IMG/VR virus record: IMGVR_UViG_3300047994_000123
Span: 1 to 37,618 of that record
Reading direction: 5' to 3' (one strand)
DNA from: a virus
Length of the DNA stretch: 37,618 nucleotides
The translations under genes were made by a program, and so were the position numbers. Shown here piece by piece: positions 1-37,618 of the stretch (position 1 is the first letter of the stretch; each line of letters opens with the position of its first letter). Under the pieces are notes generated by a model. That model ran no database searches and was not told where the DNA came from. It saw nothing but the letters and a program-made list of their open reading frames with translations.

Positions 1-75
1 GGGAGTATTATTAAAGGCAAAACTGACATTTGGATCAACTAAAGCTGCTGCCAGTTGATAATTAACTGTTGCCAT
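1..75 (-). CDS. Start of an unidentified gene, cut by the window edge
   Basis: Only the first 25 codons are inside the window, beginning MATVNYQLAAALVDPNVSFA. The start is well supported: CCTTAGGAGG (complement of 81-90), a very strong Shine-Dalgarno sequence, lies just upstream of the ATG at 75. The gene follows the 209-residue gene by about 20 bases and is probably the next member of the tail-fibre operon. Too little is visible to assign a function. Confidence 0.7.
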   Translation of the reverse strand, partial: MATVNYQLAAALVDPNVSFAFNNTP

Positions 76-95
76 ATTAACCTCCTAAGGTTAAA

Positions 96-725
96 TTAAT
101 GTCTTACTTCGTATACTACCTCAAAATCTGGGCAATTATAAAACATTTGTGGAGTAATTTTACCATATTTCTGTACTATTTCTTCAAAATTTGCAAAGTC
201 TGTAGAATAATTTGGTTCTGCCATTAATGAATTTCTAACTAATTCTACGCAACTTAATTTTTGATCTTGTTTCATATCAAAAAGAGTATCGTAAGGTTTT
301 CCTATTTCTGTATATGCTTTATCTAAAACTGCTGTCCAATGTTCTATAGACATATTTTTTGGTTTTAATAATGCAATACTATTTACTTCCATAACTTCGT
401 CAAATGTTGCATATTGCACACCAGACCCTATTGCTTCAACAAATCTAAAATCAGTATTATTTACTACTTCATTTTCCATATTCATTAAAGCATGGCCCCA
501 ATATCCAAATTTATGTTCGTAAATTAAGTCACCTAATCCTATTACATAAGATGAAAGATGATTATTGTTACGTGTCAAAATAATATAATAATTTGGAACT
601 AACATAGAATTTATCTTTGCTTTTTCATCATCCGTTAAGGGATTTTTTAATTTCCAATTAATAATACCTGTGAGCAATGCTCCTGCATTTAGTAACGAAT
701 TTATTATTGTTTGAAATATAGACAT
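96..725 (-). CDS. Putative permuted NlpC/P60-like (YiiX-type) cysteine hydrolase
   Basis: A 209-residue protein. The motif YWGHALM (His78), a Glu about 20 residues later in FVEAIGSG (E97) and a downstream LSCVELV (Cys159, Glu161) occur in the order His-Glu-Cys. That order is typical of circularly permuted papain-fold proteins of the YiiX/NlpC-P60 group, which cleave peptide or amide bonds in peptidoglycan or lipids. The first 25 residues are mildly hydrophobic (SLLNAGALLTGIINW), which could be a membrane or virion anchor. A GGAGA sequence precedes the start. The gene sits in a tail-fibre operon, so a virion-associated wall or surface hydrolase is plausible. The fold call rests on motif order only and the substrate is unknown. 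Confidence 0.6.
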   Translation of the reverse strand: MSIFQTIINSLLNAGALLTGIINWKLKNPLTDDEKAKINSMLVPNYYIILTRNNNHLSSYVIGLGDLIYEHKFGYWGHALMNMENEVVNNTDFRFVEAIGSGVQYATFDEVMEVNSIALLKPKNMSIEHWTAVLDKAYTEIGKPYDTLFDMKQDQKLSCVELVRNSLMAEPNYSTDFANFEEIVQKYGKITPQMFYNCPDFEVVYEVRH

Positions 726-727
726 TT

Positions 728-1246
728 TTATTCTCCGTAGATTAATGGCCAGCCGGGTAAATAATCATAATAAGCTGGATTTGAACTTGCTAACATTTCT
801 TGCTTTTTTTGTTCTGCTACTGAAAATATTGCAATATCCGATGCTGCTGCTGCTTGAAAAATTTGATTTGCTAAGGTAGGTGTCATAGGTACAAAATCTC
901 CAGACATTGTCTTCCACATGATTCCCGAGGGCATATTTGTACCAAACATAACAAGTGCTAACTGCTGAATTCTTGAAATATCATCGGAATGGAACCAATA
1001 ATTTCCCACTTTATAACCGCCGGTAGTTTTTCTTCTATCTCTTTCAGCCTGTATTAGTAACCACATATTATCATAATCAGACTGAGGTGCTGTAAATTGT
1101 GTACCGTCATATACCCAGTTTACTCCAACATTATTATCAGTTGTGGATGCAAAAGTAATACCGGGACCAGATATTAAATTATCAGGAGAATCTGCATTAA
1201 ATTTTTGAATAACTACATTATTTAACATCTGAAGATATATTGTCAT
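728..1246 (-). CDS. DUF4376-like tail-fibre-associated protein
   Basis: A 172-residue protein. The central part (about residues 68-130) reads RDRRKTTGGYKVGNYWFHSD, followed by an Ile/Gln-rich helix, then MWKTMSGDFVPMT. This is the usual pattern of DUF4376, a domain often found in tail-fibre or fibre-assembly proteins of phages and prophages: a basic start, a GxxxGxxWFxSD segment and a W-K-T-x-x-G-x-F-V segment. The gene lies 1 base after the 585-residue fibre protein and 2 bases before the hydrolase gene, so the three are co-transcribed. A structural or chaperone role in the fibre is inferred from the family and neighbours. Confidence 0.6.
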   Translation of the reverse strand: MTIYLQMLNNVVIQKFNADSPDNLISGPGITFASTTDNNVGVNWVYDGTQFTAPQSDYDNMWLLIQAERDRRKTTGGYKVGNYWFHSDDISRIQQLALVMFGTNMPSGIMWKTMSGDFVPMTPTLANQIFQAAAASDIAIFSVAEQKKQEMLASSNPAYYDYLPGWPLIYGE

Positions 1247-1247
1247 T

Positions 1248-3005
1248 TTAATACCTATTACCTAATTCAGTTGTAATTATCGAAAACGCATCTATATCTA
1301 AGGTGCAACTTGTTCCGTTTTGAGCTGTCACTGTAGCAAATGGTTGAAATGCAACTGTAGGTCCTGATGATTGGGGTAATACTCCCAATAATTGACCATT
1401 TCCTGCAAATGCCCAATTGGTTCCACTTTGCCACATTTCAAGAAAATACCAAGTTCCTGCAGTAACTGCTGTTCCACTTATAAGATAAGTTTGTGTACCG
1501 GAATTAAACATAGTGTAGACCCAATTTGCCAAGCCATAAAATGCCTGAAAATAAATTGCATTATTAGAAGTATTACCACTATCACTAAATCCTATATTAA
1601 CTGATAGATAGTTTGTCGTATTCCATCCCGGAATTCTTACAATATATGATGCATATTCGACTTGCTGTGGTATTATAGTTCCCTGATTACTTGAGTTACC
1701 TAAATATATTCCCATTGTGGCACTTGCTGTAGCAGCGGTTGCAAGTCTTAAAATTCCTGGATGGTCTGTAATTCCCGACTGAATAGTGTTAGAGCCGGCT
1801 GAGGAACCTGCAATTGTCCATCCTAAACTACCAAAGAAATTAGTCGAGGTTAATACTCCAGATATAAAATCGTCATATAAAGTAATTCTTTTTCGATTAA
1901 TATTAGATCTTTGAATTGCTATTGTATCAGTTACTGCATATGTAGAAATTCCGGTATAATTAGTACCAATAGTTGCATAACCCTCTAATACGTCATCGGT
2001 TGTATTATAACGAATCATTGCATTAGCAGGAGTCGAAGGTCTTTGTGCAGTAGTTCCCGAAGGAATTATAATATCTGCTGTTCCGGGAATAATTGGATTA
2101 TTAACTATAGAAATAGTAGATGCACCAGTAGCACTTGATACCGCTATCTGATTTGTAGTTCCCACGTTTGATGTTACGCCCGAGTTTGACAAAGTATATT
2201 GATTTGTTACTGTAGAATTTGGGGTAGCAGAAATTCCAGTTCCTATTGAATATGAAGTAATAGTTCCATACCATTGCGTAGTAGATGTAGCAACAAAGGA
2301 TACATTTCCATTTGTTGCATTAGTGTAAGGATTATTTACTCCTATATTTTCTATTTGACTTCCTACCTGAGGATAATAAGATAAGCCCGAACCTGTTCTA
2401 TTTTCAATATTGCATTGTTGACCAACATAAGATATTACCGGTAATATTAGAGCATTTCCACCTGATGTGGCACTAATAATATTATATGTATACGGTAAAT
2501 CTGTAGCATTTGACTGATTTGTTGCGGTTGCTCCAACAGTTACAAGACCAGTTAATGTATTAGCATTAGATATAGTAATTGCACCTGAGGTGTTTGCAAC
2601 AAGTATACCATTTCCAGCAGTTAATGTTGATAATGTGTAATTTGTTCCGTTACCGATTAGTAGTTGGCCATTTGTTGGTGTACTACTTAATCCAGTACCT
2701 CCGTTTCCGACTACTAAAGTTCCTGCAAGAGTAATAGCTCCGGACGTAGCCGTATTTGGAGTTAATCCGGTTGTTCCGCCGCTAAAAGTAGATACTTGTG
2801 ATCCTCCTGTAATAGCTACCCAGGCAGAACCATTATAAAATTCAAGACGCGGTACTGTGGTATTCCATCTCATACCACCGGCTGAAACGCCGGCTGGTTG
2901 ACTTCCAGTAATACCGGAAGGAAGTTGTAATGCACCTGCTCCACCTGCCGTTAATATAGTATTTGCTGTAGGTGTAATCGTTTCCGTGGTGAGGTCAAAA
3001 TCCAT
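1248..3005 (-). CDS. Tail-fibre-like adhesin with C-terminal lectin-like domain
   Basis: A 585-residue protein. The first 70 residues (MDFDLTTETITP... ending near WVAITGG) are clearly homologous to the start of the 1079-residue neighbour and probably form a shared attachment module. Residues about 70-360 are low-complexity Gly/Thr/Ser/Asn repeats, including GLTPNTATSGAITLAGTL, GGTGLSSTP and NGQLLIGNG, typical of fibrous phage proteins. From about residue 375 (YDDFISG, LGWTIAGSS) to the end is a single beta-rich domain resembling concanavalin/LamG-like sandwiches, likely the receptor-binding tip. A late promoter lies at 3030-3038, and an AAGGAT ribosome site precedes the ATG at 3005. It is the first gene of the operon running off the left edge. 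Confidence 0.75.
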   Translation of the reverse strand: MDFDLTTETITPTANTILTAGGAGALQLPSGITGSQPAGVSAGGMRWNTTVPRLEFYNGSAWVAITGGSQVSTFSGGTTGLTPNTATSGAITLAGTLVVGNGGTGLSSTPTNGQLLIGNGTNYTLSTLTAGNGILVANTSGAITISNANTLTGLVTVGATATNQSNATDLPYTYNIISATSGGNALILPVISYVGQQCNIENRTGSGLSYYPQVGSQIENIGVNNPYTNATNGNVSFVATSTTQWYGTITSYSIGTGISATPNSTVTNQYTLSNSGVTSNVGTTNQIAVSSATGASTISIVNNPIIPGTADIIIPSGTTAQRPSTPANAMIRYNTTDDVLEGYATIGTNYTGISTYAVTDTIAIQRSNINRKRITLYDDFISGVLTSTNFFGSLGWTIAGSSAGSNTIQSGITDHPGILRLATAATASATMGIYLGNSSNQGTIIPQQVEYASYIVRIPGWNTTNYLSVNIGFSDSGNTSNNAIYFQAFYGLANWVYTMFNSGTQTYLISGTAVTAGTWYFLEMWQSGTNWAFAGNGQLLGVLPQSSGPTVAFQPFATVTAQNGTSCTLDIDAFSIITTELGNRY

Positions 3006-3029
3006 TCATTAGATCCTTGTTATATTTCT

Positions 3030-3038
3030 TATTTATCA
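3030..3038 (-). promoter_or_regulatory. Late promoter (TGATAAATA)
   Basis: The minus strand reads GTGATAAATAAG here, matching the T4 late promoter TATAAATA apart from the second base. Expected start of transcription is near 3024, about 20 bases before the ATG of the 585-residue fibre gene. It lies immediately downstream of the terminator at 3058-3082, so it begins a new transcription unit. Confidence 0.75.
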
Positions 3039-3057
3039 CACAACTTCGAAGGTAGAT

Positions 3058-3082
3058 AAAAAGCCTGTAATACAGGCTTTTT
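3058..3082 (-). terminator. Intrinsic terminator after the 1079-residue fibre gene
   Basis: AAAAAGCCTG and CAGGCTTTTT form a 10-bp stem around a TAATA loop, with a T run on the 3' side in either direction. It lies 11 bases past the stop codon of the large fibre gene on the minus strand and separates it from the next late operon. Confidence 0.85.
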
Positions 3083-3093
3083 AAATTATATCA

Positions 3094-6000
3094 TTAATGG
3101 AATGTTTGAACAATGTTAACATTAGCGACCCACTGATAAGTCTGGCCTGTAACTCCTGTAACTAGTATCTTTAAACTACCGTTTGTTGTGTCTGCAGAAA
3201 TAACTGGATCATTTGCTGATACAATACTACCAACCCTTGCAACTGTTGTTTTAGAACCATTTACAGGAGCCATTGTAGTTGATGCCACTGTGGCATTGTT
3301 ATAAATCATACCCTGAAAAATCCAAGAACCTACAGAACCAGTTGCATCAGTTCGACGAGCAACAACTAAAATTTCAAAAGTCCATGCACAACCAGCACCT
3401 AATAATGGAAGTGTTAATCTTGTAGATGATCCATCGACAAATAATTCTGTAGGAGTATTAGTTGTTGTCGAATTACGCATAATAACTCGAACACCTTGAG
3501 CATCACCAATCGACGAGAACTGACCGTTAGCATATGATTGTACACCATATACTGTCGATGTTGCTGCCGAACCAATTGCTACTCCCTGACTTGCTGTTAC
3601 TGTAGGAGTAACCACAGGTGCTGTACTACTTTCTGCATAATATTTAGGACCTGCAATAGTTATTGAACCGGCAGCATTTGTAACATAAATGTTTGAGCCA
3701 GAAGTTAATGTAGCAGCTACAGGAGCAGATCCGGTTGATCCAATTAATAATTGTCCGTTTGTCGGAGCAGTTGTAGTTGTTAACAATCCTGCGGTGCCCG
3801 AATATAAGAAACTATTTGCAGTTAATGTCGAAACAGTAACACCACCTGCTGTTACTAATGCACCACCCGCAGTAACTGTTAATCCAGTAGAAGCTGTAAT
3901 TGTTCCCGGAGCAATAAATGTAGATGGTGTGCTTAATGTTACTGCACCAGTCGAAGCTGAAACTGTAACCTGATTAGCTGTACCAGCAATACTTGTTACT
4001 GCTAAAGTAGATAATGTTTGAAATGTCGGATCAGCACCTGTATTACCAGATAACACTGTTCCGGTTGCACCAACTGCTGTTGCGGTGATTGCGCTAGTAC
4101 CTTCTCCTAATAATACACCGTGGGCAGTTAATGTTGTTGCTCCAGTACCACCATTTGCAACAATTAATGTACCACCTAATGTAACTGCACCTGTTGTAGC
4201 TGTATTAGGAGTTAATCCGGTTGTTCCACCGCTAACTGATAGAACACCTGTGTTAGCAAATGTTACCGCACCGGTTGCGCCAGATACAGAAATTCCAGTA
4301 CCAGCTACTGCTGATGTAACACCGGTGTTATTAATTTGAAATGTTCCAGAACCAGTTGTTGTAGAAATACCAGTTCCTGTAGTTACAGTAAACGGAGTGT
4401 ATGTCCCACCAGTCTGACCAACTAATAGTTGACCTGCCGTTGGTGCTGTTCCAGTACCTGTACCGCCAGAAGTAGCACCAAGTGTACCTGCTAAGGTAAT
4501 AGCACCGGAAGTCGATGTGTTCGGTGTTAATCCAGATAAAGAAGTCTGAAATGATGAAACACCAGCGCCGGCTCCCGAGAATTGCACCCAGTTAATTGAT
4601 CCCGCACCTATGGTCGGATTAGCAGTAGTTTGTGTCCATCCAGAATTAGCATTAGTTGTACCATTGGTAACCAATGTAGTTGCATTATTCATTGAGGCTG
4701 TAGTATTATTATCAAAAGAACGTGTCAATACCCAATTTATAGCACCCGAACCTACAGTTGTTACTGTATATATACCGTTCTGAAATGCAGAACTTTGATT
4801 CTTAACAAGAATACGATCTCCCAAAAGTGCAGTATAACCATCGACTGCAAATGGTGCTAATGATCCCGAATTTGTTAATGTCGCACCAACACCTGATGTA
4901 CCGTTACTATATGTAGCTGTTAAGGATGCTGTTGTGGCTGCTGCTACTTCTAATTTCCACTCTAAACCAGCTTGTTGAGCTTGTAAATATTGCAAATTGA
5001 CAACATCGGTTGGATTAACAGGATTAGATACACCAGTAACTGTTCCGGATACAAATGTAATTCCCGTCATACCAGCTAATGTAGTAGATGTTGCACCCAA
5101 TGCAATATTTGTTGTTCCTACTGTAATCGAACTATTTGTCAGTGAAGCATTAGGAATATTTGATGTACCTACAGTAACAGCACCTGTTGCTGCAGAAATA
5201 GTAATACCTGTACCAGCTACCAATGATGTAACACCCGTATTAGAAAGAGTAAGTGTTCCACCAAGCGACACTGGCGACCCAGATACACCTAATCCAGTAC
5301 CTCCTGTGACAATAATAGAACTATTAACTAATGCACTATTCTGAATAGTAGCCGATAATATGTTAGCACCGGAAACAGTAGGAGAACCTGTCCAAGTAGG
5401 AGTTCCTGCACCATTGGACTGTAACACCTGATTAGTTGCACCAGCAGCAGTAAATGCCATAGCTGACGGACCACCGTATACAATTCCACCAGGGACATCA
5501 GTAAGACTTGCACCAGTACCGCCATTTCCTAGAATTAATGTACCTGCTAGGGTAACTGCACCTGATGTAGCTGTATTTGGTGTTAATCCGGTTGTTCCTC
5601 CACTAAATGTAGTAACAGATATACTGCTAAGTGTAGAAAAACTAGGTGCAGCACCTGTATTACCTACAAGAACTTGGCCTGTTGTTCCTGCTGTTGTTAT
5701 ACCAACAGGAGATGTACCATTTCCATAAACAACACCATTTAGGGTCAATGTTGATGCCCCGGTACCCCCGTGAGTAACATCAGTAATAACTGTGCCGGAA
5801 GTAACACGACCAAATGTATCGGTTGTTACCTGACCGTATGTTCCTGCAGTACCAGCTGTAGCTAAGTTTAGAGTTACTGAACCAGTCGATCCCGATGTTG
5901 TAATGTTACCCGCAGTTCCTGATAAGGAAGTAACGGCAATAGTCGATAATGTTATAGGAGCATAAGTAGTGGAAGACGAGTATAATACCTGACCAGCTGC

Positions 6001-6333
6001 TGGTGCGGTTGTAATACCAGTACCACCATTAGCAACGTTTAAAGTTCCTGCTAATGTAATTGCACCTGTTGTAGCTATATTTGGAGTTAGTCCAGTTGTT
6101 CCGGCACTAAATGAAGAAACTGTTCCAGATGATGCCGAAATATGTTGCCAAACTGTTCCATCATAATATTCTAGCCAGGTTCCAGATGTATTCCAACGAA
6201 TAGCACCTGCTACTACTGTTCCAGGTTCTTGTCCCGTATTACCTGAAGGAAGTTGTAATGCACCGGTTCCACCGATTGTTAAGACTGTCGTAACGTCTGG
6301 AGTTATCGTCTCTGTTGTATAATCAAAATCCAT
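3094..6333 (-). CDS. Large repeat-rich tail-fibre-like protein
   Basis: A 1079-residue protein. Residues 1-70 match the N terminus of the 585-residue protein (MDFDYTTETITP, RWNTSGTWLEYYDG). The bulk is Gly/Thr/Ser-rich with at least four copies of the pattern GLTPNxATxGAxTLAGTL and several GGTGxxT/AGQVLxGNTG units. A distinct module near residues 440-580 contains DGYTALLGDRILVKNQ and QNGIYTVTTVG, a block often embedded in prophage and myovirus fibre proteins. The last ~180 residues (from about YANGQFSSIGDAQG to the end) are homologous to the C terminus of the 390-residue neighbour. It is preceded by an AAGGAT ribosome site, lies 10 bases after that neighbour without its own promoter, and ends before a terminator. 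Confidence 0.75.
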   Translation of the reverse strand: MDFDYTTETITPDVTTVLTIGGTGALQLPSGNTGQEPGTVVAGAIRWNTSGTWLEYYDGTVWQHISASSGTVSSFSAGTTGLTPNIATTGAITLAGTLNVANGGTGITTAPAAGQVLYSSSTTYAPITLSTIAVTSLSGTAGNITTSGSTGSVTLNLATAGTAGTYGQVTTDTFGRVTSGTVITDVTHGGTGASTLTLNGVVYGNGTSPVGITTAGTTGQVLVGNTGAAPSFSTLSSISVTTFSGGTTGLTPNTATSGAVTLAGTLILGNGGTGASLTDVPGGIVYGGPSAMAFTAAGATNQVLQSNGAGTPTWTGSPTVSGANILSATIQNSALVNSSIIVTGGTGLGVSGSPVSLGGTLTLSNTGVTSLVAGTGITISAATGAVTVGTSNIPNASLTNSSITVGTTNIALGATSTTLAGMTGITFVSGTVTGVSNPVNPTDVVNLQYLQAQQAGLEWKLEVAAATTASLTATYSNGTSGVGATLTNSGSLAPFAVDGYTALLGDRILVKNQSSAFQNGIYTVTTVGSGAINWVLTRSFDNNTTASMNNATTLVTNGTTNANSGWTQTTANPTIGAGSINWVQFSGAGAGVSSFQTSLSGLTPNTSTSGAITLAGTLGATSGGTGTGTAPTAGQLLVGQTGGTYTPFTVTTGTGISTTTGSGTFQINNTGVTSAVAGTGISVSGATGAVTFANTGVLSVSGGTTGLTPNTATTGAVTLGGTLIVANGGTGATTLTAHGVLLGEGTSAITATAVGATGTVLSGNTGADPTFQTLSTLAVTSIAGTANQVTVSASTGAVTLSTPSTFIAPGTITASTGLTVTAGGALVTAGGVTVSTLTANSFLYSGTAGLLTTTTAPTNGQLLIGSTGSAPVAATLTSGSNIYVTNAAGSITIAGPKYYAESSTAPVVTPTVTASQGVAIGSAATSTVYGVQSYANGQFSSIGDAQGVRVIMRNSTTTNTPTELFVDGSSTRLTLPLLGAGCAWTFEILVVARRTDATGSVGSWIFQGMIYNNATVASTTMAPVNGSKTTVARVGSIVSANDPVISADTTNGSLKILVTGVTGQTYQWVANVNIVQTFH

Positions 6334-6342
6334 TTTTTATCC

Positions 6343-7515
6343 TTAAAATGTTACTTCGGATGTGTTTAATACCGCAACCCAACGATATGTAGAGGCTACG
6401 GCTCCTGTTACTAAAATTTTTAAACCACCGGTTGCTGTATTAGCTGTTACTGATGCTGTTAAATTTTCTATTGTTCTACCTAAAATTGTAGTAGATGTTA
6501 TTTCAATTAATTCTACTGAAGCTGTCGTTGTGTCCCTGTATGCTACACCTTCTACTTTAAATCCAGCCCCAAATCCAGTAGTATCTGTTCTGCGTGCAGA
6601 AATTAATATACTAAATGTTACAACACTATTTATTGGAAGAATAAATTCTGTTGATGATCCATCTAGGAATAATTCTGTAGGAGTTGTATCTGTCGTAATA
6701 TTACGAAGAATATATTGACCTGACTGAGCATCACCTACATTTACAAAATTACCAGAAGCATGAGACAATGATCCATACTGTGATGCTGATGAACCTGAAC
6801 CTAATGCAATAGAATTTGACCCTGATGCCGAAGGAGAAATATATCCTATTACAGAATTTTCTGAATAAAGTTTTAATATATCAGATATAGGTGTCCAACT
6901 TGTACCATTATAAAAATAAATAGTTTTTCCATTAGCACCAGTTTGATCAATATAAATTGCACCAAATTCTGCAATTCCTAAAGGAATACCAGAACCCTCA
7001 CGGATACTCGGAGCTCCACCGGAATTAATAACTTGTAAAGAATTTATTACATTACTGAGGCCGGCTTGAAGAGGAGTTATAGATATTGGTGTATTAGTTG
7101 CACCTGTAGCTATACCATGAGTATTTAAGGAAATTACACCGACTGTAGATGCTGATCCATATGTTGATGCTGTTACTCCAGATAATGGTAAATCAATATT
7201 GAATGTACCTGCACCTGTAATAGGGCTAGAAGATCCTGATATTGTTATTGAAGTTCCTGAGCTTGTTAATCCGACTGATGTTACAGTACCTGTTCCGGAA
7301 ACTGTCGACCAATAGAGTGTCCCAAATCCATTTGTGGTAAGAACTTGCCCAGCGGCACCAGTAGTTATAGGATATTCATTTCCACTAATAGTTACCGGAG
7401 AACTACCATTTTCGATTGAAAAATTATTTGTATTTAATGGGCCGCCCAGCGTAGGATTAGTATCTACGAGAAGACTCGTATTATGTGTTAGTAGCGTGCT
7501 TACCTTAATTACCAT
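6343..7515 (-). CDS. Tail-fibre-like structural protein
   Basis: A 390-residue protein. The N-terminal two thirds are Ser/Thr/Gly-rich with fibre-type units (GAAGQVLTTNGFGTLYW, LSGVTASTYGSASTVGV). The C-terminal ~170 residues share an ordered set of motifs with the 1079-residue protein: GNFVNVGDAQSGQYILRN, TPTELFLDGSS, a SARRTD segment and GGLKILVTGAVASTYRW. That domain is common in structural proteins of T4-like cyanophages (from family knowledge). A late promoter lies at 7544-7552 and a GGAAA ribosome site precedes the ATG. It heads a two-gene unit with the larger fibre gene. Confidence 0.7.
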   Translation of the reverse strand: MVIKVSTLLTHNTSLLVDTNPTLGGPLNTNNFSIENGSSPVTISGNEYPITTGAAGQVLTTNGFGTLYWSTVSGTGTVTSVGLTSSGTSITISGSSSPITGAGTFNIDLPLSGVTASTYGSASTVGVISLNTHGIATGATNTPISITPLQAGLSNVINSLQVINSGGAPSIREGSGIPLGIAEFGAIYIDQTGANGKTIYFYNGTSWTPISDILKLYSENSVIGYISPSASGSNSIALGSGSSASQYGSLSHASGNFVNVGDAQSGQYILRNITTDTTPTELFLDGSSTEFILPINSVVTFSILISARRTDTTGFGAGFKVEGVAYRDTTTASVELIEITSTTILGRTIENLTASVTANTATGGLKILVTGAVASTYRWVAVLNTSEVTF

Positions 7516-7543
7516 ATTAAATTTCCGTTTTCGGTGTTTTCAT

Positions 7544-7552
7544 TATTTATCA
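7544..7552 (-). promoter_or_regulatory. Late promoter (TGATAAATA)
   Basis: The minus strand reads CTGATAAATAAT, with an expected start near 7538, about 23 bases before the 390-residue fibre gene. It follows the capsid-gene terminator at 7597-7621. Confidence 0.75.
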
Positions 7553-7596
7553 GAATTATGATAATAGTTTAGTAATACTTTTTTCAGAAGATAAAA

Positions 7597-7621
7597 AAAG
7601 CACCCCAATTTGGGGTGCTTT
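7597..7621 (-). terminator. Strong intrinsic terminator after gene 23
   Basis: AAAGCACCCCA and TGGGGTGCTTT form an 11-bp GC-rich stem with a 3-base loop, followed on the minus strand by a run of seven T. It ends the head operon 32 bases past the capsid stop codon. Confidence 0.93.
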
Positions 7622-7652
7622 ATTTTCATATTTACTAAATTGATGGTTCGAT

Positions 7653-8825
7653 TTAGTAAAACTTGAGCGTTGCGCTGTCTATACCAACCTTTGACAAATA
7701 GTCTGCGGCATTACCGAAGCTGTTTGCTGTGTTGGTAAGTTCTAGATATCCGTAACGAGTCATAAACGATACAACTGGTTCGAATGTCTGTGGATCCATA
7801 ACTGGACCAACGCTCATTAATGGAATATATGGGCAGTAATAAGCTGCTGCGTCAGTTTCAGTAGGTCCCTTGTAACCGATAAGAACAGGGTCACCATCGC
7901 TGGCATACTGGTTTACATAAACGCGCATTGTGCTGTTCAATGTACCAACAAACTTGGTGTTTGTAGGTGCTTCGAATGTACCTTCTGTAGTACGTGCAAA
8001 CGAAGATGTTGTTGCAGACTGAAGAATTGTTAACGCGGTTGGCGAAACAACTGCCCAGTTAGCAGCACCACGACGTGTGCGTGCAGCAATCAAGTTAGCC
8101 TGTTGGTTGATCATAACTGCAAGAGCGGCCATTTCGTCACCAACATATGTAGCTGTACCAGATACAGCAGCTTGGTTGAATGTTGTTGGAGCAACCGGAA
8201 CTAGGCTACCCAACTTGAATAGCATTTCTTGGTCGATTTCAACTGTGATTTCTTGTGCAAGTGCTTGCATAATTTCTGCTTCGATGTCAATACCATGGAT
8301 AGCGTTAGCATCTTGGGCAGCTTCAAAGGTCCAACGAGCTGATAACTTACGTGTCTTGGCTTCAACTGTTTCCTTTAAAATCTGAATGCTGAGCTTGTTA
8401 CCTGGTACGCCTTCTAGACGTGCTGTAGAAGCAGCAGCAGGATCAGCTTGAACTTCGTTACCCGAATATGCCTTAGCAATTTCGAATGGACCAAGTGCTT
8501 CTGTACCAGCTGTTACACCAGCAGCGGTGTTAGCATAGCGAACACGCAATGTGTGGATTTGACCGACTGGACCTGTCATAGGCTGAACACCCATGATTTC
8601 GTTAGCAATAACTGTAGGCATAACACGTCGGATTAGGGGTAGCATTACCTTGTTTAGTACAGCAATGTTACCGGCTTGGGTTGCGCCTGCAGTTGCCGAT
8701 TCAGCCAAGTAACGACGAGTGTTTTCAAACACGACGTCCATGGACTGTCTACGGGTTCCTGAGAGGCCTTCTAATAGGGCTTCTTTGGTTGCGCCCCAGT
8801 TTGATTCAAATAGCTTTGTTGCCAT
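7653..8825 (-). CDS. 23: Major capsid protein, T4 gp23-like
   Basis: A 390-residue protein forming the hexamers of the head shell. The segment PLIRRVMPTVIANEIMGVQP, followed by a QIHTLRVRY strand, is a hallmark of gp23 proteins, as is its place directly after gp22. T4 gp23 is 521 residues; the shorter length suggests that the T4 insertion domain is missing. T4-type prohead protease cuts after (L/I)-x-E. A fitting site here is LAE at residues 40-42, before SATAGATQ; LLE at 17-19 is another. An AGGAG ribosome site lies in the 16-base gap after gp22, and a strong terminator follows. No dedicated late promoter is visible, so expression depends on the promoter at 12086-12093. Confidence 0.95.
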   Translation of the reverse strand: MATKLFESNWGATKEALLEGLSGTRRQSMDVVFENTRRYLAESATAGATQAGNIAVLNKVMLPLIRRVMPTVIANEIMGVQPMTGPVGQIHTLRVRYANTAAGVTAGTEALGPFEIAKAYSGNEVQADPAAASTARLEGVPGNKLSIQILKETVEAKTRKLSARWTFEAAQDANAIHGIDIEAEIMQALAQEITVEIDQEMLFKLGSLVPVAPTTFNQAAVSGTATYVGDEMAALAVMINQQANLIAARTRRGAANWAVVSPTALTILQSATTSSFARTTEGTFEAPTNTKFVGTLNSTMRVYVNQYASDGDPVLIGYKGPTETDAAAYYCPYIPLMSVGPVMDPQTFEPVVSFMTRYGYLELTNTANSFGNAADYLSKVGIDSATLKFY

Positions 8826-8841
8826 TATAGTTTTCTCCTGA

Positions 8842-9963
8842 TTACTTTCTGATTCCGGCTAAGGACAATATCTTTTCTAGATCTGAGGAATCAGAATCTG
8901 ATTCTTCAACTTGAGCGACCGCCGCTCTGTTACCTGTTTTTGCAGACAATGTTGCTTCGTTCAACTGCGACTTTACAGCTACAGGTTTACGTTCTACAGC
9001 CTCATTTAGAACGCTCGGTAGATACTTGTTGTATTGACTTTGCAAATTCTTTGTCTGAACTGATTCTAGTAACTCTTTCATTACTTCCTTTTTGTCCTTA
9101 GACAATGGGGCTAGTAATTCACTCATAACTTTTTGTCTTTCGACTAAGTCTTGAGTTGCTTTAAGCTTAGTGTCTAGACTTTCCATAATAGACTTACTCT
9201 TCTTAACTGACTCTTTAAGAGTAGTTAATTCGGCTGTCTTAGATTCTAGTACCTTCTGCATCTTCTTCAACTCTGTTCCTTCGTTTAAATACGAAGTCAT
9301 AAATTCAGCTGCAAAGCTTTCAAACATCTTGCGACCAAATTCGTTTTCTCGGGCAACACGAATGTCATCCTTAAATTGACCAATTTCGGAACGTAGAGTC
9401 TTTTCAATATTAGACTCGATGATTGTAGCTGCACGCTTGATAAATTGTGCTTTTGTTTCGTGTAGTTTCTTCTTGCCTTCGGCTACCATTCTGACTTTTT
9501 GTTCCACTAGGGACTTCTTGTCAGCACGGAACTCACTAATTTCTTCTGCAAGTTGCTTCAATAGAAAATTTTCAAGTTTCTTAAAGTTTTCTTTCATTGC
9601 TGACTTCTCAGCGTGAAACTCTTTCATTTCCTTTACTACAGCTTCTGTTACGAATTTGTTTAACATTCCTGTGTGTTCTACGAGCTTACCTTTGTAGGCA
9701 AGGCGCTCTGAGACAAGTTTTCTCTTGTCATCTGCGAATTCTTCGAGTTCGACGCGGACTTTGTCTGTTAAAAAACGGTCCATAGACTCAACTAAAACTC
9801 CCTTATCGTGTTCGAACTTACGAGCAAACTCTTCACGTAGTGTTGCTGCAACTTCTTCACGAGCTTCGGTTAGTCTAGCTTCCCACAATCCAACGATCTG
9901 ATTGCGGACATCTTCGGACAATCCAACGCTTTCACTCAAGATCTCATCAATTTTTTTAGCCAT
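8842..9963 (-). CDS. 22: Prohead core scaffolding protein, T4 gp22-like
   Basis: A 373-residue, very hydrophilic and almost entirely helical protein with long stretches of alternating Lys/Glu (residues about 30-300), which implies coiled coil. Residues 1-30 (MAKKIDEILSESVGLSEDVR) and the C-terminal SDLEKILSLAGIRK segment flank the coiled region. T4 gp22 builds the internal core on which gp23 assembles and is degraded by gp21; (L/I)xE motifs such as LTE, LNE and LEE provide cutting sites. Position between gp21 and gp23 matches T4 exactly. Assignment rests on composition, length and synteny as much as on sequence. Confidence 0.88.
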   Translation of the reverse strand: MAKKIDEILSESVGLSEDVRNQIVGLWEARLTEAREEVAATLREEFARKFEHDKGVLVESMDRFLTDKVRVELEEFADDKRKLVSERLAYKGKLVEHTGMLNKFVTEAVVKEMKEFHAEKSAMKENFKKLENFLLKQLAEEISEFRADKKSLVEQKVRMVAEGKKKLHETKAQFIKRAATIIESNIEKTLRSEIGQFKDDIRVARENEFGRKMFESFAAEFMTSYLNEGTELKKMQKVLESKTAELTTLKESVKKSKSIMESLDTKLKATQDLVERQKVMSELLAPLSKDKKEVMKELLESVQTKNLQSQYNKYLPSVLNEAVERKPVAVKSQLNEATLSAKTGNRAAVAQVEESDSDSSDLEKILSLAGIRK

Positions 9964-9975
9964 CTTGAGTTCTCC

Positions 9976-10617
9976 TTAGATCTTTAACTCTTTAATTAGT
10001 CTCGAAAGGTCTTTAACAAGCTGTTTCTGTGCAGCAGCTTCAGTTAATGCAGACCTTGCGGTATTCATTACACTGGCACCACCCCTCATGTTAAAAAGAC
10101 TTTCATATATTGTTCTCGGAAATGCATTTGGAGCACTTGGTTGTGCCACTATGTCAACTGTAACAATTTCAAAATCTGATACTGAACCGTCATCACCAAC
10201 ATTTCCGGAACCACGGGATGAAACACCCAACTTTGCACCCGAAAGCAACAATGTCTTTACTATGTTGCCCATCGGAGTCGGAACAATCTTCAATTTGCCG
10301 TATCCGTCTGCACCTTCCATCCACATTTCTGTGATAAGGTGACTTACACGATCAAGGTTAATAGAAAGCTCTTCCGGATGGTCGAGTTCTCCCATTACTG
10401 ATTGACCTGTGCTAATTTTTTCTGTAATCGCATTTACGGCTCTAGCAATTTCTCGAACTGGATAAACACGCTGATTTTGGTTTCTTACGTCACCTTGAAT
10501 AAAGATCCCCTTCATGCAGAGATCTTTACCACCAGTTAATTTATTATCTTCTTCGAGCAGTGTTACGTGTGCTCTATCAAATGATAGAAACTCGTACAGT
10601 TTGTTTGCCATTTTCAC
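9976..10617 (-). CDS. 21: Prohead core protease, T4 gp21-like
   Basis: A 213-residue serine protease of the phage prohead family (S78/U9-like) that matures the capsid and destroys the scaffold; T4 gp21 is 212 residues. Visible active-site elements are GELDHPEE (His80) and KLGVSSRGSG (Ser133 or Ser134), followed by DFEIVTVDIVAQPSAPNAFP, a conserved tail of the catalytic domain that probably supplies the third residue. Residues 36-52 (KGIFIQGDVRNQNQRVYP) are also typical. The GTG at 10617 lies 7 bases from AAGGA and fits better than the ATG at 10611, but either is possible. It overlaps nothing and precedes gp22 by 12 bases. Confidence 0.93.
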   Translation of the reverse strand: MKMANKLYEFLSFDRAHVTLLEEDNKLTGGKDLCMKGIFIQGDVRNQNQRVYPVREIARAVNAITEKISTGQSVMGELDHPEELSINLDRVSHLITEMWMEGADGYGKLKIVPTPMGNIVKTLLLSGAKLGVSSRGSGNVGDDGSVSDFEIVTVDIVAQPSAPNAFPRTIYESLFNMRGGASVMNTARSALTEAAAQKQLVKDLSRLIKELKI

Positions 10618-10627
10618 CGTTTTGTCC

Positions 10628-11653
10628 TTACGCTGGCTTCTTGGTTAGAGGAGACTTTGTAAAACCTGTACCTGCAGATTTACCGCCAGTAAATTTTGCA
10701 GTTGTGTCTGCCTTGATACTCGACTTCTTAGGTTCAACATTTACGTTGTCTGTAGGAGTATCATCTTTAGCACTTTCTCCATTGTACTTTCCGTATTCGC
10801 CGCCGGTACCACCGTTGCCACCAATTTTTGTTGGTTTTCCACCATAGTCTTTACGTGCAGGAATATTTGTAAAAGAAGACTTATTTTGCTCAGCACCAAG
10901 TGGAGTATTTTTACCAGTTCCAACTAACTTTGCTGTTCCACGTTGACCTGTATCAGCAACTTTATTTAAGAATTTGGTTTCTTCATCCATTTTCTTCTTG
11001 TTAGACATTTCGCCTTTCTTAGCCTGTTTTGCTTTTTCAAGTTTTTCCTTGGCCTTCTTTTCGAACATTGTGGCTACAACCTCACCTACAACTTTTTCTT
11101 CTCCGCCCATAGAGCCCATAGATCCCATGTCGTCCATTTCATCCATTTCGTCCATGTCTTCATCCATTGCTGGTTCAACATCGGCTGTTGGGTCCATGCC
11201 TTCGAGGTCGGCGTGCTGTGGCTCTTGTAGTTCTTCGCCCATAAGTGCGTCGAACTCTGCACGAAGTTCAGCAAGCTGAGATTCTAAATCTTCAATACGC
11301 TCGTCTGTAGAACATTCTTCGCTTTCTTCGTCGCTGAATTCATCTTCTTCGCTTTCTTCGTCGCTGAATTCATCTTCTTCACCGGCTTCGCCTGCATTGT
11401 GTTCGTCGGAATCGACTTCACTTTTATCTGTTTTGATCTCGTCAGTGAAATCTTTATTAGGTTCGCCACCTACTTCATCGGACTCGTCAAGTTCATCTTT
11501 TTCTTCATCACTGACTTCTTCTTCGTCGACAATGCTTTCATAGATGACACGAGCTTTTTCTACAATGATCTGGTGGAGAATTTCAGCGGCTTGCTCTGAA
11601 TCTTCGGATAGTAGAAGATCCAAAACTTGTTCAAGCTTTTGTTGTTGTGACAT
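10628..11653 (-). CDS. Acidic prohead-core-like protein (gp68 position)
   Basis: About 341 residues from MSQQQKLEQVLDLLL. The start at 11653 is chosen because AAGGAGAG lies 8 bases upstream; an open frame extends to 11752 but has no ribosome site there. The first ~45 residues form an amphipathic helix ending KARVIYESIVDEE, a pattern seen in small prohead core proteins of T4-like phages. Residues about 45-170 are extremely acidic, with an exact repeat EDEFSDEESE and a Met/Asp run (DMDEMDEMDDMGSMGSMGG). The tail is Lys/Gly/Thr-rich and probably disordered. In T4 the genes between 20 and 21 are 67 and 68 (prohead internal proteins). The role is inferred from position and charge. The protein is much longer than T4 gp68 (141 residues). 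Confidence 0.65.
   Translation of the reverse strand: MSQQQKLEQVLDLLLSEDSEQAAEILHQIIVEKARVIYESIVDEEEVSDEEKDELDESDEVGGEPNKDFTDEIKTDKSEVDSDEHNAGEAGEEDEFSDEESEEDEFSDEESEECSTDERIEDLESQLAELRAEFDALMGEELQEPQHADLEGMDPTADVEPAMDEDMDEMDEMDDMGSMGSMGGEEKVVGEVVATMFEKKAKEKLEKAKQAKKGEMSNKKKMDEETKFLNKVADTGQRGTAKLVGTGKNTPLGAEQNKSSFTNIPARKDYGGKPTKIGGNGGTGGEYGKYNGESAKDDTPTDNVNVEPKKSSIKADTTAKFTGGKSAGTGFTKSPLTKKPA
11321..11380. repeat. Perfect 30-bp tandem duplication in the acidic core gene
   Basis: Two identical, abutting 30-base units (11321-11350 and 11351-11380), each beginning GCTTTCTTCGTCGCTGAATT. They are in frame and double the peptide EDEFSDEESE. The exact identity points to a recent slippage event. Confidence 0.95.
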
Positions 11654-11825
11654 GCCCAATCTCTCCTTGGTTAATATATTCAAAGTACCACTACTTTTGT
11701 AGTATTCAAGGTATTTAACACTAAGAGGGGGATTAGTGGTGGATATGGCCATAAAAGAGCCATTTTTTTGATATAAGACTGAACAGTATTATTTAGTCTC
11801 GGTTTAATCGAGATAAAAAACTACT

Positions 11826-12062
11826 TTATAGGCCCGGTAGGCCGCCTGCGCCGCCGGCTTGTGGTTCGGCTGATTGACCATACATATCCGGTAAAAAATT
11901 CTGATGTTGAGCTTTTTCGTACTTCTCAGCATCTCTAGATTTTCTTAATTTTTGAATATGAAGCATAGTAAGGCGTGGACGACGTGTATCGTCCGTGTGG
12001 GCTTTTCCAAGCTCATCATCATCTGGATTGTAAAATTCAACAAGTAGTTCGGCAGCCCGCAT
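11826..12062 (-). CDS. Small head-operon protein (gp67 position)
   Basis: A 78-residue protein starting MRAAELLVEFYNPDDDELGK, with a basic middle (RRPRLTMLHIQKLRKSRD) and a Gly/Ala/Pro-rich end. It is the first gene of the head operon: a GAGGT ribosome site and a late promoter (12086-12093) lie just upstream. T4 has gene 67, an 80-residue prohead core protein, at this place; length and position agree, but the sequence is not obviously acidic like T4 gp67. The function remains unproven. Confidence 0.6.
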   Translation of the reverse strand: MRAAELLVEFYNPDDDELGKAHTDDTRRPRLTMLHIQKLRKSRDAEKYEKAQHQNFLPDMYGQSAEPQAGGAGGLPGL

Positions 12063-12085
12063 AAATATACCTCATAACATTACAA

Positions 12086-12093
12086 TATTTATC
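12086..12093 (-). promoter_or_regulatory. Late promoter (GATAAATA) of the head operon
   Basis: The minus strand reads AAGATAAATATTG, with an expected start near 12080, 18 bases before the ATG at 12062. It lies between the free-standing endonuclease gene and the head genes, so the head operon does not depend on read-through from gene 20. Confidence 0.65.
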
Positions 12094-12144
12094 TTTGCGA
12101 GCGTAAACCATGCAATCTTTAGTCCACAGATAATTCATACAACC

Positions 12145-13767
12145 TTATCTTAATACATATACTATTGTACCGCAATCCCATATACGCCTATATTTATGCC
12201 TATACATATTTTCAACTTCAGTTTCATCCGGATTAAATTCTGGTAATATTTTATTCAATTTATGTTTCATAAAGGATGAACGATGCCACATTTTTAGCCC
12301 TTTGATATAATAATAACAAGGCTTGCTAGTATGATCTTTTACAAAATTACACTTATTGTACATATTACCACATGACCATCTTTTATTTGCATAAGATACA
12401 ATTGAACCAGAATATAATTTCCTAAAATGATTTAATAATTTACTAAACCCGCCAATTACATTATGATTAATTAAATTGCAGTATCTTACTACTTCATAGT
12501 CGTAATTATTATACCTACTTTTCGATAATGACATTACTGCTACTAAGATATCATTTAAATATAAACCATAATGATATTTTGATTTTACACTACCTTGCAA
12601 ATGATTATTATTATAGAACTCATTTGCAGTTATTGGTGATATTTCTTTAATAATAGTTTTTCGTCCATATATCCTTGTCGAAAATCCTAGTCTAGACTTT
12701 ATCATTGATTTCCATATATTTTTTTTGTGAAGCCATTCATTCTCAAAAATGTGCAATAAAGTTATCCCTTTTGTTTCGCAATACTCTGTTTTGTGTATAT
12801 GCTTCTTTGAATATATGTTGTCGTCTTTTTTATTACCAGACGAATGATAAAATAAACCGTTATATTCTATTGCCAACTTTGCCGACGGTATATATAAATC
12901 TAATTCGATACCGCCGATATAAACAGTATGCATTATATCAATCCCTAATGATTCTATAAATTCTTTTATTTCAAATTCTGGTTTTGATTGAAATTGTTCT
13001 TTTGCGCAGGCCGGACATCCATGACTCTGTAAGTGATTATTTGGATTTTGTGAAAAAATTCCGTGTATCTTGCAAATAATATCAACATTAGTTCTCGAAT
13101 CTTTATAGTTCACTTGGGTATAATCATAAACATCCCCGTGAATAGATTTAGCCTCTTCTATAAATTCTGCTGTTGTTTTTGTGTTATGTTTAATACTTGA
13201 TGATCTACCACATGTAGGACATCCGTATCCTTGCATATGTCTACTAGGAGACTGCATAAAAGATCCATGTTCATTACATATAATCTCAGTCTTATAATTG
13301 TTTCTTACATACTTTGAATTAGTGTAGTCGTATTTAGATCCATGTATTTTCTTGGATTTTTCTATAAATTCTTCAGTCGAATACTTTGGTAATTTACAAC
13401 ATATTGGACAACCGGATCCATATTCGTGATCCTTAGGATATTGAAAAAATACGCCGTGTTCTTTACATCTAATAGAAATTTTTGTATCAGAGTTTACATA
13501 GATAGTACCCGAATAATCATATAAATCATTGTGGCGTAATTTATACTTTTCTACAACAATATTTGTTGTTAAATTCTTTGACACTTTGGCACATAGTTGG
13601 CAGCCACTACCCCTAAGGTGAGATATGGGTTTTTGAGAGAAAATGCCATGTATTGGACAACGAATGTCTAAAGCGGTTGTATTACCTGCATATATTGAAT
13701 TAGTGTAGTCGTATTTAGATCCATGTATTTTCTTGGATTTTTCTATAAATTCTTCTGTTTTATTCAT
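12145..13767 (-). CDS. Free-standing homing-endonuclease-like protein with four zinc-binding modules
   Basis: A 540-residue protein. Four tandem modules (about residues 4-60, 66-123, 130-187 and 198-254) each follow a pattern of a helix with (I/L)xxxxYDY, then C-x2-H-G-x-F, then a His and C-x2-C, as in IRCPIHGIFSQ / GCQLC. This matches the DUF723-type DNA-binding repeat. A nuclease core follows at about 262-370: KPEFEIKEF, GGIELDLYIPSAKLAIEYNG (Asp290, Glu301), FYHS and ITLLHIFENEW. It resembles Vsr/PD-(D/E)xK-type nucleases found as phage homing enzymes. The remaining ~170 residues are unassigned. The ATG follows directly on the hairpin at 13769-13797 and has no visible Shine-Dalgarno sequence. 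The gene is more AT-rich than the flanking head genes. Confidence 0.8.
   Translation of the reverse strand: MNKTEEFIEKSKKIHGSKYDYTNSIYAGNTTALDIRCPIHGIFSQKPISHLRGSGCQLCAKVSKNLTTNIVVEKYKLRHNDLYDYSGTIYVNSDTKISIRCKEHGVFFQYPKDHEYGSGCPICCKLPKYSTEEFIEKSKKIHGSKYDYTNSKYVRNNYKTEIICNEHGSFMQSPSRHMQGYGCPTCGRSSSIKHNTKTTAEFIEEAKSIHGDVYDYTQVNYKDSRTNVDIICKIHGIFSQNPNNHLQSHGCPACAKEQFQSKPEFEIKEFIESLGIDIMHTVYIGGIELDLYIPSAKLAIEYNGLFYHSSGNKKDDNIYSKKHIHKTEYCETKGITLLHIFENEWLHKKNIWKSMIKSRLGFSTRIYGRKTIIKEISPITANEFYNNNHLQGSVKSKYHYGLYLNDILVAVMSLSKSRYNNYDYEVVRYCNLINHNVIGGFSKLLNHFRKLYSGSIVSYANKRWSCGNMYNKCNFVKDHTSKPCYYYIKGLKMWHRSSFMKHKLNKILPEFNPDETEVENMYRHKYRRIWDCGTIVYVLR
13314..13755. repeat. Exact 61-bp direct repeat within the endonuclease gene
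   Basis: Positions 13314-13374 and 13695-13755 are identical over 61 bases. They encode the same start of modules 1 and 3 (EEFIEKSKKIHGSKYDYTN). The rest of the two modules has diverged, so the identity reflects gene conversion or a very recent partial duplication. Confidence 0.93.
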
Positions 13768-13768
13768 A

Positions 13769-13797
13769 AAAATAGCCCTAATTATTAGGGCTATTTT
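13769..13797 (-). terminator. 20: Intrinsic terminator after gene 20, abutting the endonuclease start codon
   Basis: AAAATAGCCCTAA and TTAGGGCTATTTT form a 13-bp stem with a 3-base loop. On the minus strand the 3' arm ends in a T run. It lies 15 bases past the gp20 stop codon and 1 base before the ATG of the endonuclease gene, so the hairpin occupies the place where a ribosome site should be. Confidence 0.88.
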
Positions 13798-13811
13798 AGC
13801 ATACGAAGCCC

Positions 13812-16775
13812 TTATTGCTCACCGAAATTATCTACTTCCGTATCCGAAACTGGAGATTCAGTAGTTGTAGGATCTCCCCCAGTTTCGTCGTCCGGTGACA
13901 TATCATCAATACCAGAACTTGTAATGCCTACATCAGATAACCCAGCTGGCGCGCTCCCACCAGCTGGTTCAGGTGCAAATGTTTTGGTAAGTCTGCTACG
14001 TTCTTCTTTCCACATACGCTCGTTTTCTGCAAGTTGTCCATCTGTCCAAGCAAGATATGTTTTTAACAAATAACGCTTAGAAATAAACGGAACATCAAGC
14101 AATGCAGTAAATGTATTTATACGAGCTGCATCTAGTTCAAGCTGTCTGTATTCAGAGAATGATTGAGCTTCAGTAAATTGAATTTCGAATAAACTATTAT
14201 CAATTGTTACACCGCGATGTTTTAGGAATAATTTAAATTCCATATCAATAGGTTCAATAACTTGCTGTTGATATCGTGTAACAACCTTAGAAAATCTGAA
14301 TTCCTGAATAAAAGCTGTACCGACTCTTCCGTCGTTTACTGCTGCTGTACCATCCTCCGGACCCGTCGGCAAGTACGAACTAGGGACACCAAGAGCGCGA
14401 AGCATTTTATTGTTGAAGTAACGTAAGTCATCGATATCACCAAGATTTTCGCCTCCGGGCAAAACTTCAACTTTAGAACCTCGACCTTCGCTTGTAACGG
14501 CAAAAAAGTAATCCTCCAAGATTGAGTTTTTAACAAATATACCGGATTCTAAAGCAAATGTATGATAGTTAGACCATTTTTCTTTTCCGTCAATTGTGAT
14601 AGTTCCTACATCCTGTTTTTCAGTCATTCTTTCTATAGAAACTATTCGGTGGTTATAATTAGCAGATTTTTTCTTAAAATTTTTCCAATTTTTATAACCA
14701 AATTTATCATACATTTTTTCAAGTTTACTATTTGTAAACTTATCATTTTTTACATTCCCAGTTGAATTAGGTAATATTGGGTTTGCTTCGTTGAGTAAAG
14801 TCATAAACTTAGTATCTTTATTTGCTAAATCAATTGTTGATATTCTATCAGAGTTATGTTTTTTTACCAATTCTACAAGTCTAGTAAGCATAGGCTGAGT
14901 AAAGTTAAGAGTCTGATTCTTCGCTTTATTTTTAAGCAAGTTTTTTGCTGCCATTTCCTTTAATTCAACTGATCTTGCTGAACCATTTTTATAAAAATTA
15001 GATAAACTTTTACCTAATTGTAATCTCCAATTTTTAAATTTATCTGGATCTTGTTCTCTCATTTCAGAGATCCAGGAAATATCTCTATTCTCGTACTTTT
15101 CTTTCCAATCTGGATTTTCAAGCCTATATTTTTCTAAAGAAGCTCTTATTTTATTTTTAATCCTTGTAGATTCTTCGGCAGAAATATTTTCCCAATATTC
15201 TTTTTTTGTAAACGAATGATATAATGTATGATCATGTTTATTCATCCATTGTAAATTTTTAGGGTCATTATTATATCTATTATAATCTTTGTGATGAACT
15301 GTATCTTTTATATCATTTTTGCATTCATCATTAAATACAAATTCCTGATGTTTGCCGATATCTTTAAAGAACTCAGCAACAACTCTATGTGTAAATCTCC
15401 AATCATTTTTTTCATGATCGTAAATTTGCTCATAACTACGATTTTTATCTTTTGATAAAGATATTTTTCTTGTCTCGAACGATATTAGAGGCATATCTGT
15501 TGTAAGATCCTGCGCTTCGACAAAGCCTTTACCTAATACAGGAATTTTATGATCCGGAGTACAAATAATAGTATTACCATTATCTAATGTAATTTTTATT
15601 ACTTCGGCATTTTTTCTCGTCACACCGGCCCATGTAATAACACCTGGTACAATTTTACCTGTTACGGGATCTGAACTATATGCCCAGTTTTCTTTTCCTA
15701 ATTTATATTCCTCTGAAAGTTCTGATATAGTTAATATTCTTCCATCTAATAAAGGAACTCTAGTAGACATATCCAAGCACATAGGATTGTAGGTCGAATC
15801 TGTCACGTTTGCGCCACCACCAGTTCTACTCGGAATACGTTTTTGCTGAACTTCATAACGAATACGTTCAAGATACTGATTGGCCTTATTAGGCGGCATA
15901 GTACCTACGTCAATAAAAAATACACGACGTTCGGGAGCGCGGTGTACCCGATATATTAAAATAGCATCTTCTAAAAGCTCTTTCTGTTTATAGACTTTAT
16001 AGATTTGTTCAAGAATACTTAAACCAAAAGGCCATGCAGCATTCATACCATCAGTTAATGATATTTGAACTATATGTTCGGCGTCAACTGCAACAGCACC
16101 ACCATCTTGATAATTTGCTGTACCCGCGCCTCCATAGCCTCCGGAAACATAATTCATGTTACCCTGCATAGGCGGAGAAAAAACAATACTGTTTGATCCA
16201 AAAGATTCGTTTGAAAGTTTGTTTAGTTGATTTGTTGCAACTAAACTTTTCATATTTAAGTCGATGTCTTTAACAAAATAACTTTCAATTTTTTTACCAT
16301 CTGACTCGTTTACGATAACTTTTTCAACTTTACCTGGATCGATCCAATAAAGTTTAAATGTTTCGGGATCACGAATAAAAAACTGATCTCCGTAAACAAG
16401 TGTAGAACGAAATATTCTCCATAATCTGCGAGTAATTTTATTTAGTCGACACCATTGTCCTAATGTTTTTTCTAAAATTTGAATTTCAGAAGGGGTGGGT
16501 TCATCATTATATTTTAATACAAGTGGAAGTTTTGTAACTTCGTCGCACTCTGTACCAAAATCTGCAATAGTATCAAGTGCAGCACTAATTTCATGATCGT
16601 AGTTCATTTGATCATATACAGAATATCTCTGCAAACGATCGGGCGGCCCCGAGTAGACTTCAGGTAACCAATTACTATATTTAGATATAGATGCGTAAGC
16701 TGATGTAGAATCTACAGCCCTTTGAGCAACTGGTAGTACCGAATTAACGGGCTTAAAAAATTTTTTCCATGTCAT
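13812..16775 (-). CDS. 20: Portal vertex protein, T4 gp20-like, interrupted by an intein
   Basis: A 987-residue precursor. Residues 1-332 and 751-987 are portal sequence (569 residues after splicing; T4 gp20 is 524). Typical portal segments are YDQMNYDHEISAALDTIADF, VHRAPERRVFFIDVGTMPP, the EQIYKVYKQKELLEDAILIY helix and, after the intein, SILEDYFFAVTSEGRGSKVE. The portal forms the dodecameric ring at one head vertex that starts prohead assembly and acts as the DNA channel. The intein interrupts the joint STYNPM / SILEDYFF, a highly conserved place in gp20. The ATG overlaps the stop codon of the upstream gene (ATGA), indicating translational coupling. A terminator follows. Confidence 0.95.
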   Translation of the reverse strand: MTWKKFFKPVNSVLPVAQRAVDSTSAYASISKYSNWLPEVYSGPPDRLQRYSVYDQMNYDHEISAALDTIADFGTECDEVTKLPLVLKYNDEPTPSEIQILEKTLGQWCRLNKITRRLWRIFRSTLVYGDQFFIRDPETFKLYWIDPGKVEKVIVNESDGKKIESYFVKDIDLNMKSLVATNQLNKLSNESFGSNSIVFSPPMQGNMNYVSGGYGGAGTANYQDGGAVAVDAEHIVQISLTDGMNAAWPFGLSILEQIYKVYKQKELLEDAILIYRVHRAPERRVFFIDVGTMPPNKANQYLERIRYEVQQKRIPSRTGGGANVTDSTYNPMCLDMSTRVPLLDGRILTISELSEEYKLGKENWAYSSDPVTGKIVPGVITWAGVTRKNAEVIKITLDNGNTIICTPDHKIPVLGKGFVEAQDLTTDMPLISFETRKISLSKDKNRSYEQIYDHEKNDWRFTHRVVAEFFKDIGKHQEFVFNDECKNDIKDTVHHKDYNRYNNDPKNLQWMNKHDHTLYHSFTKKEYWENISAEESTRIKNKIRASLEKYRLENPDWKEKYENRDISWISEMREQDPDKFKNWRLQLGKSLSNFYKNGSARSVELKEMAAKNLLKNKAKNQTLNFTQPMLTRLVELVKKHNSDRISTIDLANKDTKFMTLLNEANPILPNSTGNVKNDKFTNSKLEKMYDKFGYKNWKNFKKKSANYNHRIVSIERMTEKQDVGTITIDGKEKWSNYHTFALESGIFVKNSILEDYFFAVTSEGRGSKVEVLPGGENLGDIDDLRYFNNKMLRALGVPSSYLPTGPEDGTAAVNDGRVGTAFIQEFRFSKVVTRYQQQVIEPIDMEFKLFLKHRGVTIDNSLFEIQFTEAQSFSEYRQLELDAARINTFTALLDVPFISKRYLLKTYLAWTDGQLAENERMWKEERSRLTKTFAPEPAGGSAPAGLSDVGITSSGIDDMSPDDETGGDPTTTESPVSDTEVDNFGEQ
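14526..15779 (-). mobile_element. Intein in gene 20 with HNH endonuclease
   Basis: 418 residues (333-750 of the precursor). It begins CLDMSTRVPLLDGR (block A, splicing Cys), has GNTIICTPDHKIPV (block B with T-x-x-H) and ends YHTFALESGIFVKN before Ser. The usual penultimate His is replaced by Lys. Between the splicing halves, TVHHKDYNRYNNDPKNLQWM (about 492-511) is an HNH-type nuclease motif. The boundary codons are TGC at 15779-15777 and AAC at 14528-14526. Removal restores a continuous portal sequence. It is a selfish element that homes into intein-free copies of gene 20 (family knowledge). Confidence 0.93.
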
Positions 16776-18877
16776 GCGTGTAATCTCGTAAATTTAAGTA
16801 TATCTCTATTTACTGATAATAGGGTAGTAGATGTTTGTAACAACTGCTCCATAATAGAGGATTGATAACTAAGTAAGCTATTTATGTTAGAATTATTACT
16901 CGGCTTCTCTATTGCGGAACTACTTGATGCGGGAGTGTCAGTAGACTGAGATGAAGATGTGTCAGGGGTATTAGGTGCAGTAGTGGGCGATGCTGATGGA
17001 CTGTTAATAGTAGAAGGTGCAGGGGTCTTGGGGACAGATATTTCTCCTTTCTTAGATTCAGACGGATTTAGCCCTGCAGCAAACTTATCAGCATCTTCCT
17101 GTACTTTTAATCTTTTCTTTGCATCATCATTACCGAAGAACGAAAGAATGCTGTCGAGACCTTTAAAGGTGCTAGTGGCACCTTTTTGAAATGTTTCACT
17201 ATCCTTTAGCCAATGTTCATATGCAAATGTTCCTACTTCGTAGCCCGCTAGAAGAGCACCACCAACTGCTCCGGCTCTTGCTGCCATTTTACCTAAAGAT
17301 CCGCCTAATGTTTCAAAAGCAGATGCAAGAATATTACCTGATCCTTTAAATAAACTTGAAATTGTTCTTAGTCCACTACTAAATAATGCAATATCTGAAA
17401 TAAGTCCTAATACAACAACACCTGCACCTATCCAACTTCTAGTTTCGGCATTTAAAATATTTATTCCACCATACGCTGCTGTATTAAATAACTTTAATGC
17501 AGCAGTAGCACCGTTAACCTGTTCAACCATAGGATAAAATGCAGATTGTAAAATCGCTTGAGTTTTTTCAAACTGCTGATTTAACGACGATAAAGATGCC
17601 TGAGTTTTTTGAGCATTTTCATCCTGGTCAGACGAGGCATCAGTAACATCTCTACCTGACTGCATTATCGAATTTACCGTAGCGGCCGCTGCGCCACCGA
17701 CCCCATCAAGAGTAAGACCTAAATTAGCAATTCTTCCTGTATTATTTTCGACTTGTTCAGAAAAGTCTCTTAGTCGTTTTTGTGCTTCGACTGGACTAAG
17801 TCCAATTAAGCTTTTAGCAAATTTAGACAACTGATTTGCATAATCGCCAAGGCCGGCTGCTTGTAATTTTCTAAATCCTTCAACTTGCATATCATTCGAC
17901 GATGCAGCAAGTTCTAGTATTGTCTGTCTTAATCCTTGATCTTTAATTCCTGCTGTAGCAAGTGCCAAATTTCTGCCAGCTTCGGCACCGTATTTTGCAG
18001 TAACTATCATTGTTTCGGTAGACTTAGATGTTTGTTTGTTATTTTCTAATATCTGATCACGAGACATTCCTATAGTCTTTGACAATTTATCTACCTGCGA
18101 ACCAAATCTAATAGATTCACTGGCAATTTCTTCAGCACTTTTTCCCCTAATATTCATGTAACCTTTTTCAGACTCAATCAAAGAACCTATTAAGTCATTA
18201 AGATTTTCATTATAGTATCCCTGTGCATTTAGCTGATCGGTAGATGCCTTTATAGCCTTAGAAAATTTATTAACTCCCACTACATTGACCGATGTTGAAT
18301 ATTTTTCAAGTGTCTTTTGCATTACTTCCATGCGCTGACCTGTTTCATTTACCATCTGATTTAATGCTTTAAATCCATCGGTAGTATCGTTATTTCCGTT
18401 TAACACATTTATGCCAGATTGATAAAGAGAATCATAGACACTGAGATATTTTTTATCATTTTCTAATAATTTATTTCCAGCTAATGATATTTTCCCAAAA
18501 ACATAATCAACTTTATCTCCAGTAGTGTTTAATGATTTACCACGTTTAATATCATCATTACCTTGCTGTTCTAATAACTTATCTCTTTTTTTCTTTTTTT
18601 CGTACTCCTCAACATCGAGTCTGACAGTCCTTGCAAGCTTGTCGAGATCATCTGAAGCTTGTTTAGCCGAACTATTACCTGCACTGGAACCACCCGAACC
18701 ACCCGAACCACCAGTTTTTAATTGTTGAAATATTAACGTCTGCATGTCGAATGATTTTTTTAGATACATTTCTATATCTTGAGCAGTTTTTTGTGTAGCC
18801 CATGGCGGCAACCCGTCGAGCGCATCGACAAGTGAACCTTTATCGGCTCCTGTAATGTAAACTGAATTATCAGCCAT
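16772..18877 (-). CDS. Tape-measure-like tail protein
   Basis: About 701 residues from MADNSVYITGADKG. The open frame extends to a TTG at 18937, but that codon lies inside the late promoter, so the ATG at 18877 is preferred; no strong ribosome site is visible. Features are a Gly/Ser linker near residue 55-70, long polar helices (about 90-460) with KKKKRDKLLEQQG, two hydrophobic segments (about 481-503 WIGAGVVVLGLISDIALF, and 530-553), then a Pro/Ser/Thr-rich linker and a helical end (LLSYQSSIMEQLLQTSTTLL). This architecture is that of tail tape-measure proteins, which set tail length and pass into the host membrane. T4's counterpart is gp29, at a different map position. No direct sequence match is claimed. 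Confidence 0.5.
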   Translation of the reverse strand: MADNSVYITGADKGSLVDALDGLPPWATQKTAQDIEMYLKKSFDMQTLIFQQLKTGGSGGSGGSSAGNSSAKQASDDLDKLARTVRLDVEEYEKKKKRDKLLEQQGNDDIKRGKSLNTTGDKVDYVFGKISLAGNKLLENDKKYLSVYDSLYQSGINVLNGNNDTTDGFKALNQMVNETGQRMEVMQKTLEKYSTSVNVVGVNKFSKAIKASTDQLNAQGYYNENLNDLIGSLIESEKGYMNIRGKSAEEIASESIRFGSQVDKLSKTIGMSRDQILENNKQTSKSTETMIVTAKYGAEAGRNLALATAGIKDQGLRQTILELAASSNDMQVEGFRKLQAAGLGDYANQLSKFAKSLIGLSPVEAQKRLRDFSEQVENNTGRIANLGLTLDGVGGAAAATVNSIMQSGRDVTDASSDQDENAQKTQASLSSLNQQFEKTQAILQSAFYPMVEQVNGATAALKLFNTAAYGGINILNAETRSWIGAGVVVLGLISDIALFSSGLRTISSLFKGSGNILASAFETLGGSLGKMAARAGAVGGALLAGYEVGTFAYEHWLKDSETFQKGATSTFKGLDSILSFFGNDDAKKRLKVQEDADKFAAGLNPSESKKGEISVPKTPAPSTINSPSASPTTAPNTPDTSSSQSTDTPASSSSAIEKPSNNSNINSLLSYQSSIMEQLLQTSTTLLSVNRDILKFTRLHA

Positions 18878-18898
18878 AAGAGTGTTAATTATGTCCCG

Positions 18899-18907
18899 TG
18901 ATAAATA
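18899..18907 (+). promoter_or_regulatory. Late promoter (TGATAAATA) for the gp26 operon
   Basis: The plus strand reads GTGATAAATATATG, with an expected start near 18913, about 45 bases before the ATG of gp26. It points toward the opposing late promoter 20 bases away. Confidence 0.75.
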
Positions 18908-18927
18908 TATGAAATAGTAATCAAGAC

Positions 18928-18936
18928 TATTTATCA
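18928..18936 (-). promoter_or_regulatory. Late promoter (TGATAAATA) for the tape-measure/portal operon
   Basis: The minus strand reads TTGATAAATAGTC, with an expected start near 18922, about 45 bases before the ATG at 18877. It faces the plus-strand promoter at 18899-18907, so the two transcripts should overlap by roughly 10 bases at their 5' ends. Confidence 0.72.
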
Positions 18937-18957
18937 AAATATTTTCAGAGGAACATT

Positions 18958-19806
18958 ATGGAACAACAAGTTCAAAACAATAATCCGTTAAAGCAATATT
19001 TTAGAGCAATAAAACTTTATCTATCATTACCAAGCGGAACAAGTTATTATCCGCCAGATATGATCGCCTTTACAGATAAAGGCGAAATAGGTATTTTACC
19101 TATGACTGGTAAAGATGAACTTGCTTTAAAAAATCCAGATGCATTACTTAACGGGGAAGCATTAATCGAAGTTCTTACAAGTTGTGTTCCCGCTATTAAA
19201 AATCCAAGAGCATTACTAACAAACGATATAGACGCATTGATTACAGCAGTTCGATATGCAACATATAACGATTCATTGGAAACTACTATTAATTGCCCAA
19301 AGTGTTCATATGAAAATACATATAAGCTTGATTTACAATATGCATTAGATAATATGACTCAATTAGAATCTGAGTATGTAGTAAATCTTGATAACGGATT
19401 ATCTATTTTTGTTCAACCATATACATTTCCAGATCTATTAAAAAGTCTTCACTCGCAATTTGAAAGAAACAAATTTGCAAGAGCAGCAGAAAGTGAAACA
19501 ATCAGTGATGAACAGAGATCAAGTATTTTTAAGAAAGCATTTAAAGAAATAGCAGTAACAAAATTTGATTTGATGTGCAGTGCTATTCTTAAAGTAGTAG
19601 ATGAATCAAAAAATGTAAATGTATCTGATAAAAAATTTATTAAAGATTTCTTACAGAATATTGATAAGAAAAGTTTAGATAAAATAAGTGACCAAGTAGA
19701 TAAAATTAATCAAATAGGTATCAAAAAAGTATTCACTGCAAAATGTGAAAAATGTACTCACGAATGGGAAAGCGAAATTGATTTTAATCCTGTAAATTTT
19801 TCATAA
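18958..19806 (+). CDS. 26: Baseplate hub subunit, T4 gp26-like
   Basis: A 282-residue protein of the T4 gp26 baseplate family, a component needed to assemble the central hub. Characteristic are the early segment LYLSLPSGTSYYPPDMI (about residues 20-36), the block GEIGILPMTGKDELALKNPD and the following helix ending VPAIKNPRALLTNDIDALI. Two Cys pairs, INCPKCSYEN (C113, C116) and KCEKCTHEW (C263, C266), could form one zinc site, with the intervening ~145 residues as a separate helical insert. AGAGGAA precedes the start. It leads a three-gene operon under the late promoter at 18899. Confidence 0.82.
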   Translation: MEQQVQNNNPLKQYFRAIKLYLSLPSGTSYYPPDMIAFTDKGEIGILPMTGKDELALKNPDALLNGEALIEVLTSCVPAIKNPRALLTNDIDALITAVRYATYNDSLETTINCPKCSYENTYKLDLQYALDNMTQLESEYVVNLDNGLSIFVQPYTFPDLLKSLHSQFERNKFARAAESETISDEQRSSIFKKAFKEIAVTKFDLMCSAILKVVDESKNVNVSDKKFIKDFLQNIDKKSLDKISDQVDKINQIGIKKVFTAKCEKCTHEWESEIDFNPVNFS

Positions 19807-19814
19807 GGTCACTA

Positions 19815-20033
19815 ATGTTTTACCCTCCTGAAAAATTAAGTGACCTTATTGATTCATATATAAAGGATGGCATTGCACTAAAAGAACAAATTGCGGATAT
19901 ATGTTATCACATGGAAGGTGGAATTGAATGGAATTCAGCTTGGGGTATGAGTTTCGAAGACAGAGAAATTGTAATAAAAGTGGTTAATAGAAGATTAAAA
20001 GAAAAAAATCCAGGTGGTAAGGACTACATGTGA
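19815..20033 (+). CDS. Small baseplate-operon protein (gp51 position)
   Basis: A 72-residue protein with the distinctive segment IADICYHMEGGIEWNSAWGMSFEDRE, a helix-turn motif repeated in short proteins next to baseplate hub or tape-measure genes of many myoviruses. AAGGTCAC precedes the ATG, 8 bases after the gp26 stop. In T4, gene 26 is followed by gene 51, a hub-assembly factor, but T4 gp51 is 249 residues; equivalence is a guess from position. A tail-assembly chaperone role is an alternative. Confidence 0.5.
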   Translation: MFYPPEKLSDLIDSYIKDGIALKEQIADICYHMEGGIEWNSAWGMSFEDREIVIKVVNRRLKEKNPGGKDYM

Positions 20034-20041
20034 GGATTATC

Positions 20042-20611
20042 ATGCATAAAAAGTTAGAAATACAAGAGCTCGACATTCCAATAGACGATATTGAGTGTTG
20101 GGAAAGATATCCTAAACATCGTTGGGTTTATGATTTATCTCGTTTACTCGATGCTCAAAATATTAAATGGAGTCTATTTGAAACAGATGCTCTTAAAGAT
20201 AAAGAATTAAATATATATCTCGAATCTTTAAAAGAAATAGAATATGATCCTGGTTACATCTATATTAATAGACCAAACGGATTTCATACTCTTGCCGAAG
20301 TATATCTAACTAAAGGTGAAATTAAACTTACTAGATATTTTGACAAAAGAACTCTATTAGAGATAAACGAATTTATAGGAAATATAGAACTTCGCGTCAA
20401 TGCATTTGTGTCAATGCATTTTCAGAAATTCACAGGTGTTATTACAATGGAATTTGTTGGAAATGATATTATGTCAATTAGACTTCGTGCTTACCCAGAG
20501 TTAGGGCAAAATACAGAATCGATAAAACTCACTAAGCGCATCTATAAGAAGACCGAGATCATTGTTAGTGGTCCTACGGACCAAGCCCTTCACGAAAAAG
20601 TCGCTTCGTAA
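20042..20611 (+). CDS. Conserved-looking protein of unknown function
   Basis: About 189 residues from MHKKLEIQELDIPIDDIECW. The ATG at 20042 is preferred over the GTG at 20030 because GAGGAT lies 7 bases upstream of it. The segment CWERYPKHRWVYDLSRLLDAQ (about residues 20-40) is striking: it is rich in aromatic and basic residues and has the look of a conserved active or binding site. The rest is mixed alpha/beta without signal peptide or membrane segment. It is the last gene of the gp26 operon, and a TGGTCC/GGACCA hairpin lies inside its 3' end (20569-20583). No function is recognised. Confidence 0.7.
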   Translation: MHKKLEIQELDIPIDDIECWERYPKHRWVYDLSRLLDAQNIKWSLFETDALKDKELNIYLESLKEIEYDPGYIYINRPNGFHTLAEVYLTKGEIKLTRYFDKRTLLEINEFIGNIELRVNAFVSMHFQKFTGVITMEFVGNDIMSIRLRAYPELGQNTESIKLTKRIYKKTEIIVSGPTDQALHEKVAS

Positions 20612-20664
20612 ACTTCGCTCGTTTTTCGTTCGCGCTATTTGCTTCGCATAATATATTTAATTAA

Positions 20665-21225
20665 TGTTACATCAAATTGATGTGTTTTGAGTGTACTGAC
20701 GGAAGAATCAGACCAAGGGTATCCAAACCTTGGATATGGAAAAATCCTGACGGCTTCACCAGATCTGAACCGAAATATTTTTGTAGTGTTGGATTGATTA
20801 TGTCAACTACCGCTCATTAGGCGTTTCGGAAGGGGCCAATTAAGGCTCGCTGCATATGTAACTATCCTTCAGCTGATAATTACGCAACCAGTGGGGCATA
20901 CCCTGTTTTCACGTGCCCACTGCAAACTTAAACTCGATTATCTTACTTGCCACAATGGTAACTTTCATATAATCTTGCCTTTGCACACTCAAAGGTCTTG
21001 ACTGTTGCTCTCCATTCCGAAAGACACGTCAGCGAAATACTAACTGGGCTCGCTATCCCTGTATTGTGATTTGTATTTTTGTATTAAAAAGATTTAAAAT
21101 TGATATGCTTTTGTGTCTTGATTTGCTCAACAGCTCTGGGCTGTACACTATTTTATCCGCATTGTTAGAGCATCGCTAATAATCTTGATATAAGTAAAAA
21201 AGGGCCCGAATACCCTTTTTTAATT
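20665..21225 (+). ncRNA. Candidate large structured noncoding RNA (~550 nt)
   Basis: Plus-strand hairpins readable by eye: ACATC/GATGT (20669-20683); CCAAGG/CCTTGG (20713-20733) competing with TATCCAA/TTGGATA (20720-20736); GTAG-TTG/CAA-CTAC with a 2-base bulge (20783-20810); GAAGG/CCTTC (20829-20870); CAGTGGG-CA/TG-CCCACTG with a bulge (20889-20922); CCTTTG/CAAAGG (20978-20995); AGCGA/TCGCT (21031-21054); ACAGC/GCTGT (21130-21144). AGTGTAC (20690-20696) and GTACACT (21143-21149) could close ~460 bases as one long-range helix. The segment is less AT-rich than its surroundings and ends in a T-tailed terminator. No tRNA, tmRNA, RNase P or group I intron core was recognised. It is either a separate RNA or a long tail of the gp26 mRNA; no convincing promoter of its own is visible. 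Confidence 0.5.
21196..21221 (+). terminator. Bidirectional intrinsic terminator
   Basis: AAAAAAGGG and CCCTTTTTT form a 9-bp stem around CCCGAATA, with T runs in both directions. It ends plus-strand transcription through the gene-free stretch and, 15 bases past the stop codon, minus-strand transcription of the endolysin gene. Confidence 0.9.
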
Positions 21226-21235
21226 TTTATACTTA

Positions 21236-21820
21236 TTAGAAATTTGCATTTGGATCAGTAGAAAATGCACGCATTTCAGTTATGCGACGTAGCCATCCAT
21301 TTAAAAAATGTGACTGACTTGGATTATTTGCAACAATATCTTGATAGTATTTTGCTCTAATATCACAAATTTTATTACATAAATCAATAGGATCTATTGC
21401 TGATAATGCAGCAAGTGTTATCTTACCTATAATTCCATCTTCGGTTACACCCACAGCTCTTTGTAGAAACTTTTTAGCCCTAGATACGCCGTGATTGACG
21501 CAACTATCAAAATGAAGGACTCCTACACGAGCATTAAGATTATCACATAGACCGGTAATCCAATAACGATCATAATAGACTGCTTCAGCTTGTGACCAGG
21601 TTAGATTTGCAATATTAAGATCGGGATTATCATTCTTTGCAATTCCAAATTTTGTTTCTCCACCGTGATCAAGAGGATCATTAACATATCCAACTGCATC
21701 TTTTTGAGCCTGCGTATTAATAAGGCCTGCTATCACATCCGGTGTTAACTTAAATCCGGGACCTACTTCATACAGCATACAATGAAGAACTGCACTCTCA
21801 AAAGCCGATGGATATGACAT
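21236..21820 (-). CDS. Endolysin, GH108-type muramidase with peptidoglycan-binding domain
   Basis: A 194-residue lysis enzyme. GYVNDPLDHGGETKFGIAK (residues 44-62) followed by LTWSQAEAVYYDRYW is the signature of glycoside hydrolase family 108. VGVTEDGIIGKITLAAL (near residue 124) is the matching PG_binding_3 segment. In most members the catalytic Glu sits directly before GGYVN; here that place is AVGYVN. MLYEVG (Glu18) lies ~25 residues earlier, so an insertion between the catalytic Glu and the glycine loop is likely. No signal peptide is seen, so a holin elsewhere is expected. A strong AAGGAG ribosome site and a late promoter (21843-21851) lie upstream. Confidence 0.85.
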   Translation of the reverse strand: MSYPSAFESAVLHCMLYEVGPGFKLTPDVIAGLINTQAQKDAVGYVNDPLDHGGETKFGIAKNDNPDLNIANLTWSQAEAVYYDRYWITGLCDNLNARVGVLHFDSCVNHGVSRAKKFLQRAVGVTEDGIIGKITLAALSAIDPIDLCNKICDIRAKYYQDIVANNPSQSHFLNGWLRRITEMRAFSTDPNANF

Positions 21821-21842
21821 GATATCTCCTTTTATTTTCTAG

Positions 21843-21851
21843 TATTTATCA
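21843..21851 (-). promoter_or_regulatory. Late promoter (TGATAAATA) for the endolysin gene
   Basis: The minus strand reads ATGATAAATACTAG, with an expected start near 21837, about 17 bases before the endolysin ATG. It is back-to-back with the plus-strand promoter at 21909. Confidence 0.75.
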
Positions 21852-21908
21852 TATATAAAATCACGATAGATATACTATATGGAAAATTACAATAGATTTA
21901 ACACTAAA

Positions 21909-21917
21909 TGATAAATA
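21909..21917 (+). promoter_or_regulatory. Late promoter (TGATAAATA) for the resolvase-like gene
   Basis: The plus strand reads ATGATAAATAAC, with an expected start near 21923 and a leader of about 70 bases before the ATG at 21992. Confidence 0.7.
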
Positions 21918-21991
21918 ACTATATGTTTAATGATTTCTATGTATATGCCTTGTTCTATCCGATACAAATATAAAGGAAATAATAGATACAT

Positions 21992-22492
21992 ATGACTAAA
22001 GTAAACGGAAAAAATAAGGGTAGCACGTTTGAAAGAAAAATTGCAAACTTATTATCAGATAAATTTAAAAACTCATTAGGTATAGAAAAAGGATTTAGAA
22101 GAAATCCCGATTCGGGAAGTTTCTTTGGTGGGCAAAATGAATCACGAACCGAAACATACGGAACAGAGTTTGCAATTTTCGGCGACTTAATTTGCCCTAA
22201 ATCCTTTATATATTCTGTCGAATGTAAACATTATAAATCTCCTCCGTCATTTCAGTCATTCTTAAATGCTGATATCAAAGAATGGGATATGTGGATTAAG
22301 CAGGCTGAACAGGATAGTGTAAAATCTTCTAAAAAAATGTTTCTCATTATTAAGTATAATAATGTGAATGAATTTATAATCACCGATGACAAAATAGGAA
22401 ATTGCAGAATATGTTTTTATTATAAGAATAAATTTGGTTATATGCTTAATGATATATTATCATTAGACGATTCGCATTTCTTTCAGACATAA
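21992..22492 (+). CDS. Holliday-junction-resolvase-like PD-(D/E)xK nuclease
   Basis: A 166-residue protein. KGSTFERKIANLLS (Glu14), GFRRNPDSGS, then FGDLICPKSFIYSVECKHYK (Asp65, Glu77, Lys79) spell out the E...D...ExK catalytic set and the strand order of archaeal Hjc-type resolvases. The following WIKQAEQDSVKSSKKMFLIIKY is the usual amphipathic helix and strand. Branched-DNA cutting before packaging, done in T4 by the unrelated endonuclease VII (gp49), is the likely job, and late expression from the promoter at 21909 agrees. AAGGAAA lies ~13 bases before the ATG, rather far. A general recycling nuclease is the alternative. Confidence 0.78.
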   Translation: MTKVNGKNKGSTFERKIANLLSDKFKNSLGIEKGFRRNPDSGSFFGGQNESRTETYGTEFAIFGDLICPKSFIYSVECKHYKSPPSFQSFLNADIKEWDMWIKQAEQDSVKSSKKMFLIIKYNNVNEFIITDDKIGNCRICFYYKNKFGYMLNDILSLDDSHFFQT

Positions 22493-22516
22493 ATTCATCG
22501 GCTATAGTATGCAGAC

Positions 22517-22765
22517 GTGAAAATCCTCGACGTTTGGATCCAACAACAGAAGGACGTCGAGGATGAGGGAGATTTAAATCTAATTCTTATTAAGATATCT
22601 CGCAAGGAAAAATGGATTCTATTTCCACAGAATTTAAAATTTCAGACTGAACGTTCGTTAAACTATAAAGGTTGGATATTTGTTGAATGGGACCAGTTTT
22701 GGTCTATTCAAGAAAATCGGGATTTGGTAAAAAATTATTCAACTTCTTCTGTTCTTCCCACTTAA
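22517..22765 (+). pseudogene. C-terminal half of a second resolvase-like protein, probable remnant
   Basis: An 82-residue frame starting at GTG 22517. ILDVWIQQQKDVEDEGDLNLILIK lines up with EWDMWIKQAEQDSVKSSKKMFLIIK of the preceding nuclease, and WILFPQNLKF continues as the next strand. The catalytic N-terminal half is absent: a stop codon lies a few codons upstream and no start with a good ribosome site is visible. Its last ~60 bases overlap the converging 233-residue gene. It may be a decayed duplicate, or the original 3' end left after replacement of the resolvase gene. Expression as a small protein cannot be excluded. Confidence 0.5.
22523..22564. repeat. Perfect 11-bp inverted repeat with inner palindrome
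   Basis: ATCCTCGACGT (22523-22533) and ACGTCGAGGAT (22554-22564) are exact inverted copies flanking 20 bases. The loop starts with the palindrome TTGGATCCAA (22534-22543). There is no T run, so it is not an intrinsic terminator. Confidence 0.9.
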
Positions 22766-23405
22766 AAAATATTCTTAGATTCCTATTTGCATCGTTTGGC
22801 CAGGTTTCTGCACAGAACTTAATATCCAAACTTGCTGCTTTTTTCCAATCGCTTAGTAAGAATTTGCATGTTGTTTTCTTACCGCCGATACGCCGATCGA
22901 TATATCTGTTAATGGTGTCGACTATTTCCGAATCCGACAGTCTAAAATTAGCAATGCCTAATAGTCTGCCATCATAGAATGCAGCATAAGTAATCATGGG
23001 ATTATGATCGCGAAATTTAACAATACTTTCGTGATCTTCAAAGCCAAATGCACCACCCCCTGTTAACTGTGTAGTGGTTCTGGAAATATAGGTAGAATGT
23101 TGCTCTGTTTTAATTTCGTGACATTGGTTTAATGTTTCGTCAACTGCATCATATGTAGTCATACCAGCAGTTGTACTAAGCATATTGAAATTATGTCGCA
23201 AATTTATTACACGAGATACAACTCTTTCTCTTAATAATGCATTCAAATTTTTGTCTCTCATGAGGGTTTCTATTAGAAAGAAACCCTCATCGCTACCCAT
23301 TAATTCTCGTACCCTGGTATCGTTATTTAATGCATATTCCGTAGCAGCTTCAATTTGTGTTGGCGTCCATACGTCTGTCGCTATTTTTATTGTTTTCTTT
23401 GTCAT
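22704..23405 (-). CDS. Unknown protein of the recombination operon
   Basis: A 233-residue protein. Its ATG overlaps the gp46 stop codon (TAATG), so it is translated with the recombination nuclease. The N terminus is polar and helical (TDVWTPTQIEAATEYALNND). The middle holds a Gly-rich piece (TQLTGGGAFGFEDHE) and hydrophobic strands (NPMITYAAFYDGRLLGIANF). Near the end the segment RRIGGKKTTCKFLLSDWKK is basic. No signal or membrane segment is seen. I recognise no family. The context suggests a function in DNA replication or recombination, but that is inference from the operon only. Confidence 0.72.
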   Translation of the reverse strand: MTKKTIKIATDVWTPTQIEAATEYALNNDTRVRELMGSDEGFFLIETLMRDKNLNALLRERVVSRVINLRHNFNMLSTTAGMTTYDAVDETLNQCHEIKTEQHSTYISRTTTQLTGGGAFGFEDHESIVKFRDHNPMITYAAFYDGRLLGIANFRLSDSEIVDTINRYIDRRIGGKKTTCKFLLSDWKKAASLDIKFCAETWPNDANRNLRIFFKWEEQKKLNNFLPNPDFLE

Positions 23406-25195
23406 TATTCTGTAGTGGCCTCCGTTTCTAATGTTGTAAATCCACCTTCCTTAACTACCTTAAGCACGTTTGTAACGCGACCCATTAGTTCATCTCTGTG
23501 AGAGATTAGGAAGATATTTCTCTTGTTTTCCCTGGCCATCTTCTTTAGAATTCCTAAGGCAGCTTCTACCCCACTTGTATCTAATCCGGAATCGATAAGT
23601 TCGTCGATGAATAATAAGTTAATCTTATCATTCATACTTTCATATACGTCGCGGAAAGACCACGATAAGGAAAGAATAAGTCGTGTGCGTTCACCTCTAC
23701 TTAGATTATCGAAGTCAAATTCCTTACCATACATAGAAATCTCAACCTCAAGGTCTGACTTAAACTTTACAGAATGAGGCAAGCCAATATCGGTTAGATA
23801 ATGTGCAAGTCTGTGATTTAGGAATGCTAAGTTTTGATCGATAATCTTTTTTCTTATGAAGCTGTCTTTACTTGTGAGCAATTTCATTAGAAATTCTTGA
23901 TGGTCACGAAGTTTAACAAGTTCATTTAATCTTGTAAAGTCGATCTCTTGCAATCCGTCACGTTTCAAGCTTTCAATTTGCTCTACAAAGGGATTTAGAC
24001 TATCTAATTCTTGTGCAAGATTATTTCCGTAGGTATCTAATGTAGACTTATGATTGTATGCCTCGTCGATAGTTTTATAGAATGTATCTTGTAATTTAGG
24101 AATTATTGATGCTACAGAATCTGCAAGTGTTTTTATTTCTCCACGTTTTAATAATTTTTCGGATAATCTTTTTACAGCATCATCTAAATCTATTTTATCC
24201 TCGTCGTGCAACTTTTTATGCGTCTCTGCATCCATCACTTGATTACACTTAGGACAAATTTCATCAGAATAGCTATTTAGATTTTTTTCGAGTCTATTTT
24301 TAACACGAGTAATTTCTGTAATTTCTTTATCATAACCGGCTAGTTCTTTTGTAAGAGAACGATACTCTGCAGTAAGATCTTCTACTTCTTTTTTTGATTT
24401 ATGTAAAGAAATTTCAGTATCAATATCTACATTTAATAGCTCCATAATAGCATTTTGAAGTTTTTCTATTTTTTCTTCTTTCGAACGTTGCCACACAAGT
24501 GATTTAGTTTCAAGTGTTGTAATGTTTGCTTCAATCCTTTTATTTGCCGATGACGCAGCCGATATACGAAATTCTTCTTCCTTAATTTCATCTCTTGTTA
24601 CCTTTGCTTCTTCTTTTAACCTTTCAGCTTTTTCCGATAACTTTGTAATACCGAGAAGTTGTTCAATTATAACTCGTTGATCATTAGTGCGCAATGCAAG
24701 AAACGGTTCGACATAGGTGTTTAAAGCAAGAATGTGCTTAAACATATCATGTGAAATTCCTATCAGTTTCTCAATTTCTTCTTGAGTATGACGATTTTCG
24801 CCTTGTGCTTCGTTTGAATCTTTATCTTTTTCTTCACCATCGTCTTTTTCGTTATCACCATCTTTTATGAATTTAAAGATACCTGGTTTTCTGCCACGTT
24901 CAATCTTATAACCGATTCCATTAACCTCAAAAGCAAGTGTAACTAACATGTGTTTCGTATTAGTTACATTTATTAGGTTATCTTTTTTAATATTAGTAAG
25001 CGCCGATCCAAAAAGGCCATAAGATAATGCATTTACGATGGCACTTTTTCCTACACCATTACGATTATCGTTTCCACCGAGATCTAAATTTTCACCGAGC
25101 ACTAGCACAAGATCATGCTCTGAGAAGTTTATAGATTGGGTAACATTTCCTATACTTAGAAAATTTTTCATTGTAAGTGATTTTAATTTTAGCAT
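23405..25195 (-). CDS. 46: Recombination nuclease ATPase subunit, T4 gp46 (Rad50/SbcC-like)
   Basis: A 596-residue SMC-type ATPase. Walker A is NRNGVGKSA (44-52). Coiled coil (about 185-310) leads to the zinc-hook motif CPKC (314-317) and returns to about 440. The ABC signature LSRGERTRL and Walker B INLLFIDE complete the site, followed by a switch region (NIFLISHRDE). With gp47 it resects DNA ends for recombination-dependent replication; T4 gp46 is 560 residues. An acidic low-complexity insert at about 111-140 (KDGDNEKDDGEEKDKD) is unusual. It lies 3 bases after gp47 and is probably translationally coupled. Confidence 0.95.
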   Translation of the reverse strand: MLKLKSLTMKNFLSIGNVTQSINFSEHDLVLVLGENLDLGGNDNRNGVGKSAIVNALSYGLFGSALTNIKKDNLINVTNTKHMLVTLAFEVNGIGYKIERGRKPGIFKFIKDGDNEKDDGEEKDKDSNEAQGENRHTQEEIEKLIGISHDMFKHILALNTYVEPFLALRTNDQRVIIEQLLGITKLSEKAERLKEEAKVTRDEIKEEEFRISAASSANKRIEANITTLETKSLVWQRSKEEKIEKLQNAIMELLNVDIDTEISLHKSKKEVEDLTAEYRSLTKELAGYDKEITEITRVKNRLEKNLNSYSDEICPKCNQVMDAETHKKLHDEDKIDLDDAVKRLSEKLLKRGEIKTLADSVASIIPKLQDTFYKTIDEAYNHKSTLDTYGNNLAQELDSLNPFVEQIESLKRDGLQEIDFTRLNELVKLRDHQEFLMKLLTSKDSFIRKKIIDQNLAFLNHRLAHYLTDIGLPHSVKFKSDLEVEISMYGKEFDFDNLSRGERTRLILSLSWSFRDVYESMNDKINLLFIDELIDSGLDTSGVEAALGILKKMARENKRNIFLISHRDELMGRVTNVLKVVKEGGFTTLETEATTE

Positions 25196-25198
25196 CTA

Positions 25199-26218
25199 TT
25201 ATAACCTATTATAGATTTCGATTAGTTTATTATTATCGAATGAGTCACTATCGATATTTGTTAACTGTTCAATAACAATATTATCGACAGTCTTAAACGT
25301 GACATCACCTGCATAATCTTTTTCTAATTCGTCTTCTTGATTTTTTACAAGTTTAAATTCACGCACATCGTATTGATCGATAAAAGTTTCTCTAAGAAAA
25401 GTTGCCTCCTCGTATGTTATATCAGCATCTAATGTAACTTGAAGATATGTCTTAGGTTTTAGATAGATATCTGGATTACGTAATAATGCCGTCAGATTTA
25501 TATTAATAAATCTCGGACCATCTGTATAATCAATAAGCTCTGGTTCTTTATCCCATTCTAAAAACATACCACCTCGTTCAAAGTCCCAGACGTCCGAATA
25601 GTTGTGACCAAAAGGATTACCAATATAGTTGATTTTACCTTTAGTCTGTCTCTTATGAAAATGTCCTGAAAATACAAAATCTTGATGTGGGAAATGTGTC
25701 GAGTTTAGATTTCCGTGGTCGGGCATTTCTACCATTGCGTTCATTTTAAAGCCCGGTAATTCCAAATGTCCAAACAGATATTTTGTTTTAATATCAGCTA
25801 CAGTTTTCCATTCATCCTCGACAAGCCAAGGAATTAGTGCAACATCACTCTGAATGAATGGTTCGTCGACGAGTACAATATTTGGAAATAAACTAGCAAA
25901 TTTTGATGTGGTTATCGACCTATTTTCTCTAAAATATAAATCGTGATTTCCGACTAAAAAATATGTCTTATCGAAGTTATTATTCAATAATCGCATACCT
26001 TCTATCATAAAATTCTGTGTTTGAGCATTTACACCATTTCTATGGTGATGATAATCTCCCATAAAAATACAAGTTTCTGCTCCTCTTTCTTTACCGACAG
26101 AAATTAACCATTGAATAAACTCGATAACATCCCGATTATGTTGAACCGAGTTATGCCTTAGACCGAAATGGCAATCGGTCCACACCATAGCCTTATTAAA
26201 TAAATTATTCGTGATCAT
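25199..26218 (-). CDS. 47: Recombination nuclease subunit, T4 gp47 (Mre11/SbcD-like)
   Basis: About 339 residues from MITNNLFNKAM. Metallophosphoesterase motifs occur in order: WTDCHFG (Asp15, His17), CIFMGDYHHHRNG, YFLVGNHDLYF, a GHLELPG segment and VFSGHFHKRQ. These bind two metals for 3'-5' exonuclease and endonuclease activity with gp46. The ATG at 26218 has an AGGA about 10 bases upstream; a longer form from 26239 (MHRNLLK) is possible. Both starts lie at or inside the 3' end of gp55, so expression is coupled to it. Confidence 0.93.
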   Translation of the reverse strand: MITNNLFNKAMVWTDCHFGLRHNSVQHNRDVIEFIQWLISVGKERGAETCIFMGDYHHHRNGVNAQTQNFMIEGMRLLNNNFDKTYFLVGNHDLYFRENRSITTSKFASLFPNIVLVDEPFIQSDVALIPWLVEDEWKTVADIKTKYLFGHLELPGFKMNAMVEMPDHGNLNSTHFPHQDFVFSGHFHKRQTKGKINYIGNPFGHNYSDVWDFERGGMFLEWDKEPELIDYTDGPRFININLTALLRNPDIYLKPKTYLQVTLDADITYEEATFLRETFIDQYDVREFKLVKNQEDELEKDYAGDVTFKTVDNIVIEQLTNIDSDSFDNNKLIEIYNRL

Positions 26219-28118
26219 CTTTAATAGATTCCTGTGCATCTTCTCTTAGTCTGCGAATTTCGCCCTCGAGTGCAAGCTGTCTCGAAAAACTTGGACTTGC
26301 CCCACTATCAATAAGCATGTCATCGCGAAGATCTTGATTCTTCTTTTCTAAATTAAGTACACGAGTAAAACTATTAGAAACGCTTGCGGTATAATATGAA
26401 AAAGGATTATCGGATTTATATTCGTCAAATTGCAATCCCATTTGGGAAAGTTGAAGAAGAGCTTGACCCTTCATTTCGTCAATATATGTATTGCCAGTAA
26501 GATATACTGTGCCGTTTCTTCTTGCAACAAATGACCCATATTCGGTTTCTGGACACCAAACTATTCCTTTATAATCTTCTGTCGGTATATTTTGGTGCAA
26601 TAATTTATTGATACCTAATTGAGTTTTTCTATCACGACCTGTATTTCTGCCGCCGTTAAAATTGATACATGATCCATTTGTTTTATTTTTCTTCTTAGAA
26701 AAAACATTTACTGTATAATAAGAAGTAGGCTTGCCAGATGACATTTTATTTTCGACATAATGATAATTGGATCTTCTTCCGGTCAGCGCACACAATAATT
26801 GAAAATTATCGATGTGTTCTTTATTTTTTTGGACATATCTTATATGTTGTTTATTATTGCCAGTTCTCCATCCATCTCCGTCGACAAGTGTATTCAAAAA
26901 TAATTCTCGTTGATCTGCAGTTAGACTAATCAACATTTCAACCGGCAATTGTTTAGTCGGGAGTATAGAAACTATATACTTAGAATCTTTTTTCGAAATT
27001 CCAAGTATGATATTTTTATTTTTATCATTTTCAGAATATTCGTAACCGAGTGTATCAAGACATTTTCTAATACGATCAGCTTTTTTACCGTTATTTTGAT
27101 ATATAGTAATTCCTTTAATATTACCGGTTTGATCAAATTCATAACATCCCTCGGTAGATATCCATGCAAGTAATTCTACCAATTCGTTTTTATAAGTCTC
27201 GACTGTATCCTCTACAGCATCGGCAAGCATCAGTATTTTGTCTGAAGTTTTAATAAGTTCAATCGGGATTAGTCCTTTTTCTGTGACTAACTTATGATTG
27301 GGAGTTATCAGACTATCAAATCCTTGCTGAGTTAAATGATGCATTTTGCCTTCGAATGTATCTTGAAAAATAGATTTAATACCTGACCATGCAAGTTTTT
27401 CACCGTTATATGATAATATGGTATCGGAGGTAGTAATTTTATCATATGATAACCAACCTCTGGTGGTAAGTGCTTCTGTATCTGCATCTACGCAATATCC
27501 TCGCCAATTTCCTCGCTGTGCATATTTATTCACCATTAAGATAAACATTTTTGCAAGTTTATTGGTAATAGATCCGTGATCGGCGCTAAATTTTCCCTTT
27601 TTAGAGTGCGAACGACCCACCTCTTTAGCAACACCATTTTCGATAATAAAGTGTTTAAAGGGGAAGAAATTTAATTTTAAATAATTATCTGCTTCGCTTT
27701 TTGGGGTTTTTTTACGTCCAGGAGCTAAAGGAATATGATCAAATCCGAGGACCCTGAATACAAGATCGTCAACTGGAATTGTATCAGGGCTAATTTTAAA
27801 TTCTGCTAGTCTTGGTTTATCGGCCTTAGTCATTACTACAGTGTTTGCTACTGCTACTTCAAATGCTGTTACTGCTATTCTTGCTGCCCTTGTTGCTTTT
27901 GCTTTTTCCTGAATTTCGGGTAAGAAAATATCATCGAGATTTTCAACAATAACATCGTAATCACTATATTTTGGACTAATATATTCACAAAATGAATTTT
28001 TACTACGATGTATTTCTTTTAACATATCTTTGTTATTTAGATAGTTAATTTTTTTTACTGGGGCAATTACAATGGTTGCTGGCGCTTCGTTGTCTTCGTC
28101 GTCGATATCTGGAATCAT
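26205..28118 (-). CDS. 55: Late-transcription sigma factor, T4 gp55-like, interrupted by an intein
   Basis: A 637-residue precursor. Spliced gp55 would be residues 1-208 plus 544-637 (302 residues; T4 gp55 is 185). gp55-type segments are INYLNNKDMLKEIHRSK, ITNKLAKMFILMVNKYAQRG and, after the intein, TYIDEMKGQALLQLSQMGL with NPFSYYTASVSNSFTRVLN, the sigma-2-like helices that contact core RNA polymerase and the -10 DNA. About 145 residues (roughly 41-185) between these motifs are additional relative to T4. gp55 reads the late promoters found throughout this window. The gene has a good AGGAG ribosome site and a near-consensus host promoter and leads the 55-47-46 operon. Confidence 0.9.
   Translation of the reverse strand: MIPDIDDEDNEAPATIVIAPVKKINYLNNKDMLKEIHRSKNSFCEYISPKYSDYDVIVENLDDIFLPEIQEKAKATRAARIAVTAFEVAVANTVVMTKADKPRLAEFKISPDTIPVDDLVFRVLGFDHIPLAPGRKKTPKSEADNYLKLNFFPFKHFIIENGVAKEVGRSHSKKGKFSADHGSITNKLAKMFILMVNKYAQRGNWRGYCVDADTEALTTRGWLSYDKITTSDTILSYNGEKLAWSGIKSIFQDTFEGKMHHLTQQGFDSLITPNHKLVTEKGLIPIELIKTSDKILMLADAVEDTVETYKNELVELLAWISTEGCYEFDQTGNIKGITIYQNNGKKADRIRKCLDTLGYEYSENDKNKNIILGISKKDSKYIVSILPTKQLPVEMLISLTADQRELFLNTLVDGDGWRTGNNKQHIRYVQKNKEHIDNFQLLCALTGRRSNYHYVENKMSSGKPTSYYTVNVFSKKKNKTNGSCINFNGGRNTGRDRKTQLGINKLLHQNIPTEDYKGIVWCPETEYGSFVARRNGTVYLTGNTYIDEMKGQALLQLSQMGLQFDEYKSDNPFSYYTASVSNSFTRVLNLEKKNQDLRDDMLIDSGASPSFSRQLALEGEIRRLREDAQESIKDDHE
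26490..27494 (-). mobile_element. Intein in gene 55 with LAGLIDADG-type endonuclease
   Basis: 335 residues (209-543 of the precursor). It begins CVDADTEALTTRGW (block A), has FDSLITPNHKLV (block B with TPNH) and ends SFVARRNGTVYLTGN before Thr. LLAWISTEGCYE (about 317-328) and LFLNTLVDGDGWRTG (about 407-420) are the paired LAGLIDADG-like motifs of a DOD homing endonuclease. The penultimate His is Gly, seen also in other phage inteins. The insertion point NWRGY / TYIDEM lies in the conserved core of gp55. The boundary codons are TGC at 27494-27492 and AAT at 26492-26490. Confidence 0.93.
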
Positions 28119-28144
28119 TGACTGGTCTCCTAAGGGTTTCGTGA

Positions 28145-28173
28145 AGTATAACGCATTCGTGTTCGAATGTCAA
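28145..28173 (-). promoter_or_regulatory. Host sigma-70-type (early) promoter of the gp55 operon
   Basis: On the minus strand a perfect -35 TTGACA (28173-28168) is followed after exactly 17 bases by TATACT (28150-28145). Transcription would start near 28138, about 20 bases before the gp55 ATG. This is the only near-perfect sigma-70 promoter I found. Confidence 0.9.
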
Positions 28174-28206
28174 GAATTTCTTAAATAAAGTAGCAGTTTA
28201 TGGACA

Positions 28207-28215
28207 TGATAAATA
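28207..28215 (+). promoter_or_regulatory. Late promoter (TGATAAATA) for the baseplate operon
   Basis: The plus strand reads ATGATAAATAAG, with an expected start near 28221, close to the AAGGAG ribosome site of the first baseplate gene. It is divergent from the early promoter of gene 55. Confidence 0.78.
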
Positions 28216-28236
28216 AGGGATAAAGGAGATTTAATA

Positions 28237-28911
28237 ATGCCTCAACAAGACTATAGAGCAAGGTTAGGACCAAAAAATATCAATAATGCTAATACCATTC
28301 TGGGTCCAAAAAGTCAAAATAATCTACTTTTTCCGTTATATTCTACAAATGGTGTATTATTTCCCTATACTCCATCTATAACTGCCGGTTCCGTAGCTGA
28401 ATACGATCCCACAAGTTTTATTCAATCAAACTATGGATATAATGCTTATATTCGTTCATATCCTAAACCAATTGGTATTACTGCCGAGTTCACTGCACAA
28501 TCAAACGATGAAGCATTGTATTTATTAGCAGTGATGCATTTTTTCCGATCCGTTACAAAATCTTATTTTGGTATTAATCCTTATAATCGTGCAGGAACTC
28601 CTCCGCCTACATTAATATTTAATTACCTCGGGGAATATCAATTTAATAATGTTCCTGTTGTTGTAAAAAGTTTCGATTTTACACTTGACGCAAATATAGA
28701 TTATGTTCCAGTATATACAGGTGCAGTAGTGCCAGGTACAGTTTCTCCTAATATAGGTGTTGCACTCGGTGGACAAGGATATTCCTGGGTACCAACACAT
28801 ATAACTTTCACAATCGAACTTGACACACAATATATACCTATCGATCTTAGAAATAATTTTAATCTTGACGATTTTAGGTCCGGGAAACTTGTCGGTAAAG
28901 GATATATTTAA
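28237..28911 (+). CDS. Baseplate/tail-tube junction-like protein (gp48/gp54 type)
   Basis: A 224-residue protein. The block ITAEFTAQSNDEALYLLAVMH followed by FFRSVTKSYFG and GTPPPTLIFNYLGEYQFNNVPVVV is the arrangement seen in myovirus baseplate proteins that cap or start the tail tube (T4 gp48 and gp54 groups). A later VDYVPV-type strand (NIDYVPVYTGAV) and a PTHITFTIELDTQYIPID strand support a tube-like beta fold. It is the first gene of the late baseplate operon, preceded by AAAGGAGA. Which T4 gene it corresponds to cannot be settled here. Confidence 0.5.
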   Translation: MPQQDYRARLGPKNINNANTILGPKSQNNLLFPLYSTNGVLFPYTPSITAGSVAEYDPTSFIQSNYGYNAYIRSYPKPIGITAEFTAQSNDEALYLLAVMHFFRSVTKSYFGINPYNRAGTPPPTLIFNYLGEYQFNNVPVVVKSFDFTLDANIDYVPVYTGAVVPGTVSPNIGVALGGQGYSWVPTHITFTIELDTQYIPIDLRNNFNLDDFRSGKLVGKGYI

Positions 28912-28912
28912 T

Positions 28913-29200
28913 ATGGCCCAAAATACAAAAAATACGAGCCAATATTCATTAACACCTATTCAAAATTGGTATCTTGACATATGGGTTCCAAGATCGGTAC
29001 CAAGTAGTGATTATGACAGTATTATTATTATACCTCCATCATTTAATCAAAGACCTGATTTACTAAGTCAGCAAGAATACGGTACTCCGAGACTTTGGTG
29101 GGTTTTTGCTATTAGAAACCCAGATCTTATTATAGATCCAATAAATGATTTTCTATCGGGACTTCAGATTTATGTTCCGGCTAACATTTTAAAGCAATAA
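28913..29200 (+). CDS. 53: Baseplate wedge subunit, T4 gp53-like
   Basis: 95 residues from MAQNTKNTSQYSL. The open frame extends upstream inside the preceding gene, but the ATG at 28913 with AAAGGA upstream and correct spacing is preferred. YDSIIIIPPSFNQRPDLLSQ, YGTPRLWWVFAIRNPD and DFLSGLQIYVPANIL match gp53-type wedge proteins, including the LysM-like segment at the end. gp53 joins wedges around the hub. T4 gp53 is 196 residues, so this is a short form, as in cyanophages. Confidence 0.78.
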   Translation: MAQNTKNTSQYSLTPIQNWYLDIWVPRSVPSSDYDSIIIIPPSFNQRPDLLSQQEYGTPRLWWVFAIRNPDLIIDPINDFLSGLQIYVPANILKQ

Positions 29201-29201
29201 T

Positions 29202-31823
29202 ATGGCAACAACAGGAAGATTTACCACAGGCCGCGGAGGAAACTTTGCGGGAGGCGGAATAGTAAAAGATAGTGCAGCTCATGGACATATTGCTGCATCA
29301 TCGCCACCGCCTGCCCGTGTATCACCACAACAAACTAATGCATTTGTCCATCAAACTAATAATATAGTAGTATCTGGACAATCATCCCCTGACGATAATT
29401 ACAATTTAAATATAAAATTTCAACCCAATCTGCTTGATAATTACGATGTTTATACATACCATTTTAAATTATTTATGGTAGATCCTGAGAGTGCATCTTC
29501 TGGAAATATTTTAGATTTAAATAATCAGACTATTATTGTAGAATCCGGTGTTTCCGATCTCACTATAGATAATGTAGAAATTGATGAAATAGTGACACCT
29601 TCTATTGAGGCCGGTACCGGGACATCAACCAGTGTAAAATTTGATATTGTAGAACCTGCCGGCGCCGGACTGATTGATAAAATATATTATCAATCAGTTG
29701 CTAACGGAATAGATAACTGGGCTACAATGCCTATGTATCTTCAACTTCAGTTTAAGGGAAGAGATCCATTAACCTCAGAGGCAGCAGATAGTCAGCCAGG
29801 GTCGCTTAATTCTCTAAAATGGATATGGGCAATAAAAATATCAGATATTAAAGCCAATGTGACTACTGTAGGAACAATATATAATTTTAATTCAATAATA
29901 TACAACGAATATGCTCAAGGAAATGCATCTTATACATTAAAAAATGCTATAAGAATTGATAATTTGAAAAATGTTTCCTCGGCAATGAAAGATCTTGAAA
30001 ATAAATTAAACAATAATGAACTTTTAACATTAATAGATAATAATAGTATACCCGATACTTTTAGGATTGTAGTCGATCCAGATTTAGGACGAAGAGAAAT
30101 TACACCATTTAATAATAATACAGACTCTAATAGAAATAATAATTATCATAATATAAATTTTAAAGATGGTGTATATCCCGCATCTACGACTGTAGATAAA
30201 ATTATAGATAGCGTGTTATCTCATGTTCCTTCTTTACAGGCAGAATTTATTGGAGCACAAGCCCCGGGACAGGAAGGATTACCTAACAATGCTACTATTT
30301 CTCAAATGAGACCATTTTGGAAAATTATTACGGAAACTCGTCCTACAAAATATGATGTTAGAAGATCTACTAATGCAAATGAATTTACAATTTTTATTGT
30401 AAAATACGACATAGGTCTTCTTAATTCAAATACATTTCAAGAACCTGTAGGTTCTGATATAATTGAAACACAAAGAAAACGACTAATGACATATTTAAGT
30501 AAAAGTATTCTTAAAAAGAAATATAATTATATTTTTACCGGTTTAAATGATCAAATTATAAATTTTGATTTAACATTAAATAACGCATTTTCAATACCCC
30601 AGTCTCGACAGGGCGGAATTTATACCAATCTTGCAATGGCTAGTAAGGGAAGAGTTATGCAAAATAATTCAGAAGCGGAGGCTGCTGTTACACAAAAACT
30701 TACCTCAGTAATATCTTTATATAATTCTGCAACATCGAGCACTGCGTCAACCGAAAACGCTGCTGCCGAAGCAAAAAATGCTATAGAGACATCGACCTTG
30801 CCTGATGATACCAAACAAAAATATATAACTCTATTAAATCAATCAAAACCTGAAAATAGAACTAATTTTTTAAATAATGTTATAAAAAGAGGTGGATTAA
30901 ATAATGATGGTACATTAAATTCAGTACGTACACAAGCAACAAATCTTGCAAAACCACAAACAGAAAAAATTACAGGTCAGCAATTAAGATTTATCTCAGA
31001 TATAAATTTAAATGATCCAGCAACTGTAGGCGCATATTCAGAACAATTAAAATATGCTAAAGGTAAATTAAGACCTATAGCACATACAGAGCAACTTCGA
31101 GATAAACTTATAGGAATAGGTATAGAATCTAGTAGTAATTCTGGAATTCAAAAAGTATCAAGCATGTTTGCTACAGCTTTACACGGCGGGATTGGAAATT
31201 CTTTTCAATCGATAAAACTTACAATTAAGGGAGATCCATTTTGGTTATTTCCACAACCGATAATAAATGATGCTGCTCGACCATTTTATAATTCATTAAA
31301 ATCAGATGCAGATGCCATAGATTGGATTAAAAATTCACAATTTAAAGTTACGGATTCTGTAAATTATTATGGTACTGATAATTTTATCATTGTTAGATTT
31401 AGAACACCTCGTATTTTTAATGTTGAAGAAAATACAAACGATATTGATGCATATACTGAAGTCGAAACATTTAGTGGTGTTTATAAAGTCACTCAACTTA
31501 AAAATTCTTTTCAAAATGGAGTATTTAAGCAAGAACTTGAATGTATACTTGACTCTGACATAAATTTAATAAATTTTACTAAAGAAATAGAAGATAATGC
31601 TGCTAAAAAAGATATTCCTACTTCGCCTAATGACCTTATATCTACAAATAATTTTCCTACTACAGCAATAAAAAAAGCAAAATTACCCAATGGAAAAGAT
31701 CTACAAAAAGGTGTAGTCAGTGAAGGTGCAACTGCAACAACCCTGGGACCTAAATTAGCAGCATATGGAAAAACAGCAGCAGCACAAGGACAACAAATAC
31801 TAGATTCATTAAGGAGCAAATGA
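29202..31823 (+). CDS. Large baseplate hub protein (gp27-like C terminus)
   Basis: An 873-residue protein. The N-terminal 60 residues are Gly/Pro/Gln-rich and disordered. Residues about 65-330 and 400-480 are beta-rich structural sequence. An Ala/Thr/Glu-rich helical segment (about 495-620, STASTENAAAEAKNAIETS) interrupts it. The end (about 740-800) has ETFSGVYKVTQLKNSFQNG and FKQELECILDSD, the usual finish of hub proteins of the gp27/gpD group. It lies between gp53 and gp5 and overlaps gp5 by ATGA, so a hub trimer carrying the gp5 needle is the natural reading. It is far longer than T4 gp27 (391), and the assignment is partly positional. Confidence 0.6.
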   Translation: MATTGRFTTGRGGNFAGGGIVKDSAAHGHIAASSPPPARVSPQQTNAFVHQTNNIVVSGQSSPDDNYNLNIKFQPNLLDNYDVYTYHFKLFMVDPESASSGNILDLNNQTIIVESGVSDLTIDNVEIDEIVTPSIEAGTGTSTSVKFDIVEPAGAGLIDKIYYQSVANGIDNWATMPMYLQLQFKGRDPLTSEAADSQPGSLNSLKWIWAIKISDIKANVTTVGTIYNFNSIIYNEYAQGNASYTLKNAIRIDNLKNVSSAMKDLENKLNNNELLTLIDNNSIPDTFRIVVDPDLGRREITPFNNNTDSNRNNNYHNINFKDGVYPASTTVDKIIDSVLSHVPSLQAEFIGAQAPGQEGLPNNATISQMRPFWKIITETRPTKYDVRRSTNANEFTIFIVKYDIGLLNSNTFQEPVGSDIIETQRKRLMTYLSKSILKKKYNYIFTGLNDQIINFDLTLNNAFSIPQSRQGGIYTNLAMASKGRVMQNNSEAEAAVTQKLTSVISLYNSATSSTASTENAAAEAKNAIETSTLPDDTKQKYITLLNQSKPENRTNFLNNVIKRGGLNNDGTLNSVRTQATNLAKPQTEKITGQQLRFISDINLNDPATVGAYSEQLKYAKGKLRPIAHTEQLRDKLIGIGIESSSNSGIQKVSSMFATALHGGIGNSFQSIKLTIKGDPFWLFPQPIINDAARPFYNSLKSDADAIDWIKNSQFKVTDSVNYYGTDNFIIVRFRTPRIFNVEENTNDIDAYTEVETFSGVYKVTQLKNSFQNGVFKQELECILDSDINLINFTKEIEDNAAKKDIPTSPNDLISTNNFPTTAIKKAKLPNGKDLQKGVVSEGATATTLGPKLAAYGKTAAAQGQQILDSLRSK

Positions 31824-34204
31824 CGTATATTAATAGCAATTATCGTTCTGTTTCTCCAACATCTAACGAACGATCTCAGCCTTTAGGTAGACAAATAACT
31901 CTAAACGGTCTGTATATTGGATTTGTAAAAAATGTGGATGATGTACAAAAGAATGGCCGTTTACAAGTATGGATTCCTGATCTCGGATCTGCCCCTGATG
32001 ATGATCAGGGATGGATTACTGTAAACTATTGTTCACCCTTTGCAGGTGCTACAAATGTAGAAACAATTAGTAAATCAGATATTAAAAAATTTGAAGGAAC
32101 CCAAACTTCTTACGGTATGTGGATGGTTCCCCCTGATATTAATAACGAAGTTGCAGTTATGTTTGTTTCGGGAGATCCATCTAAAGGTATTTGGATTGGA
32201 TGCCTTTATAATCAGTTTATGAACCAAATGGTACCGGGAATGGCAGTTGATACAAAAAACTGGCAATATAATGGAATTCCTGTTCCTGTTGCTGAATATA
32301 ATAAATGGGATAAAAGTGTAACACAGCCCGATAGTGCATATCATCCATATCAAAAAACTAAATTTTCCGGACTAGGTAATCAAGGTCTTATCAGAGATCA
32401 GGGTAGAGGAATAACAACCTCTAGTGCTAGAAGAGAATCTCCTAGTAATGTCTTCGGTATTATTACCCCAGGGCCGGTGATCGATGATACTGCACCAATA
32501 GAAAGTATTCGAAGAAAAGGCGGATCGTCATTTATTATGGATGACGGTACAGGATCCGAGTATGTTCAGCTTACTACAAAAACAGGAGCGCAAATTAGAC
32601 TAGATGAAACAAATGGTTTTGTTTATCTAATTAACAGAGATGGTACAGCCTGGGTTCAAATGGATCAGCAAGGTAATATTGATATATTTGGTGCAACTAA
32701 TATATCAATGAGAGCCCAGAGAGATGTTAATATCCGTGCAGACAGAAACATCAATATAGAAGCCGGCCAAAATATATTTATGAAAGCGGCAATGGATACT
32801 GTAGAGACCACGACTCCATTTACCTACGATGTAAATAATATACCTAAACCCTCAAATATTCCTTATTGGAGTTATGTCGGCGAAGGTGCCGGAGATGGTG
32901 GCAATATTGTAATACAAGCATTAAACAATCTTCATAGTAAAACAACAAATGGTGCCTATTTGACAGTAGTAAATAATGATTTAAATATCAATGTAGGTAA
33001 TAATATCAGTGCAACTACAATTAATGGTAGTCAAGAATTTAATGCTAAACTTGGTGCAAAAATTACTACAGATGGTGCATTAGATATTGCTACTACCGGT
33101 AATATTAGAATGGGATCAAAAGGTTCTGTAAATTTAGTAGGCGGCAGTGATGTTGTTGTATGTTCGTCTGCCGGAATATCATTAAATTCGCAGAGTGATT
33201 TAAAAGCAATATCTGCAGGTTCTGTACAATTAACTTCAATAAGTGTAGATATTAGCGGTATGCTTAATGTAGGAGAATTATCTACATTAGGCGGAGGTAT
33301 GATTGCATCTGGACCAATAACATTGGGTGGTCCACCCATACCTGTAGCTCAGGCAGATCCTACAGCAAGCGAAGGTGCTCTATCTGCAGGATCTGCATCT
33401 GTAGCTGAAGTAAAACCATTAAACGATAAAATTAATATTCTTGCTACTTGGGCCGATAATACTACAAAATTTAAAAGAAATTCGCAGGCAATGCAAACAA
33501 TGGTTTCTAAATTACCGACATATGAGCCTTGTCCCGAGCACGAAAAGTTTAGTTTTTCTTTTATTGCTGGATATTCTCCACAAATTAATGAGGGGGATAA
33601 AACTTATGACGGATCAGCAGGTGCAGGAAACAATGCTAGTTCTACTCCAGTAGCAAATACTACACCCGGCGCCAATAATACAATGATTATGGGTGATCCA
33701 CCTACAGATAGTAGTGTAACCAAAGATATAAATATGCAAGCACTTCGCTGCCAGCTTATTGCACATGAAGGGCTAAAAAATCAAGTGTATGATGATATAG
33801 GCGGTTTACTATCTGCCGGTATAGGTCATTTATTAAGGGCAAACGAAGTAACAGAATATACACTAGGGTCTACAGTAGATTCATCTCAGATAGATACATG
33901 GTTTACACAAGATTCAATAACTGCCGTCAAAACCTGTCAGCAGCTTATGGGAGATGTCTGGAGTGATTTTTCGGATATTAGAAAACGTGCATTAGCAGAC
34001 CTTGCATACAATATAGGTAAAACAAGATTATCTAAATTTATTAATTTCATTGCATCAATGAAGGCAAAAGATTATAATGCAGCAGCAGATGCCCTTCGTA
34101 ATTCTAAATGGTATACACAGGTAGGTCGTCGAGGTCCGGATCTAGTAACAATGATTTCGAGTAATTTAGATCCTACCGGCTGCGATAAAAAATTTCCAGG
34201 ATAA
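31820..34204 (+). CDS. 5: Tail spike/needle protein, gp5-like, with C-terminal lysozyme domain
   Basis: A 794-residue protein. Residues about 25-150 form the OB-fold domain of gp5/VgrG proteins (GLYIGFVKNVDD, GRLQVWIPDLGS, GDPSKGIWIGCLY). About 235-505 are short-period strands (INRDGTAWVQMDQQGNIDIFG, NVNIRADRNINIEAGQNIFMKA) building the triple beta-helix needle. A linker leads to a T4-lysozyme-type GH24 domain (about 640-780): LIAHEGLKNQVYDD (Glu650, Asp659) and AGIGHLL, with Ser665 where T4 lysozyme has catalytic Thr26. In T4 gp5 the lysozyme lies between OB fold and needle, so the order is changed here. The protein punctures the outer envelope and opens peptidoglycan. Confidence 0.88.
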   Translation: MTYINSNYRSVSPTSNERSQPLGRQITLNGLYIGFVKNVDDVQKNGRLQVWIPDLGSAPDDDQGWITVNYCSPFAGATNVETISKSDIKKFEGTQTSYGMWMVPPDINNEVAVMFVSGDPSKGIWIGCLYNQFMNQMVPGMAVDTKNWQYNGIPVPVAEYNKWDKSVTQPDSAYHPYQKTKFSGLGNQGLIRDQGRGITTSSARRESPSNVFGIITPGPVIDDTAPIESIRRKGGSSFIMDDGTGSEYVQLTTKTGAQIRLDETNGFVYLINRDGTAWVQMDQQGNIDIFGATNISMRAQRDVNIRADRNINIEAGQNIFMKAAMDTVETTTPFTYDVNNIPKPSNIPYWSYVGEGAGDGGNIVIQALNNLHSKTTNGAYLTVVNNDLNINVGNNISATTINGSQEFNAKLGAKITTDGALDIATTGNIRMGSKGSVNLVGGSDVVVCSSAGISLNSQSDLKAISAGSVQLTSISVDISGMLNVGELSTLGGGMIASGPITLGGPPIPVAQADPTASEGALSAGSASVAEVKPLNDKINILATWADNTTKFKRNSQAMQTMVSKLPTYEPCPEHEKFSFSFIAGYSPQINEGDKTYDGSAGAGNNASSTPVANTTPGANNTMIMGDPPTDSSVTKDINMQALRCQLIAHEGLKNQVYDDIGGLLSAGIGHLLRANEVTEYTLGSTVDSSQIDTWFTQDSITAVKTCQQLMGDVWSDFSDIRKRALADLAYNIGKTRLSKFINFIASMKAKDYNAAADALRNSKWYTQVGRRGPDLVTMISSNLDPTGCDKKFPG

Positions 34205-34207
34205 AAT

Positions 34208-34999
34208 ATGGCTTGCACACCACCAACAATCACAGTAGGAGGCGTAACATTATCAACTAGTGATTTTGAAAACGCTAAGGAATTATTAAATACAGTTAGT
34301 GGCGACGGTGGCGATCCCACACTCGATGGTTATGAAGAAAATATTGCTACAGGAAATAATACAGCAGGTAGTCGTGGAATTCAAATACCAAGTTCTCTAA
34401 ACGGAACTATTCCTCAACAAACTTCTTTACCGCCACCTATAAGTCAACAATCAACAGATAGTAATTTAACTTCGGGCAAAGGTGGAAATGGTATACCTGT
34501 TGCATGCACTCCGTGGTCTATGAGTTATGATGAACAATTAAGTCCTAATTTTAAAGTTAGAGATTTTACTATAGGTGCAGTATTTCCTAATGAACTAAAT
34601 GATTATCCTGGATACACTAAAGATGAAAGATTTTGTAATATAAAAAATCTTGCTGTAAATATTGCCGAACCTCTTTTAGCTAAATTTGGATATTTAACTA
34701 TAAATTCTGGTATTAGAAATAAAACTTCAACACCTTCTGGGGTTAGTCAGCACATAACAGGTCAAGCATTTGATGTTCAATTTGCTGGTTGGACATATGC
34801 AAAATATTGGGAAAATGCTGTTTGGGTAAAAGATAATCTACCTTACGATCAGTTCATATTTGAGCATAGTGATAAAACAGGGCTTGCATGGTTTCATTTA
34901 AGTTATAATAAATTAGGAAATAGACCAAACGGTACAGCAAGTAAGGTACTTACTATGTATAGAAATAGATATGATCCAGGACTAAAACGATTCGGATAA
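34208..34999 (+). CDS. Baseplate-associated M15-type peptidoglycan peptidase
   Basis: A 263-residue protein. An N-terminal ~100-residue Ser/Thr/Gly/Pro-rich part precedes a zinc peptidase domain. INSGIRNKTSTPSG, SQHITGQAFDVQF (His182, Asp189) and LAWFHLSY (His230) form the H-x6-D...H metal set of the M15 (VanY/D-Ala-D-Ala carboxypeptidase-like) group, which cleaves cross-links or stem peptides. It starts 3 bases after the gp5 stop, so both wall enzymes are made together, and there is no signal peptide. A virion-bound role at the needle tip or baseplate is inferred. Confidence 0.75.
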   Translation: MACTPPTITVGGVTLSTSDFENAKELLNTVSGDGGDPTLDGYEENIATGNNTAGSRGIQIPSSLNGTIPQQTSLPPPISQQSTDSNLTSGKGGNGIPVACTPWSMSYDEQLSPNFKVRDFTIGAVFPNELNDYPGYTKDERFCNIKNLAVNIAEPLLAKFGYLTINSGIRNKTSTPSGVSQHITGQAFDVQFAGWTYAKYWENAVWVKDNLPYDQFIFEHSDKTGLAWFHLSYNKLGNRPNGTASKVLTMYRNRYDPGLKRFG

Positions 35000-35027
35000 C
35001 AAACAATAAAGCATCATATTATTTCCC

Positions 35028-35036
35028 TGATAAATA
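35028..35036 (+). promoter_or_regulatory. Late promoter (TGATAAATA) for genes 25 and 6
   Basis: The plus strand reads CTGATAAATAAAC, with an expected start near 35042, right at the AAGGGAG ribosome site 11 bases before the gp25 ATG. The leader is therefore very short. Confidence 0.75.
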
Positions 35037-35052
35037 AACAAAAGGGAGTTAT

Positions 35053-35475
35053 ATGGCTACAGGAAATCAAAAAGGATATGTTCAATCTACAAGTAACACA
35101 ATACAATCTTACTTTGTAGGATTTAATACTGTTAATCAACCAAACCCGCCATATTCTTTAACAAATCTCGATATTATTAAAAGAGATATATTAAATCAAT
35201 TTGCAACACCGATTGGATCGAGGGTTATGCTTCCAAGTTTCGGTACATATATTTACAATTATTTATTCGACCCATTTGACGAGATTACTAAAAATAGCAT
35301 TATAGACGATGCAGTGCGGGTCGTACAATCAGACCCGAGAGTTCAGCTAGTAAATATTGACGTTTATCAAGAAGACCAATCATTGAATATTGTAATGAAC
35401 TTATACTTCGTACCAGAATCTGTAACAGATAATTTATTTGTTGCGTTTTCTTTAAATGATCAGGAGACTTTTTAA
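35053..35475 (+). CDS. 25: Baseplate wedge subunit, T4 gp25-like
   Basis: A 140-residue protein of the gpW/gp25 family (T4 gp25 is 132). The core reads IIKRDILNQFATPIGSRVML, then PSFGTYIYNYLFDPFDE, the usual strand-turn-helix in which gp25 contacts gp6 and starts sheath assembly. A final beta hairpin (VQLVNIDVYQEDQSLNIVMN) is typical of the family. AAGGGAG precedes the start. The stop overlaps the gp6 start (TAATG), giving coupled synthesis of two wedge partners. Confidence 0.93.
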   Translation: MATGNQKGYVQSTSNTIQSYFVGFNTVNQPNPPYSLTNLDIIKRDILNQFATPIGSRVMLPSFGTYIYNYLFDPFDEITKNSIIDDAVRVVQSDPRVQLVNIDVYQEDQSLNIVMNLYFVPESVTDNLFVAFSLNDQETF

Positions 35476-37618
35476 TGTCAGAATCGATCCGTCAATCGAA
35501 TTTATTTTCTTCGGAAGATTATAAGAAGGTTTTTAAAGCATATCAATTTATTGATTATACTGCCTATGACTTTGATACACTCAAACAAGCTTTAATAAAT
35601 TATATTCAGACTTATTATCCAGAAGATTTTAATGATTATATTGAAAGTTCTGAATTTATTGCAATTATTGAATTACTTGCTTATTTTGGTACCAGCCTGG
35701 CATTTAGAACAGACTTAAATAGTCGTGAAAATTTCATCGATACTGCAGAGCGTAGAGAAAGTATTATTCGCCTTGCTCAGATGGTAAATTATGTTCCACG
35801 TAGAAATATTGCTTCTAGTGGTTTATTTAAAATCTCATCGTTACAGACAGATCAGCCATTAGTCGATGCCAATGGTGTAAACATAAATGATTTAACAATA
35901 TTTTGGAATGATCCCAATAATCCAGATTGGTTTGATCAATTTATTCAAATATGTAATGCAGCATTTAGCTCATTGAATCCTTTTGGAAGACCAACAAAAA
36001 GCGGAACTATCGGAAGTATTCCTACAGACTTATATGAATTAGATAACGTACTTCAATTAAATGTAGCATTTCAAACATCAGTAACAATTAACGGACAACA
36101 ATTTCCTATTGATATTTGTAATCCTGATTTTACAACAAATCAAACTATATTCGAAAAAGATCCAGATCCTTCTGAGCCATTTAGTTTTATCTATAGAAAT
36201 GATAGTCTTGGTGTATCGTCGCCTAATACTGGATTTTTCTTATTTTTTAAACAAGGTACATTAACAAATATTGATACAAATTTTGATTTCCCTGTTCCTA
36301 ATAGAGTTTTCCCTATTAATATTCAAAATATTAATCAGGATGATGTTTACGTTCAGGAAACAGATCAAAACGGTAATGTTTTAGCAAAATGGGCTAAAGT
36401 TCCGGCGCTTGCTGGTGAAAATATTATCTATAATAGTATTCAATTTTCAGAAAGAAATATATTTGATGTAATTTCGGGAGCTAACGATACTATATCGGTA
36501 AGATTTGCAGATGGTAATTTTGGTAATGTGCCAACTGGATTATTTAGATTTTGGGTTCGCCCAAGTGCTAATCAAGCATTAGTGATTCGACCTGACAATG
36601 CTCAAGGTTTACAAATTAATATTCCTTATATCGGATCAGATCAACAACAATATACATTAAGGGTAGTATTTGACCTCGAACAAAGCGTCGGTAATTCTGC
36701 ACCTTCGGAAACAAACGAACAAATTAAACTTCGAGCACCGGAAGTATTTTCTACACAATCTCGTATGGTAAACGGAAGTGATTACAATGTTCTTCCGCTA
36801 ATATACGGAAATCAGATAGATAAAATTCAAGCTATCAACAGAACATACAGTGGTCAAAGCCGTTATATTGATCTAAACGATCCAACAGGTTTTCATAGAG
36901 ATTTAATTATCTTTGGCGAAGACGGAGCATTATTTAGAGATAATCAAAATGTATTAATTGAAGTTATCGAAGATTTATCAAATACAGGAAATATTAATAC
37001 TATTCTTATAAACAACATTCAAGAAATGTTACGAGATAGCAAAGTATCTACATTTTTTTACGATGAATATATTCCGCAATTTGAAGCCACTATTAGAGTA
37101 AATCCGCCTGTAACAGGTAGATCATTATTGGATCTTGTTCCTACATCTACAGATCCAGCAAATACAGCAATATTTTGGAAAACAAGTCCGTTAAAGTTTA
37201 AAAATAACACCGGATATTTTGTAAATGATCCTACTTCGACTACTGCGGTTGCATTAGAAAACGGGCTATCAACAAACAATGTCGATGGCGGAACTTATGA
37301 TGCATGGGGATTTATTAGGTCGGGTGCTGTGGTAGAATTTGCACCAAAAGGAACATTAAATACAAATCCGGTACTAACTAAACTTAGTACAGCGGGTGTG
37401 AATAATGTTATTCAAAATGGTCTTCAACTCATTGTTAATCAATCTAACCCATTTGCAAATATCGGCCCTGTCGAATTAAGTATAGAAGAACAAAACGGTT
37501 ATCAAGCTGTAAAAGTTTATCCAATCTTTAGAAACGAACTTACGACAACTGAAATACAAGAAATAGTAAGTAGAATAAATTCTGGTATTTCTTTTTGGAT
37601 GTATTACGATTTATTAGT
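35475..37618 (+). CDS. 6: Baseplate wedge subunit, T4 gp6-like, cut by the window edge
   Basis: At least 714 codons, open to the last base of the window. It begins MSESIRQSNLFSSEDYKKVF. Residues about 48-110 contain YPEDFNDYIESSEFIAIIEL, RTDLNSRENFIDTAERRES and IIRLAQMVNYVPRRNIASS, an unmistakable gp6 N-terminal domain. T4 gp6 is 660 residues, so this copy is already longer than T4's within the window. gp6 dimers form the inner ring of the baseplate and reorganise on contraction. The last visible part (YQAVKVYPIFRNELTTTEI, SFWMYYDLL) is still in frame. Confidence 0.92.
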   Translation, partial: MSESIRQSNLFSSEDYKKVFKAYQFIDYTAYDFDTLKQALINYIQTYYPEDFNDYIESSEFIAIIELLAYFGTSLAFRTDLNSRENFIDTAERRESIIRLAQMVNYVPRRNIASSGLFKISSLQTDQPLVDANGVNINDLTIFWNDPNNPDWFDQFIQICNAAFSSLNPFGRPTKSGTIGSIPTDLYELDNVLQLNVAFQTSVTINGQQFPIDICNPDFTTNQTIFEKDPDPSEPFSFIYRNDSLGVSSPNTGFFLFFKQGTLTNIDTNFDFPVPNRVFPINIQNINQDDVYVQETDQNGNVLAKWAKVPALAGENIIYNSIQFSERNIFDVISGANDTISVRFADGNFGNVPTGLFRFWVRPSANQALVIRPDNAQGLQINIPYIGSDQQQYTLRVVFDLEQSVGNSAPSETNEQIKLRAPEVFSTQSRMVNGSDYNVLPLIYGNQIDKIQAINRTYSGQSRYIDLNDPTGFHRDLIIFGEDGALFRDNQNVLIEVIEDLSNTGNINTILINNIQEMLRDSKVSTFFYDEYIPQFEATIRVNPPVTGRSLLDLVPTSTDPANTAIFWKTSPLKFKNNTGYFVNDPTSTTAVALENGLSTNNVDGGTYDAWGFIRSGAVVEFAPKGTLNTNPVLTKLSTAGVNNVIQNGLQLIVNQSNPFANIGPVELSIEEQNGYQAVKVYPIFRNELTTTEIQEIVSRINSGISFWMYYDLL

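Follow-up and report, generated by a model that had tools for sequence, protein, structure and literature searches.

The large, ornate phage RNAs GOLLD and ROOL form RNA cages (PMC12286853), and the functions of both are not known. The RNA described here resembles GOLLD in being a large, elaborate and pseudoknotted phage RNA of unknown function, in its modular build of a conserved and a variable part, and in its occurrence in lake and phage sequence (PMC12286853). With ROOL it shares a similar length, a complex pseudoknotted fold and the lack of a known protein partner (PMC12286853). It differs from both in that neither covariance model matches it and in that it was not found near tRNA genes in the loci scanned. 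A second promoter class (TGAAACG - TATA) has been reported for the jumbo phages CBB and GAP32 (PMC5259590), and we found promoters of this type at the 5' ends of one form of our RNA (type III, see below); the RNA downstream of them is unannotated in the GenBank records inspected, which have just gaps or short hypothetical ORFs at these places.

The window, i.e., the whole stretch of DNA analyzed here, covers 37.6 kb of a T4-like phage in IMG/VR and encodes gp23, the gp20 portal with an intein, the gp21 protease and the baseplate hub. To judge from sequence comparison, it is very probably a piece of a jumbo phage genome, because the capsid protein shares 77% identity with its counterpart in the Pseudomonas aeruginosa jumbo phage PA5oct and contigs bearing the same type of RNA reach 385 kb. 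Between positions 20612 and 21235 there is no ORF of ≥60 amino acids on either strand, while the surrounding region is densely coded, and the GC content rises to 0.445 (positions 20801 to 21000) versus about 0.23 to 0.38 nearby. An earlier note on this DNA had rightly described the stretch as gene free and less AT rich than its flanks. The eight or more clear hairpins that it had also counted in the single sequence are not beyond chance, as the folding energy of the window sequence alone was not significant on either strand (z = -1.2 for plus and -0.7 for minus). The support for an RNA structure is comparative, and it is overwhelming.

A profile search retrieved about 28 distinct IMG/VR sequences homologous to this RNA (type I) at 56 to 80% identity, and two independent degenerate DNA patterns recovered largely the same contigs. 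The homologues are positioned between a conserved phage gene, coding for a 193-amino-acid protein, and an endolysin gene. Compared with the closest relatives, the RNA stretch is better conserved (77 to 80%) than the flanking coding sequence (about 72 to 74%). A bacterial-genome hit of the conserved 20-mer, in a Lachnospiraceae MAG, was rejected as a chance match. The check for covarying pairs in related phages that the earlier note had proposed gave a clear signal. In alignment A3, under a 112-pair model that includes a pseudoknot, 93.1% of 2,860 cells are paired, and both sides change in 64 of the 112 pairs, with 329 compensatory cells compared to 95 ± 10 in shuffles and 39 to 62 in slid controls. 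Among about 84,000 pairs tested against a null that keeps the tree, seven to nine pairs of the model reached an E value of <0.05, and the strongest covarying pairs fell nearly all inside consensus helices; these E values are simulation based and do not come from R-scape, and the alignments were built by sequence. The conserved homologues, the compensatory base pairs and the covarying pseudoknot strongly support the presence of a large structured noncoding RNA at this locus.

The coding strand could be determined from the wobble pairs, because an A-C on one strand is a G-U on the other. The helices recovered in folds of both strands contained 89 A-C versus 11 G-U cells when read on the plus strand, and those grown from strand-neutral seeds gave 66 G-U versus 7 A-C cells on the minus strand. 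For the two other types described below, the same test gave 11 to 1 in favor of minus (type II) and a weaker bias of 81 to 40 (type III). We therefore consider it almost certain that the stretch is a large structured noncoding RNA encoded on the minus strand. The earlier note had regarded a structured RNA as the last element of the baseplate operon; the RNA itself stands, but it runs opposite to and converges with that operon and is codirectional with the endolysin gene, and a plus-strand RNA ending the operon is ruled out by the strand test.

Table 1 lists the features of the locus. The 5' end of the RNA was tentatively placed near 21143 from a promoter-like element and its 3' end near 20697 from the point at which conservation stops. 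The predicted transcript is ~450 nucleotides long in the window and 600 to 700 nucleotides in most relatives. Within hairpin a, the pairs 150/181, 153/178, 149/182 and 152/179 covary at E values of ≤0.01. The pseudoknot (helix 15) is formed as CUGAA/UUCAG in one group and UUAUA/UAUAA in another, with further versions in single members; the exchanges at its pairs are C-G 16 / U-A 9, G-C 16 / A-U 9 and A-U 17 / U-A 8. Stem e ends directly before the second pseudoknot strand. A noncanonical pair (window positions 21018/21013), in which G-G exchanges with A-A, covaries at an E value of about 0. A hairpin similar to the 5'-terminal one of the window also follows the promoter-like element in the relatives. 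The 7-bp AGTGTAC/GTACACT helix pointed out earlier is present in the window and is equalled in 1.5% of shuffles, but its counterpart is missing in every relative tested. It was rejected as a closing helix, being confined to the window. It overlaps the promoter-like element.

TABLE 1 Features of the RNA locus in the window
Feature	Position	Strand	Basis or remark
Gene for 193-amino-acid protein, unknown function	20030..20611	+	Convergent with RNA; adjoins RNA in relatives too
Conserved core used for alignments	20678..21070	-	Alignment and covariation tests
RNA, about 450 nt	20697..21143	-	Conservation, covariation, strand test
Pseudoknot strand 2 (UUCAG in window)	20765..20769	-	Helix 15
Stem e, with inner hairpin GUAGU...ACUAC (20783-20810)	20771..20828	-	Helices 18 and 20; pair 261/316, E = 0.02
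Hairpin b, loop makes pseudoknot	20849..20888	-	Helices 13 and 14, covariation
Pseudoknot strand 1 (CUGAA in window)	20868..20872	-	Helix 15
Hairpin a, 7-bp outer stem (7/7 pairs vary compatibly) and inner 5 bp	20889..20922	-	Covariation
Hairpin with inner helix, every pair varying compatibly	20936..20974	-	Helices 8 and 10
6-bp hairpin with compensatory pairs	20978..20995	-	Helix 6
5'-terminal hairpin ACAGC...GCUGU	21130..21144	-	Inverted repeat, directly after promoter-like element
TAAAATA, -10-like half of promoter-like element	21149..21155	-	Conserved in types I and II
TATCAAGATT, upstream half of promoter-like element	21181..21190	-	Fixed distance to TAAAATA
Terminator-like stem between endolysin gene and RNA	21195..21222	. 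(listed on + strand)	Symmetric, A/T flanked
Endolysin (glycosyl hydrolase 108) gene	21236..21820	-	Upstream of RNA and codirectional with it

The combination of TATCAAGATT and TAAAATA occurs only once in the window, at 21190 to 21149. In every type I or II member with both halves located at the RNA, the distance from TATCAAGATT to TAAAATA(G) is exactly 25 nucleotides, while the sequence of the spacer varies; the automatic search missed several loci and took an unrelated site in one contig (L005). By inspection, the element is apparently absent from the type I paralogues. It differs from the apparent late promoter of the window, TGATAAATA, and a late promoter of the form TATAAATA, which was also looked for at the RNA, was not found there. 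The putative late promoter TGATAAATA lies upstream of positions 18958, 21820, 21992, 28237, 35053 and others (structural genes and the endolysin), and divergent copies of it precede the hub gene. An intrinsic terminator had been proposed for the end of the RNA. There is indeed a terminator-like stem, but since the RNA runs the opposite way, it is located at the 5' side. There it could end the endolysin message ahead of the RNA promoter, and in some relatives no terminator is evident between the endolysin gene and the RNA.

Three contigs and a more divergent fourth (L010, L054, L058 and L095, respectively) carry a different, sequence-unrelated core at the same locus, designated type II. Three of the four share with type I the module next to the promoter. 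In all contigs where the 193-amino-acid gene is followed by intact sequence, type I or type II is present. No direct DNA similarity to cultured phages was found, and cultured relatives were reached only via the synteny of the baseplate hub gene, which in the jumbo phages PA5oct, Phosso, XaC1 and CBB leads to a gap at the corresponding place. A third form (type III) was found in cultured jumbo phages, including CBB, GAP32, 121Q, SNUABM and Sharanji, and the CBB-type sequence is present in 40 records. Up to five copies per genome occur in cultured giant phages of Escherichia coli and other bacteria, with five each in CBB, XbC2, SNUABM_44, Munch, XaC1 and Hallingskeid, four found in Sharanji and two in RaK2; three places in PA5oct resemble its own gap sequence. 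In CBB, four of the copies occupy gaps of 661 to 738 nucleotides between genes of the same direction. The copies group by position among CBB, XbC2 and SNUABM_44, but by genome in XaC1 and Sharanji, and the positional clustering indicates that the duplications in the former three are old.

An alignment of 35 type III copies contained 16 covarying pairs at an E value of <0.05, and the order of elements is that of type I, i.e., hairpin, hairpin with pseudoknotted loop, hairpin, stem and pseudoknot partner. Nearly every copy has a TATAAT-type promoter at its 5' end on the same strand, in many cases as TGAAACG-TATAAT. The three types do not match one another by sequence or covariance model, so that the case for a putative common origin is made by locus, strand and topology. 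Types I and III share the locus, the strand and the order of hairpins and pseudoknot; type II shares locus and strand with both, and no pseudoknot was resolved in its four sequences. In five type III copies (L106, L135, L136, L141 and L152), the promoter is immediately followed, where the RNA starts, by a terminator-like hairpin with a T run, an arrangement that suggests attenuation or antitermination.

Neither strand of the RNA matched any Rfam family, with only chance-level hits at the gathering cutoff and at E values of ≤10; this includes the group I and II intron, RNase P and ribozyme models, and ARAGORN detected no tRNA or tmRNA. With the GOLLD model (RF02032), the RNA loci gave no hit up to an E value of 10. 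Positive matches of this model (187 to 212 bits) were G001:160815-161233, G002:169065-169531 and positions 33533 to 34001 of Phosso (PV764938). In these three jumbo genomes with a bona fide GOLLD, the locus studied here is also present or has a gap in its place, and GOLLD lies elsewhere, so the two RNAs are not the same. ROOL (RF03087) did not match in the Rfam scans or in six whole genomes, the latter searched without a positive control, and tRNA genes, the usual neighborhood of GOLLD, were absent from the window and 14 related loci. The earlier note had likewise been unable to assign the stretch to GOLLD, ROOL, tmRNA, RNase P or introns, and of the two options that it offered, a new large phage RNA agrees with the Rfam result, while membership of the GOLLD or ROOL class does not agree with the models. 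The RNA is separate from GOLLD, though comparable in kind, and uncatalogued. We found no description of it in the open-access papers searched, although an earlier one is possible. It adds a separate, covariation-supported class of large phage RNA, found beside GOLLD in the same genomes. It is present, unannotated, in cultured jumbo phages of E. coli K-12, Salmonella and Klebsiella, and as related gap sequence in a phage of P. aeruginosa. Because cultured jumbo phages carry it, the role of a large phage RNA becomes directly testable.

A stand-alone, minus-strand RNA gene of an uncatalogued class in T4-like jumbo phages, with a product that acts in trans as a folded particle, would fit the presence of promoters, the paralogous copies at unrelated loci, the pseudoknot in the core and the resemblance to GOLLD and ROOL. 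We give this explanation about an even chance, an estimate that covers it as a whole, together with its observed parts (conservation, structure, strand, promoter-like signals and paralogy). A minus-strand transcript of ~450 nucleotides would begin at a phage promoter immediately 3' of the endolysin gene, and its core would fold into hairpin a, hairpin b with a loop that pairs downstream, a further hairpin, stem e and then the pseudoknot partner. The class would comprise three or more sequence types that occupy a single syntenic locus, plus paralogous copies elsewhere in the genome. We infer that the RNA would be produced abundantly in infected cells, as a particle with a stable fold, either alone or with protein, and would act in trans in the manner of GOLLD and ROOL; action in trans is suggested by the copies at unrelated loci.

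The distribution of the copies might instead point to replication or partition, in which a structured transcript would, in the way of ColE1 RNA II or the T4 origin R-loops, serve as a replication primer or origin mark, with copies throughout the genome. The copies within one genome all share the same orientation. The five CBB copies (KU574722), at 32, 94, 174, 258 and 336 kb, are co-oriented and rather evenly spaced, with matching places in related phages (52 to 84 kb apart in CBB; P value for minimum spacing in CBB-type phages of 0.0001 to 0.07). In two contigs from uncultured jumbo phages of the same clade as the window, a second type I copy lies about half a genome away from the first. Neighboring genes include those for recombination (RusA or endonuclease VII, gp46 and gp47) and, in Phosso, RNase HI. 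However, the spacing tests among related phages are not independent, the GC skew of CBB climbs steadily and does not reverse at the copies, and the recombination neighbors occur at only one of five loci, so we regard this explanation as unlikely. Its most far-reaching version, an evenly spaced, co-oriented dispersed element whose structured transcript would prime or organize the replication of genomes of >280 kb, as a counterpart of ColE1 RNA II in up to five copies, seems decidedly doubtful.

Just as unlikely as a role in replication is a counterdefense decoy that binds a host sensor or nuclease, in which case the sequence turnover with a fixed fold and the replacement of types would reflect an arms race. 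Non-homologous types do swap at one locus, several divergent copies coexist per genome and the fold is kept despite strong sequence divergence. On the other hand, no Rfam RNA family was matched, and the unpaired stretches are strongly conserved, suggesting a fixed partner or tertiary contacts. A cis-acting role, whether in the endolysin message (as its 3' untranslated region or a signal for its processing) or as an antisense repressor of the convergent gene, is quite improbable: the RNA does adjoin the codirectional endolysin gene in types I and II, in some members with no evident terminator in between, but it has its own promoter-like signals with invariant spacing, its paralogues adjoin unrelated genes and endolysin is not a neighbor in the CBB-type phages. 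A ribozyme or mobile intron remnant is very improbable, because despite homing-endonuclease-like ORFs nearby in some relatives, no intron or ribozyme family matched and the RNA sits between genes rather than inside one.

Some minor features of these genomes were also observed. The window contains the intein-bearing portal gene at 13812 to 16775 and a LAGLIDADG domain in a 637-amino-acid protein (26205 to 28118). In two of the type II contigs, ORFs that resemble homing endonucleases (assigned to this family by inspection) adjoin the RNA or the endolysin gene (L054, 4167 to 4778; L058, 6769 to 7242), and insertions may be especially frequent at this locus. Finally, short hypothetical proteins are annotated over the RNA in three GenBank records (L098, 9189 to 10001; L123, 2526 to 3169; L124, 2665 to 3169) and are probably spurious.
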